From Candidatus Poribacteria bacterium (GTDB taxonomy: Bacteria; Poribacteria; WGA-4E; WGA-3G), in contig VXZK01000213.1 of NCBI GenBank assembly GCA_009845545.1, positions 1-36,218 of the forward strand: a stretch of 36,218 bases of DNA, given 5' to 3'. Of this stretch, positions 1 to 36,218 are shown piece after piece. The first letter of the stretch is position 1; each line of letters starts with the position of its first letter. Under the pieces are notes generated by a model that was not told where the DNA came from, did not search any database, and saw nothing but the letters and a program-made list of their open reading frames with translations. The position numbers and the translations under genes were made by a program.

Positions 1-191
1 AAACTGGGAAGTTTATGCTACAAAGATGTCCATTTATTTATCGGCTTCACTATAATGACACAATTTTTTGTTTCCAAAGGTGCATTATTTCGGGAGAATC
101 GGAATTTTAACCTAAAAGTTGGGTTGGCTGTGGAATAACAGTTTGTTGGACGATATCCGTGTGTAAGAGGTTGTTAAGACCTGCTTATGAA

Positions 192-941
192 TTATCCAGC
201 AGTATAACCGCCATCGATCGGTAGGGCGATGCCTGTGACGAAGGCGGATTCATCAGAGGCGAGGTATAATGCGCCGTAGGCGATTTCTTCGGGCTGCGCG
301 AGTCGGCGCATCGGGTGCTTGTCCGCAAGTACCTGATATTCCTCTGGTGTTTTGATGACACCGGCAACCAACGGTGTCTCGACGAAACCGGGACAGATGC
401 AGTTGACTCGGATATTGTCTTTGGCATAATCGAGTGCCATCCCGCGAGTGAGATTCGTCACACCGCCTTTGGAAGCGACATACGCTGCCCGCACGTCCGC
501 TCCAACGATCCCGTAGATAGAGGACAGGTTGATGATAGAGCCGCCGCCGTTTTCCTGCATGGCGGGGATCGCTGCTTTGGCACAGAGGTAAACACCGGTG
601 AGGTTGACATCTAAGCAGCGATGCCAGTCTGCTTCTGGTAAGTCGCCGACAGGAAGGCGCATTGCGATGCCGGCACTGCTCAACAGAATATCGAGTTTTC
701 CGTATCTGCTGACGGTTTCCTGGACCATCCGCTCGGTGTTGTCTGAGATTGTCACGTCGGTTTGGACGTAAGTCGCTTCGTTGCCTGCGTCTCGGATGGT
801 GGCAAGGGTCTGGTTTGCACCGCTTTCATCGATGTCCGCAACGACTACTTTTGCGCCCTGTTCGGCAAACAGGATGGCTGTGGCTTTGCCAATGCCGGAT
901 GCGGCACCTGTTGTAATGGCTACTTTGTCTTTAAGTCGCAT
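192..941 (-). CDS. SDR family NAD(P)-dependent oxidoreductase
   Basis: A 249-residue classical short-chain dehydrogenase/reductase, close to the usual family length of about 250. The Rossmann nucleotide-binding motif TGAASGIG lies at residues 11-18. The structural NNAG motif appears as SSAG at 88-91. The catalytic set N113, S141, Y154 and K158 (YVASK) is complete, and the C-terminal PIDGGYTAG is typical. It is predicted to be a soluble cytoplasmic enzyme oxidising a secondary alcohol or reducing a ketone; the substrate cannot be read from the sequence, but FabG-like and sugar or polyol dehydrogenases are the nearest subgroup. An FAH-family hydrolase gene lies upstream on the same strand across a 209-base gap, so common transcription is possible but unproven. 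Confidence 0.92.
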
Positions 942-1150
942 AATTTTAATAATAAGGTTTTACCGATTCCGTAGATGACAGTTGTCAATCAAGAAGTGTC
1001 TGTAATCCTGAAAATCTTGGTTCAGACGATTAGGGTAGGACATTGTCCAGTCAGATCATTCGTTGGGAAACGCCATCTGTCCTTGATAACCACAGTCTAA
1101 ACGAAAACCGGTTTTCGACAACGGAGAAAACCGAGCAGAAACCCCATAGT

Positions 1151-2074
1151 TTAAAGACCTTTCTCTGTCCATTCTGCTGGGTTCACTTCTGGTTCACCGA
1201 TTTGGTTTCTGAGCACACCGATATTCTCGATTTCAAGTTCAACGATGTCGCCCGGTTGAATCCAGCGGTCGAGTTCCCATCCGCACCCATTTCCAACGGT
1301 GCCGGACCCTAAAAATTCACCAGGATGCAGCGTCTCTGATTGTGAGACGAACGAAATCATCTCAGCGAAGGAGTAATACATATCGGATGTATTGCCGTCT
1401 GCCCAGACTTCGCCGTTGATTCTGGCAATCATTCGGAGGTTGTAGGGATCACGGATTTCATCTGGCGTGACGAGGCAGGGCCCCATGATATTGCTGTTAT
1501 CGAAATCCTTGCCCTTGGCGGGCCCGAGCGACAACGTCATGTGCCGGAACTGGATGTCGCGTGCGCTGATGTCGTTGTAAATGGTATAACCGGCGATGTA
1601 CTCGGGTGCTTCCTCTATGGAGATATTTTTTCCGGTTTTCGCGATGTAGATCCCCCACTCCAGTTCAAAATCGAGTTTTTCTGTATAGTTGGGCCACGTA
1701 ACAACGGCTTCGTGCCCGGCAATAGAGGACGGACTGGTACTGCCGCGGTAATAGTTGGGCAGTTTGAACCACTCCGGGGAGATCTCTTTACCAGTGATAC
1801 GTGAGGCAGCATCCATGTGGGTTTTAAATACGCCGAAATCCCGAAGGCTTGCTGGACGTGGAAACGGCGCGAGCAGTTGCACATCAGCAACAGGGAAGGT
1901 GCTGTCAGTTGTCTGGTCAATATGTTTTTGCGCGTCAGCGATGCAATTCTTTTCAAAAAATTCGTACATGTCTGAGGCGACTGCCGTGAGGTCAACAATT
2001 TGGTCACCAGCAGTCCACGCGCCGAGTCTTGGTGTGGCATCTGCTAATTGGGTTTGAAAGGTAACGAGTTTCAT
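1151..2074 (-). CDS. Fumarylacetoacetate hydrolase (FAH) family protein
   Basis: A 307-residue protein of the FAH superfamily, whose members cleave carbon-carbon bonds or isomerise 2-oxo acids using a divalent metal. The N-terminal lobe (about 1-70) precedes the catalytic fold. The metal-binding acids are visible as the FELE segment (E137, E139), with the conserved NDISARD segment at 167-173. The C-terminal half carries the LGSGTVGNGCG stretch that follows the family Gly-rich turn. There is no signal peptide, so it should be cytoplasmic. In bacteria this family acts in aromatic or sugar-acid degradation (for example 2-keto-3-deoxy acid or acylpyruvate hydrolysis); pairing with the SDR gene suggests a catabolic module. 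The exact substrate is unknown. Confidence 0.9.
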   Translation of the reverse strand: MKLVTFQTQLADATPRLGAWTAGDQIVDLTAVASDMYEFFEKNCIADAQKHIDQTTDSTFPVADVQLLAPFPRPASLRDFGVFKTHMDAASRITGKEISPEWFKLPNYYRGSTSPSSIAGHEAVVTWPNYTEKLDFELEWGIYIAKTGKNISIEEAPEYIAGYTIYNDISARDIQFRHMTLSLGPAKGKDFDNSNIMGPCLVTPDEIRDPYNLRMIARINGEVWADGNTSDMYYSFAEMISFVSQSETLHPGEFLGSGTVGNGCGWELDRWIQPGDIVELEIENIGVLRNQIGEPEVNPAEWTEKGL

Positions 2075-2177
2075 AGGTGCTCTTTTATGGTAATTTCGAC
2101 TCCGTGTTTAGATAGTTGTGTAGTAGTCTTGATTATACGATAGATGCGTTTAGAAATCAATTCTTTTTAAAATTTTC

Positions 2178-2206
2178 TTGCGTGTGCGATGTAGATATGG
2201 CATAAT
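2178..2206 (+). promoter_or_regulatory. Predicted sigma-70-type promoter for the MNT-HEPN gene
   Basis: TTGCGT at 2178-2183 and CATAAT at 2201-2206 are separated by 17 bases, upstream of the gene starting at 2278. The expected transcript start near 2213 leaves a leader of about 65 bases. This rests on consensus match only. Confidence 0.5.
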
Positions 2207-2277
2207 TAACGCTATATATTTACCTGTATCACTGTGTGTTCCTGCTATGAATATACGCCAACAGAAAAGGGACGATC

Positions 2278-3024
2278 ATGGTTAGCCGTCAAGACATTCA
2301 AGCGACATGTGATGACATCGTGCGCGAGTTCTCTCCGTTACAAGTTGTTCTTTTCGGTTCTTATGCGTACGGCAGGCCGACGGAGTCCTCCGATGTTGAT
2401 TTGCTGGTCGTCATGCCGGTGGCGAAATCGGAAACCCGCCGGCAAGAGGTAGAGATTCGGAAGCGTCTCGAGCGTCCTTTCCACCTGCATGTGCTTGTGC
2501 ATTCGCCTGAAGACTTGGCGTATCGTCTTGTGTATAACGATTGGTTTCTCCGAGAGATTACTGAAAAGGGCGAGGTGCTTTATGAAACGCCTAATTTTTT
2601 CTTGAAACCGGTAAAGAAGGAAGAAGACGCGATGAATCCATTGACAGAGGAGTGGGTGCAGAAAGCTGAAGGCGATTATACTGTGGCACAGCAATCCGCG
2701 CAAGGGCAGAATCCAGTAAATGATGTTATCTGCTTCCTGACTCAGCAGTGTGTTGAAAAGTATCTAAAGGCGTGGCTTCAAGAGGCGAACATCCCGTTTC
2801 CGAGGCCCCACGATTTACAAGAGTTATTGAACCTGATAGTCCGGACGCTACCTGCTTGGGATGCGTGGAGGGAAGATTTTTCAAAGTTGTCGGAACACGC
2901 GGTTGATCCGCGCTATCCTGGAAAATTCGCAACTGCAGACGAAACAGCACATGCGATGCACATCTGCAACGAAGTGCGACGAACTATCCGCGAGCATCTG
3001 AATTTATCGCCTGAATCCTCGTAA
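2278..3024 (+). CDS. Fused minimal nucleotidyltransferase-HEPN protein
   Basis: A 248-residue protein joining two modules usually encoded by adjacent genes. Residues 1-110 are a pol-beta-type minimal nucleotidyltransferase with the GS...SDxD signature: G27-S28, then S38-D39 and D41. Residues 119-245 are a HEPN domain, seen in FLTQQCVEKYLKAWL and the downstream HDLQELL helix. MNT-HEPN pairs form type VII (HepT/MntA) toxin-antitoxin systems in which the MNT partner AMPylates the HEPN nuclease, but COG2250-like HEPN proteins are not all toxins. The start has a good ribosome site (AAAAGGGA, five bases before ATG). An internal ATG at 2632 follows a purine-rich AAGGAAGAAG segment and matches where a free HEPN protein would begin. 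Confidence 0.85.
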   Translation: MVSRQDIQATCDDIVREFSPLQVVLFGSYAYGRPTESSDVDLLVVMPVAKSETRRQEVEIRKRLERPFHLHVLVHSPEDLAYRLVYNDWFLREITEKGEVLYETPNFFLKPVKKEEDAMNPLTEEWVQKAEGDYTVAQQSAQGQNPVNDVICFLTQQCVEKYLKAWLQEANIPFPRPHDLQELLNLIVRTLPAWDAWREDFSKLSEHAVDPRYPGKFATADETAHAMHICNEVRRTIREHLNLSPESS

Positions 3025-3065
3025 CCCTGACGACTATAACTGAGATAACCCTCATAACCGATCCC

Positions 3066-4025
3066 CTACACAGTTAAAGATAGGAACAATTCTTCCAAAG
3101 ATATTTCGGTTGAGTGCATTTCAAGCAGTTGCCATCCGCGTCCAACGATAGTTTCTGCTACCTTTGCCCGAATATCGGTTGTGGGTGTGTAGTGAAGGTG
3201 GAACGTCGCTGGGTTCGCTGTATTGACACCGGTTTGTTCAACCCGAATTACGTCGGGAATACCCGTGAGTATAGTGAGTATATCGTCAGCCGGCGCGCCT
3301 GCGATTTCAAGCGATAACGTTAAAGTTGTTACCGGTACGCTTTCCGTATTGTTCTGTTTAGATACGGCGCGACCATCCTCTAACTGAACATCCCCCGTAA
3401 TTTCGCCCCTGCTGATGATAATCAACCGTTCACACGTCATACTCGCTTCAGGTAAGATATGCGTGCTGAACAGGATTGTTCGCTCTTTGCCGAGTGCCTT
3501 GATTAATTCTCGGATTTCAACAATTTGCCGTGGGTCCAATCCGGAGGTGGGCTCGTCGAGGATTAGAACATCCGGCTCATGGATAAGAGCCTGTGCCAAA
3601 CCGACACGTTGCCGGAAACCGCGAGATAATTGACCTATAATTTGATGCCTACGTTCGGTGAGTCCACACGCCTCTATAGCGTTGTCCAACTGCGCTTTGA
3701 TGCTACCGCGCGGCACGCTACGGATTTTTGCCATATACTTCAGGTATTTCGTCACCGTCATTTCTGGATAGAGCGGCACGTTTTCTGGAAGGTACCCGAT
3801 GCGTTTGCGAACCTCTCTCGATTCTTTGAAAACATCATATCCAGCGATAGTAACGCGTCCGCTACTTGCCGGCATAAAGCAGGTGAGGATGCGCATCGTT
3901 GTGGTTTTCCCAGCACCGTTTGGACCTAAGAATCCGACAATTTGTCCCTTGCCTACCTGAAAGGAGATGTCTTTGAGTGCTTGGAAGGGCCCGTAGTTTT
4001 TTGTGATATTTTGGACTTCAATCAT
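3066..4025 (-). CDS. ABC transporter ATP-binding protein (GldA/NatA/CcmA-type)
   Basis: A 319-residue ATPase subunit. The Walker A motif GPNGAGKT is at 34-41, the LSRGF signature at 133-137, Walker B LILDEP at 154-159 and the switch His in STHIL at 189. The C-terminal extension of about 100 residues after the nucleotide-binding domain is typical of the gliding-motility/Na+-export/ABC-2 exporter branch. It should sit on the cytoplasmic face and power an ABC-2 type permease. No permease gene adjoins it here, so the partner must lie elsewhere. It converges with the MNT-HEPN gene across 41 bases. Heptamer repeats lie just upstream of its start codon. Confidence 0.93.
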   Translation of the reverse strand: MIEVQNITKNYGPFQALKDISFQVGKGQIVGFLGPNGAGKTTTMRILTCFMPASSGRVTIAGYDVFKESREVRKRIGYLPENVPLYPEMTVTKYLKYMAKIRSVPRGSIKAQLDNAIEACGLTERRHQIIGQLSRGFRQRVGLAQALIHEPDVLILDEPTSGLDPRQIVEIRELIKALGKERTILFSTHILPEASMTCERLIIISRGEITGDVQLEDGRAVSKQNNTESVPVTTLTLSLEIAGAPADDILTILTGIPDVIRVEQTGVNTANPATFHLHYTPTTDIRAKVAETIVGRGWQLLEMHSTEISLEELFLSLTV

Positions 4026-4032
4026 TTTAATA

Positions 4033-4067
4033 GTTATCAGTTATCGGTTATCGGTTATCAGTTAAGG
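4033..4067 (+). repeat. Short tandem repeat, period 7 (GTTATCR)
   Basis: Five consecutive heptamers read GTTATCA, GTTATCG, GTTATCG, GTTATCA and a degenerate GTTAAGG. They lie seven bases upstream of the ABC ATPase start codon. Related heptads occur at 8071, 22782 and 24107. Confidence 0.85.
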
Positions 4068-4148
4068 AGATATCTGATAACGCCAGAGTCTTCTAATAAA
4101 CTCCGAACTGATTGTTTCCTTTTCAAGGTTGCCCTATCACTAACAAGA

Positions 4149-5027
4149 TTAGGGGTTCCGCGGGATGCTGAAATTTAGGTCCCGATCTCTGCCCAATAGA
4201 TACGGATTGTTATCGGGTTGGACCGCTTCCGATTCGGCAAGGGCTTCTGGCAGATCGACTGTCACGGAATTTACCTCAACTCTATCGGGGTAGACTGTAA
4301 CTTGCTTCCACATCATTGGATAACAGATAATACCCGCGGAGACGATACACAACATACCTTGTTCTCTGAAAACGCGATTGAGATGCAAGTGTCCACAAAA
4401 GAATGCCAGAATCTGTTTGTCAAAAGGTGAAGTGATTTCAAGGACTTCTGCAGAGTTAGCAATCCTTGAACCGATACCTTGAAATTCGACGCTTGGAAAA
4501 GGGAGTTGGTGCGAGAATATGAAAACCTCTTCCTCGTAATCTCGTGCGCGCTTCAATTCACGTTCTGCCCATGCCAGTTGGTTGGTGCTAATATATCCGT
4601 GAGTTAAGTCTTCCGGGACTTCTTGTGAATCCAGAAGAATAAACCGAATATTTTCGTGCACAAAACTGACGGAACCCATGCCGTTGATACCAAAGCGTGC
4701 CAAGTAGGCATCTTTAGAACCGGTCTCCGGATGCAGATCGTGGTTGCCCGGGATGTAATAGCAAGGTGCATTGATACGTTGCCCAAGTTGTTGCGCTGCA
4801 TCAAGTGTTGCTTCGTATTCTTCCGCCGACATATCGAAACTTTTGCCGCCACACACGATATCCCCACCGTGAATCACAAATGCCGGATCAAACGCGTTGA
4901 GTTGTTCAACCAATTTTTCATAGAGCGCGAGGCTGTTTTTTTGTTGTTGTAGCCCGCCTGCGAAGTTCCTCGGTGCGTTTAGGTAGAGATGTGTGTCCGT
5001 AATAAAGGCGAATTTAAAAAGTATCAT
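4149..5027 (-). CDS. Metallophosphoesterase, calcineurin-like
   Basis: A 292-residue two-metal phosphoesterase when started at the ATG at 5027-5025. That start forms an ATGA overlap with the stop codon of the sulfatase gene and has AAAGGA upstream. A longer reading from 5069 would lie inside the sulfatase gene and adds only 14 unconserved residues. All calcineurin-fold metal motifs are present in order: DTH (D11, H13), GGD, GNHD, a lone His in FSHQLP, and GHLH. There is no signal peptide, so it is expected in the cytoplasm. The substrate is unknown; the fold covers phosphodiesterases, phosphatases and nucleotidases. Translational coupling with the sulfatase suggests joint removal of sulfate and phosphate esters from an imported substrate, which is inference. 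Confidence 0.9.
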   Translation of the reverse strand: MILFKFAFITDTHLYLNAPRNFAGGLQQQKNSLALYEKLVEQLNAFDPAFVIHGGDIVCGGKSFDMSAEEYEATLDAAQQLGQRINAPCYYIPGNHDLHPETGSKDAYLARFGINGMGSVSFVHENIRFILLDSQEVPEDLTHGYISTNQLAWAERELKRARDYEEEVFIFSHQLPFPSVEFQGIGSRIANSAEVLEITSPFDKQILAFFCGHLHLNRVFREQGMLCIVSAGIICYPMMWKQVTVYPDRVEVNSVTVDLPEALAESEAVQPDNNPYLLGRDRDLNFSIPRNP

Positions 5028-6376
5028 GATTCCTTTACGTAGCCTGTTGTGCCGTTTGGGTTGACCCATTCGGTTTCCCAGTGTGTTTCAATGCCTTCGC
5101 GCCATGTTTGTGCTGCTTCTGTCAATTCAGCGGTAAGTTCTGGATGTACGTCTTTCAGGTTCTCCGTTTCACCCATATCTGTTTTGAGGTTCGCGAGGTG
5201 TATATCGTCTTCTGGGGGCGCGCCCTCTACCAATTGACCGTTGAGTACGAGTTTCCAATTGTCACGACGTACGGCGGTCTGTTTACCCATCTCCCAATAA
5301 ATTTCGCTATGCGGTGTGGGTTCACCGTTTGCGACCATGGGTAAGACATCCCGTCCATCGAGGCTGTATTCGGAAGGATCACCGCCTGCTGCCGCGAGGA
5401 ACGTCGGAAACACATCCATGGCTGCGCCGACTTCACTGATGACCTGTCCTGCGGGGATCTGCTGTGGCCAGTTCATAATGCCGGGTGAACGGATACCGCC
5501 TTCGTAGAGACTGAATTTATGTCCTTTCAGTTTTCCTGCGGTGCCGCCGTAATACGGGTCCTGGGTGCCGTCTAACCAGTTTCGTGTCTCACGCGAGGGA
5601 CCGTTGTCGCTCTGAAAATAGGAGAACGTGTTTTCTGCGAGTCCGAGCCGCTTGAGTTCTGCGAAAATTTCGCCGACGCTATCGTCAACCGCGCTGAGCA
5701 TCGCCGCCATGATCTGTCTATCCCAAGGTAGATTCGGGAACCGATCGACGTATTTTTCTGGTGCGTGCATCGGGTAATGGGGTGCGTTGTAAGGCACGTA
5801 GAGGCAAAAAGGCTTGCCGAGTTCAACAGCCTTACGGATATATTTGATGGCATATTCCGTGATGAGTTCGGTGAAGTATTCGCCGTCCCGGTAAATCTCT
5901 TCGCCGTTTTCCCAGAGGTCGTGTGTCTGGTCGATGCCGGGTTGTCCTAAAGCCCAATAGAAGATGTGCGAAAAGAAGTCGATGCAGCCCGCCATGAATC
6001 CGAACCAATCGTCAAACCCATGGTGTTCAGGACGTGAGCCTTCGGCGAGTCCGAGATGCCATTTTCCGGACATTGCGGTGTAGTAGCCGTGTTCCTTCAG
6101 TGCGGTTGCGAGTGTGGGAACAGAAGGGGGTAGTCCTGTAGCGGTGCGATGTCCTGCTAAAATCGAGCGGACTCCGGCATGGCATGGGTAGCGTCCTGTC
6201 AGTAATGCTGCACGTGAAGGCGAACAGACAGGTGAATTCGAGTACCAATCTGTGAAGCGGGCACCTTGAGCTGCCATCCTATCGAGGTGTGGCGTTTTGA
6301 AGTCGGTCGCGCCCATACAGGATAGGTCACCGTACCCTTGGTCGTCTGTTAGAAAAATAATAAAATTAGGTTGCAT
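5024..6376 (-). CDS. Type I sulfatase (alkaline-phosphatase superfamily)
   Basis: A 450-residue arylsulfatase-type enzyme. The metal-binding DD pair is at D11-D12. The maturation motif CSPSR is at 51-55, with C51 the residue converted to formylglycine, followed by LLTGR. K105 and H107 in GKWHLG and a later SDNGP motif complete the active site. No signal peptide is visible: the protein starts MQPNFIIFLTDDQ, so unlike many sulfatases it should act in the cytoplasm. Its start has a GGAGAAG ribosome site. It begins 20 bases after the comM stop and overlaps the metallophosphoesterase gene by four bases. Maturation needs a formylglycine-generating enzyme or radical-SAM anSME; no clear one is encoded in this window. 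Confidence 0.95.
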   Translation of the reverse strand: MQPNFIIFLTDDQGYGDLSCMGATDFKTPHLDRMAAQGARFTDWYSNSPVCSPSRAALLTGRYPCHAGVRSILAGHRTATGLPPSVPTLATALKEHGYYTAMSGKWHLGLAEGSRPEHHGFDDWFGFMAGCIDFFSHIFYWALGQPGIDQTHDLWENGEEIYRDGEYFTELITEYAIKYIRKAVELGKPFCLYVPYNAPHYPMHAPEKYVDRFPNLPWDRQIMAAMLSAVDDSVGEIFAELKRLGLAENTFSYFQSDNGPSRETRNWLDGTQDPYYGGTAGKLKGHKFSLYEGGIRSPGIMNWPQQIPAGQVISEVGAAMDVFPTFLAAAGGDPSEYSLDGRDVLPMVANGEPTPHSEIYWEMGKQTAVRRDNWKLVLNGQLVEGAPPEDDIHLANLKTDMGETENLKDVHPELTAELTEAAQTWREGIETHWETEWVNPNGTTGYVKES

Positions 6377-6396
6377 GCTTCGACTTCTCCATCGTG

Positions 6397-7935
6397 TTAA
6401 TTTTTCCAGAAACTCCGGTCTAAGCTCCGATATTGTATGGCTTCAGAGACATGAACTGCCTCTATATTCGGGTTTTGATCGAGGTCTGCGATGGTGCGTG
6501 CGACCTTCAAAATTCGGTCATAGGCGCGTGCACTTAATCCTAATTGGTTAATCGCAACCCGGAGTAAATCTTGTGCCTGATCGTCAACTTTACAGTATTC
6601 TCGTATCTGTTTTGATTGCATACCAGCGTTGGCGTGTATTGTTGTGTTTGCAAAACGTCCGTGCTGAATTTGGCGTGCCGCTTCGACGCGTTCTTGGACA
6701 CGTGCCGACGGTTCGCCCGTTGTTTCGGCAGCGAGTTCGGCGTATTTCACCGCTGGCACTTCAACTTGGATGTCGATTCTATCCAATAACGGTCCCGAAA
6801 TTCGGGAGACATAGTTCTGAATCTGGTTCGGCGTGCACTTACAATCTCGGCTTGGGTCGGTGAAAAACCCGCAGGGACAGGGGTTCATGGCTGCGACGAG
6901 CATGAAATTTGCGGGATAAGTGAGCGATGCCGCTGCCCGCGAGATCGTCACCTGCCGGTCCTCAAGCGGCTGTCGCATAACCTCAAGGACGTTCCGCCGG
7001 AATTCAGGGAGTTCGTCCAAAAAGAGCACACCGTTATGCGCGAGACTCACCTCCCCAGGACGCGGTACATTTCCACCACCGATTAAGCCTGCGTCTGAAA
7101 TGGTATGGTGTGGTGAACGGTACGGACGCGTCACAACCAAAGGCGTATCGCTTGGCAGAACACCGATAATACTCTGAATTTTAGTTGTTTCAAGGGATTC
7201 GTCCATTGAAAGTCTCGGGAGGATAGACGGGATTCGCTTTGCGATCATCGTCTTTCCGGAGCCGGGCGGTCCGATCATAATGAGGTTATGCCCACCTGCG
7301 GCAGCGACTTCAATGGCGCGTTTAACGTGTTCTTGCCCTTTCACATCAAGTAGGTCGATGTGGGTTTCTGGATGCGCGGTGTGTGCGTCAGTGTCGTGTG
7401 TGTAGGGTTCTGGTGCTATTTCCTTCTCTGAATTGAGAAATGCGGCAGCCTCCGATAGGCTCTGAATCGGATAGACGTTCACACCCTCTACAATTGCTGC
7501 TTCTTTAGCGTTTTCGGCGGGTAAAATAAGATCTGCTATGCCGTTCTCTTTTGCGGCGATGGCTATGGGTAGTCCGCCCTGTATGCCTCGGATATTTCCA
7601 TCAAGGGCGAGTTCGCCCAAAATCATGGCATTTTCGAGTCTCGCAGGATTTACCTGATTGGTAGCCGTCATAACACCGATTGCGATGGGAAGGTCAAACG
7701 CTGAACCCGCTTTTCGGATGTCCGCAGGTGCTAAATTTGCCGTGATTCGGGTCTGCGGGAAATAGAAACCAGAGTTCTTAATAGCTGCCGTAACCCGATC
7801 CCGGCTCTCTTTGATCGCGCTATCGGGTAAACCGACGGTGCTGAAGGACGGAAGTCCGCCAGCGACATCTACTTCAACTTTTACAATATAGGCATCAATT
7901 CCCAGCAACGCACTGCTTAGGACTGTTGCGAGCAT
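6397..7935 (-). CDS. comM: YifB/ComM family Mg-chelatase-like AAA+ ATPase
   Basis: A 512-residue protein of normal ComM length. Residues 20-145 form the N-terminal ChlI-like domain (seen in [21 protein letters not shown]). The AAA+ core has Walker A GPPGSGKT at 222-229, a [11 protein letters not shown] Walker B, and the CPCGFF segment of the Cys-containing insertion typical of this family. The C-terminal helical domain includes [19 protein letters not shown]. ComM is known as a hexameric helicase promoting branch migration during natural transformation, but many non-competent bacteria also carry YifB. The gene heads a tight minus-strand run with the sulfatase and metallophosphoesterase genes. 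Confidence 0.95.
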
Positions 7936-8070
7936 ACAAGTGTTTCCTTCCGATTTGCGCTAATTTGAATAGTTCGGCTCGTTCGTATTGTAGGTGCTAT
8001 CTACACCAGTGAACTTCGGCACTATCATATCACGAGTTAAATTAACGGGTCAACAGATTTCGACGCAAAG

Positions 8071-8100
8071 GTTTTCAGTTTTCGGCGGTCAGCAATCAGC
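8071..8100 (+). repeat. Heptad-type short repeat
   Basis: Four heptamers with the pattern GnnnTCR: GTTTTCA, GTTTTCG, GCGGTCA, GCAATCA. They lie between the channel gene end (8125) and the comM start, and belong to the same period-7 family as 4033-4067. Confidence 0.65.
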
Positions 8101-8124
8101 AAGTGGAAAACCGAATGGCTCAGA

Positions 8125-9129
8125 CTAACTTAAATCGCCTGTAAGTTTGTGTAATATTTGTAACTGTTTCTGATTGGCTATAACTAATAAAGCCTCCCCG
8201 GCTACCATTTTCTTATCTCCGGGTGGATTATAGAGGAACGTTCTGTCGTTATCTCGGATTGCGATGACAACTAATCCGGTTTGTTCTCGAATGCTTGCGG
8301 CTTTGAGTGAGATTCCGTCGAGGGGTGAATCTTTTTGAATAACGGATTCAGTAAACTGAGCCCCGTCTCGATTTTGTGTGATATTTTCCAAAAACCCGAC
8401 AAGTTGTGGTTGGAGTATACCGGATGCGAGGCGCAGGCCGCCAATATGATCGGGCAAGACGACTTCATCAGCACCGGCGGTGATAAGTTTTCCTGGGGAA
8501 TTGTCTTCGACGGCTTTGGAAGCTATGCGTAGGTGTGGGTTCAGTTTCCGCGCGGAGATGACGACAAATAGGTTATCTTGGTCGCGGCTGAGACATGTGA
8601 CAAGACCGCTTGCGTTCGCGATACCTGCGCGGACGAGTAATTCATCATCGGTTGCATCGCCGTGGAGATACGGAAAATTTCGTGTATCGGTGAGATGGAT
8701 TAATCGTTCTTCCTCGGATTCGATGCCGACGAAATCTACTTCCGCTTTCAGCATTTCGTCGAGGACATGCACCCCGGTATCACCGAGTCCGCAAATAATA
8801 TAGTGGTTTGATAATTTATCGACGGTTCGAGTCATTCTTTGTTGTCGGAAAAAATTCTGCAGTTGCCCTTCAATCAGAACTGTGGTGGCAACAGTAACAC
8901 TGTAAGTAAACACGCCAATCCCGCCAAGGAGGAGCAATATCGTGAATATGCGTCCCCTGTCGCTCATTTCCAGATCGTCATGTCCAGCGGTTGTTAAGGT
9001 AATGACAGTCATATAGACTGCGTCAAGAGGGTCCCATCCACTTTCAAGCATCAGATAACCGATGGTTCCCGTCACGAGTAAGCCGGCGAGCATTACGAGA
9101 GCGATTATAATTTTGCGTTGATAATTCAT
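8125..9129 (-). CDS. TrkA-N/RCK ion channel protein with degenerate selectivity filter
   Basis: A 334-residue two-TM channel with regulatory domain, like MthK. TM1 is about residues 7-27, TM2 about 62-86. The RCK/TrkA-N Rossmann domain starts near 108 with GLGDTG at 114-119, and a TrkA-C domain covers about 250-334. The pore loop sits between the helices (GWDPLDAVYMTVITLTTAGHDD), but the expected TVGYGD filter reads TTAGHDD. K+ conduction cannot therefore be assumed. The protein should be an inner-membrane tetramer gated by a nucleotide or ion bound to the RCK domain. The gene appears monocistronic or to follow the DUF1844 gene at a distance of 148 bases. Confidence 0.88.
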   Translation of the reverse strand: MNYQRKIIIALVMLAGLLVTGTIGYLMLESGWDPLDAVYMTVITLTTAGHDDLEMSDRGRIFTILLLLGGIGVFTYSVTVATTVLIEGQLQNFFRQQRMTRTVDKLSNHYIICGLGDTGVHVLDEMLKAEVDFVGIESEEERLIHLTDTRNFPYLHGDATDDELLVRAGIANASGLVTCLSRDQDNLFVVISARKLNPHLRIASKAVEDNSPGKLITAGADEVVLPDHIGGLRLASGILQPQLVGFLENITQNRDGAQFTESVIQKDSPLDGISLKAASIREQTGLVVIAIRDNDRTFLYNPPGDKKMVAGEALLVIANQKQLQILHKLTGDLS

Positions 9130-9277
9130 TCTCCAACTTTGTGGCGTTATACTTCATATTTTGAAGCGTGTCTGCTGAGAAGTTCCTTTGATCCCGCTAA
9201 GTCTAATGCCGTTTTTTCGTGCAGCGTTTGACAGCAGGATTTGGATCGTGTCGTGCGATGTCTTTGCGGGACACCGG

Positions 9278-9643
9278 TTAGGGGGGTTCTTCAGTTTTGT
9301 CAGCGGGTGCCTCTGTTTCGGCTTCTTCAACCGTGGATCCCTCTTGCGCGGCTGCTTCCTGGCTACTGACAACACGGATGTAGCCCATTCTGAGTTCGTA
9401 GAGCGTATTTGACAGAAAGTTGGCTTCTGGCGCGGTGAGGTTACCTTTAGTCTTGACCTCAAGCATCTCAATGGTATCAATAATATGTTTGACAAGCGGG
9501 AGGTTTATAACCACCTCCTCTGTTTCGGGGTTAGGGATTCCCTCTAAGTAGAGCCGTCCAGTTTCTACGAGGTTCGCGAGATAGCTAATAAAATCGACAG
9601 GCGGAAGTTGCTGTACTTCTTCCTGATCTATATTTTCTTCCAT
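9278..9643 (-). CDS. DUF1844 domain-containing protein
   Basis: A 121-residue small soluble protein. Residues 17-92 match the DUF1844 pattern: FISYLANLVETGRLYLEGIP, then LPLVKHIIDTIEMLEVKTKGNLT and a final LYELRMGYI helix. The function of the family is unknown. The acidic tail (residues 93-121, rich in E, A and P) looks unstructured. A ribosome site AGGAG precedes the ATG. The gene lies 63 bases downstream of the LecA-like gene on the same strand. Confidence 0.85.
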   Translation of the reverse strand: MEENIDQEEVQQLPPVDFISYLANLVETGRLYLEGIPNPETEEVVINLPLVKHIIDTIEMLEVKTKGNLTAPEANFLSNTLYELRMGYIRVVSSQEAAAQEGSTVEEAETEAPADKTEEPP

Positions 9644-9706
9644 ATATCGACTCCTGATTCACCTGAGTATATACAACATCTGTTGAAAAGGTGTTGAAAA
9701 GGTCTG

Positions 9707-10078
9707 TTATTCGTCGTCAAAGATAATGATTTGTGCCAATAAACTCCCCGCTTGATTATTGTTGTGTGGACTTTCGTTCATGGCGAGAAAGATGACACCA
9801 TCAGCGGGTGCTGGATTGTCGTAGCGCGAGCCGACAGCGAAAACGGTATTTCCGATCTTGGCAATGAGGGCACCGATATTCGTACCCGGGAGTAGGTAAT
9901 CGTTGGAGCCAGGGGTCTTCGGGATGCCATCAGCCCCGCACCATCCCGTCCGATTCTGCAAATCTGGTGACCAAGCCCCTTCTCCGTCAATAACGAGGCG
10001 TTGTCCTTTTTTCACGCGCACGTAGCTCTCCTGCCAGGCGGGACTTGGGCGAGCCGTGCGGATAACGGTTAATGCCAT
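9707..10078 (-). CDS. LecA/PA-IL-like galactose-binding-fold protein
   Basis: A 123-residue protein with the PA-I galactophilic lectin pattern: an N-terminal strand region with VKKGQRLVIDGEGAW, the central GALIAKIGNTVFAVGS core, and a final GVIFLAMNESPHNNNQAGSLLAQI segment. PA-IL lectins bind galactose through Ca2+ in a jelly-roll fold, and this domain also occurs inside carbohydrate-active enzymes. No signal peptide is seen; Pseudomonas LecA also lacks one. The Asn-rich loop (NNNQAG) is at the position of the ligand loop. The ribosome site is strong (GGAGGAATAT then ATG). Function is inferred by fold; sugar binding is unproven. Confidence 0.7.
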   Translation of the reverse strand: MALTVIRTARPSPAWQESYVRVKKGQRLVIDGEGAWSPDLQNRTGWCGADGIPKTPGSNDYLLPGTNIGALIAKIGNTVFAVGSRYDNPAPADGVIFLAMNESPHNNNQAGSLLAQIIIFDDE

Positions 10079-10143
10079 ATATTCCTCCGTGTAAGATGCG
10101 ATGTAACGATTGGCGTTCCGTCAACCGTTACACCCTTTATCGC

Positions 10144-10265
10144 CAGGACTATTTAGTTTTAGATAAATTATCGGATTTTTTTTCAAGCTCGGTGCGGTTC
10201 CAAACCGCACCTACCGGGCCTGGGGTCTAAAATTGGACGAAAAAACCGAGAACTAAATAGCCCTG
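10144..10265. mobile_element. MITE-like non-autonomous element with TIRs and 10-bp target duplication
   Basis: A 122-bp element bounded by 15-bp terminal inverted repeats that match at 14 of 15 positions: CAGGACTATTTAGTT at 10144-10158 and AACTAAATAGCCCTG at 10251-10265. The decamer CCTTTATCGC occurs immediately outside both ends, at 10134-10143 and 10266-10275, as a perfect target-site duplication. Inside the TIRs, TCGG plus a T-run pairs with an A-run plus CCGA, and a REP-type hairpin occupies the centre. There is no coding capacity. The right-hand duplication reaches the last base of the cyclophilin stop codon, so insertion was just downstream of that gene. Confidence 0.85.
10191..10214 (-). 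repeat. GTAG-type REP hairpin
   Basis: A perfect 9-bp inverted repeat (GGTGCGGTT, loop CCA, AACCGCACC). Read on the minus strand it is headed by GTAG, the tetranucleotide that marks many REP elements mobilised by RAYT enzymes. It lies inside the MITE-like element. There is no 3' U-run on either strand, so it is unlikely to be a terminator. Confidence 0.7.
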
Positions 10266-10274
10266 CCTTTATCG

Positions 10275-10877
10275 CTATTCCTTATTTCGGATGGTGATGT
10301 TCGTAATTACGTCGTCTACAGCAATATTGTCAACGACATCCATCCCACTGATGACGTTTCCGAAGATGGTGTAATCGCTATCGAGAATCGTGCTATCTCG
10401 GCAGATAAAGAATTCAGATGCGTACGAAACGCTGGCGCCCTCTTCCTTTGCCATAGCGACAACGCCGCGGGACATCTCTTTCGCGCCATTCTCAATGGGC
10501 AGTGTTTCGCCAGCGGCAAGTTTTGAACCTGCTTGGATGAGGAGTTCTTCTGCGCGATTAAATTTTTCACCTTTGTAATACATCACCTGCGCGTTTTTGA
10601 TGAAATTCTTGGAAGTCTCTGGAGCTTCGGTTGCGAGAAATTCAAATTCAATGGTGCCTTTTGCCGTTTCAATAACGGCTACGGCTGTTGCGGGATCAAT
10701 CTGTGGTTTTGCAGCGGTTATTGTTGAACCTGTGCCGGTGCGGCGTGCGCGTGGGGCAGGTGCTTTCTTCTCCTCTTGTGCGCAACTCAGCACAAAGGTG
10801 GCAAATAGCGTCGCCAGGACGAATAGTGCTGCGGATGCGAATTGCCGTTGTTGCTTATTCTGCTGTTGCCTTAACAT
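10275..10877 (-). CDS. Cyclophilin-type peptidyl-prolyl isomerase lipoprotein (divergent)
   Basis: A 200-residue protein with a lipoprotein signal: a hydrophobic stretch ending in VLSC, with the lipidated Cys near residue 32. After a Pro/Ala/Arg linker, residues 65-198 form a cyclophilin domain (FEFLATEAPETSKNFI; FNRAEELLIQAG; YTIFGNVISGMDVVDNI). The Arg of the FxR motif is kept, but the usual SQFFI reads SEFFI, so the catalytic Gln is Glu and activity may be weak. It is likely membrane-anchored on the periplasmic side. Its start overlaps the end of the upstream cyclophilin gene by 23 bases, so the two are one transcription unit. Confidence 0.88.
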   Translation of the reverse strand: MLRQQQNKQQRQFASAALFVLATLFATFVLSCAQEEKKAPAPRARRTGTGSTITAAKPQIDPATAVAVIETAKGTIEFEFLATEAPETSKNFIKNAQVMYYKGEKFNRAEELLIQAGSKLAAGETLPIENGAKEMSRGVVAMAKEEGASVSYASEFFICRDSTILDSDYTIFGNVISGMDVVDNIAVDDVITNITIRNKE

Positions 10878-11457
10878 ATTTTAACTTCGCCTCCAATTGG
10901 ATTTTTGTCATGACATCGCCTACCTGTAAGCGATCGACGACATCCATGCCTTGAATTACACCGCCGAAAGTGGTGTAATTGCCGTCAAGAGAGGGTTGGG
11001 GTTTGAAGCAAATGTAGAATTGGCTCCCGGATGAGTTGGGTTCGGATGTCCGAGCCATCGCCACTGTACCTCTAAGGTGTGGACGCTGGTTCGGATGCGT
11101 GTATTCGTCAGTAATATTCCAACCGGGGCCACCTGTTCCGTCGCCGTTCGGACACCCGCCCTGAACGACGAATTCGTCAACTCTGCGATGAAATGTTAAG
11201 CCGTCATAAAACTTCTGGTTAATCAATTTGGTGAAATTATCCACTGCCACGGGGGCGGCATCGGGATAGAGTTCAATTACGAATATGCCTTTATCGGTTG
11301 TAACGACAGCGACCTGCTCTTCAGGTGTTAGGTTCTGACCGAAGGGCAGCGCGCAGCCAATAATGAGGGTTAATAGTAAAAGAAGAAACGTTGGGCTTTT
11401 GTATAGCAAGTTTTGACTTGCCAGTTGTGCAAAAAGATAACGAGTTGTTCTCATCAA
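10855..11457 (-). CDS. Cyclophilin-type peptidyl-prolyl isomerase, exported lipoprotein
   Basis: A 200-residue protein with an N-terminal hydrophobic segment ending in LIIGC, a lipobox with Cys near residue 35. The cyclophilin domain covers about 48-195. Active-site motifs are intact: FHRR (catalytic Arg), FVVQGG, and SGSQFYICF with the conserved Gln. It should catalyse cis-trans isomerisation of prolyl bonds in the cell envelope. It lies 19 bases downstream of the LamG gene and overlaps the second cyclophilin gene by 23 bases, giving a three-gene envelope operon. A nearer Met (M2) could equally be the start. Confidence 0.92.
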   Translation of the reverse strand: MMRTTRYLFAQLASQNLLYKSPTFLLLLLTLIIGCALPFGQNLTPEEQVAVVTTDKGIFVIELYPDAAPVAVDNFTKLINQKFYDGLTFHRRVDEFVVQGGCPNGDGTGGPGWNITDEYTHPNQRPHLRGTVAMARTSEPNSSGSQFYICFKPQPSLDGNYTTFGGVIQGMDVVDRLQVGDVMTKIQLEAKLKYVKATAE

Positions 11458-11476
11458 CTCTCCTCTATTGTAGGGA

Positions 11477-12229
11477 TTAATCGGTTTTGAGGCGTGCCCA
11501 GACGGTTGCTAACTTATCTTGTGCATCAACGTGCAGCGTGACAGGTGCCGCCATATCTTTGAGCAATTCCTCTTTGGTTAAGGCGTAGTTATACATTTTG
11601 ATTTCATCGAGGGCACCGGTAAGGAATCGCTGGCTTCCGCCGCGTGCACCGATATAGAGCGACTCGTCGTTCGGTTTCAGTTCACCTTTACAGGGCATTT
11701 CTGCTTCCAATTCGCCATCAATATAGAGTAGGATGTCATCGCCATCCCACGTTCCGGCGAGAAAATGCCATTTGCCGTCCTGAATAGTGGGACCAATATT
11801 GTCGTCGTTGCACGCTTCTGGCAGGTCGAAGAATTGAAGGATCGTCCCGCCGTTGTAAAGTGCTGCAAGGTTGTACAGACCGGAGACCCAAGCGGAGCCT
11901 TTCTCAACGCCGCTCTGGATTGCCTCTCCGCCTTCAACAAGTGCCCAGAATTCGATGGTGATGCCATCAACAATATCGAGGCTCGGACTGTCATCAATTT
12001 CGCCAGCGGTTTTCCCGTCGAACTCCATTGCTTGTCCAAAAACACCGTCAATCAATTTTGGGTTGCCTTTATTAAAGGTCGCATCGTTACCAAATTCGGA
12101 TAGGTCTTTTACAACGTCCGCTGCTAACTCGTCGAAGGAGAGATGCAGGACAAGATCTTGCGCATCGCAAATCGTTACGATGCTTATCAAAGTGAAGAAA
12201 AGTAGACCCAAGGTGATATTTCGTTTCAA
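11477..12229 (-). CDS. Secreted LamG/concanavalin A-like domain protein
   Basis: A 250-residue protein with a signal peptide (MKRNITLGLLFFTLISIVTICDA, cleavage near residue 23). The LamG-type jelly roll follows: LVLHLSFDE, GVFGQAMEFDG, ITIEFWALVEGG, GKWHFLAGTWDGDDILLYIDGE, ALDEIKMYNYALTKEEL. Such domains bind carbohydrates or proteins outside the cell. No catalytic domain is attached. The gene lies directly upstream of the two cyclophilin lipoprotein genes. A ribosome site with GGAGG precedes the ATG. Confidence 0.88.
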   Translation of the reverse strand: MKRNITLGLLFFTLISIVTICDAQDLVLHLSFDELAADVVKDLSEFGNDATFNKGNPKLIDGVFGQAMEFDGKTAGEIDDSPSLDIVDGITIEFWALVEGGEAIQSGVEKGSAWVSGLYNLAALYNGGTILQFFDLPEACNDDNIGPTIQDGKWHFLAGTWDGDDILLYIDGELEAEMPCKGELKPNDESLYIGARGGSQRFLTGALDEIKMYNYALTKEELLKDMAAPVTLHVDAQDKLATVWARLKTD

Positions 12230-12646
12230 AATTTTGCCTCCTAAAATAGATATTTGCGCGATCTTTAAGCAATCGTTTTTTGAGGTTCTTGCCCAGAATA
12301 TCGCAGCTTACCGGTTTGCAAATCGATGGCAACCAGTAACTATCAACGTCTAAAATTATATGCTTTAACGGAAGAAAGGACAAGACCTCGCCAAAAAACT
12401 TATAAATAATATAGCAGAAGTGGCGAAAAAAGTCAAATGAAATGTTTGGATGGGTGTGTAAATATTTTGTTAAAAGTTTGGATTGGAAGGGTAGAAGGCG
12501 GGAAGAGTGGAAGTCTGAACGGATTATCAGCATCGAAATTTTAGGATTGTCGTGTTGTTAGGCAGGCGAAGTCCGTTGCTTCTATTCATAGTGTCTTGTT
12601 GGGTTTAATAACGAGATTCATCAACTTACAGAAAAGCAGGGTTCGG
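12230..12646. other. Intergenic stretch without a recognisable gene
   Basis: About 417 bases between the LamG gene start and the frameshifted tail of the small membrane protein. It is AT-rich with short T/A runs and must hold the minus-strand promoter of the LamG-cyclophilin unit. No ORF with coding character, RNA gene or clear terminator was seen; the long minus-strand reading that spans it (12087-12533) has a biased, non-protein-like composition and overlaps the LamG signal peptide. Confidence 0.5.
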
Positions 12647-12741
12647 TTATTTGTTCGCATGTTCGTCCCTCCATTTCTCCAAGTGATAGATAACCGACTC
12701 TCGTCTATCTAACTCTGCCTTTGCTTCTGCTATCCGCTCTT

Positions 12742-13122
12742 TTATGCGAGAGGTATCATAAAAATTCGCTCACGCTGTGCATTCATCTCCTCGAAATGCT
12801 TGAGTTGCCTTAGTGCTTCCTCGTAACCCCGTTTAAGGATATCTCGGTTTTTCCCCATAAGTTCGAGTTTCTCTGGCAAGGATTCAAGCATCCGCGCGAT
12901 AGCCCTTTGCTCTTCTTCTTCGGAGAAGGTTTCAGGCGGTTCCGGCTCCGGTGATGCTTCAACGGGAGGTGCCACCGGTGGCTCATGTGGTCCTTCGTGC
13001 TTATCCAAGGCCTCCTGAAGTTTCGCTGTATTCTCACTTGAACTCTGAATCTCGTTGAAGTAGCCGAAAAGGAATAGACTGGCGACAAGACACGAAACGG
13101 TGGCGATCCAATATTTCTTCAT
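12742..13122 (-). CDS. Membrane-anchored small protein, probably frameshifted near its C-terminus
   Basis: The open frame gives 126 residues: an uncleaved signal-anchor (residues 4-22), a low-complexity Pro/Glu linker containing KHEGPHEPP, then a charged helical region predicted to form a coiled coil. The same HEGPHEP phrase occurs in the neighbouring gene at 13142-13807, so the two are probably related. The open frame ends at 12742, but a single-base shift near the TTTTT run at about 12770 opens a coherent helical continuation (SRIKERIAEAKAELDRRES and onward to HANK) that stops at 12647. The intact protein was therefore probably about 158 residues. Function is unknown; the location would be the inner membrane with a periplasmic domain. 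Confidence 0.65.
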   Translation of the reverse strand: MKKYWIATVSCLVASLFLFGYFNEIQSSSENTAKLQEALDKHEGPHEPPVAPPVEASPEPEPPETFSEEEEQRAIARMLESLPEKLELMGKNRDILKRGYEEALRQLKHFEEMNAQRERIFMIPLA

Positions 13123-13141
13123 GGTTTTTCTTATTTTCGGG

Positions 13142-13807
13142 TTAGTCGGTTAACTCCGGTAGAGGATAAATAATCATCTCACCCGGACCGTGCGGACGGT
13201 TAAAATTCCGTTTGATCAAGCGGCGGCTAAGGACATCAGCAGCTCTACTTGATGTTATCTGATAAACGTTGTATTCCCAGGCGACCGCATCAAGTGCTTC
13301 GAGACGCGATTTTGCTTCATCGCTGCCAACTTCGGCTTCACCGAATGCTCGCATACGTTTCCACAATTCAGCGCTGAGTTGTTCCTGCTTTTCGATGTAT
13401 TCGAGATGCATTGCTCTCAATTCTTCGTCGCGCATCGCCTTTAGCACTGCATACTTCGGCACATCGTCACTGGCTGCGACCTGCTCTCCTATAGATAGGG
13501 GCAGACCGCCAGCACCCGTAGTGGAGATTTCCGATGAGCCAGGTTCAACTGGACTCTGACCCTGTGCGGTTGAGGGCGGCTCCACCGGTTCATGCGGTCC
13601 TTCGTGCCAAGTGCCATCGGCGTGGAAATGTCCACCTTTCGAGGTATCACCAACAGGGGCTTGAGGTGTCGGTTTCTCTATGGGTTCAACCGCTTTGTAA
13701 ATCTTCACAGGTTCGGGGGGCGGTTGTGTCGCGAGCAGGTAAAGCCCTATACCCACAATCGCCACCAGAAACACTGATAGCGGTATCCAGTATTTGCGTA
13801 AGAACAT
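13142..13807 (-). CDS. Membrane-anchored protein with His-rich GHFHADGTWHEGPHE motif
   Basis: A 221-residue protein when started at the ATG at 13807-13805, which has AGGAG eight bases upstream and matches the start of its paralog at 15147. The longer frame to 13897 adds an unconserved hydrophobic leader. Residues 6-27 are a single transmembrane anchor, followed by a Pro-rich linker and the motif GHFHADGTWHEGPHE (four His in 15 residues), then a helical charged C-terminal domain of about 110 residues. The N-terminal 60 residues are nearly identical in pattern to the protein at 14530-15147. The His cluster could bind a metal, which is inference. No known family was recognised. Confidence 0.78.
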   Translation of the reverse strand: MFLRKYWIPLSVFLVAIVGIGLYLLATQPPPEPVKIYKAVEPIEKPTPQAPVGDTSKGGHFHADGTWHEGPHEPVEPPSTAQGQSPVEPGSSEISTTGAGGLPLSIGEQVAASDDVPKYAVLKAMRDEELRAMHLEYIEKQEQLSAELWKRMRAFGEAEVGSDEAKSRLEALDAVAWEYNVYQITSSRAADVLSRRLIKRNFNRPHGPGEMIIYPLPELTD

Positions 13808-14028
13808 TTGGGTTCTCCTATAGGTTTTAACATAGATGACTACTAACAATATCAATATGATAACAAAAACAAAGAAACGTGTCAAGAAAAAACACATAGA
13901 ACTTTGGAATCACGCATCTGTATGTGGGCAAACGATATAAGGGATGAGTGAAATGCGCAAAATCTACCAACACTTCTTGGCTGGCGGTCCTTCATTGGAT
14001 TCAGAGATCGGCGTTTCACCCAAAGGAG

Positions 14029-14479
14029 TTAGAAACTGATCGGTAGCATTAGTGTGCGTTGCTGCCCTTGTGTGGAGAGTGTCACCTGCTTCGACTGGAT
14101 GCCTACTACTTGGGTGTTTGCGTCGAGATTTGAACCTAATGTCACGATATATGTTTTCTCTCCTGCGGTGGATTGTAGGATTGCCTGTGGCGGTGTGGTC
14201 GCGTCTGACGCAAGAACCGTGCCAAGTAAGCGATAGGGTTCACTCGGTCGGGGCGGTGTCTACCCTAACGGACGGAACAGGTTATTGTCGATGATGGTGC
14301 GGTAGTAGGAATCGGATTTCTGAAATTCTGTCAAAGCATTAGGTGTGCGGTGTGGGCGTTGGGGTCGGTATGCGACGGCCTGTTTTTCTGGCGCGCGGTT
14401 TTCTTTCAGGGTCGGTTCGGGTCAAACGAAAGGCAACGCGTCAGTCATCCAAAAGAAAACCGACGCGCCGGTTTTTCAT
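14029..14479 (-). pseudogene. GspC-like gene remnant, copy 1
   Basis: Conceptual translation recovers a small membrane protein related to the copy at 16128-16614. It starts MKNRR at 14479, shifts frame after about 12 codons, then reads in one frame with two internal stops (TGA at 14424-14422 and TAG at 14262-14260) through DSYYRTIIDNNLFRPLG, EPYRLLGTVLA, KTYIVTLGSNLDANTQVVG and IQSKQVTLSTQGQQRTLML to a TAA at 14031-14029. The second stop replaces a Trp codon (TGG) kept in copy 2. The pattern resembles the periplasmic domain of type II secretion GspC or PilP. The gene is clearly inactivated. Confidence 0.75.
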
Positions 14480-14529
14480 GTTACGGTGTCTTTGGACTTC
14501 ATCAATACCCGTTTCATGACAGGTGCTCC

Positions 14530-15147
14530 TTATGGATTTTGCGATTGAACAGGTCTTTCAAGTATGACAGACTTAAGTTTTTCACTGGCCGCTTTACGTT
14601 TTTCAACCAGATATTCCATTTTCATGAGGAGTTCCTGTCTTTCCACATCGCTGAGATTTTGGAGATACTCCGGGGTGCCTTCCTCTGGAAGGACATCCAG
14701 AACAGCCTCAATTGATGCTGTCCATTCAGCAGCTGCCTCATCGTGTTTCTCTCTCCACTCAGAAAATGCTTTGAAATACTCCTCCAAGCGTTTATGATAC
14801 AGAGCGTTGATATCTTCACCCTCGCTTGCCTCGGCGATAGGGGGCGTTTGGACAATTACCGACGGGCTGTCTTGCGGTTGCGGCGGACTCACCTCTGCTG
14901 TGGATTGCACTTCTGTCTCGTGCTGTTGGGCATGAAATGTGCCATCGGCGTGGAAGTGTCCCTCTTGCGAGGTCTCACCAACAGGGGCTTGCGTGGTTGT
15001 CGGTTGTTGGGTCGGTTTCTTAGGTTCAACTGTCTTGTAAATCTTCATGGGTTCGGGTGGCGGTTGTGTCGCGAGCATGTAAAGCCCGATGCCCACAATC
15101 GCCACCAGCAACACCGAGAGCGGTAGCCAGTTTTTTCGGATAAACAT
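14530..15147 (-). CDS. Membrane-anchored protein with His-rich GHFHADGTFH motif
   Basis: A 205-residue paralog of the protein at 13142-13807. It has the same start (MFIRKNWLPLS), a transmembrane anchor at about 9-27, the shared TQPPPEPMKIYKTVEP linker and the motif GHFHADGTFHAQQHE near residue 67. The C-terminal 100 residues are helical and charged but differ from the paralog. It should be an inner-membrane protein with its soluble part in the periplasm. It lies directly upstream of the GspC-like remnant, and the other paralog lies directly downstream of that remnant, which suggests a duplicated two-gene unit. Function is unknown. Confidence 0.78.
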   Translation of the reverse strand: MFIRKNWLPLSVLLVAIVGIGLYMLATQPPPEPMKIYKTVEPKKPTQQPTTTQAPVGETSQEGHFHADGTFHAQQHETEVQSTAEVSPPQPQDSPSVIVQTPPIAEASEGEDINALYHKRLEEYFKAFSEWREKHDEAAAEWTASIEAVLDVLPEEGTPEYLQNLSDVERQELLMKMEYLVEKRKAASEKLKSVILERPVQSQNP

Positions 15148-15181
15148 GTTTTTATTCCTGTTCGTTGTTTGTCCGCGCGTG

Positions 15182-15337
15182 TTATCGCCTCTCCACGTCT
15201 GGACAGATATATTGACACGGCGGGGTTTCTTGTTTGGGTTGACAGATTTCGCTGAACCTACGACACGCGGCCTCTGCAGCGTCTGTCGCCAGAAGTAGAG
15301 GTAGCGCGAGCGAGAGAAATATAGGCAGTTTTTTCAC
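15182..15337 (-). CDS. Small exported Cys-containing peptide, GTG start
   Basis: A 51-residue product starting at a GTG (15337-15335) with AAGGAC upstream. It begins VKKLPIFLSLALPLLLATDAAEA, a textbook signal peptide, followed by a mature part of about 28 residues with four Cys (ACRRFSEIC then PPCQYIC) that could form two disulfides. The open frame extends upstream to an ATG at 15397, but the extra 20 residues would spoil the signal peptide. It sits 34 bases upstream of the GHFHADGT gene on the same strand. Function is unknown; a short secreted or periplasmic peptide is the simplest reading. Confidence 0.55.
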   Translation of the reverse strand: MKKLPIFLSLALPLLLATDAAEAACRRFSEICQPKQETPPCQYICPDVERR

Positions 15338-16127
15338 ATGAGTCAGGTCCTTTTCTGTGAAGGTGCTGGTCTCTATTCTAACACAGAAACATGTCATCTG
15401 CTATGATAGAAACCAACACTTTCATACTCTGGTTATAGCAGTGCTACGCGTCGCTCGGTGTTAACGCCACTGGGCGCGTCCCACTTCAAAAAGGGTAGAC
15501 TTCCCTGATGCGATCTACGCTTTATCGCTCGTCGACTTCCGCGAAAATGCAATATCACACATTATAGAAAAACACACATTTTTTGTAAAGCATTTTTCAG
15601 AAAATAGAAACGTGAAAAGTGCGGAGTGTGTCAAATATTGAAACGCGCGCGGGCATCAGGGGCGGTTGACACGAGTAGATAAATAGCGTAAGGTATGCGA
15701 AGCAGAATGTGAGCGGTGCGTCTGGCGTGGGTGCGTGACGGCGGTCCCTCGTCCAAAGTCGCAAGCGAAGTGCCTGGCGGTGCTGGTATGGAGCGCGAAA
15801 CAGGGCTTAGGGGGCGTGTCGTTTTTTGCTCACCTATAGAGCGGTACTTTAGGATTTTCCCTGTCTTCGCGCGCAATGTGCAAATGGAAGGTGCCAAAAA
15901 ATGCCGTCCCCGTTGCCGAAGTGTAGCACCGAATGCCCGCTTTGCCGCCGTACGCCTGCTTTTGCCGACCCAAAGTGGAGAGACGGAAACGGACGCTTTT
16001 CGCACAGAACAAGCCGCCTGTAGCGGTTGGAGTTCGGAACCCTTTCTACAAGAAACCGCCAGCGCACCTTTATTTTGGCGCGCACTGTAGGGATTGTGGG
16101 TGGGCCTCTTTCTGATGGCGTGTGGTG
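15338..16127. other. Long stretch without a convincing gene; GC-rich island
   Basis: About 790 bases between the small exported peptide and the GspC-like remnant. The left part (to about 15620) is ordinary AT-richer intergenic DNA. The part from about 15640 to 16100 is visibly richer in GC and has few stops in several frames on both strands, giving long overlapping readings with Arg/Ala-rich, non-protein-like composition. A possible degenerate GTAG-type palindrome lies near 16020-16062 (GTAGCGGTT paired with AAACCGCC). No recognisable RNA gene was seen. Confidence 0.4.
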
Positions 16128-16614
16128 TCAAAAATCGAGCAGCAAAAGTAGCGTGCGTTGCTGCCCGTTGGTTTCGAGCGTCACCTGCTTGCTTTCTATC
16201 AAGACAACTTCGGTTGATGTGTCTATTTCTCACCGGTGGTCATGATGTGTGTTGTATTTCCTGTGGTCGTTTGGAGGATTGCCCGCGGTGGTGTGTTTGC
16301 AGAACGTGGCAAGATCGTACCCATGAGACGATAGGGTTCTTTTGGGCGAGGCGGGGTCCAACCTAACGAACGGAACAGGTTATTGTCTATGATGGTGCGG
16401 TAGTAGGAATCGGAATCAAACGCTATCACAGGGAGGATATCTCACGACTTGAGGACTCTACAAGAACAACTTTGACGATCACGACGGTCTCCTCGATCGC
16501 CGTATTATTCAACGAAGTTGAAGGATACGTCCCCGAAGAACGATACACAAAGAACACAGTGAGCAATAAGAACGCGCCCGCTATCAGATAATAACAGGCG
16601 CGTCGGTTTTTCAT
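16128..16614 (-). pseudogene. GspC-like membrane protein gene, copy 2, with two frameshifts
   Basis: Reading across three frames gives one coherent product. Residues from MKNRRACYYLIAG at 16614 form an N-terminal transmembrane anchor. After a -1 shift near 16430, the frame reads AFDSDSYYRTIIDNNLFRSLGW, PKEPYRLMGTILP and TPPRAILQTTTG. After a second -1 shift at the AAA near 16226 it ends with ESKQVTLETNGQQRTLLL and a TGA at 16130-16128. The architecture (one TM, then a small beta domain with an xLGT...V core) resembles GspC or PilP of type II secretion or pilus systems. Copy 1 at 14029-14479 is a more decayed paralog. The shifts could also be homopolymer base-calling errors. Confidence 0.65.
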
Positions 16615-16636
16615 GTTACGGTGTCTTTGGGCTTCA

Positions 16637-17197
16637 TTAATACCCGTCGTGACTTAAGAGAGGGCTACTACTACAGTAAAGGTTGGAATCACACTGACGA
16701 AACGATTGATTGCAGTAGTAACAGGTACGCACGCGGTGAGCGTCTACTAATGTTGAATCCCACGGAGAGTAGAGATTCTTACACCCAGAGCACCGGTGAT
16801 CATGTCCGGATGTTTGACACAGCAGCATTTGGTGTGCTCCCGTCGGCGGACAACTCGTGGTCGTGGTATGCGTATAAACATCTGAGGAGTTACATTCATA
16901 GTATGTATGGTTAGCACCACAAAGCAGAGGACGGTGGCCCTCCATACCTTCTGAATCGATCAACTGTTCTGCGGATGCTATATCGTCTGCCCGACGGCGG
17001 AGACGCCGCATAATCGCGAGACGGGTTTCTGAATAGATATCCGCTTCTTCCTCAGCATTTTGGATTTCATAATAGATGATAGTCTTCAGGAGCCGCTCAT
17101 ATCTCTTTATCAGAGTTTCCAGCGCGTTATCATCTCCATTATGAATACGCGTCAGCAATATTTCATCTGAAAGATTCGTAAAGTTTTCTGCTGCCAT
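16637..17197 (-). CDS. Sigma-70 region-2-like protein with Cys/His-rich C-terminal domain
   Basis: A 186-residue protein in two parts. Residues 8-80 look like region 2 of an ECF sigma factor (LSDEILLTRIHNGDDNALETLIKRYERLL, then EEEADIYSETRLAIMRRLRR). Region 4 is missing. Residues 83-186 contain ten Cys (93, 102, 116, 127, 136, 139, 159, 162, 169, 175) and eight His, including CSGC at 136-139 and CYYC at 159-162, spaced like a zinc ribbon. The frame is open and codon use is coherent across both parts. It is the first gene of the minus-strand locus that holds the GspC-like and GHFHADGT genes, and it is divergent from the FGE-sialidase gene. A regulator that senses zinc or redox state is inference. 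Confidence 0.6.
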   Translation of the reverse strand: MAAENFTNLSDEILLTRIHNGDDNALETLIKRYERLLKTIIYYEIQNAEEEADIYSETRLAIMRRLRRRADDIASAEQLIDSEGMEGHRPLLCGANHTYYECNSSDVYTHTTTTSCPPTGAHQMLLCQTSGHDHRCSGCKNLYSPWDSTLVDAHRVRTCYYCNQSFRQCDSNLYCSSSPLLSHDGY

Positions 17198-17316
17198 TCA
17201 TAAAGCAAGACCTTGAGAAAGATAGAAAAGGTCACTGTGATGCAAAAAAAATGCACTTTTTTAAAATGTCCAAATTATTAGGAACAATTAGCACAAGTCG
17301 TTTTTTAATATTTCAG

Positions 17317-17345
17317 GTGACAAATTCAGCAAGAATTGGTATAAT
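17317..17345 (+). promoter_or_regulatory. Predicted sigma-70-type promoter for the FGE-sialidase/PhyH unit
   Basis: GTGACA at 17317-17322 and a perfect TATAAT at 17340-17345 are 17 bases apart, placing a start near 17352 and a leader of about 60 bases before the ATG at 17411. Confidence 0.6.
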
Positions 17346-17410
17346 GACGGTGACAGACGTGAAGATGAAAGTGTACAACCTAAGGCATTGTCCGAAGAGG
17401 GAAGGAAGTT

Positions 17411-19447
17411 ATGCAGAAGTTGGCGATTGAAGGGAAATCGACAGGGACGAATTCGCTCGGTATGCAATTTGTTAGAATTGAACCGGGCAGCTTTATGATG
17501 GGTTCAGAGAACGCATCGCTGTCAGATGAATTGACGGCAGGCAAGGCGTATCTTCGCGATGGCGATTGGGATGAACATCCGGTGCATGAGGTAACGCTCA
17601 GCACGCCGTTTTATATAGGCGTTTTTCAGGTTACCAATGCACAGTACGCGGCGTTTGACGCTACACATCGTGAGCTGCCGAGTCTTCAGAACGTCGGTTT
17701 TTCACAGGACGATGATGAAGCAGTGGTGTTTGTCGATTGGCACGATGCGACACGCTTCTGCGAATGGCTCTCCGAGAAAGAGGGGCTGCCTTATCGACTG
17801 CCGACTGAGGCAGAATGGGAATATGTCTGCCGAGCAGGTACAACGACGCATTTTCATACCGGTGATACCTTGCCTCTTGAGTTTCATAAAAATGTTGGCG
17901 AGAGTTGGTACCCGGATGCCGGACGCGGTCGCGGTGCGGAAGAAATTGTGCCGTTGCAGGTCGGGCAAACTGCGCCGAACGCGTGGGGTGTATACGATAT
18001 GCACGGCAATGTGGAGGAGTGGTGCCGAGATTGGTACGGACCCTACGAATCGGAGCCACAAGTTGATCCGGTGGGTAAGGAAGATGGACTGTATCGCGTT
18101 ACACGCGGTGGCAGTCATTCGACGTTGCTCTGTTATCTACGCTCTGCGAATCGGATGGGAGCAGTGCCTGAAGATAAACATTGGTATATTGGGTTTCGGA
18201 TTGTTTGTGGTGAAATGCCGCAGACATCGCCTACGCCTGCGCCGAAGGTAGCGTTATGGGGACGTGGTGTTAAACAGGAAGTCGCAAGTTCACCCGCGCC
18301 GGAGACACCCTATTTTTCGGAACCGCTGACGTTCGTTAAAATTCTGGACGGTTCAAACGGACCGCTTTTTTCGGCACATAACCACGTCCCGGCGATAACA
18401 GAATGCCCGAACGGTGATATGTTTGCAGCGTGGTATTCCTGCGTTACGGAGCGCGGACGTGAATTGACGGTTGCCGCAAGTCGGTTGCGTTTTGGTGAAT
18501 CGGAATGGGAACCCGCCGAACCTTTCTGGGGACCGCCGGATCGGAACAATCATGCGACATCTCTCTGGCGGAATGAGAACGGGCGGATGTATCATTTTAA
18601 CGGGCTTTCAGCTGCTGCAACATGGGGTCCCTTGGCGTTAGTGATGCGTTATTCTGACGATAACGGCGCGACGTGGTCGAAACCGCGCTTTATTTCGCCG
18701 GAGCATCGTCTCCGGCACATGCCGATTGCCTCCGTTTTCCGAAGGCAGGACGGTTCTATACTCCTCGCCTGTGATGCAGTGAGCGGCGGCGACGGCGGCA
18801 CTGCGATATGGCTCAGCGAGGATGATGGAGAGACGTGGTACGATGCCGGTGCTGGGCAACCTATCCCCGAATTTGCCGATGGTAAGCAGGGCGGTTGGAT
18901 CGCTGGTATTCACGCCGCTGTAGTCGAACTCACGGATGGCAGGCTGATGGCGTATGGACGCGGCGATACGATTGATGGACGGATGCCGAAAAGCGTTTCG
19001 TCGGATGGTGGTAAGACATGGCATTACAGTGCGAGTCAGTTCCCACCTGTTTCGGGTGGGCAGCGGTGCGTGCTGCTACGGCTTCAAGAGGGACCGATTT
19101 TCCTCGCGTCTTTCACGGGTGATCGGCGAGAACCGACCCCGATGTCGATTGTTGACGCTTCTGGGAGTGAACGGCTCGTTACCGGACTTTTTGGCGCGCT
19201 GTCTTATGACGATGGCGAGACGTGGGAATATACCCGTCTGATTACAGATGATGGCGAGGATAGGGATATCGAAACAATGGATGGGCGACCCTTTAAGATG
19301 GGGTTGAACAGTGCTGAACCGGGTGGCTACCTCGCCCTTTGCCAAGGGAAACCGAATGGGATCATTCATCTGATTAGCAGCCGTCAGCATTATCGGTTTA
19401 ATTTGGCGTGGTTGAAAGAGACACCCCCATCAGAAGTGAGGAGTTGA
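17411..19447 (+). CDS. FGE-like (SUMF1) domain fused to a sialidase/BNR-repeat domain
   Basis: A 678-residue two-domain protein. Residues 13-270 are a formylglycine-generating-enzyme-like domain: NSLGMQFVRIEPGSFMMGSE, HPVHEVTLSTPFYIGVFQVTNAQY, YRLPTEAEWEYVCRAG, GNVEEWCRDWYGPY, RVTRGGS and GFRIVC. The second catalytic Cys position of aerobic FGE seems kept (RGGSHSTLLCYLRS) but the first is not, so it may not oxidise sulfatase Cys. Residues 300-665 are a six-bladed sialidase-like propeller with four Asp boxes: SDDNGATW (about 414), SEDDGETW (468), SSDGGKTW (530) and SYDDGETW (598). No signal peptide is present. Ribosome site AAGGAAG. The PhyH gene begins one base after its stop. Confidence 0.88.
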   Translation: MQKLAIEGKSTGTNSLGMQFVRIEPGSFMMGSENASLSDELTAGKAYLRDGDWDEHPVHEVTLSTPFYIGVFQVTNAQYAAFDATHRELPSLQNVGFSQDDDEAVVFVDWHDATRFCEWLSEKEGLPYRLPTEAEWEYVCRAGTTTHFHTGDTLPLEFHKNVGESWYPDAGRGRGAEEIVPLQVGQTAPNAWGVYDMHGNVEEWCRDWYGPYESEPQVDPVGKEDGLYRVTRGGSHSTLLCYLRSANRMGAVPEDKHWYIGFRIVCGEMPQTSPTPAPKVALWGRGVKQEVASSPAPETPYFSEPLTFVKILDGSNGPLFSAHNHVPAITECPNGDMFAAWYSCVTERGRELTVAASRLRFGESEWEPAEPFWGPPDRNNHATSLWRNENGRMYHFNGLSAAATWGPLALVMRYSDDNGATWSKPRFISPEHRLRHMPIASVFRRQDGSILLACDAVSGGDGGTAIWLSEDDGETWYDAGAGQPIPEFADGKQGGWIAGIHAAVVELTDGRLMAYGRGDTIDGRMPKSVSSDGGKTWHYSASQFPPVSGGQRCVLLRLQEGPIFLASFTGDRREPTPMSIVDASGSERLVTGLFGALSYDDGETWEYTRLITDDGEDRDIETMDGRPFKMGLNSAEPGGYLALCQGKPNGIIHLISSRQHYRFNLAWLKETPPSEVRS

Positions 19448-19448
19448 G

Positions 19449-20339
19449 ATGAAGTTACCTTTTTTGCATCAGGAAGTAGAGGTCAGCACGGATTTACGGG
19501 ATAGTAATGATATCCTTGACAATCCTGAGGCTCTGAAAGCGCGGATCGCAGCGGACGGGTACCTCCTGATTCGTGGGCTACACGACAAGGACGCTGTCCT
19601 CACGGCGCGTCAACAGATTCTGGAAAGACTCGCAGCGAAAGGTATGCTTGCACCGGATACAGCCTTAATGGATGGGGTCTTCAACCCGGCGTATCCCGAA
19701 CCTACGTCAACGGGTTCAATGGGGAATAAGGCGTTGACTCAGCTGCCAGCCTTTAAAGCCGTCGTTGAAGGGGCACCGGTGATGGATTTTTTCAAGCGGT
19801 TCCTCGGTGGCGATGCTCGCACGTTCGATTTCAAATGGCTGCGCACGGCTGGCCCCGGGTCAGGTTCTCCAATTCATTACGATATTGTCTTTATGGGGAG
19901 AGGGACGCAAGAACTCTACTCTTGCTGGACACCCTTTGGCGATGTGTCGCTTGATATGGGACCTATCGTCTTCTGTCTCGGCTCCAACCGGTTTGAGAAG
20001 GTTCGCGCCACTTATGGGAAGGCGGATGTTGACCGGGATATGATTGAAGGACATTTTAGCGATGATCCGCTTGAAATCGTTGAAAAATTTGGTGGCCATT
20101 GGGCGACAACAACGTTTTCGGTGGGAGATCTTATCATTTTCAATATGTTCCTCATGCACGCTTCTCTGGTGAACACCTCTAATAAAATTCGGATAACGGC
20201 GGATACACGCTATCAGCTTGTATCGGAACCGATTGATGAAAGATGGGTCGGTGAAAAACCGAAAGGTCACTACGCATGGAAGCAGCAAGATGCGGAGATT
20301 GAACCGTTGGAGGAATCACGGCAGAGGTGGGGAGTCTAA
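19449..20339 (+). CDS. Phytanoyl-CoA dioxygenase (PhyH) family protein
   Basis: A 296-residue non-haem Fe(II)/2-oxoglutarate dioxygenase. The iron-binding facial triad is H143 and D145 (HYD in GSPIHYDIVFMG) with H237 (FLMHASL), and the 2-oxoglutarate-binding Arg is R249 or R254 in IRITADTRYQ. N-terminal ADGYLLIRGL is the usual first strand of the family. It should hydroxylate a small organic substrate in the cytoplasm; PhyH members act on very diverse substrates, so the substrate is not predictable. GAGGAG precedes the ATG and the gene starts one base after the FGE-sialidase stop, so the two are co-translated from one mRNA. Confidence 0.93.
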   Translation: MKLPFLHQEVEVSTDLRDSNDILDNPEALKARIAADGYLLIRGLHDKDAVLTARQQILERLAAKGMLAPDTALMDGVFNPAYPEPTSTGSMGNKALTQLPAFKAVVEGAPVMDFFKRFLGGDARTFDFKWLRTAGPGSGSPIHYDIVFMGRGTQELYSCWTPFGDVSLDMGPIVFCLGSNRFEKVRATYGKADVDRDMIEGHFSDDPLEIVEKFGGHWATTTFSVGDLIIFNMFLMHASLVNTSNKIRITADTRYQLVSEPIDERWVGEKPKGHYAWKQQDAEIEPLEESRQRWGV

Positions 20340-20358
20340 GGTTTTTAACCTCCTAAAT

Positions 20359-20374
20359 CCCCCTTATCAGGGGG
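20359..20374 (+). repeat. Small GC-rich hairpin between PhyH and PLD genes
   Basis: CCCCC at 20359-20363 pairs with GGGGG at 20370-20374 around the loop TTATCA. It is followed by an A-run rather than a T-run on the plus strand, so it does not look like an intrinsic terminator. Confidence 0.5.
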
Positions 20375-20401
20375 TGAATAAAAAAAGTAGTACGAGAAAA
20401 T

Positions 20402-21487
20402 ATGGATAGCGATTTGAGCACACCCAGCACTCAGGTAGCACCGGAGGTCAGTAAGCGGAAATCATTCGTTCCTTTCCTTCTTGTTTTATTCTGTGCTATC
20501 GCAATCGGCTTCGGTATAAAATATTACAAGGGCAGACCCGGCGCAACGACTGAGGGCGCGTGGGCGGTCTACTTCAGTGAGGTCAATGCAACTGGCAGCT
20601 CGTATTCCTTAGAAAGACGGCTTGTTGATAGAATCGGTGCTGCGACGCTGCGAGTTGATGCTGCGCTCTATGATTTAGATGCCGCGCCGGTCGCCGATGC
20701 TTTAATTGAGGCACACAAGCGTGGGGTGAAAGTGCGAGTTGTCACCGAGACAGACAATATGGATGGCTCGGAAATTGGACGATTGCAAGACATCGGGATC
20801 CCTGTTTCGGACGATAAAGATGCTGGCAGCCTGATGCATCACAAGTTTATCGTGATTGATGAGCGATACGTCTGGACAGGTTCTTATAACACGACTTATA
20901 ACGGGGCGTACAAGAACAGCAATAACGTCATACTCATCGATTCAGTCCCGATGGCGTATAACTTCACACAGGAGTTTCGGGAGTTGTTTCTGGATGCAGA
21001 GGTTGGAAACCCTTCTGGCGCGTTTGTTGCGTATCCAAAGGTGACGCTGAATGATGGGACACAGATTTTTACCTATTTCTCACCGAAAAGTGACACGATC
21101 TCGCCACTTTTGAAGGAGATCAGGTCTGCCGACAAGTCAATTCATTTTATGGCGTTTTCGTTTACACACGATACACTCGGCACTGCAATACGGGACAGAT
21201 TTACGTCCGGTATTGAAGTCCGGGGTGTGTTTGAAGCGCGGCAGACGGATAATCCATACGCCGAATATAAGGCGATGAAAGCGGCGGGTTTGTCTGTTGT
21301 TCTGGATAAAAACAAAGGGACTATGCACCACAAGGTCATCGTTGTTGATGCGGATACGGTGATTACGGGTTCTTACAACTTCTCAAAGAATGCAGAGAAA
21401 AATAATAGTGAAAACCTGTTGATTATCAAGGGGAATCGTGAGATAGCGGCGGCATATCTCGCTGAGTTTGAGAAGATAGTGCGTTAG
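20402..21487 (+). CDS. Membrane-anchored phospholipase D-like (HKD) protein
   Basis: A 361-residue protein with an N-terminal transmembrane anchor at residues 22-40 and two PLD-superfamily halves. The HKD motifs are complete: H146-x-K-x4-D153 with GSYNTTYNG following, and H309-x-K-x4-D316 with GSYNFSKN following. Two-HKD proteins cleave or transfer phosphodiester bonds, as phospholipase D, cardiolipin synthase or Nuc-type nuclease. The short inter-motif segments fit the nuclease/phosphatidyl hydrolase branch better than cardiolipin synthase, which usually has two N-terminal TM helices. The catalytic part would face the periplasm. The gene stands 62 bases from PhyH and converges with the HtrA-like gene across only five bases. 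Confidence 0.88.
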   Translation: MDSDLSTPSTQVAPEVSKRKSFVPFLLVLFCAIAIGFGIKYYKGRPGATTEGAWAVYFSEVNATGSSYSLERRLVDRIGAATLRVDAALYDLDAAPVADALIEAHKRGVKVRVVTETDNMDGSEIGRLQDIGIPVSDDKDAGSLMHHKFIVIDERYVWTGSYNTTYNGAYKNSNNVILIDSVPMAYNFTQEFRELFLDAEVGNPSGAFVAYPKVTLNDGTQIFTYFSPKSDTISPLLKEIRSADKSIHFMAFSFTHDTLGTAIRDRFTSGIEVRGVFEARQTDNPYAEYKAMKAAGLSVVLDKNKGTMHHKVIVVDADTVITGSYNFSKNAEKNNSENLLIIKGNREIAAAYLAEFEKIVR

Positions 21488-21492
21488 GCGTT

Positions 21493-22686
21493 CTACTCTT
21501 TTTCGCCTAATATTACCGTCCGATGTTGTTCGGTTCCGTTTCTGCCGATTTTGAGTTGAACCTTCGTGGCGGGGCGCTCGCTCGCAACACATCTCAACAG
21601 TTCATCATAGGAGCGGACAGGCACTTCGTTAAATTCGAGGATAATATCTCTCGGTAAAAGGCCACTTTTGTGTGCGGGGCTGCCTTCAATTACGCCGGTA
21701 ATGAAAACCTCAACGTCAACGATTTCGACTTCAACGCCGAGCCAACCGCGTGCGACCTTTCCGTGTTCTATGATTTCGTTGGTAACGGCGCGAACCATCT
21801 CTATCGGTATGGCAAAGGTGATTTCCTGCGTCCGGTTTTCTTGTGGTTGTTCTTGGACAAAAAATTGTGCCATATCGGGCGGTACCTCATTCTGGAAAAG
21901 CGTGTCAGCCAATGAATTAGAGGTATCAGGTGGCTCTGTCAACACGGCAAGTATCATGCCGACAATCTCTCCTGAGGTGTTTATGACAGCGCCACCGCTG
22001 TTGCCGGGTGTAACCGCAGCGTTGATTTTAATCAATTCCCCACACAGTTGATTTGGTAAGGTATCCCAACCCCCGACGATGCCGAAAGAGACGATTGGGC
22101 TCTGTCCGTAAGAACTTCCTATTGTTACGACCCAAGAACCGGTATTGATTTTTGAGGAGTCCCCCCACTTCACAGGTACTGTGGTTTTAAACTCCCGCGT
22201 CATAAGTGCCTTACGCTTGTGCTGCGCGCGTGACTGTGCAGTTGCTGCGGTTTCAGGCTTCTGTGGATGTATGGTTGTGAGTTGGGCATCCGCGACTCGG
22301 AGTACCGCAATGTCCGTGAGTGTATCAATGCCAACGAGTTTGGCTGGCGAAACCTTTCCATTGTTAAAGATGATCTCAATTTTACTGGGTGTTTCGATCT
22401 CAAATGTCGTTGTTACAACGTGTCCAGCGGTGTCGATAACAATGCCGGAACCGATGTCTTGGCGGGTAAGTACCAACTTGCCAGTGTCCGGTGGGGGTAG
22501 TGCTGGTATCATCTGCGTCGCTACAACTTTCACAATGGCAGGGCGCGCGGCGGTGACCACCTGCTGGAATTCCTTTTCAAGCTGCTGCAAAACGTTTTCG
22601 TTCGCGACACTCGGCGTGACGGCATAGAAAAGCAGACTGAGCATTCCGATGATCCATTGTTGGCGTTTTGAGTTTATCGCGTACAT
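21493..22686 (-). CDS. HtrA/DegP-like PDZ protein lacking the catalytic His
   Basis: A 397-residue exported protein. A signal peptide covers about residues 1-28. A chymotrypsin-fold domain follows (GSGIVIDTAGHVV; DTLTDIAVLRV; TPGNSGGAV), then one PDZ domain at about 312-392. The nucleophile S230 and Asp125 are present. At the place of the usual TNNHV motif the sequence reads TTTFE, so the catalytic His is Phe95; I checked the codon (TTT). The protein is therefore probably not an active protease, or uses another base. It lies downstream of an ECF sigma/anti-sigma pair, the usual envelope-stress arrangement, 120 bases after the anti-sigma gene. Confidence 0.9.
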   Translation of the reverse strand: MYAINSKRQQWIIGMLSLLFYAVTPSVANENVLQQLEKEFQQVVTAARPAIVKVVATQMIPALPPPDTGKLVLTRQDIGSGIVIDTAGHVVTTTFEIETPSKIEIIFNNGKVSPAKLVGIDTLTDIAVLRVADAQLTTIHPQKPETAATAQSRAQHKRKALMTREFKTTVPVKWGDSSKINTGSWVVTIGSSYGQSPIVSFGIVGGWDTLPNQLCGELIKINAAVTPGNSGGAVINTSGEIVGMILAVLTEPPDTSNSLADTLFQNEVPPDMAQFFVQEQPQENRTQEITFAIPIEMVRAVTNEIIEHGKVARGWLGVEVEIVDVEVFITGVIEGSPAHKSGLLPRDIILEFNEVPVRSYDELLRCVASERPATKVQLKIGRNGTEQHRTVILGEKE

Positions 22687-22781
22687 GTTTATTTTCCTTT
22701 TTCAGTAGTCATCAGGGCGATTTTTTTCTGCGAAAAAAATCTTTCAGTTTTCAGAAAGAGCGTTTGGGATACCGAAAACCT

Positions 22782-22802
22782 CTTAACTGATAACTGACAA
22801 CT
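22782..22802 (-). repeat. Heptad-type short repeat
   Basis: On the minus strand three heptamers read GTTGTCA, GTTATCA, GTTAAGA, just after the anti-sigma stop. This is the same family and the same terminal GTTAAGR as the repeat at 4033-4067. Confidence 0.7.
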
Positions 22803-22806
22803 ATTT

Positions 22807-23403
22807 TTAGAGCCCGCCGCTGGTGGAGGCGTTGGTGTAACTTACCTGCTTTAACATATAACGCTGCTGCATCGGTTGCGCTGGCGTTGAGAGAATACTG
22901 CGTCGCTGCAATTGGCTGTCGTCTCCGACCAAGCGTCTTGACTGTTGGGCTGAAGGAAACGCTTCTGGCAATGGTACTATTTGTTGTTTTTGAGATGTTG
23001 ATGATACTGACACTTGATGCAAGTCTTGATTGAATAAAGGTCCCTCTTGATAGAAATAGGTGCCCGCGGCGGCAAGAATCAATGCCATAATACCACCGAG
23101 TGCCCATTTGGGACGGCGGAGGCCATTTAAGAGTTGTTTCCAGCCTGTTGCTGCAATTGCCTTAAGGCTACTTGGGTCGCGTTCTTCTGTGGCGAGTCGT
23201 TGCTGTAGCGTTGACATAAAGTACGGCGAGGGTTCTATCTGCGGCAATTGTTGGACCGCCTTCACAGACTCCTGAAATCGGACATATTCGCGTTGGCACG
23301 CCTCACATGCTGCGAGGTGTCCTTCAAACCCTTGTAGTGTCTGATAATCGAGTGTGTCTTCAAAATGGGCGGAGAAGTGTTCCTCAGCCTGTAAGCAGTT
23401 CAT
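22807..23403 (-). CDS. Zinc-finger (zf-HC2) anti-sigma factor
   Basis: A 198-residue membrane protein. The N-terminal anti-sigma zinc-binding domain has the H-x3-C-x2-C motif at H29, C33 and C36 with C3 upstream. One transmembrane helix lies at about 101-117 (ALGGIMALILAAAGTYF), leaving about 75 residues in the periplasm. It should sequester the ECF sigma factor encoded 17 bases upstream and release it by regulated proteolysis or redox change. The periplasmic part is Gln/Ser-rich and shows no known sensor domain. Confidence 0.92.
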   Translation of the reverse strand: MNCLQAEEHFSAHFEDTLDYQTLQGFEGHLAACEACQREYVRFQESVKAVQQLPQIEPSPYFMSTLQQRLATEERDPSSLKAIAATGWKQLLNGLRRPKWALGGIMALILAAAGTYFYQEGPLFNQDLHQVSVSSTSQKQQIVPLPEAFPSAQQSRRLVGDDSQLQRRSILSTPAQPMQQRYMLKQVSYTNASTSGGL

Positions 23404-23420
23404 AAGTCGCTCCTAAAACA

Positions 23421-24020
23421 TTAAATAAAAGGTTTTAACTTTTCCTTAAGCATAAGCCGGGCGCGGTTGATGCGAGATTTTGTTGTACCGCTCCGGAGTT
23501 CGAGTACCTCGCTGATTTCATCGTAACTGAGTCCTTGTAGATCACGGAGTACAAGTGGGAGTCTATACTGTTCTGGTAATTCTGCGATTGCTTTTTGAAT
23601 GGCGTTCCGTAGTTCCTTGCGTTCGAGTGCGATTTCGGGTTGGAGTTCGGGGTTCGCGGGCGCGCTTGCAATTAGGTCGATCTGTTCTGCGTCGCCATCA
23701 CTATCGCTTCCGCTGTTCACAACGTTATCGACTCTGTACCGGTCCCGCCGTCCTCGATTGCGTAATTCATTTTTGCAAAGATTTGAGGCGATGTGATACA
23801 TCCACGTCTTAAAATGCGCGTTCTCCGATTTGTAGCGGTTCGCGGCTTTAAAGATGCGGATGAACGTCTCCTGCGCCAGATCCTCAGCACTATCCTTGTC
23901 ATTGATAAACCGAGCAATAAAATTGACAAGTGGCTGCTGGTGGCGGCGCACGAGAAGCGTAAACGCGTTTTCATCCCCTTTTTGGTAGCGTTCCATTAGT
24001 TCATCGTCTAACTCAGGCAT
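23421..24020 (-). CDS. ECF sigma factor (RpoE-like)
   Basis: A 199-residue sigma-70-family factor. Region 2 covers about 8-75 (ENAFTLLVRRHQQPLVNFIARFINDKDSAEDLAQETFIRIFKAA) and region 4 about 135-195 (LPEQYRLPLVLRDLQGLSYDEISEVLELRSGTTKSRINRAR). The start at 24020 (MPELDDEL) has GGAGGG eight bases upstream; the frame extends to 24059 but the added 13 residues are unlike the family. It is followed by its anti-sigma factor and the HtrA-like gene, forming a stress regulon core. Upstream, TTGCAACC and a downstream GTGTATC box could be an autoregulated ECF promoter, weakly supported. Confidence 0.94.
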   Translation of the reverse strand: MPELDDELMERYQKGDENAFTLLVRRHQQPLVNFIARFINDKDSAEDLAQETFIRIFKAANRYKSENAHFKTWMYHIASNLCKNELRNRGRRDRYRVDNVVNSGSDSDGDAEQIDLIASAPANPELQPEIALERKELRNAIQKAIAELPEQYRLPLVLRDLQGLSYDEISEVLELRSGTTKSRINRARLMLKEKLKPFI

Positions 24021-24105
24021 CAGGTCCCTCCGGAGGTGCTTATCTATGATACACACCAAGCAGGGGATTTGGTTGCAAATTTTTTCTATATTAAGAAAGG
24101 CAGTC

Positions 24106-24196
24106 GGTAGTCAGCATTCAGCAATCAATAAAGACAATCTTGATAATCGCCGAACGTTGACCCTGACCGGGGGCTGGCTGCTGATGCCTGATTACC
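24106..24196. repeat. Imperfect inverted repeat with heptad sequences
   Basis: An 18-base arm at 24106-24123 (GGTAGTCAGCATTCAGCA) pairs with 24179-24196 (TGCTGATGCCTGATTACC) at 14 of 18 positions, with a 55-base interior. The left arm contains the heptads GTAGTCA, GCATTCA and GCAATCA. It lies between the sigma-factor gene and the promoter at 24213. Confidence 0.55.
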
Positions 24197-24212
24197 TCTG
24201 TTGTACTGCCTC

Positions 24213-24241
24213 TTGACTTCAAAGAGGTTTTCGTGTATGAT
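24213..24241 (+). promoter_or_regulatory. Predicted sigma-70-type promoter for the methyltransferase gene
   Basis: TTGACT at 24213-24218 and TATGAT at 24236-24241 are 17 bases apart, upstream of the gene at 24296. This is one of the best consensus matches in the window. Confidence 0.65.
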
Positions 24242-24295
24242 TGTTCTCATAAGGTATTATACGATGTAATAAAAATTTAGCATATCTATTGACGG

Positions 24296-24910
24296 ATGTC
24301 AAGTTTGGAACAGATCAACCGAGTTCTAATGGAGGCTTATATGTTTGATGAGGTTTTACAGGAGGTTGAGGCACAGTGTAAGGTGGAGAGCATCCCGATG
24401 TTAGGGGAAGAAAAGGCGAAATTTCTTGCCGCCTGCGTTGAGGAAGCGAAGCCGTCCCTCATTGTTGAATGTGGCACGGCTATCGGTTATTCTGGGCTCT
24501 GGATGTTACGCGTGTTAAGAGATGCTGGGGCTGGACGCTTGATAACAATCGAAATAGACGCTGACCGAGCGGCACAAGCACGCGCCAATTTTGAACGCGC
24601 GGGTATGGCGGCCCTCGTTGACTCACGTATCGGTGATGCACAAGAGGTCCTTGAAAGTATCCAAGACCCCGTCGATTTTCTACTCCTTGATAACAATTTT
24701 AGCAACTATTTCCCGTGTTTTCAGGCGATTGCGTCGCGACTGACGGATCCCGCAACCGTTGTGGCGGATAACGTTGGTATCGGCGCGGACTCGATGGCGG
24801 ATTATCTCGGACACGTCCGCGAATGTTATGAATCTGAGACACACTGGTTTGATATCGATCTGCCGTGGGTGAAACAGGACGCGATTGAGGTTAGTATCTA
24901 CCGGCATTAA
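24296..24910 (+). CDS. Class I SAM-dependent methyltransferase (O-methyltransferase-like)
   Basis: A 204-residue Rossmann-fold methyltransferase. SAM-binding motif I is VECGTAIGYSGLWML at about 63-77, an acidic loop follows (TIEIDADRAAQA) and DFLLLDNNF is the motif IV strand. Overall order and length fit the catechol O-methyltransferase-like family (PF01596/Methyltransf_24). The first ATG (24296) has a poor ribosome site; ATG 24341 has GGAGG seven bases upstream and would give 189 residues, so the true start is uncertain. The substrate is unknown. The UxaA-like gene starts 37 bases downstream and is probably co-transcribed. Confidence 0.85.
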   Translation: MSSLEQINRVLMEAYMFDEVLQEVEAQCKVESIPMLGEEKAKFLAACVEEAKPSLIVECGTAIGYSGLWMLRVLRDAGAGRLITIEIDADRAAQARANFERAGMAALVDSRIGDAQEVLESIQDPVDFLLLDNNFSNYFPCFQAIASRLTDPATVVADNVGIGADSMADYLGHVRECYESETHWFDIDLPWVKQDAIEVSIYRH

Positions 24911-24947
24911 TTTTTCGGTGCTTTCGGAGTGCAAAAGGAGAAATTTG

Positions 24948-27671
24948 ATGGGTTATGATTTCACGACTGTCGCACGGTTGCCATCGCCAGGCGATAACGT
25001 CGCTATTACGACACAAACATTGGAAGGTGGCACGCGCATTCACTACAATGGACAACAGATTCAGTTATCGCATACCATTTTGGAAGGGCATCGCTTTGCC
25101 ATTGAGTCGATTTCAGAGACATCGCCGTTGTTGTCGTGGGGTTTACCCTTCGGTTTCGCTATACGCTCCATTGACCCCGGTGATTATGTCTGTAATCAGA
25201 AGATGATTGATTCGTTGTCTATTAGAAACTTACCCTTCGCATTGCCGGAAACACCGAACTTCAGCGACAAGATGGCACCCTACCAATTAGACGAGGCTGA
25301 ATTCCGTCCGGGTACACAGATGCCACGTTATACACATGCGCGGCACTTCCTGGGTTATCAGCGTCCTGGCAACCGTGGCGTTGGCACGCGAAACTATATC
25401 GTCGTTATGGGCACAACTTCCCGCACCTCCGGTTTCGCGAGAAGACTTGCCGAGATGTGTTCGGTAGGAGGGGTTTGGAACCCCGATATATTTCCCAATA
25501 TAGACGGTGTTGTTGCTGTGACACATACAGAGGGTGGCGAAGACAGGACTCCGAATAACGTTGATATGCTGCTCCGAACGCTCGCCGGTTTTACTGTCCA
25601 TCCGAATATCGGTGCGATGTTGCTTGTGGATTATGGTACTGAAGCGGTTACGAACGAAATGCTCAAGGCGTATATGTTACGCGAGGGTTACGCTTTGGAT
25701 GATGTCGTTCACCGTTTCTATCGGCTACAAGGGAGTTTTGACACGGATTTAGTGAGCGGTAGGGAGATTATCAACGGGTGGTTGGATACTGTGAACAGCG
25801 TACCGCGCGCTGAACAACCTCTGGAAAATCTGAAGATTGCTCTGCAGTGTGGGGGTTCCGATGCGTTCTCTGGTGTATCTGGTAATCCGCTTGCCGCTTA
25901 CGTTGCGAAAGAGGTCATTCGTTATGGCGGATGTGCCAACCTCGCGGAGACCGATGAACTGATCGGATCGGAGGCATACATACTTCAAAACGTCCGCGAT
26001 CTGGCTACCGCCCGCACGTTCCTCAATACCATTGAACGGTTCAAAGAACGCGTTTCATGGCATGGACACTCCGCAGAAGGCAATCCTTCTGGCGGCAATA
26101 ACTTCCGTGGACTCTATAACATCGCCATTAAATCAATCGGTGCAGCGATGAAGCGGCATCCTGATGTCTGTCTCGATTATGTCATCAATTATAGCGAGTT
26201 GATGGAGGAATCGGGCTACTACTTCATGGACAGTCCCGGCAACGATTTAGAAAGCATCGCAGGACAGGTGGCATCCGGCTCCAACATGATTTTCTTTGTA
26301 ACAGGCAACGGTTCGATTACGAATTTCCCATTCGTGCCGACGATTAAGATCGTCACGACGACGGGGCGTTATGAGATGCTTTCCAAGGATATGGACGTGA
26401 ACGCCGGCGCATATCTCGACGGGACACCGATGGAAGAACTCGGCGAATCCATGCTGGATCTGACAGTAGATGTCGCATCGGGTGAACGTTCAGTCGGTGA
26501 GAAAGCCGGGCATTCTCAAGTCTCGCTATGGCGCGATTGGAAGCAGACGGGTCCTGTGAATTTGGACCTGTTGTTAACGGAATCTGAATTGAAGTCCGGT
26601 GAACCGATCCCAATTGGTGCTGTTACGGAAACCCAGCGGCGTGTGCCTACTACTCTGCGTCCAACGGCACAGCGGCGTGTGCCTACTACTCTGCAATTCC
26701 GTGCGCTCCAAACAGAGGCGGGTTACCGCACGGATCAGGTTGGACTCATCTTGCCTACGAGTCTCTGCTCTGGACAGATTGCACAGATGATCGCGCACCA
26801 CTGCAATGAACGCGGGATCGGCGCGAAGGAGGGTATATCCCGTTTTGTTGCGCTTCCGCATACGGAGGGGTGTGGTGTCTCCGGCGGACGTTCTGAGGAG
26901 ATTTATACCCGCACGATGATTGGGCACCTTACGCATCCGAAGGTTGCGCTCGGTCTACTCCTTGAACACGGTTGTGAGAAGACCCACAACGACCACGTCC
27001 GACATGAAATCCAGAAGTTGGGCATATCGCCGGAACGTTACGGTTGGGCGAGCGTGCAGTTAGATGGCGGGATTGATGCTGTTATTGAGAAGGTGCAAGA
27101 CTGGTTTTCGGAAACGCTTGCGGATAAGCCGCCTGTTCCGGTTGTCGATGCCGGATTAGAACACCTCTGTGTAGCCGTGACATCAACAGGTGAGGCAACT
27201 GAAGAAGTCTCTCAGTCCTTAACGCAATTGACGCACGGAATCGTTGCTGTGGGTGGAACGGTTGTCGTCCCCGCGAATGCGGCGTTTGTGTCTCACGGCA
27301 CACGGGGTGTGCCTACTACTTTGGCGTATGGACAGCGGGTCGAGAAAGCGGGTTTTCACGTTATGGAGACACCGACGGATCAACCGACGGAGACGTTGAC
27401 AGGTTTGGGTGCGACAGGTGTGGATTTGGCACTTGTGCATGTTGTCGGTGCGCCGTTGCAATCGCATGTGATGGTGCCGTTAATTCAGGTTTCTACGGAT
27501 GCTACAACACAAGCGAACTACGGTGCGGATTTGGATTTGGAGTCTGCTAATGTTGACGATTTGTTGGCATTGATTGTAGAGGTGGCTTCGCGGCGGTATA
27601 CGCCGAAACTACACGGCAAAGGGAATACGGATTTCCAGTTGACGCGCGGGTTATTGGGGATTTCGATGTAA
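24948..27671 (+). CDS. UxaA/GarD-family altronate or galactarate dehydratase-like protein, long form
   Basis: A 907-residue protein starting at the ATG at 24948, with AAGGAG upstream; the frame extends 21 codons further but without a ribosome site. An N-terminal SAF-like domain (to about 95) is followed by a UxaA core (GNRGVGTRNYIVVMGTTSRTSG, about 140-260) and the C-terminal dehydratase half (LQCGGSDAFSGVSGNP, SNMIFFVTGNG, NAGAYLDGTPMEELGE). From about 590 a second UxaA-like segment repeats the core pattern (GLILPTSLCSGQIAQM, LPHTEGCGVSGG, LLLEHGCEK). Normal UxaA is about 500 residues. Enzymes of this family dehydrate hexarates or hexonates with Fe2+ in the cytoplasm. Three in-frame palindromic repeats lie at the linker (about 563-583) and near residue 787. 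Confidence 0.87.
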   Translation: MGYDFTTVARLPSPGDNVAITTQTLEGGTRIHYNGQQIQLSHTILEGHRFAIESISETSPLLSWGLPFGFAIRSIDPGDYVCNQKMIDSLSIRNLPFALPETPNFSDKMAPYQLDEAEFRPGTQMPRYTHARHFLGYQRPGNRGVGTRNYIVVMGTTSRTSGFARRLAEMCSVGGVWNPDIFPNIDGVVAVTHTEGGEDRTPNNVDMLLRTLAGFTVHPNIGAMLLVDYGTEAVTNEMLKAYMLREGYALDDVVHRFYRLQGSFDTDLVSGREIINGWLDTVNSVPRAEQPLENLKIALQCGGSDAFSGVSGNPLAAYVAKEVIRYGGCANLAETDELIGSEAYILQNVRDLATARTFLNTIERFKERVSWHGHSAEGNPSGGNNFRGLYNIAIKSIGAAMKRHPDVCLDYVINYSELMEESGYYFMDSPGNDLESIAGQVASGSNMIFFVTGNGSITNFPFVPTIKIVTTTGRYEMLSKDMDVNAGAYLDGTPMEELGESMLDLTVDVASGERSVGEKAGHSQVSLWRDWKQTGPVNLDLLLTESELKSGEPIPIGAVTETQRRVPTTLRPTAQRRVPTTLQFRALQTEAGYRTDQVGLILPTSLCSGQIAQMIAHHCNERGIGAKEGISRFVALPHTEGCGVSGGRSEEIYTRTMIGHLTHPKVALGLLLEHGCEKTHNDHVRHEIQKLGISPERYGWASVQLDGGIDAVIEKVQDWFSETLADKPPVPVVDAGLEHLCVAVTSTGEATEEVSQSLTQLTHGIVAVGGTVVVPANAAFVSHGTRGVPTTLAYGQRVEKAGFHVMETPTDQPTETLTGLGATGVDLALVHVVGAPLQSHVMVPLIQVSTDATTQANYGADLDLESANVDDLLALIVEVASRRYTPKLHGKGNTDFQLTRGLLGISM
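26634..26694 (-). repeat. Two in-frame GTAG-type palindromic repeats inside the UxaA-like gene
   Basis: A perfect 25-base direct repeat occurs at 26634-26658 and 26670-26694, with a period of 36 bases (12 codons), encoding QRRVPTTL twice. The second copy forms the palindrome GGCACA-GCGGCG-TGTGCC at 26666-26683. Read on the minus strand each unit begins GTAG before the palindrome, as in REP elements. Confidence 0.8.
27297..27320 (-). repeat. Third GTAG-type palindromic repeat in the UxaA-like gene
   Basis: The perfect inverted repeat GGCACAC-GGG-GTGTGCC at 27297-27313 is followed by TACTACT, as in the copies at 26634-26694. It is in the same reading frame and encodes TRGVPTTL. Confidence 0.75.
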
Positions 27672-27680
27672 AGGTATTCT

Positions 27681-28013
27681 ATGCAGAGAAATTACCCAAT
27701 TGTTATTCACAAAGACCGAGATACTGACTATTGTGTAATTGTGCCAGATCTACCCGGGTGCATAACTGCTGGAGATACGCTTGATGATGCACAAAATCAA
27801 GCATTAGAGGCTATCCAATGTCATATTGAAGGTATGTTGCTTGATGGTGAGCCTGTTCCTGAAGCGAAAAGTAACGTTCAAATTATGGACAACGACATCC
27901 ATAATTTGACGGAACAACGGCTCACAGGGCTGAAAACCAAAGATGCAACCCGATATATGCATCGGTTAGGAATTGGCATCATATTTGCTACACTTCTCAC
28001 ATCAACGTCCTAA
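27681..28013 (+). CDS. HicB-like domain protein (orphan)
   Basis: A 110-residue protein. Residues 4-62 match the HicB antitoxin fold (YPIVIHKDRDTDYCVIVPDLPGCITAGDTLDDAQNQALEAIQCHIEGML). HicB normally neutralises the HicA mRNA interferase and carries a C-terminal DNA-binding domain, but here the C-terminal 45 residues show no HTH or RHH pattern and end in a hydrophobic stretch. No hicA lies nearby. It starts nine bases after the UxaA-like stop codon with AAGG upstream, so it is probably at the end of that operon. Confidence 0.72.
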   Translation: MQRNYPIVIHKDRDTDYCVIVPDLPGCITAGDTLDDAQNQALEAIQCHIEGMLLDGEPVPEAKSNVQIMDNDIHNLTEQRLTGLKTKDATRYMHRLGIGIIFATLLTSTS

Positions 28014-28047
28014 CTGCGGCAGACTAATTTTTTGGAGGAATTCGTAA

Positions 28048-29046
28048 ATGAAAACGAAATATGCACACTTAGCGTTTGGCATCGCGTTGGTGTTAAGTAG
28101 TAGCCTGTTCGTAATGAATCTCAGTGCGCAAGTCCTTGGCAAGCAGTATATCTCTTTTTCGTCGCTCCGATCAGGAAACCTTGAAATCTATATTATTGAC
28201 ACAGAGGGTAACAATCTGCGCAACCTGACAAATCATCCAGCATCCGACCATTCCGCGACATGGTCACCAAGCGGACGCGCTTTCGCTTATGTGTCGCACC
28301 GAGAAGATGATAAGGGCGAAATTTATGTGATGGATTTAAGTAAAAATAAGACTCGCCGGTTGACAAACCATCCAGCAAGTGAAAGGCACCTCGCTTGGTC
28401 ACCCGATGGAAAATGGATCGCTTTTTCATCCAACAGGAAAGGCGACGAGCCAGGGAATTATGACATCTACAAAATGGATGCTAACGGTGAGAATTTACAA
28501 CGCCTCACAAACGAAGGCAGGTATAACTCAGGTCCGGCATGGTCACCAGACAGTTGCTCCATTGCTTTCTATTCCATCCGGAATGACGACGGCGGTATCT
28601 ATGTCATGGATACGGATGGAAAAAAAGTAAAAAAACTTGCCACTGGAATAGCACCGAGTTGGTCACCGGATGGCGAAAGGATTACCTATTATAACTTGGT
28701 ATGGAACGGTCGGAGCGGTATCTTTGTCATGGATGCTAAAGGAAAAAACAGTCGGAGAGTGTCACCGCCGGAAACTTGGAGCGAAAGACCGGCATGGTCC
28801 CCAGATGGAGAGTGGATTGCCTGCATGTCGGAACTGGAAAATCCATGGGGTAACCCGAATCGTGATTCAAATATCTATCTGATTAAACCAGACACCCTTG
28901 GAAAACCCCGCCAGATCACACAGCATGAAGCGATGGATTACTCCCCGGCATGGGTACCTTCCGGTTTCCTTGCCGTTTCTCCGACCGCGAACACCCAGAC
29001 GACCCTTTGGGGGAAGCTGAAGCAAAATCCACATACAATGAAGTGA
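28048..29046 (+). CDS. Exported TolB-like PD40 beta-propeller protein
   Basis: A 332-residue protein with a signal peptide (residues 1-27, ending LSAQ). It carries about six PD40 repeats of the form IYxMDxxGxNxxxLTNxPxxxxxxxWSPDGxxIAF, for example at 48-90, 92-135 and 140-180. The fold should be a periplasmic six-bladed propeller like the C-terminal part of TolB, but the TolB N-terminal domain and Pal partner genes are absent. The C-terminal AVSPTANTQTTLWGKLKQ is an odd tail found after the propeller. GGAGG lies ten bases before the ATG. Confidence 0.88.
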   Translation: MKTKYAHLAFGIALVLSSSLFVMNLSAQVLGKQYISFSSLRSGNLEIYIIDTEGNNLRNLTNHPASDHSATWSPSGRAFAYVSHREDDKGEIYVMDLSKNKTRRLTNHPASERHLAWSPDGKWIAFSSNRKGDEPGNYDIYKMDANGENLQRLTNEGRYNSGPAWSPDSCSIAFYSIRNDDGGIYVMDTDGKKVKKLATGIAPSWSPDGERITYYNLVWNGRSGIFVMDAKGKNSRRVSPPETWSERPAWSPDGEWIACMSELENPWGNPNRDSNIYLIKPDTLGKPRQITQHEAMDYSPAWVPSGFLAVSPTANTQTTLWGKLKQNPHTMK

Positions 29047-29079
29047 GGAAGCCAAATTCTGCCAATTCTCCTATCCGAC

Positions 29080-29108
29080 TTGCCAATTTTTCGCGTTTAT
29101 GCTATCCT
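29080..29108 (+). promoter_or_regulatory. Predicted sigma-70-type promoter for the Gfo/Idh/MocA-GrdB unit
   Basis: TTGCCA at 29080-29085 and TATCCT at 29103-29108 are 17 bases apart. A start near 29115 leaves a 26-base leader with AAAGGAG before the ATG at 29141. Confidence 0.5.
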
Positions 29109-29140
29109 CTTAGGCAACCCTCGGAAAAGGAGAAACGCCA

Positions 29141-30166
29141 ATGTATCGTGTCGGTATTATCGGGTTAGGCAGTATTGCCGCCCGTTACTCAACACCTGAT
29201 GACGCTTATCCGTATTGCCATGCAGGCGGCATCCGTTTTTGCGAGACAACCGAATTGGTGGCAGTCGCGGATATGTCAGCAGAACGGCAAGTAGAATTTC
29301 AACAGACATGGGGACCTGGCTTCCCAGATAACTCCATCAACTATTATGAAACAGATGTCCAGATGCTTGAAAGTGAAGATTTAGACATCGTCGCTGTCTG
29401 TGTCCGTGGACCGCACCATTTTCAAGTGATGCAGAACGTCTTAAGAGCAGATATTAAAGCCATCTTTCTCGAAAAACCCGCCGGATGTTCCCTTGAAGAA
29501 GTTGACACAATGACAGCAGGTGCCGACGCTAAAGGGATTCCTATCGTTGTGGACTATACACGACACTGGGGCCCACATCTCATCCGCCTTCAATTGCTTA
29601 TCGAAGACGGACTTATCGGCGAGGTGCAAACCGTTATCGGCTATTGCGGTGGCGGCGTGCTCTCCTTCGCTATCCATACAACGGATATGATCTGCCAATT
29701 CGCAGGCTACGACCCCGTAGCCGTGACGGGATTCGTCTCTGGTGGTGGGGATGTGCCAGAACCTTACGAACCTGAGCCAGCGATTATCGGTTCAACCATC
29801 CAATTTGAAAGCGGTGTCATCGGCTTTCACGTCGGCAACCACGGAACGCGCGGTGGGTTCTCTGTCGATATTCTCGGCAGCGAAGGCAGCGTTCAGACCG
29901 GATTTTATAGCGGCGCGACTGTCCACAGAGCCGGCAAATTGGTCGATAACGATACGCTTGATCTCCCTGCAAACGCCAGCCCGTTTAAGGTCGCGTATAA
30001 ACAGATTACGGACTCTCTTGATGGCGGTGCGCTGCCGCATTGTGCCCGCGACGATTATACGGCTGTCAACGAAATCGGATTTGCCACGATTGAAAGCAGC
30101 ATCACCGGACAGACAATACAACTTCCGTGCCAAAACAGGAAACGGCTGATCTTCGCGAATGGTTAA
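29141..30166 (+). CDS. Gfo/Idh/MocA family oxidoreductase
   Basis: A 341-residue NAD(P)-dependent sugar or inositol dehydrogenase-like enzyme. The Rossmann motif is GIIGLGSIAA (G8-x-G10) near the N-terminus and the EKPAG motif with the catalytic Lys follows at about residues 111-115. The C-terminal GFO_IDH_MocA domain includes HTTDMICQFAGYDP. It should be cytoplasmic; the substrate is unknown. It has its own predicted promoter and strong ribosome site (AAAGGAG). The GrdB-like selenoprotein gene starts 12 bases after its stop, so the two are co-transcribed. Confidence 0.93.
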   Translation: MYRVGIIGLGSIAARYSTPDDAYPYCHAGGIRFCETTELVAVADMSAERQVEFQQTWGPGFPDNSINYYETDVQMLESEDLDIVAVCVRGPHHFQVMQNVLRADIKAIFLEKPAGCSLEEVDTMTAGADAKGIPIVVDYTRHWGPHLIRLQLLIEDGLIGEVQTVIGYCGGGVLSFAIHTTDMICQFAGYDPVAVTGFVSGGGDVPEPYEPEPAIIGSTIQFESGVIGFHVGNHGTRGGFSVDILGSEGSVQTGFYSGATVHRAGKLVDNDTLDLPANASPFKVAYKQITDSLDGGALPHCARDDYTAVNEIGFATIESSITGQTIQLPCQNRKRLIFANG

Positions 30167-30178
30167 TACGAGGCGTGT

Positions 30179-30943
30179 ATGGCATCTGTCTGGAAACTTG
30201 ATCGTCTATCTCGCTTCTTTATGAAATTTTACGGCGGTAAGCACTATGAAGCATCTCCGCACACACCCTTGCGCTCGCCATTAAATGAATGCAGAGTTGC
30301 TCTTATTACAACCGCTGGGTTCTTTCTCAATGGGCAGCCCCCCTTTGAGACGGGGGATTGCTCGTACCGCGAGATTCCAAATTCCATTCAAACACAAGCA
30401 CTCATAAACGGACATAAAAGTGCAGCTTACAATGAACGTGGCATCGAAACGGATCCGAACCTCGCGTTTCCACTTGATAGATTCAAGGAACTGAAAACCG
30501 AAAGCAAAATCGGATCCCTAAACCATAGACACTTCAGTTTCATGGGATCCATCACAAAACCGGACATGCTCATCACACAATCCGCACCTGAAGTTGGACG
30601 CATACTTAAAGCGGACAGCGTAGAGGTTGTTTTCTTAACCCCTGTCTGACCGATGTGCAATCAGTCTGTAGGATTGATACAACGTGCTGTTGAAGCCGCA
30701 GGAATCTCTACGGTTTCAATCACACTTATAGAAGACACTACGAAAAAGGTGAAACCGCCGCGCGCCTTATCGGTACCGTACGGTTTCGGACATCCGCTCG
30801 GCGAACCGAACAACCCAGAGTTACAACACGCAATCATCGCTGAAGCACTCGAACTTTTGGAAGACAAGACACCACCTCCTCTCCTCAAAAAGAGTTCGAT
30901 AAACGCGCAAATTCCGATCACTGACAGCTCTAACAAGTTGTGA
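30179..30943 (+). CDS. GrdB/PrdB-family reductase selenoprotein (in-frame UGA as selenocysteine)
   Basis: One 254-residue product if the TGA at 30647-30649 is read as selenocysteine (residue 157). Without readthrough it breaks into 156 residues plus an orphan 96-residue frame. The two halves are in the same phase and one continuous family pattern runs through the TGA: GSLNHRHFSFMGSI, SAPEVGRILKADSVEVVFLTPV-U-PMCNQSVGLIQRAVEAAGI, then PPRALSVPYGFGHPLGEPNNPELQ. This matches the short selenoprotein B family related to glycine/sarcosine/betaine and D-proline reductase B subunits, whose members carry Sec or Cys at this place; C160 after it gives a U-x2-C redox motif. GAGG precedes the start. Role: a thiol/selenol reductase, substrate unknown. 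A recent TGA mutation is the alternative. Confidence 0.82.
30651..30684 (+). promoter_or_regulatory. Candidate bacterial SECIS stem-loop
   Basis: Immediately after the UGA, CAATC (30658-30662) pairs perfectly with GATTG (30672-30676) around a nine-base loop whose second base is G. The stem extends outward by TGT/ACA and CG/CG pairs with a small internal loop and one A-A mismatch. Position and shape fit bacterial SECIS elements that recruit SelB; it was folded by eye only. Confidence 0.5.
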
Positions 30944-30987
30944 TAAATTTTTCCTGCCTACGATACATATTTAATGGAGGGTTTTTG

Positions 30988-31227
30988 ATGGAATACAAAA
31001 TACCGCTCGTCCTGACTCCCCAAACTGAGGGTGGATATACCGTGACTTCTCCCTTACTACCGGAGTTGGTTACCGAGGGGGATTCGGTAGTTGAGGCATT
31101 AGAAAACGTCAAAGATGCCTTTGCTGCTGTCCTCGAATTATATCAGGAATCAGGACGTTCATTGCCGGAGAATACGCAAATCCCTGACGCGAAGGGTCCG
31201 GTGTGGTTAGAAACAATTAGGAATTAA
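30988..31227 (+). CDS. HicB-like domain protein (orphan, small)
   Basis: A 79-residue protein starting at the ATG at 30988 with GGAGG seven bases upstream; the frame extends upstream without a ribosome site. The pattern YKIPLVLTPQTEGGYTVTSPLLPELVTEGDSVVEALENVKDAFAAVLELY is the HicB/UPF0150 fold. A HicA toxin gene is absent. It follows the selenoprotein gene by 44 bases. Isolated HicB-like proteins of this size are common and need not be toxin-antitoxin parts. Confidence 0.8.
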   Translation: MEYKIPLVLTPQTEGGYTVTSPLLPELVTEGDSVVEALENVKDAFAAVLELYQESGRSLPENTQIPDAKGPVWLETIRN

Positions 31228-31298
31228 TTGGAAAGACTTTCAACAGGCATAGAATCGCTGAGCTAATAGCGTTCCGTTATAATCCAAAGGAGAAACCT

Positions 31299-32360
31299 AT
31301 GGACAGAATCAGAGTCGGTATTATCGGATGCGGCGGCATCTTTAGAGGTCTTCATGCACCGTATTACCAAGAACCGACGCGACGCGCAGACATCGTCGCT
31401 ATTGCTGACATCAACGAAACATCTGCAAATGAACAGGCAGATCGGTTCGGCGCAGACGCATACACAGATTACCGCACACTCCTTGACAGACAGGATATAG
31501 ACGCTGTTGATGTGTGTGTGCATCCACGTCCGCACCTCGAAATCACACGAGCCGCTGCCGCTGCCGGTAAACATATTTTGATGGAAAAACCGATGTGTTG
31601 CAATGTTGCGGAAGGTGACGAGATGGTCGCTGCCGCTGAAGATGCAGGTGTCCTCTTGATGGTGGCGTATATGATGCGCTTCGATCCCGGACATAAGAAA
31701 CTGAAATCGCTCTTAGACGACAGCACCCTCGGCACACTACAGATGGCGTATTCCAATCAGGTCGGTTATTTCTCACCCGAACGGCACCCGTGGCTTTTTG
31801 TGAAAGCAGAATCTGGCGGTATGTTGGTAGAGCAGGCAATTCACCATTTGGATATCTGGTTGTGGCTCTACGGTCCCGCTTCCACTGTCTACGGATTCAC
31901 GAGCCATGTTCCGCTGGGTGGCACCTACCCACCCGCTGACGAAGCCGTTGAAAACAACGCCGTACTGACTGTGCATTTCAAAAACGGTGGCATCGGTATG
32001 ATGATGAAAAGCTGGGCAGCTCAAGTCGGCAATACTGGTAACGGGCTCGTCACCAGTAAAGGCTCCGCAACATTGATTCGGCACGGACTCCGTTGGAAAA
32101 CCCATGACATGACAGAAGCAGAAGAATTCACTGCCCCTGTACCAGATAACGACACCTATCGCAACGTACCCGACGCGCAACGTCAACAGCGCTATTGGGG
32201 TATGGCAGCAAAAGGTGCAAGCATCGACCATTGGCTCCAGTGCATCGCTGGTGAAGCGGAACCAACGACTCACGGACGCATCGGTAGAGATGGCATTGAG
32301 TTAGCAGAGGCGACGTACCGTTCTTCTCAAATCGGCGCACCGATTTCGTTACCGCTGTAG
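31299..32360 (+). CDS. Gfo/Idh/MocA family oxidoreductase
   Basis: A 353-residue enzyme. Rossmann motif GIIGCGGIFRG at residues 7-17, EKP motif in ILMEKPMCCN near 95-104, and the C-terminal substrate domain with EQAIHHLDIWLWLYGP at about 178-193, where the His of HHLD is the usual catalytic residue. It should be a cytoplasmic NAD(P)-dependent dehydrogenase of a sugar or cyclitol. AAAGGAG precedes the ATG. It is the second member of the family in 3 kb and only distantly similar to the one at 29141, so not a recent duplicate. Confidence 0.94.
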   Translation: MDRIRVGIIGCGGIFRGLHAPYYQEPTRRADIVAIADINETSANEQADRFGADAYTDYRTLLDRQDIDAVDVCVHPRPHLEITRAAAAAGKHILMEKPMCCNVAEGDEMVAAAEDAGVLLMVAYMMRFDPGHKKLKSLLDDSTLGTLQMAYSNQVGYFSPERHPWLFVKAESGGMLVEQAIHHLDIWLWLYGPASTVYGFTSHVPLGGTYPPADEAVENNAVLTVHFKNGGIGMMMKSWAAQVGNTGNGLVTSKGSATLIRHGLRWKTHDMTEAEEFTAPVPDNDTYRNVPDAQRQQRYWGMAAKGASIDHWLQCIAGEAEPTTHGRIGRDGIELAEATYRSSQIGAPISLPL

Positions 32361-32407
32361 TTAACTATCAGGGTTAGAAACTCTCCTACAAGGGTGATTC
32401 GTGACAA

Positions 32408-32436
32408 TTGAATGGCTCTGGAATTTGGGCTATAAT
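32408..32436 (+). promoter_or_regulatory. Predicted sigma-70-type promoter for the secreted metallopeptidase
   Basis: TTGAAT at 32408-32413 and a perfect TATAAT at 32431-32436 are exactly 17 bases apart; the expected start near 32443 gives a leader of about 70 bases. Confidence 0.7.
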
Positions 32437-32512
32437 CATTGTAAAATAGATATTAGGTCTTATTAGCCTGTACGTTACATAACACGCATCCACTGGAGAG
32501 TAAATAGATCCC

Positions 32513-35500
32513 ATGCGACTTTTTGTATCAACCCATCTCATTTTTTTTCTTGTTAGCAGCTTCGTATTCGCGGATTCGTGGTTGTGTGGAACGCCGCTTC
32601 TGCATCAAGAACACCCCGTGCAACACCCACCTGAAGCAGTTGCTGCTGCGCCTGCTGCACCCGTTCAAATCGGCCAGACAGAACGATTTTTTATTCATAT
32701 TCCTGAAGCAGAGGTAACGGCTACCTGTATCGCCAAAAGCGAACATCTCTACGTCTATATCGAAAATTCGGTGCGTGATATGCTCACCGATGTTGAAGCG
32801 GTCGCCATTGCAAAGGAATTTGACACACGCATCTACCGGAACGTCCGAAAATGGATGGGAACAGAATGGAAACCTGGACTCGACAGAGACAATCACATAA
32901 CGCTGCTGATGCACGATGTGGGTATGAACGGCTCAGGACTCGAATACGGTGGCTATTTCGCATCCGTTGACCAGTTGCCTACAGCACCGAACAGCAACCG
33001 GCGTGAGATGCTTTATATGGACATTTTCCAGTTCAAAGAACGCTCCCGACACACCTTTTATAGCAGCCTTGCGCATGAATTCGCACATCTCATCAATTGG
33101 TTTCAAAACGGTGGGACAACCGATCAACGGTGGTTAGAAGAAGGCACAGCGTCTTTCGTGGAATGGGCAGTTTACGGCAATGTACACACTCTTTTTGTTG
33201 ACGGTTACCTCGCGGATCCTGGTGTTTCGCTCGCTTATGCCAACACGTGGGATGTCTATTACGGTGGTGCTTTCATGCTGATGCTCTATCTCTATGAGCA
33301 GTACGGCGGTCCCGAACTCATCCGTGGTATCATAGGAGCGGATGTTCTCGGTGAATACGGAATTGACGCTGCTTTAGCAGGTAGTGGGCGAAGTGAACGC
33401 TTCCCGGAAGTCTTTCTGAACTGGGGACTCGCGAATTGGGTGAACGCACAGGCAGGAAACAGGAAACTCGGTTATACCGGTTTGCGCAACCGAAAGGTGA
33501 CGGCTGCGGTGCCGCGCGTCTTCAGCTATCCGAGCGAGATGAATAATATCGGTATTGACCAGTGGAGTGCACACTATATTCGCTTTGAAAATCTCCCCGA
33601 AAGGCTTGACATATCTCTGACCGGTACGGATTCAGGAAACCTCTACGCCACGACCCTTTACCTGCCAGTTAATGGACGGTCAGTTGTTGCACCTATCCCG
33701 TTTGATACCGAAAATAGGGGGTACATTCGACGCGAAGGGCTTCAACGAAATGGTGAGATTGTACTGATGGTGACGGCAGATGCACCACAGGCGTTCAGTT
33801 ATATCGCTGCGGATAAGCATGAAGACTTTGAAGTGGGCGCGCTGCGTGAGTGGACATCAGATACTATACCTGATGTTATAACTGATGCCCTTGGCAGTCG
33901 CACCCAACCGAGTATGTTCCCGATAGACCTCAAGCCGGGAACACAGCTGGAACCGATGACACAAATCCATCTCGCCAGCGACTATACGGATATTGTAATG
34001 AGTGGGACAGATGTTGCGTATCTTTATGCGGCGAGTCATTGGGGATTTGAGATATTTTCGCTGGCTGAACCGACGCAGCCTGTCCGTATCGGTGAGATTG
34101 CCACCCCCGGACAGGCGCGATCTGTGGTCGTTGATGGCGATACGGCTTATGTTGCCGATGGTGCTGCAGGTGTACACGTTATTGATATCGCGGTCCCGAC
34201 CGCGCCAAAGGTTCTAAAGACGCTTGGCGGGTTCACAGATGCCCGTAAAGTCCAGGTTGCCGATGGCAATCTATATGTGCTTGGCAGAGCACGCGGGATG
34301 CTCGTTTACAACGAAAACAGTGTCCGCAACGCTCAGACACCTCGACCGCGACGTTTCTTTCGCACTGACGGCACGCCAATCAATGTTGTTATCCATGACG
34401 ATACCATCTACTTGAGTGATGATAGACATGGCGTGTACATCCTCGAACCGAGTCCATTCGGCAATTTTGACTTCCGTAGTGTTGTGCCTATTCTCGCCGC
34501 CGCTTATGAGATCGCGGAGACAGCGGATGCCGCGTATGCTTATGTCGCTTCAGGGAACCTCACCTTGATTGATGTGACGGACATCCAAAACCCCGAAACA
34601 GGTTTCCGCTTAAATACGCCCGGGTTCGCAACTGGCATTCAACTTCATAACGATACCATCTATCTCACAGATCAACAGGCGGGGTTGCACATTATTAATG
34701 TACATAACCCGCAGCAGCCACGGCGAATTTCCTCACAACCTACGTTTGGCAATGCAACTGATGTCGTCATCCGGGATGCGCTGGCTTATATCGCCGATGG
34801 AAAAGGCGGTATCCAAACCCTTGATGTCAGTAAACCTGAATCGCCGAAGTGGTTACACCACCATGCTTTTGGAGGTACTGTTTATGGACTTGATGTCGTC
34901 GAAACAACGGAAGGTGAGCGGACTGTCTATGTTGCAAACGGTCTGGGAGGCTTGCGCACCCTTGAATTTACGACCCCTTATCACGGTACTTTGACTCGGA
35001 ATCTGTCATTGCCTGCGGATACGGGTACGTCTAACGAGCAGTTCGGTGCAACAAGCTGCACCAAAGTTCGTGTACAGGACGGGTACGGTTTTATTGCCGC
35101 CGAGACAGGTATGTTCGTTGTTGATCTCACGGCGCATACGATTCTGAGGCATATACCGACAGCTGCACCTGTTGCGGATATCGCGTTGCACGAAGGCTAT
35201 GCCTATCTTTGCGCGGAATCGCTAATTGTTGTCGATAGTCGGATCCCTCAACAGAGCAGAATTGTTTCCAACCGTGCCATGAATGGGAGTGCTTATCGTG
35301 TTGTCGTTGACGCGGCTTCACCTTCATACACCTATGTTGCAGCGCTTGAGGGTGGGATGCATGTGTTTGACATTACAGAACCTTCAGTGCCGCGTCCTGT
35401 TGGGGGGTACGCCACACAAGGCAATGCAACCGGCGTTACGCTTGCCGGAAAACGCGCGTATCTACTGGATAGCGGTGTTGGTGTTACTGTGCTCGATGTC

Positions 35501-36091
35501 TCTGATCCGCGCCACCCCAGATTGCATGGCGTATATGAAAATGATGTGCTTCCTATTGATGCACAAGTTGGAGGGAACTATCTCTATCTATTGGATAGCG
35601 AAAGCGTTCAGTTGATTGATACACGCACGCTGACAGTTACTTCCCGGTTTCGTGAACTCCGGTTTCCGTCTGAATTAAAATTAACAGGCACCGCCCTCTA
35701 TATCGCGGATCTATATCAACTCCGCATCTTTCGTGTGCATCCAGACGGTTACTCGCTCGCTGCTGAGGAGACGCTGCCGTCTGATTGGGTGCCGGATGTC
35801 GTTAAATTTACACCTGTCAACCGTTTAAGTCAAAATTTCCCAAACCCATTTAATCCGGAGACATGGATTCCGTATCAACTCGCTTCAAATGTGAATGTGT
35901 CGCTCTATATCTATGATGCGCAAGGCAGACGTATCTATGCTAAGACGCTGGGGTACCGCAAGGCTGGTTGGCACACCGCACATTGGGATGGACGTAATGC
36001 TGCTGGTGAACCTGTCGCAAGTGGGATTTATTTTTATTCTATTCAAGCTGGAGATTTCCACGCAACCCGAAAAATGCTTATCCGAAGGTGA
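32513..36091 (+). CDS. Giant secreted zinc metallopeptidase with LVIVD propeller repeats and FlgD-like C-terminus
   Basis: A 1192-residue exported protein. A signal peptide ends near residue 20 (FLVSSFVFADS). A gluzincin-like peptidase domain follows, with H188-E-F-A-H192 and a third ligand Glu in RWLEEG (about 209-210), as in hyicolysin-type M30 and related enzymes. Residues 480-1090 hold many LVIVD-type repeats (VVVDGDTAYVADGAAGVHVIDI; VIRDALAYIADGKGGIQTLDV; VTLAGKRAYLLDSGVGVTVLDV), expected to form one or two beta propellers. The last 90 residues start with QNFPNPFNPETWIPYQL and form a FlgD-Ig/T9SS-type-A-like module ending KMLIRR. It has its own promoter. It is probably surface-exposed and degrades or binds external protein. 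Confidence 0.9.
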   Translation: MRLFVSTHLIFFLVSSFVFADSWLCGTPLLHQEHPVQHPPEAVAAAPAAPVQIGQTERFFIHIPEAEVTATCIAKSEHLYVYIENSVRDMLTDVEAVAIAKEFDTRIYRNVRKWMGTEWKPGLDRDNHITLLMHDVGMNGSGLEYGGYFASVDQLPTAPNSNRREMLYMDIFQFKERSRHTFYSSLAHEFAHLINWFQNGGTTDQRWLEEGTASFVEWAVYGNVHTLFVDGYLADPGVSLAYANTWDVYYGGAFMLMLYLYEQYGGPELIRGIIGADVLGEYGIDAALAGSGRSERFPEVFLNWGLANWVNAQAGNRKLGYTGLRNRKVTAAVPRVFSYPSEMNNIGIDQWSAHYIRFENLPERLDISLTGTDSGNLYATTLYLPVNGRSVVAPIPFDTENRGYIRREGLQRNGEIVLMVTADAPQAFSYIAADKHEDFEVGALREWTSDTIPDVITDALGSRTQPSMFPIDLKPGTQLEPMTQIHLASDYTDIVMSGTDVAYLYAASHWGFEIFSLAEPTQPVRIGEIATPGQARSVVVDGDTAYVADGAAGVHVIDIAVPTAPKVLKTLGGFTDARKVQVADGNLYVLGRARGMLVYNENSVRNAQTPRPRRFFRTDGTPINVVIHDDTIYLSDDRHGVYILEPSPFGNFDFRSVVPILAAAYEIAETADAAYAYVASGNLTLIDVTDIQNPETGFRLNTPGFATGIQLHNDTIYLTDQQAGLHIINVHNPQQPRRISSQPTFGNATDVVIRDALAYIADGKGGIQTLDVSKPESPKWLHHHAFGGTVYGLDVVETTEGERTVYVANGLGGLRTLEFTTPYHGTLTRNLSLPADTGTSNEQFGATSCTKVRVQDGYGFIAAETGMFVVDLTAHTILRHIPTAAPVADIALHEGYAYLCAESLIVVDSRIPQQSRIVSNRAMNGSAYRVVVDAASPSYTYVAALEGGMHVFDITEPSVPRPVGGYATQGNATGVTLAGKRAYLLDSGVGVTVLDVSDPRHPRLHGVYENDVLPIDAQVGGNYLYLLDSESVQLIDTRTLTVTSRFRELRFPSELKLTGTALYIADLYQLRIFRVHPDGYSLAAEETLPSDWVPDVVKFTPVNRLSQNFPNPFNPETWIPYQLASNVNVSLYIYDAQGRRIYAKTLGYRKAGWHTAHWDGRNAAGEPVASGIYFYSIQAGDFHATRKMLIRR

Positions 36092-36210
36092 ATTTTTTAT
36101 TTGATTTCTCCCGAAAAACATCATCTGATATTAGTGAGATATATGTTTTATAATTCGATAATCTCAATACCTTCGCCAAATTATCCGGGTCTAATTTGAG
36201 GGGAGGTGTA

Positions 36211-36218
36211 ATGAATAG
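36211..36218 (+). CDS. Start of a gene running off the window
   Basis: An ATG at 36211 follows GGGGAGGTGTA, a strong ribosome site four bases away. Only two full codons are inside the window, so the product cannot be identified. Confidence 0.4.

Follow-up and report, generated by a model that had tools for sequence, protein, structure and literature searches.

Since 2005, selenoproteins called 'proline reductase PrdB' and carrying a UxxC motif have been recognised in marine metagenomes, and the sections of the two accounts drawn on here give 42 selenocysteine (Sec)-containing sequences for the Sargasso Sea and 235 for the GOS data (PMC1088965, PMC2398784). PrdB also figures in a list of the bacterial selenoproteins with the widest distribution. 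The amino acid that the D-proline and glycine reductases act on is described as pyruvoyl- or carbonyl-bound (PMC10298544). Here we analyse a gene in a 36,218-nt stretch of DNA from a Candidatus Poribacteria bacterium (the window) whose product belongs to this known UxxC 'PrdB' kind (Table 1). Like it, the Sargasso Sea and GOS sequences are assigned to pfam07355 and have Sec in a UxxC, and they are abundant in marine bacteria; unlike the present analysis, the sections concerned contain no discussion of a missing pyruvoyl partner or of the sequence RHFSFMG (PMC1088965, PMC2398784). The marine sequences may nevertheless form the same RHFSFMG group. What may be new is a group that lacks the partner and bears a different signature, and our literature search found no paper on 'PrdB-like' selenoproteins. 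Judged on comparative sequence evidence, we put the probability that the gene encodes a Sec-containing, stand-alone member of the PrdB/GrdB superfamily at roughly 0.88, a figure that excludes the catalytic cycle proposed below.

Table 1. Positions in the window of the selenoprotein gene, its principal elements and its dehydrogenase neighbours.
Feature	Position	Strand	Basis
Upstream Gfo/Idh/MocA oxidoreductase, ending 12 bp before the selenoprotein gene	29141..30166	+	Pfam PF01408, synteny
Full selenoprotein gene, 254 aa with probable Sec157; PrdB/GrdB superfamily, stand-alone type	30179..30943	+	Read-through translation, family profiles, homologue TGA column, alignment
RHFSFMG codons, residues 117-123	30527..30547	+	Invariant in 34 stand-alone Sec proteins; absent from partnered GrdB
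TGA very probably decoded as selenocysteine (residue 157)	30647..30649	+	TGA in 71/71 homologous loci and 29 more Poribacteria loci
Codon of invariant Cys160, putative resolving residue of U-x2-C	30656..30658	+	34-sequence alignment
Putative bacterial SECIS hairpin: 8-bp stem 30660-30667/30671-30678, triloop GUA 30668-30670	30660..30678	+	Comparative pairing, published model
Downstream Gfo/Idh/MocA oxidoreductase	31299..32360	+	Pfam; nearby in 33/35 Poribacteria loci

The original prediction described one frame with a lone in-phase TGA, and read-through translation bears this out: the single internal TGA is codon 157, in the context LTPV-[TGA]-PMCNQSVGLIQR, and the frame runs on for 254 residues to a terminal TGA at 30941-30943 that is immediately followed by TAA. 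Mechanical ORF calling returned two pieces, of 156 aa and 96 aa, the split that had been foreseen for automated annotation. The proposed start is supported by a Met common to the homologues and by a GAGG at 30170-30173, 5 nt 5' of the ATG. To find relatives, 84,980 genomes were searched with six patterns, one of which covered the Sec site; because this pattern took the residue there as Cys, the scan did not favour TGA. It led to 71 loci that span six phyla (Poribacteria, Acidobacteriota, Planctomycetota, Desulfobacterales, Actinomycetota and Chloroflexota). In tblastn comparisons with these loci the alignment crosses codon 157 and shows TGA in that column in 71/71 cases, at identities of 38-86%: 35 of the loci are from Poribacteria (57-86%), and the others come from Acidobacteriota, Planctomycetota, Desulfobacterales, Rubrobacteraceae and Caldilineaceae (38-55%). 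The same codon occupies the site in 29/29 further Poribacteria loci read in detail, so that the alignment to homologues proposed earlier as a check came out in favour of Sec. A survey of the phylum found the gene in 68/85 genomes, and each site-spanning match contains a TGA. Since homology runs across the codon and TGA is present in every one of the 71 loci, the interruption is not a chance event.

The genome (5.57 Mb, 401 contigs, 93.9% complete) also holds the Sec machinery that had been predicted. It encodes a tRNA-Sec (C278:15816-15905, anticodon TCA, 78.1 bits) with SelB just upstream (C278:13881-15776), SelA (600.6 bits) and SelD (contig C373, locus L091), and the matches for selA, selB, selC and selD all exceed their family cut-offs. 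The selD frame itself contains an in-frame UGA (KCAG[U]ASKLAPGELA), at what we take to be the usual Sec/Cys site of SelD, and on this evidence the selenophosphate synthetase is read as a selenoprotein too. Across the phylum a tRNA-Sec was detected in 73/85 genomes and, counted from two tables, in 62/68 of those with the gene; its absence from the matches in the remaining 6 gene-positive genomes may reflect incomplete genomes or strict filters. Previous work reported that SelA and SelB co-occur in most sponge-symbiont bins (PMC5649159). A genome-wide reassignment of UGA to another amino acid would likewise account for in-frame TGA codons that are read through both here and in selD, but we give it a negligible probability, given that the selenoprotein gene ends on TGA followed by TAA, that long ORFs in the window are normal under table 11, and that a dedicated tRNA-Sec carries the TCA anticodon.

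Just 3' of the UGA lies a putative SECIS hairpin. The bacterial SECIS model has a loop of 3-9 nt, a stem of 4-16 bp, a G in the first two loop positions and a distance of 16-37 nt from the UGA, and the hairpin agrees with it on loop size, stem length, loop G and UGA spacing (PMC13188914): counting the T of the TGA as 1, the stem occupies positions 14-21/25-32 around a GUN triloop, with 18 nt between UGA and loop. Among 27 divergent sequences, 96.8% of stem cells are paired and double-sided changes occur in 26 cells, against a shuffled mean of 8.2 that reached the observed value in 0/500 shuffles; sliding the partner by 1-3 columns lowers pairing to 17-51%. For 99 distinct Sec sequences pairing is 95.5%, compared with 87.5 +/- 0.6% in shuffles in which codons were swapped only between sequences sharing the amino acid in the same column (0/500 reached the observed value), and the hairpin signal is therefore not explained by the protein sequence. 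In 17 non-Sec homologues from Acidobacteriota stem pairing is 55.9% and the hairpin is intact in 0/17, a contrast that is suggestive only, the non-Sec set being a divergent group. The support for the hairpin is comparative, because folding of this single sequence gave ordinary stability (z = -0.44, not significant); an Rfam scan of the window returned nothing at gathering score.

Taken together, the TGA column of the homologues, the Sec machinery with its UGA-containing selD, and the hairpin with compensatory changes lead us to conclude that codon 157 is almost certainly decoded as Sec. A gene caller that splits the frame, and a 96-aa part with an ATG of its own, are what one would expect if the TGA were a real stop that marks a pseudogene, a sequencing error or two short proteins. 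We consider this very improbable, as the same TGA recurs in all of the 71 and 29 loci, in independent assemblies and six phyla, both halves are conserved, the machinery is present with selD itself interrupted by UGA, and the hairpin covaries. Sequencing error, pseudogene and UGA reassignment were accordingly rejected on TGA conservation, the Sec machinery, the covarying hairpin and the terminal TGA. The pairing of residue 157 as Sec with C160 in a U-x2-C motif, also part of the original prediction, is strongly supported, and U157, C160 and RHFSFMG are invariant in 34 aligned stand-alone sequences.

The family label that the original prediction gave the protein, a GrdB/PrdB reductase, holds in one respect: it shares a superfamily with PrdB and with the C-terminal part of GrdB. 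Its best family match is TIGR04483 (PrdB), nearly full length at E=8e-43, and it passes Pfam GRDB (PF07355) with 31.8 bits against a gathering score of 22. Beyond that the enzyme assignment is only partly supported: the protein falls far below the PrdB cut-off, no GrdE or PrdA was found, and it carries a motif absent from GrdB. Clostridial D-proline reductase PrdB resembles it in near full-length homology and in Sec within a UxxC, but the TIGR04483 score of 146.6 bits is about half the equivalog cut-off of 300 and the genome has no detected PrdA/PF09338. GrdB (PF07355, TIGR01917/01918) was compared through ten Desulfobacterota loci around PF09338 genes, where the UGA falls in the same aligned column; these proteins differ in being longer, in lying beside PF09338, in having mostly U-x2-C-x2-C where ours has U-x2-C only, and in a YYxTVGNG-type sequence at the place of RHFSFMG. 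In our tree, GrdB and the stand-alone group lie on either side of a long branch with full support.

The pyruvoyl partner is missing as far as we searched. PF09338 (PrdA/GrdE) was found neither in this genome nor in any of 38 other gene-carrying genomes (0/38), a negative that is meaningful because the same model matches 12/297 Desulfobacterota genomes. TIGR04480 (PrdA) likewise had no match in this genome, with a model that lacked a positive control. With the pyruvoyl subunit absent, neither the D-proline nor the glycine reductase reaction would be expected to run as known, and we see no grounds for calling the protein a reductase of D-proline, glycine, sarcosine or betaine. That it is nevertheless a true PrdB of D-proline reductase or a GrdB-like subunit whose pyruvoyl partner is encoded elsewhere would accord with the TIGR04483 match and with a Sec column common to GrdB; we regard this as improbable in view of the low TIGR04483 score, the failure to detect PF09338 and PrdA, and the YYxTVGNG-type sequence of PF09338-linked GrdB.

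Paralogues without Sec occur in Acidobacteriota. They belong to the same superfamily and were recovered with the same profile, but in the 17 homologues the Sec column is occupied by Cys (5), Ser (7) or Glu/Asp (5), and their hairpin is not intact. In the tree, which is midpoint-rooted, they group inside the stand-alone part, with some Sec-containing proteins of Acidobacteriota, Desulfobacterales and Rubrobacteraceae close by; this placement would agree with replacement of Sec more than once, on a midpoint-rooted tree in which some of these branches are long. Some members of this set (L154-L170) also carry Ser for the resolving Cys (e.g. GEVLSHQ). Relatives in which both residues are replaced suggest that the redox function was lost or that a new role was acquired.

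For the Sec-containing stand-alone protein, the role we consider most likely is that of a single-subunit selenol reductase. The hairpin would recruit SelB with Sec-tRNA(UCA), so placing Sec at codon 157; the Sec157 selenolate would then attack an electrophilic substrate, C160 would resolve the adduct to a selenenylsulfide, after which thioredoxin or another dithiol would reset the enzyme, the cycle running without the pyruvoyl subunit of the glycine and D-proline reductases. This cycle, which we deduce from superfamily chemistry and from the conservation of U-x2-C, has in our judgement about even odds. The U-x2-C motif could instead serve a thioredoxin-like, general disulfide or peroxide reductase, not a substrate-specific enzyme that cleaves C-N or C-X bonds. 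Such a role would fit the region around the motif, which locally and weakly resembles Thioredoxin_3 (E=0.038), and an MsrB-like gene that in L043, L062 and L071 (two Planctomycetota and one Desulfococcaceae) follows the selenoprotein gene at a distance of no more than two ORFs. We think it unlikely, although a good deal less so than a subunit role: the Thioredoxin_3 score is 14.5 bits against a cut-off of 24.8, no thioredoxin fold is among the listed structural matches to the model, and the strong conservation of RHFSFMG and of other residues distant from the motif points to a specific active site. The AlphaFold model (pLDDT 88.8, pTM 0.89) had no Foldseek match in the PDB at E<=0.001, and no relative turned up in the PDB when it was searched with the protein sequence or with a profile, so that the fold gave no hint of function.

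In the genomic neighbourhood, the Gfo/Idh/MocA dehydrogenase that had been predicted next door was indeed found immediately upstream. By a strict count this gene is present in 31/35 Poribacteria loci, mostly at a spacing of 7-14 bp, and it is a probable operon partner in this phylum. Outside Poribacteria the neighbours, read by eye, vary by lineage (xanthine/uracil permease, glucosidase, IspG, MsrB), and no family-wide partner emerged from them. Such lineage-specific neighbours suggest that, as a rule, the enzyme probably acts by itself and that it has been fitted into a dehydrogenase operon in Poribacteria. Its substrate there is possibly a metabolite of the adjacent Gfo/Idh/MocA enzymes, an idea we hold only tentatively.

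The window contains several other features. Two HicB-like antitoxin genes lie at 27681-28013 and 30988-31227, the second, just below the Pfam cut-off, directly following the selenoprotein gene. An altronate/galactarate dehydratase-like gene contains three in-frame 25-nt repeats (26634-26658, 26670-26694 and 27300-27324; core GTGTGCCTACTAC) which add R(R/G)VPTTL peptides, and the repeat core is also present in L026, L046, L056 and L106. On the reverse strand, three adjacent genes at 12742-15147 are alike in their N-terminal membrane anchors and in linkers rich in Pro (e.g. ...YLLATQPPPEP...) and are probably a tandem family, and an ORF at 16637-17197, in which an ECF sigma factor-like N-terminus runs into a Cys-/Ser-rich tail, is perhaps chimeric or frameshifted.

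Finally, our analysis corrects a gene that automatic annotation would otherwise split or label a pseudogene, and indicates that Sec use is conserved over most of Poribacteria. The absence of the partner together with the different signature implies that the name 'PrdB' probably misstates the function. We moderately favour the view that the proteins with RHFSFMG and U-x2-C make up a selenoenzyme family in their own right, which has its own substrate, carries out a different reduction independent of pyruvoyl, is widespread in Poribacteria, Acidobacteriota and others, and has so far gone under the name 'proline reductase PrdB'. As these genomes yielded no pyruvoyl subunit, this would be a common selenoprotein family without a known reaction, and the Gfo/Idh/MocA operon of Poribacteria offers an entry point to its substrate.
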